From Flavobacteriales bacterium (GTDB taxonomy: Bacteria; Bacteroidota; Bacteroidia; Flavobacteriales_D; Sanyastnellaceae): a DNA stretch of 45,861 nt. Position 1 is the stretch's first letter. The number at the start of each line of letters is the position of its first letter. The position numbers were made by a program, and so were the translations under genes. The notes under the pieces are model-generated. The model saw nothing but the letters and a program-made list of their open reading frames with translations. It was not told the DNA's origin and did no database searches. This document shows, in pieces, positions 1-45,861 of this stretch. The stretch lies in contig JAIXWP010000107.1 of assembly GCA_027491215.1 (NCBI GenBank), forward strand, positions 1 to 45,861, given 5' to 3'.

Positions 1-1081
1 AGGTGCCAAGCATAATTCGGCGCTTCACTTCCTTACCAAAACCTTCTGTTCTACTCTTCTTGTATGTGTTGTCAATACCCTTTGCGTCTTGACTTCTATA
101 GCCGTAATGGATGCCATCATAGCGCGCAAGATTAGAGCTCGCTTCTGCTGTTGTGAGTACGTAGTAAGTCGGAACGAGTTGTGACAAATAAGGGAAGTTG
201 GTCTCCACTACCTCATGTCCTTCTGCTCTCAACTTCTCGATGGTTTGCATCATTTTTTCACGCACCTCAGCATTTAAGCCAGGGCTATCGATACATTCCT
301 TGAAATATGCTAATTTCTTTTTTCCAGAAATATTTAAGGCTTGAGAGTACGGCTCTACTTCCACTGAAGATGCAGTACTATCATACTCATCTGCTCCAGC
401 CATAACTTCGAGAAGAATTGCAGCGTCTTCTACGCTTCTCGTCATCGGACCGATTTGGTCGAAGCTCGATGCGTAAGCTAGCAGTCCGTATCGAGAAACA
501 CGGCCATATGTTGGCTTCAGCCCCACTATACCAGTTAGTGAAGCCGGTTGGCGGATAGAGCCTCCTGTATCGCTTCCTAATGCTGCCAAACAAAGGTCTG
601 CGGCCACCGCTGCTGCAGATCCACCGCTTGATCCACCAGGAACCTTTGATTCATCTAGTGGATTCAAAACTGCTCCAAATGCGCTGTTTTCATTTGAGGA
701 GCCCATTGCGAACTCGTCGCAGTTCACTCTTCCAATAAAAATCGCGTCTTCTTTCAGAAGTCTTTCAACCACTGTGCTGTCGTATAGTGATTCAAAGCCC
801 TCTAAAATTTTCGAGGATCCCGATACTTTATGGTTTTTGTAACAGATATTGTCTTTTAAAGCGATCACCATTCCGGCTAACCTACCCGCTTTGTTAGAAG
901 AGAGTTTTTCTTGAATTTCTTGAGCACGCGTTTTTGCCTCATCGCCCCATACCTCTAGGTAAGCGTTAAGGTGCTTTTTCTCTTCAATATTCTTCAAGTA
1001 ATACTCTACCAACTGTGGTAAAGTCAATGAGCCGTCGCGAAGTTCAGACTGAACTTCGGTTAAAGAATGATACCGTTTCAC
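1..1081 (-). CDS. gatA: Glutamyl-tRNA(Gln)/aspartyl-tRNA(Asn) amidotransferase subunit A, C-terminus cut by window edge
   Basis: GatA is the amidase subunit of GatCAB. It releases ammonia from glutamine to convert Glu-tRNA(Gln) or Asp-tRNA(Asn) to the amidated form. About 360 N-terminal residues of the usual ~475 are visible. The amidase-signature triad is intact: Lys76 (ALKDN), Ser151 (GGSSGGSAAA) and Ser175 (SDTGGSIRQP). I place the start at a GTG at 1081: an in-frame TAA lies at 1109-1111 and no ATG falls between, while the N-terminus from GTG (VKRYHSLTEVQSEL) aligns with the family. It begins 11 nt after the tatA stop, so the two genes are probably cotranscribed. The non-ATG start is the only oddity. 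Confidence 0.93.
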   Translation of the reverse strand, partial: MKRYHSLTEVQSELRDGSLTLPQLVEYYLKNIEEKKHLNAYLEVWGDEAKTRAQEIQEKLSSNKAGRLAGMVIALKDNICYKNHKVSGSSKILEGFESLYDSTVVERLLKEDAIFIGRVNCDEFAMGSSNENSAFGAVLNPLDESKVPGGSSGGSAAAVAADLCLAALGSDTGGSIRQPASLTGIVGLKPTYGRVSRYGLLAYASSFDQIGPMTRSVEDAAILLEVMAGADEYDSTASSVEVEPYSQALNISGKKKLAYFKECIDSPGLNAEVREKMMQTIEKLRAEGHEVVETNFPYLSQLVPTYYVLTTAEASSNLARYDGIHYGYRSQDAKGIDNTYKKSRTEGFGKEVKRRIMLGT

Positions 1082-1092
1082 GTTTAAAGATC

Positions 1093-1263
1093 TTATTTGT
1101 TTTCGATCTTATCCGAACTTTCTCCTTCTCCTTTGCTCGCGTCTTTAAATTCCTTCATTCCGCGACCAAGGCCACGCATCAATTCTGGAATTTTTTTGCC
1201 ACCAAACAATAGAAGAATAATGCCTAGAATGAGAAGGATTTCGGTAACTCCAAGTTTGCCCAT
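1093..1263 (-). CDS. tatA: Sec-independent protein translocase TatA/E
   Basis: A 56-residue protein with one N-terminal membrane helix (about residues 6-21, [14 protein letters not shown]), the conserved FGxxxxPEL turn (FGGKKIPEL) and an amphipathic helix ([13 protein letters not shown]), followed by a short acidic tail. This is the TatA/E plan: the pore-forming component that moves folded proteins across the inner membrane with TatC. A longer reading from 1305 adds 14 polar residues before the helix and is not family-like, so I chose the ATG at 1263. gatA follows 11 nt downstream. No tatC is visible in the window. Confidence 0.93.
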
Positions 1264-1280
1264 GATATTGTTTTTTGTTT

Positions 1281-1310
1281 CCGCAGGGAACCTGCGGGGG
1301 GACAAAGATA
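1281..1310 (-). promoter_or_regulatory. tatA-gatA promoter -7 box and leader hairpin
   Basis: On the minus strand TATCTTTG (1303-1310) matches the Bacteroidota -7 consensus TAnnTTTG exactly. Just downstream, inside the predicted leader, is a perfect 7-bp hairpin: CCGCAGG at 1291-1297, a 3-nt loop, and its complement at 1281-1287. It ends about 17 nt before the tatA ATG. It has no following T-run, so it is not a normal terminator; an effect on leader stability or initiation is inference. Confidence 0.6.
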
Positions 1311-1353
1311 GGTAACGATACGTTAAAAAATGATGGTTTTCTTTTTGTGAAAA

Positions 1354-1361
1354 TACCTTTG
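1354..1361 (+). promoter_or_regulatory. -7 box directly in front of the NlpC/P60 gene
   Basis: TACCTTTG is a perfect TAnnTTTG box and only four bases separate it from the ATG at 1366. Transcription normally begins a few bases after this box, so the message would be leaderless or nearly so. Confidence 0.6.
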
Positions 1362-1365
1362 CTTC

Positions 1366-1932
1366 ATGATTCGATTGATTTTAGCATTATTTGCAGTTTC
1401 TGCCGTGACGACAGGCTTTGTCAGCCGCCCTGTTACAGTTGAGCAGCCCATTGCTACGCAAGTCGACTCCACGATTGTTGTTGACACCGCAGAGATAGAA
1501 ATTTCTAAGGAAAATCAACTTATTGTTTTTGCTGAAAAATATCTTGGAACTCCCTACGGATATGGCTCCAACTCCACTTCACGATTCGATTGTTCTGGCT
1601 ACGTTCGTCATTGTTTTTCACATTTAAAAATTGATCTCCCGCACAGCAGCGCTGCTCAGGCGGCCTACGGCGAGAAGGTTTCTCTAAAAGAAGTGAAGCG
1701 TGGAGACTTACTGTTTTTTAAAGGAAGGAGTACCAAGAAAAAAAGCATTGGGCACGTTGCCATGGTATATAGCAACGAGAATGGGGTGGTAAAAATGATA
1801 CACGCTAGTACAAGTCGTGGGGTCATTATTGAAACCTATAATGGCTCTGATTATTATACGAAGAGGTTTGTTGAAGCCCGAAGATTAATTGAGGGTGCTC
1901 AAAAGGATAAAAACAAAAAAGACGATCAGTGA
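1366..1932 (+). CDS. Exported NlpC/P60-family cysteine peptidase (peptidoglycan hydrolase)
   Basis: A 188-residue protein with a hydrophobic N-terminal signal (residues 1-20), a short linker and an NlpC/P60 domain at about residues 50-175. The catalytic Cys76 lies in the typical RFDCSGYV motif, His130 in SIGHVAMVY, and the third polar residue is His146 (MIHAST). The family cleaves peptide stems of peptidoglycan, usually the D-Glu to meso-diaminopimelate bond, in the periplasm. There is no SH3 or LysM targeting domain. The tail is very Lys/Asp-rich (KDKNKKDDQ), and its stop codon lies inside the downstream terminator hairpin. A TAnnTTTG box sits 4 nt before the ATG. Confidence 0.88.
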
Positions 1933-1944
1933 TCGTCTTTTTTT
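1915..1944. terminator. Bidirectional intrinsic terminator between nlpC and tRNA-Cys
   Basis: GACGATC (1921-1927), loop AGT, GATCGTC (1931-1937), with an A-run before and a T-run after. It can end the plus-strand peptidase gene and the minus-strand tRNA. The peptidase stop codon TGA uses loop and stem bases. Confidence 0.85.
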
Positions 1945-1948
1945 GTAG

Positions 1949-2019
1949 AGGTCCCGAGCGGATTCGAACCGCTGTACAAGCTTTTGCAGAGCTCTGCCTA
2001 GCCGCTCGGCCACAGGACC
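1949..2019 (-). tRNA. tRNA-Cys (GCA)
   Basis: A 71-nt cloverleaf on the minus strand. The 7-bp acceptor stem is GGTCCTG with CGGGACC (one T-G pair). The D arm is GCC...GGC, the anticodon stem is GAGCT/AGCTT with loop CTGCAAA giving anticodon GCA, and the T arm carries the GTTCGAATC loop. The discriminator base is U, as expected for tRNA-Cys. CCA is not encoded. A perfect -7 box lies just upstream at 2037-2044. Confidence 0.95.
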
Positions 2020-2036
2020 ATTCTGCATTGAGGGCG

Positions 2037-2044
2037 CAAATATA
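2037..2044 (-). promoter_or_regulatory. tRNA-Cys promoter -7 box
   Basis: The minus strand reads TATATTTG, a perfect TAnnTTTG box, ending 17 nt before the first base of tRNA-Cys. This fits a start a few bases downstream and a short 5' leader to be processed. Confidence 0.6.
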
Positions 2045-2220
2045 AGAGTATTTCGAACATTTATCACTTTATCCGAAAAATTACATCGCCCGTATTTCTT
2101 TTTTACCAGCTGGTCTTAAAAAACAATTTGTTTTTAATAATTCGCGAAAATCTTCGTTGCCACATCATACGAAGTGTCTAAATTCGTCAAGCAAGGAAAT
2201 ATCAATTAAAATTTAAATGT

Positions 2221-3093
2221 ATGAGCAACAAAGTGTATATCGGCATCATCGCGGTACTTACGATCCTTTGCGTGTACCTCGGGATTCAAATCAAGAATGC
2301 CAAAGAAACAATCGTCTATATCGATCGCGAGAAAAAAACCATCATGGATGAACGTGATGTTCTCACCATCGAACTAGAAGAAATGAAAATGAGCTATGAT
2401 ACGCTCCAGACGGACAATGCAGAGATGTCTGCTAAAATTGCTGAGCAGCAATCGCAGATTGAAAACTTGATTAAAAAATCCAAAAACAAAGATTACGATT
2501 TGAAAAAACTTCGTGCTGAAGCGGAAACACTTCGCGAAATCATGAAGGGTTATATTCATCAAATCGATTCGCTTCAACAAGCAAACGATCGACTATTTGC
2601 GGAAAAAGAGGCTGAAGCAAACCGCGCCAATCAAGCTGAAGAAAGAGGCAAGGCTTTGGAGTCTGATCTAAACACCACTAAGGATATGGTGTCCAAAGGC
2701 TCTGTTTTGAGCACTGGAGAGTTTTCTAATACCGGCATTAACCTTCGTAGTAACGGTAAACAAACAGATACAGACAAGGCAAGCAAGTCTGAAATGTTGA
2801 AGTCTTGTTTCACTGTTAGAAAGAATCCTATTGTGAAGCCCGGTACTAAAAACGTTTATCTGCGCATCATTGGCCCAGACGGAAAGGTGCTTCCTGGTCG
2901 TAATTCTGGTGCTGTAATGGTGGATGGAAAGTCAGAGGCTGCGTCAGTTAGCCGAGAAATCGATTATCAAAATCAAGACACTGATGTTTGTGTGTACTAC
3001 ACCGCGCAAGGTGAATTGAAAAAGGGCAGCTACAAAATCTACGTTTATGAAAATAATATGTTGATTGGCCAGTCTGAACTCGCTTTGAAATAA
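2221..3093 (+). CDS. Membrane-anchored coiled-coil protein of unknown function
   Basis: 290 residues. An N-terminal hydrophobic segment (about 5-22, VYIGIIAVLTILCVYLGIQI) is a signal anchor or uncleaved signal. It is followed by a long charged heptad-like stretch (about 28-150, rich in Glu, Lys, Leu and Ala) that predicts a coiled coil. A Ser/Thr-rich linker leads to a C-terminal globular region of about 100 residues (from KSCFTVRKNPIVKPGTKNVYLRI) that looks like an all-beta fold. I do not recognise a named family; similarity to SMC-type proteins would be only a coiled-coil artefact. The ATG at 2221 has no strong ribosome-binding site. The gene stands alone and ends in a strong hairpin. Confidence 0.75.
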   Translation: MSNKVYIGIIAVLTILCVYLGIQIKNAKETIVYIDREKKTIMDERDVLTIELEEMKMSYDTLQTDNAEMSAKIAEQQSQIENLIKKSKNKDYDLKKLRAEAETLREIMKGYIHQIDSLQQANDRLFAEKEAEANRANQAEERGKALESDLNTTKDMVSKGSVLSTGEFSNTGINLRSNGKQTDTDKASKSEMLKSCFTVRKNPIVKPGTKNVYLRIIGPDGKVLPGRNSGAVMVDGKSEAASVSREIDYQNQDTDVCVYYTAQGELKKGSYKIYVYENNMLIGQSELALK

Positions 3094-3114
3094 AACACCA
3101 CTTCAATAAAATTA

Positions 3115-3145
3115 GAAAGTCCACCAATTGGTGGACTTTCTCGTT
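3115..3145. terminator. Strong bidirectional terminator
   Basis: GAAAGTCCACC (3115-3125), loop AATT, GGTGGACTTTC (3130-3140), then TCGTTTT: an 11-bp perfect stem. It lies between converging genes ending at 3093 and 3146 and can serve both. Confidence 0.88.
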
Positions 3146-4024
3146 TTAATTCGTTTGAGCTTTTTTCTTGTCTTTACCGTTGATTGGGATGTATCCGCCG
3201 AGCGACCAGCTTCTTTCCATAAACTCAATCTTCTGTTCTCCTCTGCTTGATTTCTTATCATCCTGAAGCATAATGTCCGTCATGTTTGCCATTCCTGCTT
3301 GCAGCATTCCCTGAAAAAAGAAGTATTTGAAAAATTCAAATCTTGCACCTGCTGATAAGCTGATTCCATATCCTGCAAGGTGTACTTTGTTTCGATAATG
3401 TGTGCCGAAAAATGTCCAGTCTGTCCATGGAAACATCATTCCGACGCTTGCCGATCCATTCATAACGAAATGGTGTTTTCCGTTTTTGCTCATCCATATC
3501 GGTAGTCGCTGTTCTATTGCAACACGAGCAAAATTAAACCCGTCGCTATGATGAAAATCCATGAATTCAGGATTGTATTCGATATAGCCATCAACCGGTC
3601 CACTAGTTAATTCGTTACTTGGACTGTACACTGGGTCGATATAGCCATTCATATATAGTTTTTGATTTCGAACAAGTCGATACTTCATATGATCCCAACC
3701 CACAGAGAATGCAGTGTTCTTGTTGAAGTAATAACCGACTCTGAAATTGAATTGCGGAATCGTAATTTTATCTGGGCTGAAATAAACTTCTGGATCAAAT
3801 TTCTCAGGCATGTCCATTGCTCGTGCGTCAAACAGTGTAAAATCAAAGTCATCACCTTTGTAATGTATATCGCTCGTTCCGTAATATGCTCTGTTATATC
3901 CCCAATAAACAAACAACTCGCCCTCTCGATTATCCGTGCTATTCATAACACTCCAAACACTTTTTTCTTCTTGCGAAAAACATATAGTTGGAATGAATAA
4001 GAATAAAAAATATGCAGCTCTCAT
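3146..4024 (-). CDS. Probable outer-membrane beta-barrel protein, unknown family
   Basis: 292 residues with a clean signal peptide (MRAAYFLFLFIPTICFS, cleavage before QEE). The mature part has alternating aromatic/polar strands typical of Bacteroidota outer-membrane barrels (GELFVYWGYNRAYY, FNFRVGYYFNKNTAFSVGW, AGYGISLSAGARFEFF, FFQGMLQAGMANM). The longer open frame starting at 4117 adds 31 residues with no signal character, so I chose the ATG at 4024. It is divergent from yraN with only 32 bp between the two starts, so their promoters must overlap. I cannot assign a substrate or partner. Confidence 0.75.
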   Translation of the reverse strand: MRAAYFLFLFIPTICFSQEEKSVWSVMNSTDNREGELFVYWGYNRAYYGTSDIHYKGDDFDFTLFDARAMDMPEKFDPEVYFSPDKITIPQFNFRVGYYFNKNTAFSVGWDHMKYRLVRNQKLYMNGYIDPVYSPSNELTSGPVDGYIEYNPEFMDFHHSDGFNFARVAIEQRLPIWMSKNGKHHFVMNGSASVGMMFPWTDWTFFGTHYRNKVHLAGYGISLSAGARFEFFKYFFFQGMLQAGMANMTDIMLQDDKKSSRGEQKIEFMERSWSLGGYIPINGKDKKKAQTN

Positions 4025-4056
4025 GTCGTTTTTATTTGCGGCAAAAGTATAGTGTA

Positions 4057-4431
4057 ATGAGCAGCAAATCTGAAAACAGAAATAAAGGAATTCAGGGCGA
4101 GCAGGAAGCAGCCTCATTCCTAATAAAAAAGGGCTATAAAATTATTGAGATGAATTGGTTTCAAGGGAAACTTGAAGTAGATATCATTGCTCAACTTGAT
4201 CAAAAAATCATCTTTGTAGAGGTTAAAAAGCGTCATAGCAAAGCCTTCGCCCCACCTTGGGAGGCCGTTAATCGAAAAAAGCAACGCAACATTATGCTTG
4301 CGGCGCATATCTACATTCGAAAAACTGGCTGTGATTTGAACCCGCGATTCGACATTATTTCCATTGTTGAGGATGGTACGTCGGTGATAGAAATTGAGCA
4401 CATCGAAGATGCTTTTTGGCCAATGGCATAA
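4057..4431 (+). CDS. YraN/UPF0102 family nuclease-like protein
   Basis: 124 residues matching the YraN family, a small restriction-endonuclease-like fold. Visible are the N-terminal GxxGExxAxxFLxxKGY helix (GIQGEQEAASFLIKKGYKII), the LEVDIIA strand with the acidic metal residue (family consensus GEIDLIA) and FVEVKKR (consensus VFVEVKxR). These correspond to the PD-(D/E)xK core. The cellular role is unsettled. I chose the ATG at 4057 because the extra 15 residues from 4012 precede the family N-terminus. Confidence 0.9.
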   Translation: MSSKSENRNKGIQGEQEAASFLIKKGYKIIEMNWFQGKLEVDIIAQLDQKIIFVEVKKRHSKAFAPPWEAVNRKKQRNIMLAAHIYIRKTGCDLNPRFDIISIVEDGTSVIEIEHIEDAFWPMA

Positions 4432-4437
4432 CTAGCG

Positions 4438-4445
4438 TACCTTTG
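4438..4445 (+). promoter_or_regulatory. rluB promoter -7 box
   Basis: TACCTTTG, a perfect TAnnTTTG box, begins 7 nt after the yraN stop and lies 26 nt before the rluB ATG. It suggests that rluB has its own promoter. Confidence 0.55.
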
Positions 4446-4471
4446 CAGTCAAGTAATTCACAAGGAAACCC

Positions 4472-5320
4472 ATGGCTTCGTCTAGCAAACCCAACCCACG
4501 TTCAAACAACCAAAAGGCGAAAAGAAAGCCATTAGAGAAAAGAACTTCTTCTAAACTTACAAAGCCATACGTTCCACCGAAAACAAAAATTCGTGAGGAC
4601 GACGGCCTGATGAGATTGAACAGATATCTAGCACATGCGGGCATTGCATCGCGTCGTGAAGCAGATAAGTTAATTGAGCTTGGGTTGGTAACAGTCAATG
4701 GAAAAACCATCAAAGAACTTGGTGCCAAGGTCGATCCGAAGGTGGATGTGGTGAAGTATGATGATCGTACTCTTAAGCCAGAGGTTTCTCGCTATGTTCT
4801 ACTTAACAAACCAAAGGATTATGTCACATCAAGTGAAGATCCGATGGAGCGCAGAACAGTAACGATGTTGATTCTTAGTGCTTGTAAAGAGCGCATTTAT
4901 CCTGTTGGAAAACTGGATAGAAACTCAACAGGATTATTGCTATTCACGAATGATGGTGACGTTGCAAAAAGATTGTTGCAGCCTCGTTTCGGCTTCCCGA
5001 AAATCTATCATGTTGAGACAGTCGATAAAGTCACAACGGCTCAGCTCGCACAAATGCGTGAAGGTATCAAGCTTGAAGATGGTTACGCAAAAGCTGAGGA
5101 GGCTGAATACGTTGGTGATGGCAAGGATCAACATTCGATTGGAGTTCGAATTAATTCCGATAAATCAGCACTCGTTCGCCGTATGTTCGAGCAGCTTGGT
5201 CACAAAATCAAGAAGCTAGACCGCGTTATGTATGCTGGTTTAACTAAAAAAGATTTGCCTCGTGGTCGTTACCGCCACTTGACAGAACAGGAAGTTGCAT
5301 TCCTCAAAATGATTCGTTGA
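4472..5320 (+). CDS. rluB: 23S rRNA pseudouridine synthase, RluB/RsuA family
   Basis: 282 residues. A basic, Lys/Pro-rich N-terminal extension (1-40) precedes an S4 RNA-binding domain (about 46-105, LNRYLAHAGIASRREADKLI). The RsuA/RluB/E/F catalytic domain follows, with Asp149 in YPVGKLDRNSTGLLLFTNDG. The family isomerises one uridine in rRNA; RluB acts near position 2605 of 23S rRNA in E. coli. The exact target here is inferred. The Lys in GKLD, where Arg is common, is conservative. DUF4271 follows 18 bp downstream, and hemD after that. Confidence 0.9.
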   Translation: MASSSKPNPRSNNQKAKRKPLEKRTSSKLTKPYVPPKTKIREDDGLMRLNRYLAHAGIASRREADKLIELGLVTVNGKTIKELGAKVDPKVDVVKYDDRTLKPEVSRYVLLNKPKDYVTSSEDPMERRTVTMLILSACKERIYPVGKLDRNSTGLLLFTNDGDVAKRLLQPRFGFPKIYHVETVDKVTTAQLAQMREGIKLEDGYAKAEEAEYVGDGKDQHSIGVRINSDKSALVRRMFEQLGHKIKKLDRVMYAGLTKKDLPRGRYRHLTEQEVAFLKMIR

Positions 5321-5338
5321 TTTCATTTTTCAATTTAG

Positions 5339-6019
5339 ATGCAGCAATTCATAGAACGCCCTGAAGTACAATTATCCGAAGACTGGATGATTGTGGTTTT
5401 CTTGCTTGTTTTGTCTAGCATTGCTTACACCAGAGCGTGGTTTCCTTCGCGGTTAAAAAATATGTGGAGGAGCATTTTCAACACCACTGTTCTACGCCAA
5501 ACTATTCGAGAGGAGTCTAATGTTCCGAAGGAATATGTTCTTTTTCAACTAAACTTCTTCATGATAAGCGGAATGATTGTTTTGCTTTTAATGAAGTATT
5601 TTTCATTTGATTTCTTTGGCTGGCCAAGCATAGCGTGGTATGGGTTAATCGTTGCAGGAATTGCCCTTCTTTACGCGCTAAAATCGCTTGGACTGTGGTT
5701 TGTGATTGTCTTAATCAATGGCGACTTTACATTGTTGGAGTATCGATACATCGTTTTTCTTACTCACAGAGTATTAGGAATTTTGCTTTTACCTGTTGCA
5801 GTAATGATTGCTTATTTGCCTAAAAAGGATTTACCCCTGTTGTTTTTCACCGCAGCCGGAGTCTTCTTATTGGCTTATTTATATAGAGTTAGCAAAGGTT
5901 TAATAAATGCTTTGCTTTCGGGTGTCGGTGTTTTCTACATCTTTTTCTACATTTGCACCCTCGAAATTCTACCCGTAATAGTTGGCATTAAGTTTTTTAT
6001 AAGCCAAAAGCCGCTATAA
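5339..6019 (+). CDS. DUF4271 multi-pass membrane protein
   Basis: 226 residues with about six hydrophobic segments (for example WMIVVFLLVLSSIAYTRAW, FFMISGMIVLLLMKYF, GLIVAGIALLYALKSLGLWF, VLGILLLPVAVMIAYL, LLFFTAAGVFLLAYLY, GVGVFYIFFYICTLEILPVIVG). I recognise it as DUF4271, a Bacteroidota-specific family usually found immediately before uroporphyrinogen-III synthase, as here (hemD starts 41 bp later). Its function is unknown. The conserved neighbourhood hints at a link to haem synthesis or to membrane stress, but that is inference. Confidence 0.85.
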   Translation: MQQFIERPEVQLSEDWMIVVFLLVLSSIAYTRAWFPSRLKNMWRSIFNTTVLRQTIREESNVPKEYVLFQLNFFMISGMIVLLLMKYFSFDFFGWPSIAWYGLIVAGIALLYALKSLGLWFVIVLINGDFTLLEYRYIVFLTHRVLGILLLPVAVMIAYLPKKDLPLLFFTAAGVFLLAYLYRVSKGLINALLSGVGVFYIFFYICTLEILPVIVGIKFFISQKPL

Positions 6020-6060
6020 ACGGGAGAAGCCGGAGTTTAACCCTATCGGAAAATAGAAAT

Positions 6061-6807
6061 ATGGCCGACAAAGTCAAGACCGTACTAATTACCCAGCAAG
6101 ATCCCGGCGCAGAAAAGAATCCGTACACTGATCTTGCGAAGAAGCACAAGCTAAAGATTGACTACCGTCCGTTCATTCACGTGGCAGAAGTTGAGTCATT
6201 AGAGTTTCGTCAACAGCGTGTAGACATCTTGGAACACTCTGCTGTTATTTTCACTAGCCGCAATGCAGTGGATCACTACTTCCGTATTGCTAAAGAAATG
6301 CGTCTCAGTATTCCTGAGACAATGAAATACTTCTGTATGTCAGAAGCTATTGCTTATTACTTACAGAAGTACATACAATTCCGTAAGCGCAAGATTTTCT
6401 TTGGGCACAGCACTTTTGCTGAGCTTATGGAGTCGATTAAAAAGCACAAGGGTGAAAAATTCTTGTTGCCTTGCTCAGATATCCTGAAGCCTAGCATTCC
6501 TGAAACTTTGGAGAAAGAGAAAATCAATTACTCAAAAGCTATGATGTACAAGACTGTATGTAGCGATTTGAGTGATTTGGCGGATGTGAAATATGATATG
6601 TTGGTGTTTTTCTCACCTTCAGATATTGAATCTTTATTCAAGAACTTTCCAGATTTCAAACAGAATAACACACGCATTGCAGTGTTTGGTCCTACAACCG
6701 CTAAGGCTGTTGAAGACGCTAAATTGCGCATTGATGTGATGGCTCCAAGCCCCAAGGCTCCTTCAATGAGCATGGCAATTGAGTTGTACATACAAGAGAA
6801 TAAATAA
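6061..6807 (+). CDS. hemD: Uroporphyrinogen-III synthase
   Basis: 248 residues with the HemD two-lobed pattern: KTVLITQQD near the N-terminus, AVIFTSRNAVDHYF (the TSxNAV motif), YFCMSEAIAYYLQK, the second-lobe DMLVFFSPSDIESLF and the closing AVFGPTTAKAVEDAKLRIDVMAPSPKAPSMSMAI. It cyclises hydroxymethylbilane to uroporphyrinogen III, the branch point to haem, sirohaem and cobalamin. Sequence identity across HemD proteins is low, but these motifs and the DUF4271 neighbour agree. hemH, which catalyses the last step, lies about 21 kb away in this window. A terminator follows. Confidence 0.9.
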   Translation: MADKVKTVLITQQDPGAEKNPYTDLAKKHKLKIDYRPFIHVAEVESLEFRQQRVDILEHSAVIFTSRNAVDHYFRIAKEMRLSIPETMKYFCMSEAIAYYLQKYIQFRKRKIFFGHSTFAELMESIKKHKGEKFLLPCSDILKPSIPETLEKEKINYSKAMMYKTVCSDLSDLADVKYDMLVFFSPSDIESLFKNFPDFKQNNTRIAVFGPTTAKAVEDAKLRIDVMAPSPKAPSMSMAIELYIQENK

Positions 6808-6828
6808 ACAAGAATATTCAGTTGTTAT

Positions 6829-6858
6829 ATGGCCGTTATTCAACGGCCATTTTTTTTT
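6829..6858 (+). terminator. Intrinsic terminator after hemD
   Basis: ATGGCCGTT (6829-6837), loop ATTC, AACGGCCAT (6842-6850), then eight T. It separates the rluB-hemD run from dprA. Confidence 0.9.
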
Positions 6859-6881
6859 GCGTTGCTTTCTTTCTTTGCGGT

Positions 6882-8012
6882 ATGTCAAAGCTTGATTCTG
6901 AAATACACGCCGCCTTAGCACTCACATTTATTCCAGGAATTGGACCCAACAAGGCAAAAAATTTAATTGCGTTTTGCGGTAGTGCGGAGTCTATTTTTAA
7001 AGAGAAGAAAAGCGCTCTTCTCAAAATACCAGACATTGGTCCACACACCGCGAAAGCCCTTCAGAATACCGAATCGTATTTTCACAGAGCCGATCTGGAG
7101 ATGGCTTTTATCAAGAGATTCAACATTGATGTACACTTCTACTATCAAGACCATTATCCACAGCGCTTAAAGCAATGCGATGATTCTCCCGTTATATTGT
7201 TTTCAAAGGGGGGCGCTGATTTGAATGCTCCTCGATGTGTAAGTGTTGTTGGCACACGCAGCGCTACCTCTTATGGAAAGCAGCTCGTTCTTGAACTTTT
7301 GAAAGCACTCCAGCCCTTCCAGCCTTTAGTGGTGAGTGGTTTAGCTTATGGTGTCGATATTCACGCGCATCGTGCTTGTCTGCAACTTGACATGCCAACA
7401 GTGGCTTGCCTTGCGCATGGACTCGATCGCATCTACCCTCCTTCCCACCATGAAACGGCAAAAGAAATGTTGGAGTTTGGCGGCTTGTTGACCGAATTTC
7501 CATCAATGACTAACCCCGATCGGGAGCTGTTTCCAACACGAAATAGAATTATAGCCGGTATCTCAGAATGTACAGTCGTAGTAGAAACCGACTCAAAAGG
7601 GGGAAGTATAATCACGGCGAATTTGGCCAACTCTTACGGTAGAGACGTTTTCGCCTATCCGGGTAGAGTGTTTGACAAGCACAGCAAAGGTTGTAATGAT
7701 CTCATCAGATCAAATACAGCGGCGATATTGACCAATCCAGACGAGATCGTTGATTGTCTTGGTTGGTCACCAGAGAAGAAGAAAACGACCACTCAAATGG
7801 TTCTGTTTTCTGAGTTTTCAACGGAGGAACAATTAGTTGTTGGTGTGCTTCGAGAAAAAAGAAGGCTGCCCCTGGATAAAATTTCGCACTTAACAACACT
7901 GCCATTGCCGAGAGTTAGCACGCTTCTTTTAGAGCTAGAGTTCAAAGGCATTGTAAAGAGTCTTCCGGGCATGATGTATGACTTGATAGATTCTTTAACA
8001 TTTGAGGTGTGA
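6882..8012 (+). CDS. dprA: DNA-processing protein DprA (Smf)
   Basis: 376 residues. An N-terminal helix-hairpin-helix region (ALTFIPGIGPNKAKNLIAF...IPDIGPHTAKAL) is followed by the Rossmann-like DprA core: VSVVGTRSATSYGKQ, VSGLAYGVDIHAH, VACLAHGLDRIYPPSH, GGLLTEFP, FPTRNRIIAG and SGGSIITANLA. A C-terminal winged-helix-like tail (residues ~310-376) completes the protein. DprA binds incoming single-stranded DNA and loads RecA during transformation. The open frame starts further left at 6822 but runs through the hemD terminator, so I chose the ATG at 6882. A near-consensus -7 box, TTTCTTTG (6870-6877), ends only 4 nt before it. Confidence 0.95.
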   Translation: MSKLDSEIHAALALTFIPGIGPNKAKNLIAFCGSAESIFKEKKSALLKIPDIGPHTAKALQNTESYFHRADLEMAFIKRFNIDVHFYYQDHYPQRLKQCDDSPVILFSKGGADLNAPRCVSVVGTRSATSYGKQLVLELLKALQPFQPLVVSGLAYGVDIHAHRACLQLDMPTVACLAHGLDRIYPPSHHETAKEMLEFGGLLTEFPSMTNPDRELFPTRNRIIAGISECTVVVETDSKGGSIITANLANSYGRDVFAYPGRVFDKHSKGCNDLIRSNTAAILTNPDEIVDCLGWSPEKKKTTTQMVLFSEFSTEEQLVVGVLREKRRLPLDKISHLTTLPLPRVSTLLLELEFKGIVKSLPGMMYDLIDSLTFEV

Positions 8013-8067
8013 ATAACAAAGTGCTAAAGACAATAAAAAAGAAGATTTTCTTTTAAACTTGCAAGGG

Positions 8068-8075
8068 TATATTTG
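8068..8075 (+). promoter_or_regulatory. -7 box before the RsbW-like ATPase gene
   Basis: TATATTTG, a perfect TAnnTTTG box, ends 37 nt before the ATG at 8113. Confidence 0.55.
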
Positions 8076-8112
8076 CGTAGAACACAGAATTTATTAATTC
8101 AAACCTGACCCC

Positions 8113-8541
8113 ATGTCATCTCATCAAAGAACCATACAATTTCCATCTGTTGTAGATAACATCACAGTCGTAGAGCGCCTAATTGATGAGGTGTTTGCTG
8201 AATACCAAGTTAGCGAAGACCATTATGGCGAACTACTTATTGCTATGACTGAGGCGGTAAACAACGCCATTGTTCATGGCAACAAATTGGATCCGGCTAA
8301 ACAGGTCAGCGTTACTTTCAGCGTTGAGGGAAAGGACATGGTATTCCGTGTGGAAGATGAAGGACCTGGATTTGATTACAGCAATCTTCCAGACCCTACA
8401 GCTCCGGAGAACATTGAGAAACCACATGGTCGTGGTGTATTCTTGATGCGCAATCTTGCCGATGAGTGTTCTTTTGAAGACGATGGCCGTATTTGCATTC
8501 TTCGTTTTCATGTATTGGAAAAAGAAACTGTTGCTAGCTAA
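8113..8541 (+). CDS. RsbW-like GHKL ATP-binding protein (anti-sigma/serine kinase type)
   Basis: 142 residues forming a lone HATPase_c_2 domain. The N box is EAVNNAIVHGNK, the G1 box is VEDEGPGFD, and the G2 box is HGRGVFLMRNLADE. There is no receiver, PAS or HisKA part. Relatives such as RsbW and SpoIIAB bind a sigma factor or phosphorylate an antagonist, but no sigma factor or STAS-domain partner is visible nearby. In Bacteroidota this type of gene commonly precedes ybeY, as here, so a specific sigma target is uncertain. It is followed by its own terminator. Confidence 0.85.
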   Translation: MSSHQRTIQFPSVVDNITVVERLIDEVFAEYQVSEDHYGELLIAMTEAVNNAIVHGNKLDPAKQVSVTFSVEGKDMVFRVEDEGPGFDYSNLPDPTAPENIEKPHGRGVFLMRNLADECSFEDDGRICILRFHVLEKETVAS

Positions 8542-8562
8542 GCGACCGTTTTCAAGATATTC

Positions 8563-8590
8563 AAACCCAGCCATGTGCTGGGTTTTTTGT
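8563..8590 (+). terminator. Intrinsic terminator
   Basis: AACCCAGC (8564-8571), loop CATGT, GCTGGGTT (8577-8584), then a T-run. It ends the ATPase gene and isolates it from ybeY. Confidence 0.88.
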
Positions 8591-8677
8591 TTTGTAACAG
8601 TTCTTAACACCTCACTATTGAATCTATTAGTGTTGCCTCGTCTTGTTTAGGGCTTTTAAAGCGACCTTTGCCTCATT

Positions 8678-9103
8678 ATGGGCAAGATATCCTTTAATAG
8701 CGAAGATGTGGGCTTTAAAATGCCTCAAAAGTCGATTTACAAGGCCTGGATAGAGGCTGTAGCTCACTCCCATGGGAAAAAAGTGGGTGAAATATCCTAT
8801 ATCTTCTGTAGCGATGATTATTTGCTTGAAATGAACAAGCAGTATCTCCAACATGACTATTACACTGATATTATCACCTTCGATTACACAGAGGGGGAAA
8901 CAATCTCAGGAGATTTATTCATTAGTGTTGATCGTGTAAATGACAATGCAAGTGAGTTAGGCGTTTCTGCTGAAATTGAAATGCAACGTGTTGTAATTCA
9001 TGGAGTTCTGCATTTATGTGGGTTCAAAGACAAGGATTTTGAAGCTGAGCAAACCATGCGAAAAATGGAAGAAAATGCCCTCCAAATTTTCTCCAAAAAA
9101 TAG
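8678..9103 (+). CDS. ybeY: Endoribonuclease / rRNA maturation factor YbeY
   Basis: 141 residues with the YbeY plan: IFCSDDYLLEMNKQYLQHDYYTDIITFDY (the Asp-Ile-Ile-Thr-Phe core), ISGDLFIS, and the metal site HGVLHLCGFKDK. YbeY is a metal-dependent RNase involved in 16S rRNA 3'-end maturation and ribosome quality control. The usual third histidine (HGxxHLxGYDH) is replaced by Lys (GFKDK), a change I associate with Bacteroidota YbeY proteins. A near-consensus -7 box, GACCTTTG (8663-8670), ends 7 nt before the ATG. A parS site lies just downstream. Confidence 0.92.
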   Translation: MGKISFNSEDVGFKMPQKSIYKAWIEAVAHSHGKKVGEISYIFCSDDYLLEMNKQYLQHDYYTDIITFDYTEGETISGDLFISVDRVNDNASELGVSAEIEMQRVVIHGVLHLCGFKDKDFEAEQTMRKMEENALQIFSKK

Positions 9104-9113
9104 AAATTTTTAA

Positions 9114-9129
9114 TGTTCCACGTGAAACA
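9114..9129. promoter_or_regulatory. parS: parS centromere site (ParB binding), perfect consensus
   Basis: TGTTCCACGTGAAACA matches the bacterial chromosomal parS consensus (TGTTnCACGTGAAACA) at every fixed position. It fills the 34-bp gap between the ybeY stop and the mnmG start, ending 8 nt before the mnmG ATG. Chromosomal parS sites are normally origin-proximal and are bound by ParB for segregation. Bound ParB here could also influence mnmG expression (inference). Confidence 0.88.
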
Positions 9130-9137
9130 CTTTTTTT

Positions 9138-11009
9138 ATGTATCCTGAATACGATGTCATAGTAGTTGGTGCCGGACATGCCGGAAATGAGGCATCTGCC
9201 GCATCCGCACGTCTCGGAAAACGCACTCTTTTGATCACCATGGACATGAACAAAATCGGTCAAATGAGCTGCAATCCCGCCATGGGAGGAATAGCTAAAG
9301 GACAGATTGTTAGAGAGATAGATGCTCTTGGCGGATATAGTGGAATTGTCTCTGATAAGAGTGCAATTCAGTTCCGAATGCTTAATAGAAGCAAGGGTCC
9401 AGCCATGTGGAGCCCTCGTGCTCAAAATGACCGAATGCTTTTCGCTGAAGAATGGCGCCTTGCCCTCGAGTCCATTCCGCATTTAGATTTTTGGCAGGAC
9501 ATGGTGAGAGAAATCATCGTCGAAAACAACCGTGTCACAGGCGTTGTAACAGGCATGGGCATTACGTTTAAGGCCAAAGCAGTGGTTCTTACCAACGGCA
9601 CATTTCTCAACGGAATAATTCATATCGGAGAGAAACAATTTGGTGGCGGTCGAATTGGAGAAAAAAGAGCTGAAGGACTTACAGAACAGCTGATTTCATT
9701 AGGGTTTCGCTCAGGCCGCCTCAAGACAGGAACACCACCAAGAATTGATGGACGAAGCCTCGATTATTCGAAGATGGAAGAGCAACTTGGGGACGAAAAC
9801 CCTGAGAAATTCTCGTACACGGACACAAAAGCACTAACAAAACAACGCTCGTGCTGGATCACCTACACCAATCAAGACGTCCATGAAATCCTCCAAACAG
9901 GATTCGAGAAAAGCCCAATGTTTACAGGTAGGATACAGGGCGCTGGCCCACGTTACTGCCCTTCAATTGAAGATAAAATCAATCGATTTGCAGATAAGGA
10001 TCGACATCAAATATTCGTAGAGCCAGAAGGTTGGAATACCGTAGAGATTTATGTAAACGGCTTTTCTACAAGCTTGCCAGATGACGTGCAATACAAGGCT
10101 TTACGAATGATTCCTGGCTTCGAAAACGCGCTGATGTTCCGTCCTGGATATGCCATTGAATATGATTATTTTCCACCAGATCAACTCAAGCACACGCTTG
10201 AGTCCAAAGACGTTCAGAACCTTTTCTTTGCAGGCCAAATCAACGGTACTACTGGGTATGAAGAAGCCGCATGCCAAGGCTTGATTGCCGGCACAAATGC
10301 TGCGCTTAACCTACTCGATAAAGACCCCCTCGTGCTTCGCAGAGACCAAGCCTATATTGGTGTTTTGATTGATGATTTGATAACAAAAGGCACTGACGAA
10401 CCCTATAGAATGTTCACGTCACGCGCCGAATACAGAACCCTTTTGCGTCAGGATAATGCTGACGAAAGGCTCACGCCGCTTGCACATGCAATAGGCCTTG
10501 CCGATGATCATCGAATGCATAAAATTGAAACGAAGCTCAGTGGAAAAAACGCATTGATCAAGCATCTGGGCCAGCTTTCTGTGGAGCCAGAAGAAATAAA
10601 TTCTTTGCTCGAGGCAAATGGATCCAGCGCTACGACCCAAAAAGTAAAGGCGCTAACCCTTGTAAGCCGTCCCCAGCTTTCACTCGATGAGATCATAAAG
10701 GCTGTTCCTTCAATCAAAGAGTTTACCTCGCAATACGGTGAGTTGGAAAACGAAGTCATTCAACAAACCGAGATTCAAGTAAAATATGAAGGCTATTTGA
10801 GCAAAGAGCGAGAACTAGCGGACAAAATGAGTCGACTTGACCATGTGCCCCTTCCTGTTAACTACGACTATTCAAAGCTCACGAGCCTGAGCATGGAGGC
10901 GCGTTTAAAACTAGCCAAAATCCGACCTGAAACTTTAGGCCAGGCCTCAAGAATCAGTGGAGTTAATCCCAGCGACATCTCTATACTGCTTGTTCATCTC
11001 GGCAGATAG
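9138..11009 (+). CDS. mnmG: tRNA uridine-5-carboxymethylaminomethyl modification enzyme MnmG (GidA)
   Basis: 623 residues, the normal length. The FAD dinucleotide-binding motif [12 protein letters not shown] lies at residues ~9-20. The GidA signatures [41 protein letters not shown] and [20 protein letters not shown] are present, as is the C-terminal MnmE-binding helical domain ([49 protein letters not shown]). With MnmE it installs the cmnm5 group on U34 of several tRNAs. The start is the ATG 8 nt after the parS site. A terminator follows. Confidence 0.97.
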
Positions 11010-11088
11010 TCCAAAACTCATTTAGAGCCTCAATAAGCCACTTTTGGGCAGCTCGAAGTAAAATACCACGCCTTAGGGCGCTAAGTGT

Positions 11089-11122
11089 CAAAAACGCCCC
11101 CTTTCTAGAGGGCGTTTTTTTT
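11089..11122 (+). terminator. Intrinsic terminator after mnmG
   Basis: AAAACGCCC (11091-11099), loop of about 10 nt, GGGCGTTTT (11110-11118), then more T. A weak parS-like sequence (TGTTTCATGTGAAATT, 11122-11137) follows directly. Confidence 0.85.
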
Positions 11123-11170
11123 GTTTCATGTGAAATTATTCAGGATTTGAAACCTTTTGAGAAATTTTGA

Positions 11171-11207
11171 GTAACAAGATGACCCCTATAAAAGAACATC
11201 TTGTTAC
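11171..11207 (+). promoter_or_regulatory. Perfect 11-bp inverted repeat covering a TTG start codon
   Basis: GTAACAAGATG (11171-11181) and CATCTTGTTAC (11197-11207) pair perfectly across a 15-nt loop. The only plausible start of the 1881-residue gene, TTG at 11201, lies in the second arm. If the message includes both arms, the start would be sequestered. This is not a terminator because no T-run follows. Confidence 0.6.
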
Positions 11208-14200
11208 AACCGAAACTTCTTCTGATCATTTTTCTTGTGATCTCTGGTTTTGCCAGTAGATCTCAAGTCACCTTTCAGGCTCAGGCCACGGAAGGCTGCG
11301 CTCCGTTTGGAGTAGTGATCGATGTCACGCAGCCAAGCTCCGGAATTACCAGTTACAGCTGGACAATTACAACTCCTTCTGGTACGACTCTCACTGCAAC
11401 TAGCCCTCAGTACGTTTCGATTTTCAATAACCCTGGAACATATGATGTCAGCCTTACCATCAATGGATCACAGAATCAAACCATTCAAGATTACATTACC
11501 GTTTACGCAAAACCGATTGCTACTTTTTCTGTTGACGACAATACGGGATGCTTTCCGCATTGCGTTGAGTTTACAGACACAAGCATCCCTGGATCTGGTG
11601 CGATTGTAAACCGCACTTGGGATTTTGGAAATGGTTCCACGGGAAACGGGGCGGTTGTTTCGCATTGTTATGCTTCCGCAGGAACGTTCAGTCCGGTGCT
11701 TTCGATAGCTGATGAAAATGGTTGTTTTGCGAATATCACCATGCCGAATTTGATATCAGTAACTTCCAATTTTCCAACAGCGCTTTTTACTTCAAGCGCT
11801 TCTGTGACATGTAATGCACCGACACCGATTAGTTTCACAAATAGTTCCACGGGAAATTTGGACTTTGAAAGTGTCTGGACATTTGGTGATGGGGGCGGAA
11901 CTACTACTTCAGGTGCAACTAACCTTTCTCACACCTTCGCTTCACCAGGCGATTATGAGGTGTGTTTGGAAGTAATTGATGAGGAAAACTGTTCAGCATC
12001 CGTTTGCCATGATATCACCATTCTTGATGATCCAAATCCAAGTTTCACTGTAAGCGACAACGATGTTTGCACTGGACAAGCAGTGACATTTACAAATACA
12101 ACTACGCCCGCTCCATCTCAGGTGAAGTGGGATTTTGACAATAATGGAACTATTGATTCTTTCTCAAACGCACCATCGTTTGCTTACAGCGCTGCAGGTA
12201 CATATCAGCCTAAATTCATTGTGATTTATAGCCCGACATGTTCAGATACTTTGCAGAACATTAGTATCACTGTTCACCCAGGTATTACCGCAAGTATTTC
12301 AGCAAATGAAACTAGTAGTTGTAGCCCACCATTTAGTCCTATCATTTCAGCTACAGCGAGTGGTACCGGGCCCTTTACATACAACTGGATAGTAGCAAGC
12401 CAGCCAGGAGGAACTACTCCAGTAATCAATCCTACCTTCAATCAAAATGGATCCTATTCCGTTTCTGTTGTAGTCACTAACTCACAAGGGTGCACAGGAG
12501 CTGCTTCTCAAACAAACTACATTCAAGTAAGTACACCAAACGTATTCTTTTCTCATCAAGACATTGCTTGTTTTGGAGAAGAGGTAGAACCCACCAATAT
12601 TGCACTTTCAAACAACGATGCTATTGTTTCGTACTCTTGGGATTTTGATGGTGATGGCAGCGAAGATTCCAATGAAGCCAACCCCATTTATGTCTATAAT
12701 TCGCAAGGTGAATACTTCATTTCATTAACCGTAGAAACATCAGCTGGATGTATTACAACCTTCACTAGTCCAACACCGATTTTAGTACAAGCACCGCTCA
12801 GCACCAACTTTACAGCCAGCGCTCTAGTGAGCTGCGCCGGCGAAGCAATTGAGTATTGTATTCCGTCTGTAAATGGAAACACTTACAGCTGGAATTTCGA
12901 CGATGGGAGCGGATGGATTGTAATGAATCCAGAAGAGACTTGTATTGAACACATGTACGAAGACACCGGATATTTTGATGTGATGATCAGCATTGTCAAC
13001 GGTGCTTGTAATATCAGCGACACACTTGTCGACTACATCTATATCGAGCCTCCCGTAGCTCTTTTCGATTATTCTGTTGATTGCAACGATATGCTTACTG
13101 TTACAGTCGGCGATATGAGTATTGGTGCTGATGGATTAACGTGGGACTTTGGCGACGGAAGCGCGCCTGTCACTAACGTGGAAACATACACGCATACCTA
13201 TGCAGCATATGGTTCTTATGATATCACATTGACCGCTACGAGCGCGACAATGGGATGTCCAGATGATAAGATTAACAGCGTACAGCTCATACCACCATCC
13301 GCGGCGATCAGCTTTAGTCAGACAGTTGGTTGCGCGCCACTTTCGGTATTTCTTCAGGGAGAAAGAGTGAACCATCATTGGCATGTAAGTATTAGCAATG
13401 GCGATGAAATTACCGTTGATTGGAATCATGATCAACAACTTTGGAATACCACTTATAATCACGGTGGAGAGACCACCACATCACAACATACACTGAGTGG
13501 ATATTTCTGGCCAGAGTTGATTTTTCTTCAAGAGGGTTGTTATGATTTCACAGTAGATATTCTTAACGAATTTGGATGCGCGGCAACTGCGTTTTACGAT
13601 GATGCTGTATGTGTTACCGCGGGTACAGACTTCGCCACATTCACGCCTACCATCATTTCTAGTTGTGATTCTGTAACCGTGTCCTTTCTTGCGAATGCGA
13701 ACAATATTACAAGCTATCAATGGACTTTCAGTGATGGGGCAGGAACAACAACAACACAGCCTACTCATACATTTTTACCACCATACAATTACAATACTGG
13801 AATCACTGCAACACTAAACGCAACGAACACTTTTGGTTGCGAATCAACCGTGACACAAACCATTGATGTAGTGCTTCCAAGTATTCCACAATTCAATCCT
13901 GCAAGCAGTCCTATTTGCGAGGGTGGCAGCGTAGTCTTCACTAGCACCACACAAGGACCAGTAAATGTTTTCACGTGGAATTTCGGAGATGGAGAAATTA
14001 GTAATGATCAAAACCCCTCCCACAATTATTCTTCAAATGGAAATTATGAGGTTTGTCTTACAGTAGAAAACAGTGTTGGATGTGCGCGCACAAATTGCAT
14101 CGAAAATGCTGTAATCGTTGCAAACCCAGAAGTTGCTTTTACATACACTTCAGCTATTAACAACTGTTTATTTGGAGTCCAGTTAGAAAGCACTACTCCA

Positions 14201-16846
14201 GGAACTACAACATCATTGACTTGGGATTTTGGAGATGCACAAACAGGCACAGGCGCAAGCACTTTTCATACCTATCCGATCGGTGTTTACGATGTTGTTT
14301 TATCAATCACCAATAACTATGGCTGCACCGATAGTCTTGTTGTTGAGGATATCCTCAATTACGGAGATGTAATTGGACCGTATAGTGTTGATTTGGATGA
14401 TGCCAACTGTGCGCCCTTCCATATTGATCTGCAAGCATACAACGTGAATGACGCCTACTTCACATATTTCTGGGACTTTAACGACGGCAACGGTGATCCA
14501 ACAGGAAGCACCACTGTTGATCATGATTACACGGCCGCTGGAATCTATTGTCCTCAGTTGATTATGACCGACCCTAATGGGTGTCAAGTGTTCATTCCGT
14601 GCATTAATCCTATCGAGGTTGAAGAGTTTGTGCTGGGCTATACACAGCCGGAAGCCATTTGTTTTGGAGAAGAAATTTTATTCCAAGTGACCAACGCCGA
14701 TTCATACTCTTGGTCAGGTGGAATGCCTGTTCTAGAAGGGTCTCAACTTGGTGAATATATTTTACAACCCCATTTTTCTGGAGAATACTATCTCACAGGG
14801 ACATTTGCGGATTGCGTTAGAACAGACACCATTGTTGTGATTGTAAATCAACTTCCAGTTGTGACTATTGATGTTCCGGCGGGCGTTTGTTTCAACAGTC
14901 CATCATTTGAATTATCTGGTGGATCACCTAGCGATCTTCCGGGCACATATGCCATTAATGGTTTTCCTGGCAATGTGTTCGAACCCAGCATGACACCTGG
15001 TTTGTCTTACGATATCACCTATTCTTACACTGATAGTAACGGTTGTTACAATGAGGCTACATCTCCAATTTTCATTTATGATTTGCCTGTTATTACGTTA
15101 GAAGAATTCGATTCCAAATGTGAATATGAGAGTGTATTTGATTTAAGTGGTGGTTTACCAACGGGCGGTGTTTATACACTTTTGAACGACACTATTACTT
15201 CATTTGATCCTGCTTTAGGTCTTGGTAATTACAACATTGTCTACACATTTACTGATGCAAATAGTTGTGTAAACAGCGCGCAGCAAGTAATTCCTGTGCA
15301 TGATGCGCCTGCAGTTTCTGTAAACTTTGATTCTATTTGTGCGAATGAAATGTTTTTTATTCAAAACAATTCAACTGTTCAAAGCGGAAGTATTTCATCT
15401 AGTATTTGGGAGTTTCAAGGTGGCACACCTTCAAACAATTTCCAGCCAACTCCATTTCTTTTTGACAGCAATGGAATAAAAAATATTCATGCCGAATTCA
15501 CTAGTAGCTTCGGTTGTTTGAGTATTCTTGATACCGTTGTAAATGTGCGCCTAGTGCCTGATGCCAGCTTCTTGTTGGAGGATGGTTGTCAAGACACCGA
15601 TCTCAATTTTCAGTCGACATCCACTGTCAATGAAGGCTTGATTACCAATTGGGAGTGGGTATTTGAAGGTCAGTCATTCAATGATGATGAGACGATATCA
15701 TATAGCTTTGATGGATGGGGGACACTTCCCGCAACATTAATCGTGACAACCGATTTGGCTTGCACAGATACAGTTACAAATAGCGTGGGTGTATATCCCG
15801 CACCGGTGGTGGATATTCTTGGCTCCAATGTATGCATGAATGTTCTTAGCAGCTTCCAATCATTTGTTGAATTGGGGGTTGGAAGTGTTGTAGGGTACGA
15901 GTGGAATTTTGGCGATGGTGCCGATTCTATGACCACTGTTAATTCTCATCATTTGTATGAAACTGACGGAACATACGCCGTGACACTGGATGTTACATCT
16001 AGCCTTGGTTGTGTTGGTACAGAAGAATTACAATACATTGTTTATCCCTTGCCAGATGTTGATTTTACACTAGTTGATAGCACCTATTGCAGTGGTGAAA
16101 CACTTGAGTTGATTGACATGTCAAGTGTTTATAGCCCATCCGAAATTGTTAGTTGGGACTGGTATTTAGATAACAATCTGATCAGCACTTCTCAGAATGT
16201 AGCAAGTGATTTTGATGCTCCAGGATTGTATCAAGTAAGATTAGAAGTAACTACAAATTTTGGTTGTGAGGCGGATAGCGCTGCGCCACTTGCACTTCAG
16301 ATTTATCCTAGACCTGTGGCTGGATTTGATCTGCGCCGCGATGAAGTGTTGATGTATTCTCCTGTAGTGCACATTGAAAATACAGCAAGTATTGATGTTA
16401 CCAGCTGGCATTATGACTTCGGTGATGGATTAACCAGCACCATGCAAGAGGGTCAACATAGCTATGATACTTGGGCAGATTATGTGATCACACAAACCGT
16501 AAGCAATGTTTATGGATGCACATCAGTGGCTCAGCAAAACGTGAGTGTACTGCCGTCATTGCAAGTTCATATTCCTAATGCGTTTACACCGGACGGGAAT
16601 GGCAACAACGATTTTTTCAAGCCGGTTATCGCGGGTTCTGAAGTGCGTGAATACTACTTCGCCATCTTTGATCGTTGGGGAAATGTTGTTTATGAAACTG
16701 AGGATTTAGAAGGTTGCTGGAATGGTCAAGTGCACAATACAGGAGCGGAAGCACAGGATGGTGTTTACAATTGGGTATTGAAAATTCGCAGTATTGATCA
16801 GCCTGTAATTGGCTCTCAGCAAGGCTTTGTGCTACTAATAAGATAA
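11201..16846 (+). CDS. Giant PKD-repeat surface protein with T9SS type B (CHU_C) sorting domain
   Basis: 1881 residues. An N-terminal signal peptide (KLLLIIFLVISGFASRSQ) is followed by about 18 PKD-like beta-sandwich units marked by WxFGDG-type motifs (WDFGNGS, WTFGDGG, WDFDGDGS, WNFGDGE, WDFGDAQ, WNFGDGAD and others), many with paired Cys. The last ~95 residues (from IPNAFTPDGNGNNDFF to the end LLIR) form the gliding-motility-associated CHU_C domain that routes cargo through type IX secretion. It is probably an adhesin or structural surface protein. The start must be TTG at 11201: an in-frame TAA lies at 11189-11191 and the signal peptide begins here. It ends 1 nt before the converging glycosyltransferase gene. 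Confidence 0.9.
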   Translation: MLQPKLLLIIFLVISGFASRSQVTFQAQATEGCAPFGVVIDVTQPSSGITSYSWTITTPSGTTLTATSPQYVSIFNNPGTYDVSLTINGSQNQTIQDYITVYAKPIATFSVDDNTGCFPHCVEFTDTSIPGSGAIVNRTWDFGNGSTGNGAVVSHCYASAGTFSPVLSIADENGCFANITMPNLISVTSNFPTALFTSSASVTCNAPTPISFTNSSTGNLDFESVWTFGDGGGTTTSGATNLSHTFASPGDYEVCLEVIDEENCSASVCHDITILDDPNPSFTVSDNDVCTGQAVTFTNTTTPAPSQVKWDFDNNGTIDSFSNAPSFAYSAAGTYQPKFIVIYSPTCSDTLQNISITVHPGITASISANETSSCSPPFSPIISATASGTGPFTYNWIVASQPGGTTPVINPTFNQNGSYSVSVVVTNSQGCTGAASQTNYIQVSTPNVFFSHQDIACFGEEVEPTNIALSNNDAIVSYSWDFDGDGSEDSNEANPIYVYNSQGEYFISLTVETSAGCITTFTSPTPILVQAPLSTNFTASALVSCAGEAIEYCIPSVNGNTYSWNFDDGSGWIVMNPEETCIEHMYEDTGYFDVMISIVNGACNISDTLVDYIYIEPPVALFDYSVDCNDMLTVTVGDMSIGADGLTWDFGDGSAPVTNVETYTHTYAAYGSYDITLTATSATMGCPDDKINSVQLIPPSAAISFSQTVGCAPLSVFLQGERVNHHWHVSISNGDEITVDWNHDQQLWNTTYNHGGETTTSQHTLSGYFWPELIFLQEGCYDFTVDILNEFGCAATAFYDDAVCVTAGTDFATFTPTIISSCDSVTVSFLANANNITSYQWTFSDGAGTTTTQPTHTFLPPYNYNTGITATLNATNTFGCESTVTQTIDVVLPSIPQFNPASSPICEGGSVVFTSTTQGPVNVFTWNFGDGEISNDQNPSHNYSSNGNYEVCLTVENSVGCARTNCIENAVIVANPEVAFTYTSAINNCLFGVQLESTTPGTTTSLTWDFGDAQTGTGASTFHTYPIGVYDVVLSITNNYGCTDSLVVEDILNYGDVIGPYSVDLDDANCAPFHIDLQAYNVNDAYFTYFWDFNDGNGDPTGSTTVDHDYTAAGIYCPQLIMTDPNGCQVFIPCINPIEVEEFVLGYTQPEAICFGEEILFQVTNADSYSWSGGMPVLEGSQLGEYILQPHFSGEYYLTGTFADCVRTDTIVVIVNQLPVVTIDVPAGVCFNSPSFELSGGSPSDLPGTYAINGFPGNVFEPSMTPGLSYDITYSYTDSNGCYNEATSPIFIYDLPVITLEEFDSKCEYESVFDLSGGLPTGGVYTLLNDTITSFDPALGLGNYNIVYTFTDANSCVNSAQQVIPVHDAPAVSVNFDSICANEMFFIQNNSTVQSGSISSSIWEFQGGTPSNNFQPTPFLFDSNGIKNIHAEFTSSFGCLSILDTVVNVRLVPDASFLLEDGCQDTDLNFQSTSTVNEGLITNWEWVFEGQSFNDDETISYSFDGWGTLPATLIVTTDLACTDTVTNSVGVYPAPVVDILGSNVCMNVLSSFQSFVELGVGSVVGYEWNFGDGADSMTTVNSHHLYETDGTYAVTLDVTSSLGCVGTEELQYIVYPLPDVDFTLVDSTYCSGETLELIDMSSVYSPSEIVSWDWYLDNNLISTSQNVASDFDAPGLYQVRLEVTTNFGCEADSAAPLALQIYPRPVAGFDLRRDEVLMYSPVVHIENTASIDVTSWHYDFGDGLTSTMQEGQHSYDTWADYVITQTVSNVYGCTSVAQQNVSVLPSLQVHIPNAFTPDGNGNNDFFKPVIAGSEVREYYFAIFDRWGNVVYETEDLEGCWNGQVHNTGAEAQDGVYNWVLKIRSIDQPVIGSQQGFVLLIR
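13967..13982. other. parS-like site inside the PKD gene
   Basis: GTTTTCACGTGGAATT keeps the full TTnCACGTGnAA core of parS but differs at the four outer positions. Listed as one of five such cores in the window; ParB binding is inference. Confidence 0.35.
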
Positions 16847-16847
16847 G

Positions 16848-17927
16848 TTATATTTCTCGAATAGCTTTTAGAAATTGTTCCTTTCTAGAACTTTCTGTAA
16901 AGTTATTCGCGATTCTATTTCTTGCAGCTACTTGCGCTTCAACCGAATGATTGTTCGGTATCGATTCCATTACTTCACTTAGTTTCTTACTAGATTTTTC
17001 TTTAAGAATAAAACCAGTATTAGCAACAATTTCTGGCATTGACGCAACGTCTGATACTACCGGTATACAACCACAAAGCATTGCTTCGCAAAGCGCGTTG
17101 GGAAAGCCTTCCGACAAGGATAGTTGAAGATACACTTGTGAAGTCTGGAGGTGTTTTTCAAGCTCTGATTGCGGCAGGGCAGGAAAAAGTTTGACGTTTG
17201 GAATGTTTTCTACTAGGTGTAAAAATGATTCGCTCTTATCTCCGATAATTGTAAAAGTCCAGTCGGGTAGGAGTGGAGCTGTCTCTAGAATGAGGTCCAC
17301 CCCCTTTAGGATACGTCTTCTTTCCTCGTGAAGTCCGACTGCAATGGTCGTGGCTGTCTTTGCTTTTGTCAAAGCCGTATTCATTTGCCATGCATCCGAT
17401 TTGTACCCATTGAAAATCGTTGCGTGGGGCGTTTTAAGGCCTGGTATGAAATGTTTGACCCCTTGGCCTAGGCTTGATGATTTCGTGTAACTGTTGGCGC
17501 TTAAAATCAAGGACTCGTGAACCGGGAGCAATAGGTCTGCATTTCTATATGAGAATGTGATAGCCTTTCGCATCCATTTGTTAGCAAATGCACCATAGCC
17601 AATTTCAGGAAGGGCAACAGCATCGAATCCTCCGAGGACAATGATTAATTTTTTATTTAGTACTGCGCACCAGAAAGCGGGTATCATTGTGTGATAGCCA
17701 CCGAATTGGGCTACCACTTTTTTTACCCGAAAAGAAATAAAAGGAAAGCTAACGAACTGTTTGAACAAAACCCACGGTAGGAGCGCCTTTTGAGGGACTC
17801 TAAATTCATTTTTTACCACCTCGTATTCTGATTCAAGGTAAGAAAGATCTTTTCTTACGAAAGAAGACAAGTCGGGAAAAATATATAGCAGTCGGGGCCT
17901 AGTCATTACATTCGCAAAAAAACGCAT
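16848..17927 (-). CDS. Glycosyltransferase, GT-B fold, GT4-like
   Basis: 359 residues. The C-terminal half has the GT4 donor-binding pattern: TTIAVGLHEERRRILKGVDLILETAPLLPDWTF, KLFPALPQSELEKHLQTSQVYLQLSLSEGFPNALCEAMLCGCIPVVSDVASMPEIV, where the E(x7)E motif sits in SEGFPNALCEAM. The N-terminal acceptor domain is more divergent. It likely adds a sugar to a cell-surface polysaccharide or lipid glycan; the donor cannot be read from sequence. Met at 17906 (MTRPRLLYIFPD) is an alternative start. It diverges from the flippase gene with a 21-bp gap between starts, which suggests a shared function and control. Confidence 0.88.
   Translation of the reverse strand: MRFFANVMTRPRLLYIFPDLSSFVRKDLSYLESEYEVVKNEFRVPQKALLPWVLFKQFVSFPFISFRVKKVVAQFGGYHTMIPAFWCAVLNKKLIIVLGGFDAVALPEIGYGAFANKWMRKAITFSYRNADLLLPVHESLILSANSYTKSSSLGQGVKHFIPGLKTPHATIFNGYKSDAWQMNTALTKAKTATTIAVGLHEERRRILKGVDLILETAPLLPDWTFTIIGDKSESFLHLVENIPNVKLFPALPQSELEKHLQTSQVYLQLSLSEGFPNALCEAMLCGCIPVVSDVASMPEIVANTGFILKEKSSKKLSEVMESIPNNHSVEAQVAARNRIANNFTESSRKEQFLKAIREI
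16942..16959. repeat. 18-bp palindrome ACCGAA-N6-TTCGGT, copy 1
   Basis: ACCGAATGATTGTTCGGT lies inside the 3' part of the glycosyltransferase gene. The 19-mer including the preceding A is identical to the copy at 34991-35009 in an unrelated gene. See findings. Confidence 0.7.
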
Positions 17928-17948
17928 TAATCGCTGTTTCCGAAAGGA

Positions 17949-19400
17949 ATGATTTCAAAAAAGACCATATACGGTTCATTTATCTACACCCTAGTAGGTT
18001 CGCTTCCATTTGCGAGCGCGTTGGTTTTATTGCCTTTTTACAGCAATTTTCTTTCAACTACCGATTTTGGTGCGCTCACTGTTTATATCAGTTTCTCGCT
18101 TCTGGTGCAGATTCTAGCAACATTTAGCATCGAGCAATACATTGCCACACATGTGCATCAACTTCGTGATGATGCATCGGAGCGACGACAGAAAATGGGG
18201 TCTGCGCTCACGCTATGTTTTCTTTTTGGATTGCTCGTAATTGGGCTTTTTAGTCTTATTGGTCCTAGTGTTTTTAGATTGTTTGACAAGGATTCACAGC
18301 TTGATTTTTGGACGTTTGGAATGATGTCTGTGGTTACCGGAATGTTCAATGGTTACTTTCGAAATTACACAACCTTGCTGATTTATGATCGCCAAGAGAA
18401 GGAGTACATAGCGGCAAACCTGATCAACTTTTTCGCAACTATTGGGCTTTCTATTTTCTTTCTTTACAGGTTTGAGTCATCGCTCATGGGTCCGATGCTT
18501 GGGCGATTAACGAGTGGTATAGTCATCTTTTTTGTAGCGCTCGTGCATCATTTGAGGAATTATCCTTTTCGTTTTCAAATGCCCAATGCGAAGGAAATAT
18601 TGTGGTTTGCTGCTCCCATGCTTTTGATATCATTATTCAATTGGTCGATTGCCTACATCGATCGATTCTTCTTGACTTCACAAATTTCAATGGATCAAAT
18701 TGGGGTGTATGATTTTGCAACAAAATTTTTACTTCCTGTTGAATTGATGCATATGGGGTTGAGTAATTTTTTGATGCCGAAGATCTATTCTAGTTGGGAT
18801 AAGAATTTCACCAATCCCCCGATGGTAGGGGCAAACCAGATGCTGCATTCTTTTTCCATTCTCACCGTTTTGGCCATTATCGGAACCATATTTATAATCC
18901 CGATTGCAGTTCCATTGATCGTGAAAAATGAAGATTTGTATCTTGCTTTTAGCTTGCTCCCGTTGTTAAGCATTTCTTTTCTCACACGCTCTGCATACAA
19001 TTTGTTGTCCGGTGTTTTGATGCTACAGAAAGCGACGACCCGTATTGTTTTTGCTTTTGTGATCACAGGAGTCACGCAGTTTGGGGCTTCCTATTTTTTG
19101 ATACCATCATTTGGATTGGAGGCAGCTATGTACATTGCCGTAGCGACTAAAGTTTTGTTGGTCTTGGTCTTGTATTTCGTGGCGAGCCAGAGTACAACAA
19201 TCGATTTGCGAATGCGGAAATTCTTTTGGTATCCGTTGTCTATTGGAACAGGTTTGTTCGTTTTTTACCAAATCCAGCACATGGGATTCTGGGCCGTTTG
19301 GGCAGCCTTTGTGCTTTTTGCAGGAGCAATTACATGGGTTTTCTTTGGAAAAGAATTAAGGCCTCTTCTAGCCTTCTATTTAGGTTCTAAAGCACGTTGA
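17949..19400 (+). CDS. Polysaccharide biosynthesis flippase (Wzx/MOP superfamily)
   Basis: 483 residues with about 12-14 hydrophobic segments spread through the protein (for example SFIYTLVGSLPFASALVLLPFY, LTLCFLFGLLVIGLFSLIG, ILWFAAPMLLISLFNWSIAYIDRFFL, GLFVFYQIQHMGFWAVWAAFVLFAGAITWVFF). The N-terminal arrangement and the APMLLISLFNWSIAYIDRFFL segment are typical of Wzx-like oligosaccharide flippases of the MOP superfamily, which move lipid-linked glycans to the outer face of the inner membrane. The ATG is preceded by GAAAGGA, a better ribosome-binding site than most here. It diverges from a glycosyltransferase. Its 3' end overlaps the converging response-regulator gene by 14 nt. Confidence 0.88.
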   Translation: MISKKTIYGSFIYTLVGSLPFASALVLLPFYSNFLSTTDFGALTVYISFSLLVQILATFSIEQYIATHVHQLRDDASERRQKMGSALTLCFLFGLLVIGLFSLIGPSVFRLFDKDSQLDFWTFGMMSVVTGMFNGYFRNYTTLLIYDRQEKEYIAANLINFFATIGLSIFFLYRFESSLMGPMLGRLTSGIVIFFVALVHHLRNYPFRFQMPNAKEILWFAAPMLLISLFNWSIAYIDRFFLTSQISMDQIGVYDFATKFLLPVELMHMGLSNFLMPKIYSSWDKNFTNPPMVGANQMLHSFSILTVLAIIGTIFIIPIAVPLIVKNEDLYLAFSLLPLLSISFLTRSAYNLLSGVLMLQKATTRIVFAFVITGVTQFGASYFLIPSFGLEAAMYIAVATKVLLVLVLYFVASQSTTIDLRMRKFFWYPLSIGTGLFVFYQIQHMGFWAVWAAFVLFAGAITWVFFGKELRPLLAFYLGSKAR

Positions 19401-20136
19401 TGCGTTGGCCTAATTCATCACGATAATTTCCACCGACAGGAATTTCTTTCCCGAGATCTTGTACTACCACGTTTCCGCCTACGATTGCTTCAATTTTATC
19501 TAGGTTGACGATGAATGAACGGTGAACGCGTTGGAATAATGAGTTGGGCATTTTCTTCTCGACATCCTTCATTGTCGCGTGAATCGTGTATTTCTGATCT
19601 TTCGTAACCACTTGAACATAATCCTTCAACGCCTCAACGAAATAGATATCGATGGTGTTAAGTTTAATGAGTCTCGAGTGGTGTTTTACGAAAAGGTATT
19701 CAGCGTCTGATTTGAAAGCTGTCAAAGATCTAAGGAGGTCATTTTCAACTTTTAGCTCTTGCTCTTTTTTGTGTTTATGCAACGCCATCTCGATGGTCGT
19801 GTGCAAATCAATTTCTTTGAAAGGCTTGAGTATGTAGCCGTGCGGCTCGGTAATCTTTGCTTTGTTCAGTGTGGCTTCATCAGCATACGCCGTCAAGAAA
19901 ATCACAGGAATGTCAATTGATTTTTTGATTTGGCTGGCCGCTTCAATCCCTGTCATGTTTCCCTTTAGCATGATATCCATCAACGCAATTTCGGGTTTGA
20001 ATTCGAGGGCGAGTTCGATTGCTTTTTCTCCATTGTCAGCTTGCGCCACAACATTATAACCCAACTTAGTGAGGCTTCTTTCGATGTCTTTCCGAACTAT
20101 GCTTTCGTCTTCTACGATTAGTATATTGATTGCCAT
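19387..20136 (-). CDS. Response regulator, receiver plus LytTR DNA-binding domain
   Basis: 249 residues. The receiver domain spans ~4-120, with the acidic pair Glu9/Asp10, phospho-acceptor Asp54 (ALMDIMLKG), Thr82 and Lys104 (ILKPF). A short linker precedes the LytTR domain, about 150-245 (FVKHHSRLIKLNTIDIYFVEALKDYVQV ... FQRVHRSFIVNLDKIEAIVGGNV). LytTR proteins bind direct-repeat promoters. The gene lies 40 bp downstream of the PAS kinase and is almost certainly its partner. Its final 14 nt overlap the end of the converging flippase gene. Confidence 0.95.
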   Translation of the reverse strand: MAINILIVEDESIVRKDIERSLTKLGYNVVAQADNGEKAIELALEFKPEIALMDIMLKGNMTGIEAASQIKKSIDIPVIFLTAYADEATLNKAKITEPHGYILKPFKEIDLHTTIEMALHKHKKEQELKVENDLLRSLTAFKSDAEYLFVKHHSRLIKLNTIDIYFVEALKDYVQVVTKDQKYTIHATMKDVEKKMPNSLFQRVHRSFIVNLDKIEAIVGGNVVVQDLGKEIPVGGNYRDELGQRINVL

Positions 20137-20176
20137 TAAGTTAATTTTAGGGTGGGAGGTTTACACGAGAATATTG

Positions 20177-23074
20177 CTATCCGCGTTTCTCAAAGTTAAT
20201 TAAAAAAGTTGTTCCCCCATCAGAAATCACCTGAATGGTGCCGTCGAGTTGCTCAGTAAGGGAATATACTAACTGAACGCCAAGGGAATCCGTTTTTTCA
20301 AACTTGAAGTTTTCTGGAAGGCCAACTCCATCGTCTTTTATTCTGAGTGTAACCATTCCGTCTTTCTCATTTAGATCAATCCACAGGCTACCTTCTGTTT
20401 TGTCTTTGTAAGCATATTTCAGAGCGTTGCTGACCAATTCATTTACGATAAGACCACAAGGAATCGCTTGGTCAATGCTCATTTCCACGACATCAATATT
20501 TGGAATAAAATTCACGTCGCAATTTTGCATGCGATAGCTCTGGATCAAATTATAGCTAAGGCTCTTGATGTATTCTGAGAAATTAATACTCGAGAAATCC
20601 GTAGTTCGGTAGAGCGTTTCGTGAATGAACGACATACTCTTAATGCGGTTTTGGCTCTCTTGTAAAATCTCAAGCGTGCCTTCGTCTGTGACGTAAGAAG
20701 ACTGAAGATTAAGGATGCTGGAAATTACTTGCAGGTTATTTTTCACGCGGTGGTGCACCTCTTGAAGCAGCACTTCTTTTTCTTTCAGTGAGTCACGAAT
20801 TTTTCGGTCAATTTCTCGGCGTTCGGTGTTATCATACACCAGGCAAGAGACCTCTTCCAATCTATCATCCAGGTAAACTGGATTTAAAAAAACCTGAAGC
20901 CAGATGATGTTGCTTTCAGCGTCTCTCAATGGAACCTCGAATTGCTGAGGCTTTCCGCTGAAAGCTTGGTCAAAGGAGGTGAGTTGTCCTTGATAAAAAT
21001 TCTCGTCTAAGTGTTGTCTAAGAATGGTGAGGATGTCACCGCCTGTTTCCATTTTTTCATGGAGGGTATTACTCAACCAACTCACCAGGTTATGATTCAT
21101 GGTGGTCACGCGATGGTCGCGATTCATCGTCCACATCATCATATTCTCTGTGGAGTTAAAAATCGATTCTAGTTTTGCACGTTGTTCCATTGCGCGGCGT
21201 TCGTTTGCACGAAACTCCGTGATATCTCTGGAAACACCCATGGATCCGATCACTCGGCCTTGTTCGTTTTTAATAAGAGATGCTGATAAAAAGCTTGTAA
21301 AAGTTTTTCCGGTATTCGTGATGTTCATCACCTCACCGCTGAATGTGCCTTTTTTAGAAAGCTCCATTCTCACTTTTTGATATTCTTCTAAATCAGCGAA
21401 AACGTTGGAAAGAGGGCTTCCAAGAATTTCATCCAGCCCTACTTCAAATTGCTGTTGAGAAGCGTTGTTAAACTCTGTAATTTTTCCCGCCACATCTACC
21501 GCGATGATCATATCCAGCGAGCTCTCGATGATATTTCGCGTGTAGTTTTTTTGTTCTTCTAAAAGTTGTTGTGTCTTCTTGTGTTCTTCAATTTCTCGTT
21601 TGAGAACAGTGTTGATTTCCTCGATAATTCTAACACGCATTTGTTCTTGAACGAGCTGCATTCTTTCACTGATATTATTCAGTGAAATTTGAATAGAGGG
21701 CTTGTTCTCGTAGATGGTTAGAGTAGATAACATTCCTACGTCGATTTCATTATCGTCGTCATCTTTGATTCGAATTTCCTTGTAATCTAGCTCCACACCT
21801 TCGCGCACAGCTGCGAGGTCTCGTTTTATTTCCGACTTAAAAATGGGTGGAATAAATTGTAGGAAATTCTTTTCGTAAATATCATCTTCGTCTTGAACCC
21901 CTAGGAGATTAAGCGCAACAGTGTTTGCGTACTTTACTTTTTCATCCGTTAGGATGATGATTGCGTTTGGTGAGTTCTCTAGCAAATTTCGGAATCGCAC
22001 TACCGTTTGTTCAAGTGTGAATTCCGCTTTTTTCCTAGCTGTGATATCATTCAATACAAACACTTGGACTTGTTCACCTTTGTAGTTGACGGCGCTTCCA
22101 GTGATGTCTAGGAAAAGTGGTTTTCCCGAGCGGTCGATCGTTCTAACTTCACCTTTGTTTGCTGAAGAAATTTCGATGCCTGATTCTATTCTATTTATGT
22201 CATCTTCAGTGATGAACTCAGAAAGTTTTCTGCCAGTAATATCGACGCGAGAGAAGTATCCAAAGAGGATTGCAAACTGGTCGTTTACATCGATGATTGT
22301 TCTATCTTTTTTGACAAAGACCACACTTTCATGTGAAACATTTGCGAGTGTTCGGAATCTCTCTTCGCTTTCCTGCGTAGCGATTTCAGCGTTTTTTTGT
22401 TCTGTAATATCTATGATAGTACCGCTGATGATTTTATTACCTGCCTCATCTTCTTCTAAGAAAGTATTTTCCAAACAAGTGATGATGATACCATCTTTTC
22501 TCTTCAATTTTATTTCGTAATTGACAAGAATTGGGTTCGCCTTTACATCACTTAGAAACTTTTCTCTATCTTCTTTATTTTGATAAAGGCTATATGCTGT
22601 GCGGGAAAGAAGATCAACGTCATCTTCATAGCCCAACATTTTTGCGAATGCTTTATTGCAAGAAATCAATCCCCCTTCATAATACGTTTTGTAAACTCCC
22701 GCTACATTTTTTTCAAAAAGCAGTTTGTATTGATCCGTGAGTGATCGTTCGTTTTGAGGAGAAATTCTTAGGAGAACAGCAGGTTTTTTTTTGACAATAA
22801 TTTTTGAGAAATATAGCCATTCATTCGGTATCCAATCTTTGATAATGATGTAGTCATTTTTGATGGTTTCTTGACAAGCAAGAAGCCACTTTTCATGTGG
22901 AACATCATTTCCTAAGATGTCAGTAATATCAATACCTTTAGAGGACTCGCTTTTGTATTTGTAGTAATTTTCAAACACACCATTAGCCTTCACCACTTTG
23001 CAAGAAGCGGGGTCGATGATTGCTAAAATATCGGAGGGATGATCTAATATCTCTTCGAGGGTAGGGTGGTGCAT
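20177..23074 (-). CDS. Soluble multi-PAS sensor histidine kinase (HisKA_2 type)
   Basis: 965 residues and no clear membrane segment, so probably cytoplasmic. About six PAS/PAC modules run from residue ~10 to ~740 (segments such as YKLLFEKNVAGVYKTYYEGG, FRTLANVSHESVVFVKKD, FRNLLENSPNAIIILTDEK, TRNIIESSLDMIIAVDV, LESIFNSTENMMMW). The transmitter follows: the HisKA_2 box EVHHRVKNNLQVISSILNLQ with His774/His775, then the GHKL ATPase with N box VNELVSNALKYAY (Asn878, Asn883) and DDGVGLPE. The ligand is unknown; PAS domains may bind haem, flavin or small molecules. The LytTR regulator follows 40 bp downstream and the MORN-repeat gene lies 24 bp upstream, suggesting one transcript. Confidence 0.93.
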   Translation of the reverse strand: MHHPTLEEILDHPSDILAIIDPASCKVVKANGVFENYYKYKSESSKGIDITDILGNDVPHEKWLLACQETIKNDYIIIKDWIPNEWLYFSKIIVKKKPAVLLRISPQNERSLTDQYKLLFEKNVAGVYKTYYEGGLISCNKAFAKMLGYEDDVDLLSRTAYSLYQNKEDREKFLSDVKANPILVNYEIKLKRKDGIIITCLENTFLEEDEAGNKIISGTIIDITEQKNAEIATQESEERFRTLANVSHESVVFVKKDRTIIDVNDQFAILFGYFSRVDITGRKLSEFITEDDINRIESGIEISSANKGEVRTIDRSGKPLFLDITGSAVNYKGEQVQVFVLNDITARKKAEFTLEQTVVRFRNLLENSPNAIIILTDEKVKYANTVALNLLGVQDEDDIYEKNFLQFIPPIFKSEIKRDLAAVREGVELDYKEIRIKDDDDNEIDVGMLSTLTIYENKPSIQISLNNISERMQLVQEQMRVRIIEEINTVLKREIEEHKKTQQLLEEQKNYTRNIIESSLDMIIAVDVAGKITEFNNASQQQFEVGLDEILGSPLSNVFADLEEYQKVRMELSKKGTFSGEVMNITNTGKTFTSFLSASLIKNEQGRVIGSMGVSRDITEFRANERRAMEQRAKLESIFNSTENMMMWTMNRDHRVTTMNHNLVSWLSNTLHEKMETGGDILTILRQHLDENFYQGQLTSFDQAFSGKPQQFEVPLRDAESNIIWLQVFLNPVYLDDRLEEVSCLVYDNTERREIDRKIRDSLKEKEVLLQEVHHRVKNNLQVISSILNLQSSYVTDEGTLEILQESQNRIKSMSFIHETLYRTTDFSSINFSEYIKSLSYNLIQSYRMQNCDVNFIPNIDVVEMSIDQAIPCGLIVNELVSNALKYAYKDKTEGSLWIDLNEKDGMVTLRIKDDGVGLPENFKFEKTDSLGVQLVYSLTEQLDGTIQVISDGGTTFLINFEKRG

Positions 23075-23098
23075 AATTAGGGTGGTGGTGAACTACAA

Positions 23099-24610
23099 TT
23101 ATTGGTCTTCTTTGGGCTTGGGCAATTTTATTTTTTGTCCGTTAATTCTAACTGCTAATCCGGCTTCATACTCAATTGTGAGCTCCAAGGTTCCAATTTC
23201 ATCAAAATATTCCCACCTTCCTGATAGTTCGCCACCTTCGTATTTTCCTCTCATTCTAACATTTCCATTTCTATACCAGTACTTATGCTTCTCCACCGGT
23301 GTGCCCACTTGGTACTCGCCTTCGAATGCTTTTTGTCCATTATCATAATACCATACCCACAAGCCATTTCGCTCACCATCGAGGTACTCGCCTTCTTCGA
23401 TATGGTCATTTACCGATAACTTCCATTTGCCTGTTTTTAAGCCATCTATAAAATCTCCTTCATTGATAATATTTCCGATAGAATCATACTCTATTGCGTG
23501 CCCGTCTTCTTTGCCTTTGCGGTAATATTCATCTCTATGCATTCCTCCTGAAGCATGGAACCATTGCCAGTTTCCGATAGGTAAATCATCCTTATAGCTT
23601 CCTTTTTGTTCTATTTTGGAGTTGTTGAAATAGAACTGCCATGGACCGTCCTTTTTTCCATCTATATAGCTACCTGAGGCTCTAACTATTCCATCAGGAT
23701 AAAAGAGCTTCCAAAGGCCTTGTCTTCGGCCTATCGAGTCAATCATTCCTTCTCCAGTCTTTATTTCATTCTCATAGAGATATGCATTGATCTGGTTACC
23801 TTGTCTATCATACTCTCTGAAAGTGCCGTGTTTCTTATCGTTTCGATAGCTTCCTTCGAGTTTTACTTTTCCATCTTCATAGTATTCCTTTCGTATATCA
23901 ATCATGGCGTATTGTCCGCCATCATTAACAACCAGCTCCCCATTTTCATAATTTTCAATTCTTTCTAATTCCCCTTTTTTATTAAAGAATTTGAATATTC
24001 CATTTCTTAAGCCATTCGTCCAATTTCCTTCTTCTCGCACTACTCCATTCGGATGTAGGTCTTTCCAAATGCCTGATCTTTTATTGGAAGAATTGTAGCG
24101 ATTGATGAATTCTTCAGAATAGATGAATCCATTTCTGTAAACTGTATTTGTGATGATTCGCGCGTCTTCTGCGTATTCCACACCTTTACCCTCTTCCTTG
24201 TTATTTTCGAATGGAATAATCTTATGTATTTGTCCAGATAGGTAAAATGTTTTGCTTGGTCCGTTCTTTATGTTGTTGACAAACAGCACTTCTGAAAGAA
24301 TTTTACCTGCAGTATCAAAGAGTTGTTCGGGACCATTTTTCAAATTTTCCTTGTAGGTAATTATTCTTTCAAGGGTAGAGTCAGAGCGGTAGAATTTCCA
24401 GGTAGAATCTAACTGAAATTGTAATCTATTTCCTTCCGTTTTCAGGCCACCGTCATCATAATACGTTTTCCAGTAGCCATTTGGTTGTCCATTTTCCATC
24501 ATTCCTTCGCTGGAAATAGCTCCGCCCGGATAGTAATATTTTGTGTACTGTCCTTGAGCTTGAGCGACCAGAAGAATGAATGTTAACCATGTGGCAAAGA
24601 TGCACTTCAT
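23099..24610 (-). CDS. Exported MORN/YwqK-type repeat protein
   Basis: 503 residues. A signal peptide (FATWLTFILLVAQAQG) is followed by about 18-20 repeats of roughly 23 residues, pattern G-x-W-x-x-Y/F-x-x-D/N-G-x-x-x-x-E-G-x-Y/W (for example GYWKTYYDDGGLKTEG, GLWKLFYPDGIVRASGSY, GKWKLSVNDHIEEGEY, GLWVWYYDNGQKAFEGEY). These resemble MORN-variant repeats that some databases label 'toxin-antitoxin YwqK', a name that does not imply a toxin system here. The repeats should form an elongated beta-hairpin stack, probably in the periplasm or on the surface. The gene directly precedes the kinase/regulator pair on the same strand. Confidence 0.85.
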   Translation of the reverse strand: MKCIFATWLTFILLVAQAQGQYTKYYYPGGAISSEGMMENGQPNGYWKTYYDDGGLKTEGNRLQFQLDSTWKFYRSDSTLERIITYKENLKNGPEQLFDTAGKILSEVLFVNNIKNGPSKTFYLSGQIHKIIPFENNKEEGKGVEYAEDARIITNTVYRNGFIYSEEFINRYNSSNKRSGIWKDLHPNGVVREEGNWTNGLRNGIFKFFNKKGELERIENYENGELVVNDGGQYAMIDIRKEYYEDGKVKLEGSYRNDKKHGTFREYDRQGNQINAYLYENEIKTGEGMIDSIGRRQGLWKLFYPDGIVRASGSYIDGKKDGPWQFYFNNSKIEQKGSYKDDLPIGNWQWFHASGGMHRDEYYRKGKEDGHAIEYDSIGNIINEGDFIDGLKTGKWKLSVNDHIEEGEYLDGERNGLWVWYYDNGQKAFEGEYQVGTPVEKHKYWYRNGNVRMRGKYEGGELSGRWEYFDEIGTLELTIEYEAGLAVRINGQKIKLPKPKEDQ

Positions 24611-24626
24611 ATTTTCACGTGTAACG
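24611..24626. other. parS-like site at the left edge of the candidate origin
   Basis: ATTTTCACGTGTAACG keeps the TTnCACGTGnAA core plus the C at position 15; three of the 14 fixed parS positions differ. It begins right at the start codon side of the MORN gene. Confidence 0.4.
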
Positions 24627-25024
24627 TCTTTTTTACAAAGAGTATTTATATATTCTTTTTAAAGAAAAGTAGTAATTCTTAATAAGAGGTGTTAATTGAG
24701 TTTAAAAGTTTGTTCTTGGGTTGTTGCAAAATTAATCTTCACACATTTGATTCAATGTTGTAAACAAGTTTCTAGAATATGAAGAGAATGTAAATGAAAG
24801 GGTTAAATCTGATATTAACAACTTGTGTATATTCCTTTGTTCTGAAAAGTTTTTTGAAAAAATCAGTTCTAAAGTGTTCACAGCTGCGTTGGCAAAAGTT
24901 CCAATACTTTTAATAGCTATGTGTACAAGGGATGAAGTTTTTGTTAAGGCAGAGAAAAGCTGGAAAAAACAAATCTTTTTCTTAGAAACTTTTACACGGG
25001 AATTGACACACAAAGTGGTGTATA

Positions 25025-25033
25025 TGTGGATAA
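25025..25033 (-). other. DnaA box, perfect consensus
   Basis: TGTGGATAA is the exact complement of the DnaA box TTATCCACA. Two one-mismatch relatives lie in the same gap at 24824-24832 and 24920-24928. Confidence 0.55.
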
Positions 25034-25105
25034 CCACCTTAAGTAAATGGAAATGAGAGTATGTAGCTCTTTTATCCTTTGCTAATACCATTTGTAATAA
25101 GTTGA

Positions 25106-25121
25106 TTTTTCACGTGGAAGT
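25106..25121. other. parS-like site at the right edge of the candidate origin
   Basis: TTTTTCACGTGGAAGT keeps the TTnCACGTGnAA core of parS; positions 2, 15 and 16 differ. It lies 6 nt upstream of the rpiB -7 box, so binding there could also affect rpiB. Confidence 0.4.
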
Positions 25122-25127
25122 CTGATT

Positions 25128-25135
25128 TACTTTTG
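25128..25135 (+). promoter_or_regulatory. rpiB promoter -7 box
   Basis: TACTTTTG matches TAnnTTTG and ends 19 nt before the rpiB ATG. Confidence 0.55.
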
Positions 25136-25154
25136 TTTTACAATTAATACCCTT

Positions 25155-25583
25155 ATGACCATACACATCGGTTCAGATCATGCAGGCTTTGAGTTGAAAG
25201 AAAAAGTCAAAGCAATGTTACAACAACAAGGCCATACGATTCAAGATTATGGCACTCATTCTTTAGACAGTACTGATTACCCAGATTATGCACACAAAAC
25301 AGCTGAGGCTGTGGTGAGTTCAGGTGAATTAGGAATATTAATTTGTGGTTCTGCAAATGGTGTTTGCATGACAGCAAACAAACACGCTGGAATTAGAGCT
25401 GCCCTATGTTGGTTGAATGAAATTGCGGCATTGGCAAGACAGCACAATGATGCAAATATTATTTGTTTACCAGCACGATTTATTTCAGAAGAAAGTGCTT
25501 TTGAAATGGTTCACACATTTTTAAGTACTCCGTTCGAAGGCGGAAGACATGCGAATAGAGTCAATAAAATAAATTGTAACTAA
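25155..25583 (+). CDS. rpiB: Ribose-5-phosphate isomerase B
   Basis: 142 residues of the RpiB/LacAB family: IGSDHAGFELKEKV at the N-terminus, DYPDYAHKTA, catalytic-region Cys64 in ILICGSANGVCM, KHAGIRAALC, and His97 in ARQHNDANIICLPAR. It interconverts ribose-5-phosphate and ribulose-5-phosphate in the pentose phosphate pathway. The CGSANG loop in place of the enterobacterial CGTGIG form still has the active-site Cys. It is followed by an M28 peptidase gene after only 3 nt, so the two are probably cotranscribed. Confidence 0.95.
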   Translation: MTIHIGSDHAGFELKEKVKAMLQQQGHTIQDYGTHSLDSTDYPDYAHKTAEAVVSSGELGILICGSANGVCMTANKHAGIRAALCWLNEIAALARQHNDANIICLPARFISEESAFEMVHTFLSTPFEGGRHANRVNKINCN

Positions 25584-25586
25584 TCA

Positions 25587-27179
25587 ATGAAAAGAATACT
25601 TCAATTAGCACTTGCTATAAGTGCTGTTTTTCACGGGGAACAATTATTAGCTCAGGCTGATACATTAGCAATGAAATATGCTGAGACAATCACTCCTGCG
25701 GAATTGAAAGAACACTTGTACATTTTAGCAAGTGATGCTTATAAGGGAAGAGATACAGGATCTGAGGAGATGAGAATGGCCGCGGATTATCTAATTCAAC
25801 AGTATAAAAACATGGGTGTAGGTCCATGTAATAATGGAAGTTATAAGCAGGAATATCCTTTGAAGAAAGTTAAGATAGGCAGCTCTACGATTTCAGTTGG
25901 TAAGGGTACCTACACTTTCAAGAAGGATTATTATTCTTTTGGTGGATTTGATCAAGTGGATCTTTCTAATTTGAAAATTGTTTTTGCGGGATATGGAATT
26001 GAAACTGATAAGTACAATGATTACAATGGTGTTGATGTAAAAGATGCCATTGTGTTGTGCTTTATGGGAGAGCCTGTTGATGCTTCAGGAAACTCTATTT
26101 TCACGGGGAACAATACGATGAGTGAATGGAGTGATGACTTCAGAATGAAAAGAGATTTAGCAGCTAAAAAAGGAGCAAAAGCTATTCTTTATATTGAGCC
26201 AAACTTCGATTACATTTTGCAGCGTGTTGCTTATTTCTTGGATGAACCAAGAATGGCTTTAGATTATCCTAAGGGCAAGAATAGTGAGGAAGAAGTATTG
26301 CCTTATTTCTTCATTTCGCCTTCGATGGGAGATGCTATAATGAAGGCTGGAAAACAGAAAGGAGTTGAGGCTATCAAGAAGAAAATTAACGCAAAAAAAT
26401 CTCCGAAAAGTTCAGTGCTTAAAGTTAAAGGAAGCATCAAGCTCGTTTCAGAAAAACAGTCAATCCAAGCAGAAAATGTATTGTGTTTTATTGAAGGTTC
26501 AGATCCTGCGTTGAAAAAAGAAGTGGTAGTTGTTTCAGCACACTTTGATCACGTGGGGGAAATGAACGGTAAGATATATAATGGTGCTGATGATGACGGC
26601 TCTGGTACCGTTACAGCATTGGAAATTGCCGAGGCATTTCAAACAGCTAAGAAGGACGGAAATGGTCCGAAGAGAAGCGTGTTGGTTCTTCATGTTAGTG
26701 GAGAAGAAAAGGGTTTGTTGGGAAGTGAATGGTATTCAGAATATCCTATTTTTCCTTTAGAAAGTACCGTTTGCGATTTGAATATTGATATGATTGGACG
26801 TGTGGATGATCAACATAAGGACAACGAGAAATACGTCTATGTGATTGGATCGGATAAATTGAGCACGTCGCTTCATAGCATTTCAGAGGCTAGCAATAAG
26901 ACTTACACCCAATTGGAGTTGGACTATACTTATAACGACCCTAATGATCCGAATCGATTTTACTATCGTTCGGACCACTACAATTTTGCGAAGCACAATA
27001 TTCCTGTTATCTTTTATTTTAGTGGTGTTCACGAAGATTACCACCAACCAGGAGATGATCCAGAAAAGATTATGTATGAGAAAATGTCGACGATTGGACA
27101 TTTGATTTTCCACACAGCATGGGAGGTTGCGAATAGAGCAGAGCGCTTGGTGGTGGATGTAAAGAGTGATTTCGAGTAA
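25587..27179 (+). CDS. Exported M28-family metallopeptidase with PA-like insert
   Basis: 530 residues. A signal peptide (MKRILQLALAISAVFHGEQLLAQ) precedes an N-terminal region (residues ~30-270) that contains a PA-like domain (IVFAGYGIETDKYNDYNGVDVKDAIVLCFMG). The M28 zinc domain has the expected ligands: His319 in VSAHFDH, Asp336 in NGADDDGSG, the Glu373/Glu374 pair in SGEEKGLLGS, Asp in LNIDMIGRVD, and a late His in VHEDYHQPGDD. Such enzymes are aminopeptidases or Zn-dependent exopeptidases acting outside the cytoplasm. A 17-nt sequence, TTTTCACGGGGAACAAT, occurs twice in the gene in different reading frames (25628-25644 and 26098-26114). Confidence 0.92.
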   Translation: MKRILQLALAISAVFHGEQLLAQADTLAMKYAETITPAELKEHLYILASDAYKGRDTGSEEMRMAADYLIQQYKNMGVGPCNNGSYKQEYPLKKVKIGSSTISVGKGTYTFKKDYYSFGGFDQVDLSNLKIVFAGYGIETDKYNDYNGVDVKDAIVLCFMGEPVDASGNSIFTGNNTMSEWSDDFRMKRDLAAKKGAKAILYIEPNFDYILQRVAYFLDEPRMALDYPKGKNSEEEVLPYFFISPSMGDAIMKAGKQKGVEAIKKKINAKKSPKSSVLKVKGSIKLVSEKQSIQAENVLCFIEGSDPALKKEVVVVSAHFDHVGEMNGKIYNGADDDGSGTVTALEIAEAFQTAKKDGNGPKRSVLVLHVSGEEKGLLGSEWYSEYPIFPLESTVCDLNIDMIGRVDDQHKDNEKYVYVIGSDKLSTSLHSISEASNKTYTQLELDYTYNDPNDPNRFYYRSDHYNFAKHNIPVIFYFSGVHEDYHQPGDDPEKIMYEKMSTIGHLIFHTAWEVANRAERLVVDVKSDFE

Positions 27180-27196
27180 AAAAATAGTATAAAAAG

Positions 27197-27236
27197 AAAA
27201 GGGCGGTCCTCATTAAGAAGACCGCCCTTTTTATTT
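27197..27236. terminator. Strong bidirectional terminator
   Basis: AAAAGGGCGGTC (27197-27208) pairs with GACCGCCCTTTT (27220-27231), with A-run and T-run on the two sides. It lies between the converging M28 and DUF4389 genes. Confidence 0.88.
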
Positions 27237-27247
27237 TGAATTAGCTA

Positions 27248-27868
27248 TTAGATGTTGTGATCTAGAGCTTGGCTTGTAGATTCAGTTTCCTTCATGCTGA
27301 ATGGAGGATAAGTATCTGTAAGGTTGTAGTAGTAAGCCATTACACGGTTTGACCAACGCATTACACCTACCATGTAGTCGTGCATGCCTTTTGGATATTT
27401 ACCAGTGATAAGCACTACCCACCAAGCAATCATTTTTACGAAAAGTGATCCTAGTGCGAGGAATAGAAGGCAGAATCCGTGAGGAATAAGGATGTAGATA
27501 AATCCGAAGAAGCTTCTTAGAAGAAGTTTTCCGCGGCTTGATCTTTCAGGATATTCCATTTCGAAAACAGTTTTATCATCAGAGGCATTGAGACCAAAAG
27601 CTGGATAGCCATCTGCTAGATTGTTGATACGAGCGCTCAAACGCCAGTTCCAACGCAACCATTTTACCATGTAATTCCACATTCCTTTTGGGTATTTGCC
27701 TGTGATAAGGATTGCCCAGAAAGCAATTAAATTGATAAACATCGCACCAATTTGGATAAACAACAACACAAACATGTGTGGAAGTTGAATGTAGAGAGCA
27801 CCAAATAATGTGCGCAGAAGTAGTTCGCCCCTAGAATAGGAGTCTTGATGAGTAACTTGAAATTTCAT
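27248..27868 (-). CDS. Duplicated DUF4389 membrane protein
   Basis: 206 residues made of two tandem copies of one ~95-residue unit. Each unit has SRGxLLLRxxFGxxYIxxPH, a two-pass hydrophobic region ending in ITGKYPKGM, then a WNWRLSARINNLADGYPAFG or WSNRVMAYYYNLTDTYPPFS motif. The first unit is residues ~5-100 and the second ~105-200, giving about four membrane segments. I recognise the unit as DUF4389, of unknown function. The tandem duplication within one chain is clear from the sequence. The gene stands alone and shares a terminator with the M28 gene. Confidence 0.85.
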   Translation of the reverse strand: MKFQVTHQDSYSRGELLLRTLFGALYIQLPHMFVLLFIQIGAMFINLIAFWAILITGKYPKGMWNYMVKWLRWNWRLSARINNLADGYPAFGLNASDDKTVFEMEYPERSSRGKLLLRSFFGFIYILIPHGFCLLFLALGSLFVKMIAWWVVLITGKYPKGMHDYMVGVMRWSNRVMAYYYNLTDTYPPFSMKETESTSQALDHNI

Positions 27869-28018
27869 AAGATATACGGTTTAGTGAGGTCCAAATCTAA
27901 AAAAAAACCGATATGAATCATAAAATTCAGTTATTCAATGTACTAATGTCATGAAACAATCAATATTCGTTTGGTTGAACTTTCTATTTGAAAGCTTTGT
28001 TTCCTTTGCATTCTCATT

Positions 28019-29035
28019 ATGAAAAAGAAGACCGCTGTATTATTGGTGAACCTTGGTTCACCCGACAGTCCTGCTCCTAAGGACGTATATCGTTATTTGA
28101 CCGAGTTTTTAAATGACCCCCGGGTCATAGATATAAATTGGCTCGGACGCAAAATTTTGGTGAATGGAATTATAGTTCCTTTCCGCCATCGCAAGAGTGC
28201 TGCGATATATAAAAAATTGTGGACTGAAAATGGTTCACCCCTGATTCACTCAGGACGTCAGGTGCAGCAATTGCTTCAAGAGAAATTTGACAGAGACGAG
28301 ACGCGTGTATTTCTAGCCATGCGTTATCAAAATCCATCTATTGCAAGCGCCTTGGAAAGCATTAGAGATTGGGAGCCACATGATATGGTAGTAATTCCAT
28401 TGTTCCCTCAATATGCTTCAGCTAGCACGGGGTCTGTGATAGAAAAAGTGATGGATGAAATGAAGAGCTGGTGGACGTTTCCGAACGTTCGCTTTGTGAC
28501 CCAATTTTATGATCACCCACTTTTCATTAAAGCTTTTGTAGAACGCGGAAGAGCCTACGACTGGAAAGAATATGATCATGTGTTGTTCAGCTACCACGGT
28601 CTTCCAGAAAGACAATTAGATAAAATTTATAAAGACAATATGTGCCGCAATCATAGTTGCGAGCACGAGATCAACGACGAAAACAAGCTTTGTTACAAGG
28701 CTACATGTTATGCTACAACAAGAAGTATTGTAGAGCAATTGGGAATTCCTGAAGATAAGTACACCGTTTGTTTTCAGAGCCGTTTGGGCAGAGGGTGGAT
28801 TGAACCCTTTAGTGATGAAGTGATTGAAGAGCAGGGTAAACAGGGAGCAAAAAAGCTACTCGTTTTTTCACCAGCATTCGTTGCTGATTGCTTGGAAACA
28901 ACGATAGAGATTGGCGATGAATACCAAGAATTGTTTGAAGAGAATGGTGGTGAGCACGTTCAGCTTGTATCCAGCTTGAATGAGAGCTCTACTTGGATTG
29001 ACTGCTTAGAAGATTTGGTAAAGAATCCTCAGTAG
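28019..29035 (+). CDS. hemH: Ferrochelatase (protoporphyrin/coproporphyrin)
   Basis: 338 residues. HemH motifs: AVLLVNLGSPDSPAPKDVYRYLTEFLNDPRV at the N-terminus, MRYQNPSI, IPLFPQYASASTGSV, catalytic His in LFSYHGLPERQL, and CFQSRLGRGWIEPF with the conserved SRxGxxxW pattern; VFSPAFVADCLETTIEI closes the active site. It inserts Fe(II) into the porphyrin, the last or near-last step of haem synthesis. A Cys-rich stretch (MCRNHSCEHEINDENKLCYKA) lies after the active-site His. A near-consensus -7 box (TTCCTTTG) ends about 10 nt before the ATG. Its end lies 2 nt from the converging carbonic-anhydrase-like gene. Confidence 0.96.
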   Translation: MKKKTAVLLVNLGSPDSPAPKDVYRYLTEFLNDPRVIDINWLGRKILVNGIIVPFRHRKSAAIYKKLWTENGSPLIHSGRQVQQLLQEKFDRDETRVFLAMRYQNPSIASALESIRDWEPHDMVVIPLFPQYASASTGSVIEKVMDEMKSWWTFPNVRFVTQFYDHPLFIKAFVERGRAYDWKEYDHVLFSYHGLPERQLDKIYKDNMCRNHSCEHEINDENKLCYKATCYATTRSIVEQLGIPEDKYTVCFQSRLGRGWIEPFSDEVIEEQGKQGAKKLLVFSPAFVADCLETTIEIGDEYQELFEENGGEHVQLVSSLNESSTWIDCLEDLVKNPQ

Positions 29036-29037
29036 GC

Positions 29038-29550
29038 TTATTTGAACCACTCAGAATACATGATGTAGTTGTTGGCTATTCGTTGGATTTCACCTTCGAA
29101 TAATTCTTTCGATACCTCTTTTACTTTTTTCGCTGGAACACCGGCGAAAATACTGCCTGATGGAACGTGGGTGCCTTCGAGGAGTACAGCTCCTGCAGCG
29201 ACGATACTGTTTGATTCCACCACACAATTATCCATTACAATTGCGCCCATGCCGATAAGCACATTGTCGTGAATGGTGCATCCATGAACGATTGCGCGAT
29301 GTCCAATGGATACGTTGTTGCCAATAGTTGTTGGACATTTTTGATAGGTGCAGTGAATTACTGCGCCGTCTTGAACATTCACTTTGTTTCCCATTTTGAT
29401 GAAGTGTACATCACCGCGCACAACCGCATTGAACCAAAAAGAACATTGGTCACCGGCCTCAACCTCACCTACAATTGTTGCGTTTTCAGCGATGTAGCAG
29501 TCTTTTCCAAACTTTGGAGTAACGCCTTTAACAGGAAGAATAAGGGGCAT
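29038..29550 (-). CDS. Gamma-class carbonic anhydrase family protein (hexapeptide repeat)
   Basis: 170 residues folding as a left-handed beta-helix: repeated hexapeptides from ENATIVGEVEAGDQCSFWFNAVVRGDV to SNSIVAAGAVLLEGTHVPSGSIFAGVPAKKV. Three histidines at the expected metal positions are present: His66 (GAVIHCTY), His84 and His89 (SIGHRAIVHG). These fit the YrdA/CaiE/gamma-CA group, which forms trimers. Whether it hydrates CO2 or has another acyl or metal role cannot be told. It converges on hemH with a 2-nt gap. Confidence 0.9.
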   Translation of the reverse strand: MPLILPVKGVTPKFGKDCYIAENATIVGEVEAGDQCSFWFNAVVRGDVHFIKMGNKVNVQDGAVIHCTYQKCPTTIGNNVSIGHRAIVHGCTIHDNVLIGMGAIVMDNCVVESNSIVAAGAVLLEGTHVPSGSIFAGVPAKKVKEVSKELFEGEIQRIANNYIMYSEWFK

Positions 29551-29594
29551 AAATGAGAATATTATTTCTCACAAATGTAGAAAGCGAAGTCAGA

Positions 29595-30452
29595 TTATTT
29601 TTTTAAAAAAGAAATCGGCTTGATTGATACTTGTTCGCTGGTGGCTTTAAGGGTGTAGTTTCCTGTTGATAGCGTTGAAACATCTAATCGAATAACATTC
29701 GCTGCGGGTTCTCTTTTTTCAAGAATTAATTTTCCAGCAGTATCAAAAACCTGCAAATTAATTTGACCGGAAATGTTTTCTGAAAAACTAATGAAAAGAG
29801 CTTCATCCGTAGGGTTTGGATATACTTCTAGCAAAGCCATTTCAGATTCTTCGATGCTCAAAACCGAGTTGCAGCTAAATTTATCCATGCTGTTATCCCA
29901 AATTAACTCACCATTTTCATAGTAGCATGTGAGCCAAGGTGCATAATCGCTTGCCTGAGAATTAGCAAAATCTATGAGTCCGTATCGTGAACCTATTCCC
30001 TCTGTATAATCCCCCTCGTACCAGGCGCCTTGCATATAGGATATTTTTTTACGAGAAACACCATCTATTTCGACGATGGTCACATCAATAATAGAGATAT
30101 CCACCAAGTTTCCTAGTGACAAAATAGAAATAACATCCCCGGCTTCAACATTGAAATCATAGAGTAAATATTCTGTGCCGTTTTCATAGATATAAACTCT
30201 TTCCTCTGCTACATCTTCTCTCAAGTGAGCAACTACAAATGGCTCTCCAGGAAAGGATACATTGGTATAAATGATAGGAGTGTATTCTTGTCCGTTTATC
30301 GTCGTTGGGTTGCCTAGCGTATGGTGGACGTTTTGAACTATAAAGCCATAGATTGTGACCTCCCAGGTTTGATTGCTTTGAAGCATTGGCTGATAAGCCT
30401 TAGCGTTTATTATAAGTGAAATAAACACGATAAAACTGATGAAGTACTTCAT
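29595..30452 (-). CDS. T9SS type A cargo protein, unknown passenger
   Basis: 285 residues with a signal peptide (MKYFISFIVFISLIINAKA) and a ~190-residue passenger (NQTWEVTIYGFIVQNVHHTLG ...), which resembles secreted proteins of unknown function common in Bacteroidota. The C-terminal ~75 residues form a type A sorting domain, starting EVYPNPTDEALFISF, with the internal IxxxDxxGKLxxE-like strand and LSTGNYTLKA, ending in SFLKK. It should be exported by type IX secretion to the surface or medium. It is divergent from the 30548 gene with a 95-bp gap. Confidence 0.88.
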   Translation of the reverse strand: MKYFISFIVFISLIINAKAYQPMLQSNQTWEVTIYGFIVQNVHHTLGNPTTINGQEYTPIIYTNVSFPGEPFVVAHLREDVAEERVYIYENGTEYLLYDFNVEAGDVISILSLGNLVDISIIDVTIVEIDGVSRKKISYMQGAWYEGDYTEGIGSRYGLIDFANSQASDYAPWLTCYYENGELIWDNSMDKFSCNSVLSIEESEMALLEVYPNPTDEALFISFSENISGQINLQVFDTAGKLILEKREPAANVIRLDVSTLSTGNYTLKATSEQVSIKPISFLKK

Positions 30453-30547
30453 GGGTAGGGATTTATAGTTGTGATGACGTCAAGCGGAATCATAAAGTTG
30501 TATTGAACGAAAGAGGCTCTTGAATGTAAAGTCTTTAAATTTACCAC

Positions 30548-31486
30548 ATGAGATATTTATTTCAGCTAGTTTTCATTCTACTAGGTTCCGCTCTGAATGC
30601 GCAAAGCGACCGGTCTTATATGACCGTGAAGGTTGTTTTCGAATTGATAGACGGTGATAAAATTGAAATGCGCGAGTCGTTTGAAGGTGGCGGTAAGATG
30701 TATTCTTATCCTGTTGTCGCTAAAGAACCCATTGCTCATATTGATTCATTGCTTGTATGGGAAGATGGCGCGTTCGATGTTTTGAAGGATATTTCTACTA
30801 AAGAGGGAGGCACATTGGATTTACGAGTCGTTCAAGAGGTCGATTCGATGTGGTTTTTTTATGGTAAAGAAAAGCAGCCGCTTTATTTTCACTCATCTCT
30901 GCATAATTCTTATTCTGTTTACCCCATTGTATTTTCCAAAAAGAAATATTCTCAAATTAGAGTGGGTATGATAAACTATCCAGTGGAGTACAATAAGAAT
31001 CATTACTATATCATTAGGAACTTTGAAAAAAGTCTGGATGATAAAGTGTGGACTGATGTGGTAACCGCTTGGTCTAAGAGATATTCCAATAGAGTCTACA
31101 GCCTTAGTAATTACACTGCTGAGATCACATTAGACAATTTATCATCAACAGAAAAACAGACGATTCTTAATGCGTTGGTAGCTGATCCCAACGTTGCTTT
31201 TTTGTCGATATCATTGAACGAAGCTTATAATCAAAACCAGACTTATTTTAACAGCAAACAAGTTACGGTAGGCACGAATAAAAGTCTTGAGGAAACGAAG
31301 GCGATAGCAAAAAAACATGGATTTGAATACCTAGGTGGCCAAGGAACTTATCAATTGGACTATTATGTTTATAAAAAAAGCAAGATACTAGATCTTGCTT
31401 TTGTAAAAGATTATCATCGTCTGATTTCCGCCTTGGGCGGGACTTACGGAGCACCGAATCTCTATCACGAAGTTCGGCTTGACTGA
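30548..31486 (+). CDS. Exported protein of unknown function
   Basis: 312 residues. An N-terminal signal (MRYLFQLVFILLGSALNAQS) is followed by a mature chain with mixed alpha/beta character (MTVKVVFELIDGDKIEMRESFEGGGK, FVKDYHRLISALGGTYGAP). I do not recognise a family and see no sorting domain or lipobox, so it is likely periplasmic or a peripheral envelope protein. Its stop codon abuts the stop of the converging msrB gene with no gap. Confidence 0.72.
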   Translation: MRYLFQLVFILLGSALNAQSDRSYMTVKVVFELIDGDKIEMRESFEGGGKMYSYPVVAKEPIAHIDSLLVWEDGAFDVLKDISTKEGGTLDLRVVQEVDSMWFFYGKEKQPLYFHSSLHNSYSVYPIVFSKKKYSQIRVGMINYPVEYNKNHYYIIRNFEKSLDDKVWTDVVTAWSKRYSNRVYSLSNYTAEITLDNLSSTEKQTILNALVADPNVAFLSISLNEAYNQNQTYFNSKQVTVGTNKSLEETKAIAKKHGFEYLGGQGTYQLDYYVYKKSKILDLAFVKDYHRLISALGGTYGAPNLYHEVRLD

Positions 31487-32002
31487 TTATTTTTCAGGTT
31501 CGAACTCAAGAATCACGCTATTCATGCAAAAGCGTTTGTATGTGGGTGGTGGCCCATCATCGAAAATGTGACCGAGGTGTGCATCGCAACGACCGCATTT
31601 CACCTCTGTTCTGATCATATTGTGTGAAAAGTCATTTACATATGTGACACCATCTTTTCTAATTGCTTCGTAAAAACTAGGCCATCCGCAAGACGATGCA
31701 AATTTGGCATCGCTTTTAAAAAGAGCATTACCACAAGCTTTGCAGTAGTATGTTCCAAGCCCTTCGAAGTTCCAGTACTCTCCTGTGAACGCGCGCTCAG
31801 TTGCTGCTTTGCGCGCAACGAGATAAGTGTCTTCGTCAAGTATTGATTTCCACGTGGAATCGGGAAGAACAAGTTTTGTTGTATCCGTTCGTGAGTAGTA
31901 GGGATGATGGTCTGTTTGATTGGTCATTTTTAAATCGTTCTGAAAAGCTGAGGACACAATTAAAAGTATCCCCGCAATAAATCCTGCTATTGTGTACTTC
32001 AT
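31487..32002 (-). CDS. msrB: Peptide-methionine (R)-S-oxide reductase, exported
   Basis: 171 residues. The MsrB domain has the structural zinc Cys pairs Cys87/Cys90 (YCKACG) and Cys136/Cys139 (CGRCDAHLGH), the conserved CGWPSF segment with Cys105, and catalytic Cys159 in KRFCMNSVIL. It reduces methionine-R-sulfoxide in proteins. The N-terminal 20 residues form a hydrophobic signal (IAGFIAGILLIVSSAF), so this copy repairs proteins outside the cytoplasm. A parS-like palindrome lies inside the gene (31846-31861). Confidence 0.95.
   Translation of the reverse strand: MKYTIAGFIAGILLIVSSAFQNDLKMTNQTDHHPYYSRTDTTKLVLPDSTWKSILDEDTYLVARKAATERAFTGEYWNFEGLGTYYCKACGNALFKSDAKFASSCGWPSFYEAIRKDGVTYVNDFSHNMIRTEVKCGRCDAHLGHIFDDGPPPTYKRFCMNSVILEFEPEK
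31846..31861. other. parS-like site inside msrB
   Basis: ATTTCCACGTGGAATC keeps the TTnCACGTGnAA core and is symmetric over TTCCACGTGGAA; the outer positions differ from parS. Confidence 0.35.
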
Positions 32003-32067
32003 AATTTTAGTGTGTGAAATATACGATTAGACCAGGATGAACAGATTTCTTATAATGTGAAATAAAA

Positions 32068-33033
32068 TTAATTCCAGCCGCAATAGGTAAAGCCCATTTC
32101 GAAGCCACCTCTTGTTCCGCTATAATTTTTCAAACCGCTAGTAACAAGATCATAGCTAATGCGGAATGTATTGTTGCGGTGGCGCATTCCTAATTGCATT
32201 ACTACGCTGTCTTTCACTCGCACGCTTGCGCCAGCAAGCACAGTATAGCTAGTAGATGAGATCTTATAAGCACCAATTAGACCCGCATTGATTTCTCTTG
32301 CTTTTGCTTGCTCCATGAATAGCACCGTGGGAGTTACAGTCCATTGCTGATCAATGAAAATGTCGGTATTGAAAATTGCATTCCATCGCATTGGAAGTTT
32401 GCTTGACTCTCCTGTAAATGATTCATTGGGTTGGGTAAGGTGATATAAAGAGATACCAAGGCTTGGATTGAAGCGATGATTTGGATCAACGAATTTGTAC
32501 CACACCCCCATATTCGCATCAAACTTTAAAATGCTCATATCCGCAAGGGTTTCACCATTTGGAAGTGTTGGATCTAGGCCTGTTGCAGCGGTGTATTGAT
32601 TTTCAAAAAGTAGATCTCTTTGAGAAAATTTCTTTTGGTAAATTCCCACTTGTGCACCGACCGTGAGGTAGTGATTTTTTGATGACTTATCAGTAATCCG
32701 ATACGAACCGCTTGCCATCGCTTGGAACGTATCAAAATTTGAAGCACCAGAGATATGGTTGATCAAAACGATACCGGCGCCAAATCGATCGAAAGGCATG
32801 TCGTATCCCGCGCCGATAGCGCTATAAGGCTTGCCATTGAGTTTTTGCCACTGAGAGCGATACGTTCCAGAAAAACGATATGGAATTTTCTCGTTCGCGT
32901 ATTGGCCTGTCAGTGCAGGATTGTAGTACATCGGTAATGCATCGTATTGCGAGAAGTGGAAATCCTGTGCCGCAGCATTGATAGTCCACATGAGACAAAC
33001 AACGGCGATGATATGTTGTGTAATATATTTCAT
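32068..33033 (-). CDS. PorP/SprF family type IX secretion outer-membrane protein
   Basis: 321 residues with a signal peptide (ITQHIIAVVCLMWTINAAAQ) and the PorP/SprF start DFHFSQYDALPMYYNPALTGQY, followed by beta-barrel strands (GAGYDMPFDRFGAGIVLINHIS, LTVGAQVGIYQKKF, SLGISLYHLTQPNESF, FRISYDLVTSGLKNY) and the C-terminal RGGFEMGFTYCGWN. These proteins help deliver or anchor particular T9SS cargos, notably SprB-like adhesins. It lies directly downstream of the giant adhesin on the same strand, which fits a cargo/partner pair. Confidence 0.93.
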   Translation of the reverse strand: MKYITQHIIAVVCLMWTINAAAQDFHFSQYDALPMYYNPALTGQYANEKIPYRFSGTYRSQWQKLNGKPYSAIGAGYDMPFDRFGAGIVLINHISGASNFDTFQAMASGSYRITDKSSKNHYLTVGAQVGIYQKKFSQRDLLFENQYTAATGLDPTLPNGETLADMSILKFDANMGVWYKFVDPNHRFNPSLGISLYHLTQPNESFTGESSKLPMRWNAIFNTDIFIDQQWTVTPTVLFMEQAKAREINAGLIGAYKISSTSYTVLAGASVRVKDSVVMQLGMRHRNNTFRISYDLVTSGLKNYSGTRGGFEMGFTYCGWN

Positions 33034-33053
33034 TGTTGTAATGGTTTTGTGGA

Positions 33054-36000
33054 TTATCTGATGAGTGTTACGTTACCTGATAACTTGATTTTTTTACCGT
33101 CGATGGTCGTGCCCGTTACTGTGTAGACATACACACCCACCGGTTGTTGTGTTCCTTTGTATGAGCCGTCCCATCCGCCTTCTGGATCGGTTGTGGAGAA
33201 AATCTCATTTCCCCAGTTGTTATAGATTTTGAAATCAACCTCTTCGAATGGTCCACCAAGTACATGCAACACATCATTGCTATTATCTCCATTTGGAGAA
33301 AATGCTGTTGGGAAATCGATAGGTTCCATTGCTTTATCAAAAGCTTGCACAACTGAAACAATTGTGTCGCTGCAGCCTGCCGTGCTTGTTACAATTAAAA
33401 TCACTTCATATTGGCCAGCTTCTGGGAACGTGACAGATGGATTTTCAACTGCTGATGTTGCGCCGTTTTCAAATGACCAATCCCATGATGCCGCTCCGAT
33501 TGATTCATCAGTGAATTCAACCCCGAGCTCTTCATCTGACTCACTTGTGAAAGCTGCGATTGGAAGGGGCTGCACGATGATTTTTAAAGTGTCATTGTCG
33601 TTAGGACAAATGCCTGAATTAGTTGAAGTAAGAACAATGTCAACCATTCCAATGCTAATATCAGATGCGCTTAATGTGTAGTTGTTTTGTAGTGTTGTGG
33701 GGCTTGCACCGAAAGCGCCAGTGCCCGTGGTAGTCCATACCCCAGCGCTTGCGCTTCCGGAGATTAAACCATTGATGTCCACAGAGTTTTTATCACCGCA
33801 AATAATTTGATCACTTCCCGCATTAACATTGATGGCTTGAACAATGCTAATTGTCAAGCTATCAATAGCTGCTTCACAAGCTCCATTATTTGTAGATGTG
33901 AAATAGAGTGTTACTTCCCCAATGGCAATATCGCTGTTGGATGGGCTGTAGGTTGTTGCGTTGGTCGTGTTGTTATCGAAAAGGCCTGTACCGCTAGAAG
34001 TCCAGATAGCGGTGCCGTTGGTAGAGCTAACGGTGCCTGCAAGACTAACGCTATTTTCACTAGAACAAATTAGCTGATCTGAGCCAGCTGCAACGATTGC
34101 AACCTCGCTAAAAGTGATTACAACATTATCGCTACTTGGAGGGCAGATACCTGTATCATTACTGGTTAAAATAATTTCTACACTGCCTTGAGTAATATCG
34201 CTTGCAGAAGGACTGTACGTAATATTTTCTCCGAAAGTATTAGAAGAAAAAGTACCAGTACCTAAACTAGACCACACTCCGGTGCTAGATGCTCCTGAGA
34301 TAGAACCACCGAGCGAAAGTTCGGTTTCTGTTTCACACACCGTGAAATCACTTCCCGCAGTTACTACGGAGACAGGCGTTACAAGAACTTCAAGTGTATC
34401 TACTCCGGCAAGGCAATCACCGTTGTTGGTTGTAGTAAGATAGATTTCAAACTCTCCTAAAAGAATATCAGAGTTACTAATATTGTAAACAGTATTTAAG
34501 TTGTTACTATCAACGAACGTACCGCCACCATTGGTACTCCAAACTCCCGTTGAAGCTCCGCCGGAAACAAGACCGTTGAGCGTAACCGTTTGCTGATTAC
34601 CGCAAATTTGAAGATCCAAACCTGCATTACTGAAGGCAGACGCTCCGAATATGACGATGACTGTATCGCTTTCAATAGGACAGTTTCCATTGTTTGTTGA
34701 AGTAAGAATGAATTCAATTTCTGAAAGTAAAAGATCAGACTCGCTGAAAGTGTACATCGGATTGAGCGATGTATTATCCGGAGAGAAAGATCCAGAACCC
34801 GAGGTGGTCCAAATTCCTGTTGAGGATCCATTTGATACACCACCATTGAGTTGTGTGAATTCTGTGCTCGAGCAAACCGTTTGGTCTTGACCGGCATTTA
34901 CAACTATTCCAGAGGTCATGAATAGCACCACGGCATCAGAAACAGGTGTGCAGTTGCCATTTGATGTGGATGAAAGCGTGAGAGTAACCGAACCGAATGA
35001 TTGTTCGGTTGGTGTTGGAATATAAACGGCATCAAGCGTTGTATTGTTTGGAGAGAACGTTCCGTTTCCACCTGTCCAGATGATGCCATTTACATTGGAA
35101 GCAGTGCCTTCTAGCTGGAATGCAGGGTTTGATCCACAAAGTGTTTGATTGGCTCCTGCATTAACAACGGGCGCTGGTGTTATTGTTACTACAAGTTCGT
35201 CTATTGCTTCATTGCAAGAGTTAGTTGCTTGAATTGTTAATGTAACACTTCCTGCAAGAATATCCTGTTCGCTGGGAACATAGGTTGCATTAATATCAGA
35301 TGCATTCGGCACAAAAAGCCCAGTGCCAGAAGTTGTCCAAACTATTGCAGACGCGCCGCCACTGATGGTGCCGCCAAGAGCGACGTTAGCATTGTTGGCA
35401 CAAACGATTTGATCGAGACCTGCGGTCACATTTCCCGTAGGAAACAATTCTATTACCACTTGATCAGACACGGGTACACACGACCCATTGTTCAGCGTAG
35501 TAGCAGTGAATGTTATGGTCTGCTGCACGAGGTCTTGTGCGGAAGGATTGTAGGTAATATTAACAGCGTTTGCATTTGGTGAAATGGTACCGGTACCTGT
35601 AGTGTTCCACACAAGGTTTTGTGGACCATTTTCAATTAATGCTGACAAATCAAATGTTTCGATGTCTGCACAGTAAGTCGCATCGTCTCCTACGGAAATA
35701 GTGCGCACAGGAGTGATGAGAATTGCAAGCGTGTCCTTTGCAATATTGCAACTGTTGGCTGTAAGAATGAGATCTACGCCTCCATTCGCAATATCGAATG
35801 CGCTAGGAATGTATGTTGCGTTGGTTGTGTTATTATCTGGAGAGAAAGATCCTGTGCCTGATGAAGTCCACATACCAGAAGTAGCAGCTCCACTGATGAT
35901 TCCGTTGAGTTCGATGGTTGCATTATTTCCACAAACTGTTTGATCATTACCTGCGTTTGCGATGCCAGCGGGTAGTATAGAAATGACCATAAAATCACTT

Positions 36001-39000
36001 TCGTCAATACAAGAATTTGCAGATGTAGAAGTGAGTGTAACCTGCACTGAACCTGCAAGTGAATCAGCCGCACTGCATGTGTAAACAGCGTTTAGCGCAG
36101 TGTTGCTAGGGCTGAAAGTTCCTGTTCCGGTGGATGTCCAAATACCAGTATTCGCAGATCCTGAAATGCTGCCGCTCAGTGATACATCGAGAGATGTAAC
36201 GCATACCGTTTGATCAGCGCCCGCGTTTACGATGGAAGCGTTGATGAATTCAACCGATATATTATCGTCTACAGCTATGCAGTTTCCATTTCCTGTGGTA
36301 ACCACACTTAGTTCGAAATTACCCGCCGTGATTTCTTCTGCAGTTGGAGTGTATGTAATGTTTGCTGAAGTATTTGAAGGGTTGAAACTTCCATTGCCAG
36401 ACCAGAGAATTCCAGATGCAACAGTGAAGTTTATAGCGGCTTGATATGAAGGATTGTTTGTGCAAGGTTGAACTCCACCGACAATAGAAATGGTTGGAGC
36501 TGGAGTGTAGTTGATTCGTACAATATCGCTGACAGCGATGCAAGATCCATTGCCTGAGCTTGTGAGTGTGAGGTTAACAAATCCATTTGCAATCTCTGTT
36601 GCAGTAGGGCTGTATGTGGCCCCCAGCGATGTGTTGGATGGAGTAAAGATTCCAAGTCCACCAGTCCATTGTCCGCCTAATGCAAAGTTGACAAATCCAT
36701 TGAGCGTAACAACAGCGTTGTTTCCACATACCGTTTGATCAACTCCGGCGTTTACAATTGGTGTTGGTGCAAATGTGATGAGTACATCATCAGAAACAGT
36801 ATTACAAGAATTTGCAGAAATAGATGTAAGTGTAAGGTTGATGCTTCCGCTTGAAATTTCTGTTACTGTTGGAGTGTATGTCGCGTTGAGCGTGTTGGCG
36901 TTTGGGAAAAAAGTTCCCGCGCCACCTGACCACATAGCGCCAGTAGCATTGAATACTTGTCCGCTCAAATTGACAATAGAATTATTAGCGCATGCCGAAA
37001 TATTTTGTCCGGCATTCACCACAGGAGCTGGAGAAATCGTAATTAATACTTGATCAGAAACTTCATTACACAAACCATTTCCGGTTGAGGTTAATATGAG
37101 CGTTACTTGGCCTGTTGCAATTTCAGTTGCAGTAGGAGTGTATGTTGCGTTGAGGGTTGTATTGTTTGGTGAAAAAACACCGTTGCCACCAGTCCAAACG
37201 GCGCCGCCGGCAATGGTTACAGAACCATTTAGCGTTACAGAGGAGTTATTCGCACAAGATAGTAAATCACTTCCCGCATTCACTATTGGTGCTGGAGAGA
37301 AGAAGATTGTTACTTGATCCGTGACAGCAGAACAAGATGCATTTCCTGTAGTGGTGAGTGTTAGCGTTAAACTACCGTTTGCAATCTCTGCTGCAGTAGG
37401 ATTATATGTTGCGTTGAGCGTGTTATTATTTGGAGAAAAAGTTCCGAGTCCTCCCGTCCATTGTGCGCCGCTAGCAACAGTTACAGAACCACTTAATTGA
37501 GCGGATGCATTATTCGCACATCTAAAAATATCCGATCCAGCATTTGCTGTTGGCGGTGCTGTAAATGAAATAGTCATTTGATCAGAAACGCTAATGCAGC
37601 TTCCGTTGCCCGTTGAAGTCAAAGTAAGCGTGATACTTCCGCTTGTTATTTCTGCTGGTGTGGGAGTGTATGTTGCATTTAGTGTAGTAGCTGATGGATT
37701 GAAGCTTCCGAGTCCTCCCGTCCAGACACCGCCCGAGGCCACAGTTATAGATCCAGCAAGTGTAACGACAGCATTGTTAGCACATTTTGTTTGATTCACA
37801 CCCGCGTTTACAATAGGCGCAGGAGAGAAAGTGATGAGTACATTATCTGCAATTGGATTACAAATACCATTACCAGTAGTAGTTAATGTAAGTGCTAAAC
37901 TTCCACTATTTATTTCAGATGATGTGGGAACATAAACAGCGTTGAGTGCAGTGTTTGATGGAATGAATGTTCCAGCACCACCTGTCCAAATACCTCCACT
38001 GGCAACGGTTACAGAACCATTGAGCGAGATGTTTGGATTGTTTGCACACACCGTTTGATTTGCACCGGCATTCACCGTTGGTGCTGGTGTGATGGTTAGA
38101 ACAAGTTGATCTGAGACAGGAGTACATGCACCTGTTGAAGTAAGAGTAAGAGTAACAGAACCAGCTGCAGCATCCGCTGGGCTGGGATTGTAGACCGCGT
38201 TAAGGGCAGTTGCATTAGGTGTAAAACTACCGGTGCCAGTGGATGTCCATTCACCAGTGGTCGTTCCTCCAGCAATTGATCCATTCAAAGTTGCGCTTGT
38301 GTTTGCGCAAATTGTTTGATCGATGTTCGCGCTTACAGTAATGGGCGCTACGAATTCAGAGAAGTAACCATACTTACAACCTGTGGACGCACCGCCATTG
38401 ACAACACCGAGTGCGAATACATCTGCAGTGTTTGTTACTTTGAAAGTGGCGTCTACCGGCACCTCTGTGGTGTTATATTGGATTCGAGCCGCTCGCCATT
38501 CCCCACCAGTGCCCGGCACAGTTTGAAAACTTGAAGGGTTGATCAATGCAGCGGATGGGCCTGTTACAGTGAAGCTGTTTATTGCAGCGGCGCGACAAAG
38601 AAGAGTGATATAAAACGCTTGGGAATTTCCGCGTGTGAAATTAAGTGTTTGAGACCCCGCGCAGTTTAAAGGAGGCAATTGTGCCATTCCCATTTCACAA
38701 CCGAAACCTGTGATGTGCATGGCATAAGCGGGTTTGCTGCAGTGAATAAACATTGCGTTTTCTGTAGCTGAACCACTGAGGTAGTCCATATCTAAACGAT
38801 AATATTCACCAGCGAAAAGAGTTGCAACAGGAGTTGTTGCCCCGTTCACAAATACTTGCGTATTGTTCTGAGTGGCCATGATGGCAACACTTTCATCACC
38901 TGTCGCATTGAGAGATCCTTTCACAGCGATGTAATCTTCGCCGACTACATTGACAGGAACAATTTGATCACCGAGAATATCGTAGCAGCCGCCTGATGGG

Positions 39001-39755
39001 TTGTGATTAGAGTCGTCTTTTAGAGAAACAGTAATTGGCTTATCCGCTAGAACTACTGCTCCGCTGGGGTGTGTAGAAGGTTGGGTGTGGTTTGTTCCCG
39101 TGAACCCTGCCGAATAAGTTTGACCAGCGTTGAGTGTTATTGAGAATTGTTGAAGAGCTGGACGGCCGTCAAGAGGCGTAGGTGAATAGATAGTGACTAC
39201 CGTATTATTTTGCGTAGCACAAATATCAAAAGAAGCGAAAGCTTGGTGTGGCGAGGCGAAAGGCTCATTGTAGAATGGAGCGTGCTTGTGGAGAGGAATA
39301 TAAAATTCGGTACCGAGAGAATTAGGACCCTTCAGTGCCCAGATATCCGTGTTGTTATTGTTAGCACATTCGTAGTAACATGTGATAGTAGCTGTGCTTT
39401 GAATTCGAAGACCTGTGTTGACAATTGTATTCGTTGGTCGGGTCTCCAGTTGTGATTTAAGCGATGTTAGATTTACTTTCACTGATTGGTTAGCGGGTAC
39501 ATTCACAACAATGGGAGATCCTCCGTTAAAGGCCGCGTTTGCGGGTTGTGAAATAGTAACTACTGAAGCATTGCCAGTTGAGGATAATACCAATAATAGA
39601 GGCTCACCCCCAGGTACGTTGTGTAAGTCTGTGATGTCTGGCGGTGCAAACCAAAAATCGGTGCCACTTTGAGCGCGGGCATTGGTTTGTAGGAGGGTGA
39701 GAGAGGTGAGGAGTAACAGTAATGAAAGAATTCTGGAGGCAGTAGAAATGTGCAT
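33054..39755 (-). CDS. Giant tandem-repeat adhesin with IgGFc-binding-like N-terminus, PKD and T9SS-B sorting domain
   Basis: 2233 residues. A signal peptide (ILSLLLLLTSLTLLQTNARAQ) is followed by an N-terminal domain (residues ~30-470, GTDFWFAPP..., AYAMHITGFGCEMG) like the IgGFc-binding domain of Bacteroidota surface proteins. Then come 18 tandem repeats of ~85-90 residues (~473-2060), each marked by VNAGxDQTVCxNN, an aromatic TGGxGTFxPNN segment and TYTPTxxEI. One PKD domain (~2065-2140) and a CHU_C domain (from PTAFSPNGDNSNDVL to TLIR) close the protein. It should be a T9SS-exported filamentous adhesin. The start is ATG at 39755, or GTG 6 nt upstream. PorP/SprF follows 20 bp downstream. 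Confidence 0.9.
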   Translation of the reverse strand: MHISTASRILSLLLLLTSLTLLQTNARAQSGTDFWFAPPDITDLHNVPGGEPLLLVLSSTGNASVVTISQPANAAFNGGSPIVVNVPANQSVKVNLTSLKSQLETRPTNTIVNTGLRIQSTATITCYYECANNNNTDIWALKGPNSLGTEFYIPLHKHAPFYNEPFASPHQAFASFDICATQNNTVVTIYSPTPLDGRPALQQFSITLNAGQTYSAGFTGTNHTQPSTHPSGAVVLADKPITVSLKDDSNHNPSGGCYDILGDQIVPVNVVGEDYIAVKGSLNATGDESVAIMATQNNTQVFVNGATTPVATLFAGEYYRLDMDYLSGSATENAMFIHCSKPAYAMHITGFGCEMGMAQLPPLNCAGSQTLNFTRGNSQAFYITLLCRAAAINSFTVTGPSAALINPSSFQTVPGTGGEWRAARIQYNTTEVPVDATFKVTNTADVFALGVVNGGASTGCKYGYFSEFVAPITVSANIDQTICANTSATLNGSIAGGTTTGEWTSTGTGSFTPNATALNAVYNPSPADAAAGSVTLTLTSTGACTPVSDQLVLTITPAPTVNAGANQTVCANNPNISLNGSVTVASGGIWTGGAGTFIPSNTALNAVYVPTSSEINSGSLALTLTTTGNGICNPIADNVLITFSPAPIVNAGVNQTKCANNAVVTLAGSITVASGGVWTGGLGSFNPSATTLNATYTPTPAEITSGSITLTLTSTGNGSCISVSDQMTISFTAPPTANAGSDIFRCANNASAQLSGSVTVASGAQWTGGLGTFSPNNNTLNATYNPTAAEIANGSLTLTLTTTGNASCSAVTDQVTIFFSPAPIVNAGSDLLSCANNSSVTLNGSVTIAGGAVWTGGNGVFSPNNTTLNATYTPTATEIATGQVTLILTSTGNGLCNEVSDQVLITISPAPVVNAGQNISACANNSIVNLSGQVFNATGAMWSGGAGTFFPNANTLNATYTPTVTEISSGSINLTLTSISANSCNTVSDDVLITFAPTPIVNAGVDQTVCGNNAVVTLNGFVNFALGGQWTGGLGIFTPSNTSLGATYSPTATEIANGFVNLTLTSSGNGSCIAVSDIVRINYTPAPTISIVGGVQPCTNNPSYQAAINFTVASGILWSGNGSFNPSNTSANITYTPTAEEITAGNFELSVVTTGNGNCIAVDDNISVEFINASIVNAGADQTVCVTSLDVSLSGSISGSANTGIWTSTGTGTFSPSNTALNAVYTCSAADSLAGSVQVTLTSTSANSCIDESDFMVISILPAGIANAGNDQTVCGNNATIELNGIISGAATSGMWTSSGTGSFSPDNNTTNATYIPSAFDIANGGVDLILTANSCNIAKDTLAILITPVRTISVGDDATYCADIETFDLSALIENGPQNLVWNTTGTGTISPNANAVNITYNPSAQDLVQQTITFTATTLNNGSCVPVSDQVVIELFPTGNVTAGLDQIVCANNANVALGGTISGGASAIVWTTSGTGLFVPNASDINATYVPSEQDILAGSVTLTIQATNSCNEAIDELVVTITPAPVVNAGANQTLCGSNPAFQLEGTASNVNGIIWTGGNGTFSPNNTTLDAVYIPTPTEQSFGSVTLTLSSTSNGNCTPVSDAVVLFMTSGIVVNAGQDQTVCSSTEFTQLNGGVSNGSSTGIWTTSGSGSFSPDNTSLNPMYTFSESDLLLSEIEFILTSTNNGNCPIESDTVIVIFGASAFSNAGLDLQICGNQQTVTLNGLVSGGASTGVWSTNGGGTFVDSNNLNTVYNISNSDILLGEFEIYLTTTNNGDCLAGVDTLEVLVTPVSVVTAGSDFTVCETETELSLGGSISGASSTGVWSSLGTGTFSSNTFGENITYSPSASDITQGSVEIILTSNDTGICPPSSDNVVITFSEVAIVAAGSDQLICSSENSVSLAGTVSSTNGTAIWTSSGTGLFDNNTTNATTYSPSNSDIAIGEVTLYFTSTNNGACEAAIDSLTISIVQAINVNAGSDQIICGDKNSVDINGLISGSASAGVWTTTGTGAFGASPTTLQNNYTLSASDISIGMVDIVLTSTNSGICPNDNDTLKIIVQPLPIAAFTSESDEELGVEFTDESIGAASWDWSFENGATSAVENPSVTFPEAGQYEVILIVTSTAGCSDTIVSVVQAFDKAMEPIDFPTAFSPNGDNSNDVLHVLGGPFEEVDFKIYNNWGNEIFSTTDPEGGWDGSYKGTQQPVGVYVYTVTGTTIDGKKIKLSGNVTLIR
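33575..38338 (-). repeat. 18-unit tandem coding repeat
   Basis: About 4.8 kb of degenerate ~255-265-bp units inside the giant adhesin gene. Each unit encodes one Cys-containing beta-rich repeat (VNAG...C...NG...TGGxGTF...TYTPT...LTLTSTGNG). The units have drifted, so this is an old array maintained at protein level rather than a recent DNA expansion. Units 8 and 11 are the most divergent. Confidence 0.85.
34992..35009. repeat. 18-bp palindrome ACCGAA-N6-TTCGGT, copy 2
   Basis: ACCGAATGATTGTTCGGT lies inside repeat unit 13 of the giant adhesin gene. On the coding strand it reads Thr-Glu-Gln-Ser-Phe-Gly, where other units have Thr-Glu-Ile-x-x-Gly. Confidence 0.7.
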
Positions 39756-39832
39756 ATTCACCCGGGATTAGGATACTCAATACGTTTGTGGACCGGATTG
39801 GTTTCGGGTGGCCTGTTAAATTTAATGTTGAC

Positions 39833-39840
39833 TACCTTTG
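39833..39840 (+). promoter_or_regulatory. -7 box before the 39862 T9SS cargo gene
   Basis: TACCTTTG, a perfect TAnnTTTG box, ends 21 nt before the ATG at 39862. It lies in the divergent gap shared with the giant adhesin gene. Confidence 0.55.
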
Positions 39841-39861
39841 GTGAAACGAAGATCTCTCACA

Positions 39862-42015
39862 ATGAATCGACTATTATTTCTTCTGTTTTTAATTCCTACA
39901 CTAAGCTTTGGACAAAGTAATATTGTCACTTATGCAGGCAGCAGCGGAAAAGAAACTTTTTATGATGTTTCACAATTATCAGACGGAACGTTTTTGGTGG
40001 CTGGATATGCCGAGGATTTCAGTTGGTTACCTGGTTCTACGGACTTAAATTATTTATCCTATTCAGGAAACATCCCGAATGCTTTGGGAAGTAATCGCTT
40101 TGGTTTTTTAATGCGTCTTTCAGGCGATTTGTCAACGATACTTCAGGTAGTTAGCTTCCCTCAGGGAGATGTAGAGGACATTCGATTTATCAAAACGAAT
40201 AGTTTGCCCTATCAAGAAACGGGAGATTTGTTTATTAGCTGTACAACGAAAGACACAGACTCCAATAATGGCGGTTATGTGATTGCAAAACTTAATGGCA
40301 ATTTTATTGACGCCATTCCTAGTGGGCTCACTTGGATGCGAGTTGTTTGGGCGAAGAACATAGCACAAGATGTTCATCCTTGGGATGTGACAAGTGATGG
40401 CGAAGTATATTATATATCAGGTGAATCTCACGCTTATGATTGGAGCGCCATGTATTGTTTGGATGTAAATGGCGAGCGACGTGTGGTTGAGAATTGGCGC
40501 ACCCATTGGCAAGTTCAAGGTGGCGAGTGGAAGGGCACACCGGCAAGCACATACAATGGTAATAGTACTTTATCGTACAGTGGTATTGTAATGAAATCTT
40601 GGGGTAGATGTGAAATGCGCTCATGGACACAAGAAGAATTCGACACAGTGTATTCGGATGGAAATGGAGGAACGAGAAAGGGAAAATGGCCGAGTGACTT
40701 TTTCTACACTGGTCCATGTGACCCGACGAATGTAACCGCCGAAAGCCCAGGATATACAGGCTATTCACCAGAGGCGTGTTGCCCTGTTTGGGGAGCAAGT
40801 TCGATTGCGATTGATAAAAGAAATAATCATGTTTATCTCGGAATGAATTTTAAGTCTTATGCAAATTTCGAAGATGGCACAGGCAGTCCTGACTTTGAAC
40901 CAGCAGTTGTAGCCTTTGATAATACTGGTGGTTTGAAATGGTGGAGTCGATTATATCATGAAATTACCCCAGATGGCGAGCTTCAAATTTCTTTACCAGA
41001 TCAATATGTTGATGCTTTGGCAATAGATTATACGAATGATTTTTTAGTTGTGGGAGCGCGCGCGCATGGCAACAATACGGAAAACCTGTGGGAAGGAAAT
41101 GAAATAATTAATAACCCAGACGCCCACGGATTTCAAAATAGATTTACAGGAACGCAAGGTGATATACATGAATCGTGGTTAGGGAAATTGGGACTAGAAA
41201 ACGGAGACTTATTTCATTCTACATATTTAGCAGAAATGTCGGAGGGTACTACCAATTACGGAACACCTCACGCAGATCCTAATTTAGATGGATGGCCTGA
41301 TCCAAACACAGGTTGGCCCAACCTCAATACAACACGAATCGCGAAGAATAATATGAAAGTTAGTAGCAGCGGTGATGTTTGTGTGCTAGGTGTGGGCAGA
41401 AGAACAATTACCACAGCAAATGCATATCAAAAAATGGTTAAGCCTTATTATGGCGGAAAGAGTTGCTGGAACAGCTTTGTACGTGTTTATGAGGAAGATT
41501 TCGAAGTCCCAAAATACAGCTCATTAATTGTAGGTGCATGGGATACGCTTACCGAGGCGGGTGGAGGAAATACAGAGATGTATGGTTTGTACAAAACAAG
41601 TGAAGGGGTGATATGCGTGGGACGGCATATTGCAACTAATGGATTCGCTTCTGGTAACGACGTTCCGGTAACAAACGTCCCTTCTTGGGGCGCGACGAAT
41701 CCCTCAAACGAAAGCGCGATATTGGTTTATTACAAAGCGGATAATTTGAATAATCCTAATGACGGAGTTGTGTTATCTGTTTCGGAAATGGAAACCGAAC
41801 AAACGTTCGGTGTTTTTCCCAACCCAACAAATGGAATGATAAGTGTTCCATTGGAATTGAAAAAAATTACCGTTTATGATAGTTTGGGACGCCCTGTTCG
41901 GAAGTTTGCTAGCGGGGGAACTCTTGATACAATCGACCTTCCATCGGGTTCTTACTACATTAGAGCTGAGAGATTTGGAAAAAATGTTGGAGCAAGATTT
42001 ATCATTCAACATTAG
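39862..42015 (+). CDS. T9SS type A cargo protein, probable beta-propeller passenger
   Basis: 717 residues: signal peptide (MNRLLFLLFLIPTLSFG, then QSN) and a long passenger with repeated blade-like segments (TFLVAGYAEDFSW, GEVYYISGESHAYDW, NDFLVVGARAHGNN, GDVCVLGVGRRTI, GVICVGRHIATNG). These suggest a beta-propeller or repeat fold of SBBP/Kelch-like type, without certainty. The last ~75 residues are a type A sorting domain (GVFPNPTNGMISVP ... DLPSGSYYIRAERFG). I chose the ATG at 39862 because the frame upstream begins with TTG/GTG and adds polar residues before the signal peptide. The 41794-41811 palindrome is inside the gene. Confidence 0.88.
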   Translation: MNRLLFLLFLIPTLSFGQSNIVTYAGSSGKETFYDVSQLSDGTFLVAGYAEDFSWLPGSTDLNYLSYSGNIPNALGSNRFGFLMRLSGDLSTILQVVSFPQGDVEDIRFIKTNSLPYQETGDLFISCTTKDTDSNNGGYVIAKLNGNFIDAIPSGLTWMRVVWAKNIAQDVHPWDVTSDGEVYYISGESHAYDWSAMYCLDVNGERRVVENWRTHWQVQGGEWKGTPASTYNGNSTLSYSGIVMKSWGRCEMRSWTQEEFDTVYSDGNGGTRKGKWPSDFFYTGPCDPTNVTAESPGYTGYSPEACCPVWGASSIAIDKRNNHVYLGMNFKSYANFEDGTGSPDFEPAVVAFDNTGGLKWWSRLYHEITPDGELQISLPDQYVDALAIDYTNDFLVVGARAHGNNTENLWEGNEIINNPDAHGFQNRFTGTQGDIHESWLGKLGLENGDLFHSTYLAEMSEGTTNYGTPHADPNLDGWPDPNTGWPNLNTTRIAKNNMKVSSSGDVCVLGVGRRTITTANAYQKMVKPYYGGKSCWNSFVRVYEEDFEVPKYSSLIVGAWDTLTEAGGGNTEMYGLYKTSEGVICVGRHIATNGFASGNDVPVTNVPSWGATNPSNESAILVYYKADNLNNPNDGVVLSVSEMETEQTFGVFPNPTNGMISVPLELKKITVYDSLGRPVRKFASGGTLDTIDLPSGSYYIRAERFGKNVGARFIIQH
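41794..41811. repeat. 18-bp palindrome ACCGAA-N6-TTCGGT, copy 3
   Basis: ACCGAACAAACGTTCGGT lies just before the sorting-domain codons of the T9SS cargo gene and reads Thr-Glu-Gln-Thr-Phe-Gly. Confidence 0.65.
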
Positions 42016-42050
42016 TATTATATTCGCAAAAACTCAAATACCTTATTATC

Positions 42051-42155
42051 ATGGCAAAGAGCAAAGACCAAAAGAAAGAAGTCAAAAAAGAGGCAACAAA
42101 ATCGATGAAAGAGAAGCGTGCTGAAAAGCGAGACAAGAAGCCTAAATACGATTAA
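42051..42155 (+). CDS. 34-residue lysine-rich small protein
   Basis: An ATG frame of 34 codons (MAKSKDQKKEVKKEAT ... KRDKKPKYD) with 13 Lys and several Glu/Asp, so strongly charged and probably one helix. It begins 35 nt after the previous stop and is followed 5 nt later by an intrinsic terminator, which supports a real transcribed unit. A near-consensus -7 box (TATATTCG) lies 21-28 nt upstream. Similar tiny basic proteins occur in Bacteroidota but I know no function. It is below the usual gene-caller cut-off. Confidence 0.6.
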   Translation: MAKSKDQKKEVKKEATKSMKEKRAEKRDKKPKYD

Positions 42156-42160
42156 TAGTA

Positions 42161-42186
42161 AACCCCGATAATTCGGGGTTTTTTTT
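42161..42186. terminator. Intrinsic terminator after the small basic protein
   Basis: AACCCCGA (42161-42168), loop TAAT, TCGGGGTT (42173-42180), followed by a T-run. It lies between the small gene and the end of converging comM. Confidence 0.9.
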
Positions 42187-42228
42187 GGTTTTGTGATTTG
42201 AAGAACTCTTCCTCTGGTGAGGGAGTAA

Positions 42229-43767
42229 TCACCCCGCCCAGTTTTCTCGGTCTAAACTTCGATATTGAATGGCTTCGGCGAGGTGATGAGTTTGAATGTT
42301 TTCTGACCCTTCAAGATCTGCGATGGTTCGTGCTACTTTGAGAATGCGGTCGTATGCTCTTGCGGAGAGTTTCAATTTTGCCATTGCTGTTTTGAGCAGC
42401 GCCGTGCCTGCTTCGTTGATCACACACACTTGTTTGAGAAGTCGTGAGTCCATTTGGGCGTTGCAGTGAATTTCTTTTCGTTTTGTATATCTCTTTTCCT
42501 GGACCTTTCTAGCCGTTATAACGCGCTCGCGGATCACCAGGCTTGTCTCACCCGCGGATTGTGCTGTAAGCTCATTAAAACTTACCGGAGTGACCTCTAT
42601 GTGGATGTCGATGCGGTCTAAGAGTGGCCCGCTGACTTTATTCAAGTATTTCTGGACCCCCCCAACGCCGCAGACGCATTCTTTTTCGGGATGGTTGTAA
42701 TATCCGCAGGGACATGGGTTCATCGATGCGATGAGCATGAAGCTTGCGGGATAATCAACTGAAAATTTGCTTCGCGAAATAGTGATGGTTCGATCTTCAA
42801 GTGGCTGACGCATCACTTCGAGCACCGTTCGTTTGAATTCGGGTAACTCGTCTAAAAACAATACTCCGTTGTGTGCCAATGAAATTTCACCCGGCTGGGG
42901 AAAGCTGCCGCCGCCGACAAGTGCGACGTCCGAAATCGTGTGATGTGGTGAACGGAAAGGGCGTGTAGATATAAGCGCTTGGTCTTTTCTAACCTTTCCT
43001 GCCACGCTGTGAATTTTTGTTGTTTCAAGTGCTTCACCGAGATTTAGTGGTGGCAATATAGTAGGGAGCCTTTTCGCAAGCATCGTCTTTCCGGCGCCAG
43101 GCGGGCCGATGAGAATCACGTTGTGACCTCCCGCTGCTGCAATTTCAAATGCTCGCTTGATGGTTTCTTGTCCTTTCACATCAAAAAAATCTACAGCGTA
43201 ATTGTCTAAACTTTTTTGAAACTCTTCTTCTGTGTTTATGATGACTCTATCAAGTGGTTTTTCATTTCGGAAAAACTCGACCACTTCTTTGATGTGAGAA
43301 ACACCATAAACCTCGATATCATTCACAATGGCCGCTTCTTTTGCATTTTCAATGGGTATAATCATTCCCCGAAATTTTTCCTTTGCTGCTTGCAATGCAA
43401 TAGGCAACGAACCTTTGATTGGACGAAGACTTCCATCGAGACTTAGCTCGCCCATGATGATAAAATGCTCTAAAAGATCAGAGGGAATTTGATCGGTTGC
43501 AGCCATTAATCCAACCGCTAGAGGGAGGTCGTAAGCAGTGCCTTCTTTGCGTACATCTGCCGGCGCCATGTTGATGGTGAGACTGCGCACAGGCCATTCA
43601 TATTCAGAATTTGTGAGCGCGGCTTTGATGCGCTGCTGTGCTTCTTTTACCGCGGTATCAGGAAGTCCGACAATAGCCATTTGCGCGCCGCGGTCGGCGT
43701 TGACTTCTATAGTGATGGTGGCAGCATGAACTCCGAAAACGGCACTGCCAAAAGTTTTTACGAGCAT
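42229..43767 (-). CDS. comM: ComM/YifB family Mg-chelatase-like AAA+ ATPase
   Basis: 512 residues, the normal length. The N-terminal Lon-protease-like S5 fold domain ([69 protein letters not shown]) is followed by the AAA+ core with Walker [16 protein letters not shown], sensor/arginine regions ([17 protein letters not shown]) and Walker [13 protein letters not shown] CxC...CxC zinc-like segment ([18 protein letters not shown]) is present. ComM is a branch-migration helicase that promotes integration of transforming DNA. A 24-bp perfect palindrome lies 49 bp upstream of its start. Confidence 0.95.
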
Positions 43768-43815
43768 GGGATATCAGTTTTTGATGCCCGCAAGAAAACA
43801 ACACGCATGATTCAT

Positions 43816-43839
43816 AAAACCGAATAATTATTCGGTTTT
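43816..43839. promoter_or_regulatory. 24-bp perfect palindrome containing ACCGAA-N6-TTCGGT, copy 4
   Basis: The core ACCGAATAATTATTCGGT (43819-43836) is flanked by AAA and TTT, giving a 24-bp perfect palindrome. It lies in the divergent gap between comM (start 43767, minus) and the lipoprotein gene (44006, plus), where no terminator is needed, so an operator is likely. Confidence 0.65.
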
Positions 43840-43953
43840 ATTCTTTTCTAATCCTCATGCACGAGTTTATGCAAAGAATATTTATGAATATTCGCGAAGG
43901 ACAAATCAAAACAAGTACTTAGTGACGGGTATTTTTACGGGTTTTTATCCTGT

Positions 43954-43961
43954 TATCTTTG
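43954..43961 (+). promoter_or_regulatory. Lipoprotein gene -7 box
   Basis: TATCTTTG, a perfect TAnnTTTG box, ends 44 nt before the ATG at 44006. Confidence 0.5.
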
Positions 43962-44005
43962 CGCTTAGTATTAAACTCTTATTTTTGCCTTCAAACTTTA
44001 ACCAA

Positions 44006-44458
44006 ATGAAAAAAATCGTTTTTTTATCAATCGCTATCGCTGCGCTTTCTAGCTGTACTTTCAAAGAAATTACTCCAGCCCGTAGTTATGAAATTCAAAA
44101 CTCAAAAGTTATTTCTATTGCAAAAATTGCAGACTACTCAGCAGACTTGACAGTTAAAATTGAAGGTTCTAGTAAAGGGGTTTTGTCTAAAGTAAAAACA
44201 CTCGACTACTATAAAGATCAAGCTACTGTTAATGCTTGCATGACGGCGAAATGTGATTTCCTAATCAATCCAACTTTCAACATTACCGTGAACGGTGGAA
44301 GCGCTACTATCATCGTAACTGGTTATGGGGCTAAGTACACTACTATTCGCGATGTAACGGCCGCTGACTCAATGCACATAAAACTGAATGGTGGAAGTGT
44401 GATTGTTCCAAACGGTAGTCCCTTCAGTTTTCCGAAGAAGCAGCGAAAAGTCTACTAA
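44006..44458 (+). CDS. Small lipoprotein of unknown function
   Basis: 150 residues. The lipobox MKKIVFLSIAIAALSSC places acylated Cys17 at the mature N-terminus. The mature part is short, with beta-rich segments (DLTVKIEGSSKGVLSKVKTLDYYKDQA, FNITVNGGSATIIVTGYGAKYTTI) and no recognised domain. The frame opens at 43922 but its extra residues precede the signal, so I chose the ATG at 44006. Its TAA is separated by one base from the ATG of the next gene, so the two are probably translationally coupled. Confidence 0.8.
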   Translation: MKKIVFLSIAIAALSSCTFKEITPARSYEIQNSKVISIAKIADYSADLTVKIEGSSKGVLSKVKTLDYYKDQATVNACMTAKCDFLINPTFNITVNGGSATIIVTGYGAKYTTIRDVTAADSMHIKLNGGSVIVPNGSPFSFPKKQRKVY

Positions 44459-44459
44459 T

Positions 44460-44951
44460 ATGAACCGTATTTTAAACAGCGCACTTTGTATTCTGGCTCT
44501 TCTTGTTTTTCAAAAAACAAGAGGCCAGAATGATTTTTCAAAAAATTGCGTTTCTATTGGTATTATCGGTGGTACATCTTATTCTGCCTCGGAAGATTAT
44601 CAAGGGTTCATAGGTTTAAACTATTTATCTCCCTATGATTTTAATGCACTACAACTAATGTACTCCAGGAGGTTGACTAAAAATATTTTCCTCTCTGCTT
44701 CGACTTATAAAATTCGAGAGGACAACCGGAGATACACCCTGGGTTCTAAACTTAATGCATTGGTTAGTTATAGACTACAGCCGGGATTAATCATGGATTA
44801 TGCTTTTCCGACGGAATTATATGATGGGGAGTTTCAAATCGGAAGCTCACTCGACTTTCATGTCGGCGATTATTTTGTCATCGGCAGTACCTTTCGGTTC
44901 GGAACCGAAGAAAGCTTGCTCTATGGCTTTAGTGGAACGGTGAAGTTCTAA
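44460..44951 (+). CDS. Probable outer-membrane beta-barrel partner of the lipoprotein
   Basis: 163 residues with a signal peptide (MNRILNSALCILALLVFQKTRGQ) and barrel-like alternating strands (VSIGIIGGTSYSA, FNALQLMYSRRLTKNIFLSASTYK, LNALVSYRLQPGLIMDYAF, FQIGSSLDFHVGDYFVIGSTFRF, LLYGFSGTVKF) ending in Phe, as outer-membrane barrels often do. The family is unknown. It starts 1 nt after the upstream lipoprotein gene, suggesting an operon pair. The frame opening at 44403 overlaps that gene and lacks a signal, so I chose 44460. Its stop abuts the gmhA stop on the other strand. Confidence 0.78.
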   Translation: MNRILNSALCILALLVFQKTRGQNDFSKNCVSIGIIGGTSYSASEDYQGFIGLNYLSPYDFNALQLMYSRRLTKNIFLSASTYKIREDNRRYTLGSKLNALVSYRLQPGLIMDYAFPTELYDGEFQIGSSLDFHVGDYFVIGSTFRFGTEESLLYGFSGTVKF

Positions 44952-45524
44952 TTACAAAGCATTTCTCTCGATATAATCTATCAGAGAGTGAATGACTTTG
45001 ATGTGAATTTCTTGCACGCGATCAGCGTATCCATTCCATGGCACACGCACTTCTACATCGCAAAGGGGCGCCAATTTTCCGCCGTCTTTTCCTGTGAGGG
45101 CTATGACTGTGATACCCATTTCTTTCGCTGTCTTCGCGGCTTCTAGCACATTCGCAGAATTTCCGCTTGTCGAGATTGCAAGAAGCACATCACCTTTTCT
45201 ACCTACGCCCTGCAAATAGCGAGAGAAAACAAAATTGTATCCGTAATCATTACCTACGCAAGACATATGCGAGGGATCGGAAATACTAATTGCACCAATG
45301 GAAGGGCGGTCATTTCTGTAACGACCCGTGAGCTCTTCCGCAAAGTGCATGGCATCGCACATACTACCACCATTTCCACAAGAAATAATTTTTCCACCTT
45401 GCTGAATAGCTGAAACCATTGCTGCGCCCGCCTTTTCAATACTGTGGATGTTTTCTTCATTTGACAAAAAGTCATTCAATACTTTTTGTGCTTCTTGAAA
45501 ATGTTGGAGTATTCCGTTGTCCAT
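44952..45524 (-). CDS. gmhA: D-sedoheptulose-7-phosphate isomerase (SIS domain)
   Basis: 190 residues with a single SIS domain of the GmhA type: [24 protein letters not shown], the [22 protein letters not shown] segment, and [39 protein letters not shown]. GmhA converts sedoheptulose-7-phosphate to D-glycero-D-manno-heptose-7-phosphate, the first step of heptose supply for lipopolysaccharide or surface glycans. No other heptose gene is visible here. Its end abuts the stop of the 44460 gene. Confidence 0.93.
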
Positions 45525-45618
45525 TGTGTGCTTGTTTCATTGCAAATATCGGAAGTCCAAAGCAATTTTTAAGTTTTGTTTTTCTCAGCAAAAAAGAACG
45601 CCATTTATCCGAAAAGAA

Positions 45619-45656
45619 AAATGGGAGAAAATTGATAGCATCATTTTTCTCCCACT
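45619..45656 (-). terminator. Intrinsic terminator of the 45676 T9SS cargo gene
   Basis: GGGAGAAAA (45623-45631) and TTTTTCTCCC (45644-45653) pair. On the minus strand the stem is followed by ATTTTTCTTTT, a fair T-run, so it ends the gene whose stop is at 45676. Confidence 0.7.
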
Positions 45657-45675
45657 CTATTTTATAAAAAATAAA

Positions 45676-45861
45676 TTATTGCTGTACCACTAGTTTTTCT
45701 GTGGTCTTGAGATTATCCGGACTAATCCATTCGATCATGTACAATCCAGCGCCGAGTCGTTGTTCGAATACAATCACGTGATTGAATGCTCCTTGTTCTC
45801 TGTAAATTTTATCAGTGAAAACAATTTTACCAAGCGCATCTGTGATGCGGATTTGATAAGA
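45676..45861 (-). CDS. C-terminal end of a T9SS type A cargo protein (partial)
   Basis: The last 61 residues of a protein whose start lies beyond the window edge. The end reads as a type A sorting domain: IRITDALGKIVFTDKIY, a strand-turn region, LGAGLYMIEW, then TTEKLVVQQ and stop. These are the usual strands that close such a domain, with the GLY(M/F)I motif. The passenger cannot be described. Confidence 0.8.
   Translation of the reverse strand, partial: SYQIRITDALGKIVFTDKIYREQGAFNHVIVFEQRLGAGLYMIEWISPDNLKTTEKLVVQQ

Follow-up and report, generated by a model that had tools for sequence, protein, structure and literature searches.

The window analysed here is the whole of contig C18 (45,861 bp), one of 150 contigs of a 3.17-Mb genome. 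Its longest internal non-coding gap, as ranked on ORFs of at least 100 aa, is a 544-bp stretch at 24611-25154 between two divergent genes, a MORN-repeat gene on the left (ORF 23099-24610, minus strand) and rpiB on the right (ORF 25155-25583, plus strand); the runner-up, 1933-2220, contains a tRNA-Cys. The gap is 70.6% AT compared to 58.3% for the window, confirming the AT-rich, divergently flanked element that the original prediction had put forward as a candidate replication origin. Genes of the T9SS (PorP/SprF, Por_Secre_tail) are also encoded; they agree with a place in Bacteroidota, and the genome was assigned to the order Flavobacteriales, probably to the family Crocinitomicaceae. A 119-aa ORF inside the gap (24732-25091, minus strand) is unlikely to be a gene, having no Pfam match and two in-frame stops in the congener L015. 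A second congener, L012, retains the open reading (41% identity over 105 aa, E 4e-16), a similarity that conserved non-coding DNA could explain. The features of the gap and its surroundings are collected in Table 1.

Table 1. Features in and around the rpiB gap, in window coordinates.
Feature	Position	Strand	Remarks
oriC candidate, non-coding gap	24611-25154	.	between divergent MORN-repeat gene and rpiB
MORN_2-repeat protein, 503 aa	23099-24610	-	left flank gene
rpiB (LacAB_rpiB, PF02502)	25155-25583	+	right flank gene
Candidate DNA unwinding element	24628-24687	.	least stable 60-bp duplex in the 45.9-kb window; contains TCTTTTTAA
Conserved 96-bp DnaA-box module	24734-24829	+	PWM trained without own genus; model R1
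DnaA-like box 1 of module, TTGTAAACA	24758-24766	+	genus-conserved; 54 bp ahead of box 2
DnaA-like box 2 of module, ATATTAACA	24812-24820	+	genus alignment; 54-bp spacing
Weak DnaA-like box, ATATACACA	24824-24832	-	TTATNMACA with one mismatch; out of register in two congeners
Weak DnaA-like box, TTGTACACA	24920-24928	-	not in register in two congeners
Perfect DnaA box, TTATCCACA	25025-25033	-	TTATTCACA at the same place in two congeners
parS-like site 1, TTTTCACGTGTAAC	24612-24625	.	same sequence, in register, in three species of the genus
parS-like site 2, TTTTCACGTGGAAG	25107-25120	.	conserved in genus
parS, GTTCCACGTGAAAC	9115-9128	.	between ybeY and mnmG; the genome's only zero-mismatch place for KTTYCACGTGRAAM
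parS-like site	11634-11647	.	one mismatch
parS-like site	13968-13981	.	one mismatch
parS-like site	22890-22903	.	one mismatch
parS-like site	25628-25641	.	inside M28 peptidase gene; about the same place in two congeners
parS-like site	26098-26111	.	inside M28 peptidase gene; about the same place in two congeners
parS-like site	31847-31860	.	one mismatch

The perfect DnaA box that had been reported was located on the minus strand in the right half of the gap. The two accompanying one-mismatch boxes, ATATACACA and TTGTACACA, stand only when scored against the relaxed TTATNCACA; measured against TTATCCACA they fail, and no second box within one mismatch of TTATCCACA is present in the gap. Across the window, TTATCCACA-type boxes within one mismatch are not enriched either (15 versus 13.5 expected), because the boxes here follow a looser consensus than the E. 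coli type. The gap holds one canonical DnaA box and five others that fall only within one mismatch of the relaxed consensus. Across three species of the genus, parS1, TCTTTTTAA, both boxes of the module, the 25025 box and parS2 are all in register.

The module itself was recognized by models from which the window's genus had been excluded. A PWM built from 16 gaps, all outside the genus, scored 30.8 at the module, whereas no other place in the window exceeded 3.5; in 56 other 20-kb stretches of the genomes G013 and G038 it reached 11.6 at best. The sequence-only model R1 was built from 13 rows (alignment A3), obtained by removing four weakly anchored rows from a gappy alignment of 17 modules (A2), again leaving out the window's genus. 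R1 matched 24738-24827 with 28.2 bits (E 5e-6), and the next match in the whole genome had E 0.16, both E-values being rough. The sole significant R1 match in 3.17 Mb thus falls in the gap.

The least stable duplexes of the window, by nearest-neighbour stability, overlap the gap at every length considered, with the 100-bp minimum at 24609-24708 and the 200-bp minimum at 24632-24831 in addition to the 60-bp minimum of Table 1. Such low stability is expected of an oriC and points to a predicted unwinding element at the left end of the gap. The original prediction had also placed dnaA outside the window, and it was found on contig C88, where domain IV of the encoded protein aligns with solved DnaA chains. 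A dnaA gene away from the origin is the Bacteroidetes-type arrangement and was seen in relatives as well: dnaA and rpiB are 1.65 Mb apart in G013, 0.46 Mb apart in G038 and on separate contigs in G039 and G049. In G013, dnaA and parB lie about 13 kb from each other (C1 1970574-1984174), some 1.65 Mb from the origin; this proximity was not seen in G038.

The MORN(-)/gap/rpiB(+) arrangement recurs in the order, yielding 36 distinct gaps including that of the window. TTATNMACA occurs 55 times in these gaps compared to 5.8 expected, with a maximum of 13 in 200 shuffle sets; it is present in 26 of the 36 and absent from the other 10. TTATNNACA occurs 62 times versus 10.6 expected, and five rearranged control patterns occur 6-11 times versus 10-13.7 expected. 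The homologous gaps as a set therefore carry the cluster of DnaA boxes expected of an oriC, the window's own contribution being its canonical box, the five weaker ones and the module. Two plus-strand boxes exactly 54 bp apart, one mismatch allowed, are found in 13/36 gaps, a number that includes three own-genus gaps and two near-identical pairs; in 100 shuffle sets no spacing was reached more than four times. This spacing was first noticed in data that included own-genus sequences, and with the own-genus gaps set aside it remains in 10/33, the two near-identical pairs still counted. There are hints of further boxes near -21 and +11 around the 54-bp pair.

The reach of the module was assessed with R1 in 150 genomes of the order. 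At E 0.1, 118 genomes gave a match, mostly weak, and most of these weak matches are probably due to chance. At E 1e-4 or better there were 15, with the window's family accounting for 13. All but one of the 15 are located upstream of rpiB, the exception being that of G089, in which rpiB was not placed; of these 14, eight had been used to train R1 and another two are close kin of training rows. Even within the window's own family, R1 failed to match at E 0.1 in at least 20 genomes, and many gaps, those of G038 and G039 among them, carry only a weak module or none. In G105 the best R1 match is 1.1 Mb away from rpiB; the 1.3-kb gap regions of G105 and G107 contain five and three TTATNMACA boxes, respectively. 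One locus of Brumimicrobium salinarum (L111) reached a module PWM score of 40.0, 421 bp upstream of rpiB. An nhmmer profile made from the window's genus found a strong match in only one gap outside it (L014). This distribution indicates that the rpiB gap is order-wide, while the 54-bp module belongs to part of one family with outliers.

Two other elements of the gap were conserved. TCTTTTTAA at 24654-24662 is present in 14/36 gaps, mostly close to the left end of the gap. An inverted repeat, TGTAAAAGTTT/AAACTTTTACA, pairing 24700-24711 with 24986-24997, is largely kept in the genus. Possible roles for both include unwinding, a promoter or a site for another protein.

Divergent flanking genes raise the question of whether the gap is merely a long promoter region serving both genes, MORN and rpiB, its DnaA and parS matches having arisen by chance. 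Upstream of rpiB, TACTTTTG at 25128-25135 fits TAnnTTTG, which we take to be the Bacteroidota -7 promoter element, and it is kept within the genus. We nevertheless consider a promoter region alone very improbable, as it leaves unexplained the enrichment of boxes alongside silent control patterns and the genome-unique module match, as well as the parS clustering and skew minimum described below. The gap may well be a promoter region in addition. The putative -7 element directly adjoins parS2, so that rpiB transcription and ParB loading could interfere.

GC skew was also examined. The base counts on which the original prediction had relied (34 G/65 C at 23101-23340 and 54 G/45 C at 27241-27480) were exact, and the flip from C-rich to G-rich is real in the window; it is noisy, and the window alone does not fix its point. 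The cumulative skew of the window reaches its lowest value at 1207 and a local minimum near 24.5 kb. A strand-corrected change-point analysis gave a plateau spanning about 16.8-27 kb; support peaked at 17.9 kb, 7 kb left of the gap (46.1 versus 35.3 at the gap). Since the genome is in 150 contigs, the cumulative-skew check that had been proposed was carried out on relatives, and it favoured the gap. In G002, of the same genus, the minimum on the 152,917-bp contig C33 is at 85473, and the homologous gap (85561-86102) begins 88 bp to its right; the V statistic of this contig was reached by 0/2000 shuffles of 1-kb blocks. In G013 (4.10 Mb) and G038 (3.98 Mb), sampled at 20 kb every 200-205 kb, skew turns from negative to positive at rpiB, with a few stray signs elsewhere. 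Within 180- and 200-kb surroundings, the local minimum lies 13.7 kb right of rpiB, beyond mnmG, in G013 and about 0.6 kb left of rpiB in G038 (the offset is nearer -564, the G038 record beginning inside the MORN gene with 26 bases missing at its start). G105 and G107, from another family, show the same switch in sampled skew at the rpiB gap, and stray signs occur far from it. All four single-contig genomes, which represent three families, place the sign change at rpiB or close by, within sampling resolution. After correction for gene strand and removal of duplicate loci, third-position skew in 18 relatives was higher right of the gap than left of it in 12/13 usable cases for plus-strand genes and 16/17 for minus-strand genes. 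A raw left/right skew count (20/21 loci with MORN context versus 12/59 others) was dropped on account of duplicate loci and confounding by gene orientation.

A true oriC located nearby, most likely beside mnmG, is what published predictions would suggest: Ori-Finder put oriC at or beside mnmG in two Flavobacteriaceae (PMC11278836, PMC12843772, in the passages on the origin). In the window, the zero-mismatch parS abuts mnmG and the change-point peak falls between mnmG and the gap, and the local skew minimum of G013 is to the right of mnmG. However, mnmG of G002 (70284-72155) is 13 kb from the skew minimum of that contig, the gap that follows mnmG in the window is only 191 bp, and the low PWM scores outside the rpiB gap extend to this neighbourhood. 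The position of mnmG relative to rpiB also varies. In the window its end lies 13.6 kb to the left of the gap, and G002, L099 and L136 also have it left of rpiB, but it is on the right in 12/14 other loci with mnmG seen, out of 28 stretches examined for relatives' loci; wherever both genes were seen they are 5-17 kb apart. This indicates that mnmG moves from one side to the other and the gap keeps coinciding with the sign change, the right-minus-left skew across the rpiB gap remaining positive. Placing the origin at mnmG is thus a reading to which we assign little probability. The side switching involves ybeY-mnmG (8678-11009 in the window; loci L122, L130, L131, L136 and L099), with parS staying beside mnmG, and probably reflects inversions spanning the origin.

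The parS-like site claimed for each end of the gap was found at both. In the window, GTTTCACGTGAAAC within 3 mismatches occurs 14 times compared to 2.9 expected, a number reached in 0/100 shuffles. Within one mismatch, KTTYCACGTGRAAM has 15 places genome-wide, nine of them on C18, which makes up 1.4% of the assembly (binomial P about 1e-13, assuming an even spread); at two mismatches the genome-wide count is barely above that of a reversed control (172 versus 139). Sites matching the 9115 parS are present at the start of mnmG in G013, G038 and G002. With one mismatch allowed, GTTTCACGTGGAAC lies 5-17 kb from rpiB at 3/4 places in G013, 2/4 in G038 and 2/3 in G039, and both places in G049 are about 35 kb from rpiB. 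No KTTYCACGTGRAAM place within one mismatch was found in the 20-kb stretches around rpiB of G105 and G107. Each of the four genomes searched for ParB, our own included, gave one match above the cut-off, and parB of the window's genome is on C52, not on C18. Palindromic sites clustered near the origin and an encoded chromosomal ParB, both expected of a ParABS centromere, are therefore present. The pair of parS-like sites in the M28 peptidase gene is 470 bp apart and shares a variant core, CACGGGGAA. That the locus is solely a ParB-loading centromere, with replication starting elsewhere, is exceedingly improbable: the parS cluster is the strongest single signal of the window and such clusters can be offset from oriC, but DnaA boxes, duplex instability and the skew minimum coincide in or at the gap, and the more distant parS sites of G049 suggest that the two functions are separable.

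Taken together, the skew of relatives, the clustering of parS, the in-register module, the instability of the duplex and the remoteness of dnaA uphold the candidate origin, and we predict with high confidence from sequence that the gap at 24611-25154 is oriC, the chromosomal replication origin. The sites, their conservation, the relatives' skew minimum and the duplex instability can be read directly from the DNA. By analogy with established knowledge of DnaA and ParABS, DnaA encoded on C88 would bind the 25025 box and the spaced boxes at 24758 and 24812 and oligomerise, nucleating at the strong box and then filling the weaker, phased ones. DnaA would then open the weakest, AT-rich duplex at about 24610-24710, helicase would be loaded at the opened DNA, and forks would depart in both directions, each moving the way its flanking gene, MORN or rpiB, is transcribed. 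Segregation would follow from ParB binding to parS, both at the two oriC edges and at sites as far as about 16 kb from it, making the new origins separable.

An oriC distant from dnaA is common in Bacteroidetes, as stated with reference to DoriC in the report on Prevotella intermedia OMA14 (PMC4755523), whose origin, according to the relevant passages, likewise contains several DnaA boxes and sits at a skew transition remote from dnaA. Those passages name no gene neighbours, whereas both an address at rpiB/MORN and a box pair with 54-bp spacing were found across the relatives studied here. The predicted Flavobacteriaceae origins at mnmG come from the same order and probably from the same neighbourhood as the rpiB gap, differing in that the site here is in the rpiB gap itself, with mnmG switching sides. 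Bacteroidota origins are easily misassigned because dnaA is elsewhere; in the parts of PMC11278836 that concern the origin, the text has mnmG marking oriC, a figure legend labels mnmG as ter, and the Mariniflexile sequence was started at dnaA, at odds with its skew. Among gut bacteria with parS/ori domains in Hi-C data, including Bacteroides caecimuris, the passages concerned describe ori as marked by a parS cluster and skew and as not systematically at dnaA (PMC10197239); the parS-like sites here differ in lying at both edges of the origin gap itself. The Escherichia coli oriC, as outlined in part of PMC4285127, resembles the gap in combining high-affinity boxes and weaker arrays of fixed orientation and spacing beside an unwinding element, and orientation and spacing matter there. 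The box arrangement here is different and the consensus, TTATNMACA, looser, and we do not claim homology.

An oriC in the rpiB gap is ordinary in kind, well evidenced and useful. Bacteroidota origins away from dnaA were already known; in the literature searched we found neither the rpiB gap as an origin address nor the 54-bp module in print (DoriC may hold a prediction), nothing on rpiB together with the origin in flavobacteria, and no origin biochemistry for Flavobacteriales. More broadly, we propose, as an idea that could equally prove right or wrong, that the MORN/rpiB gap is the ancestral location of oriC and has been retained by Flavobacteriales. Part of one family, probably Crocinitomicaceae, and a few outliers would possess a DnaA-oligomerisation module of their own. 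It would consist of two boxes facing the same way at a distance of exactly 54 bp (about five helical turns), together with the hinted boxes near -21/+11, and its reader would be a DnaA that accepts a looser box (TTATNMACA). For the window's genus, parS sites would form part of oriC at either edge, and a single 544-bp element would serve initiation as well as ParB loading. The rpiB/MORN address and the searchable box module would allow oriC to be placed directly in the order and genomes and MAGs to be oriented, and would serve coverage-based estimates of growth rate and tests of DnaA-box spacing.
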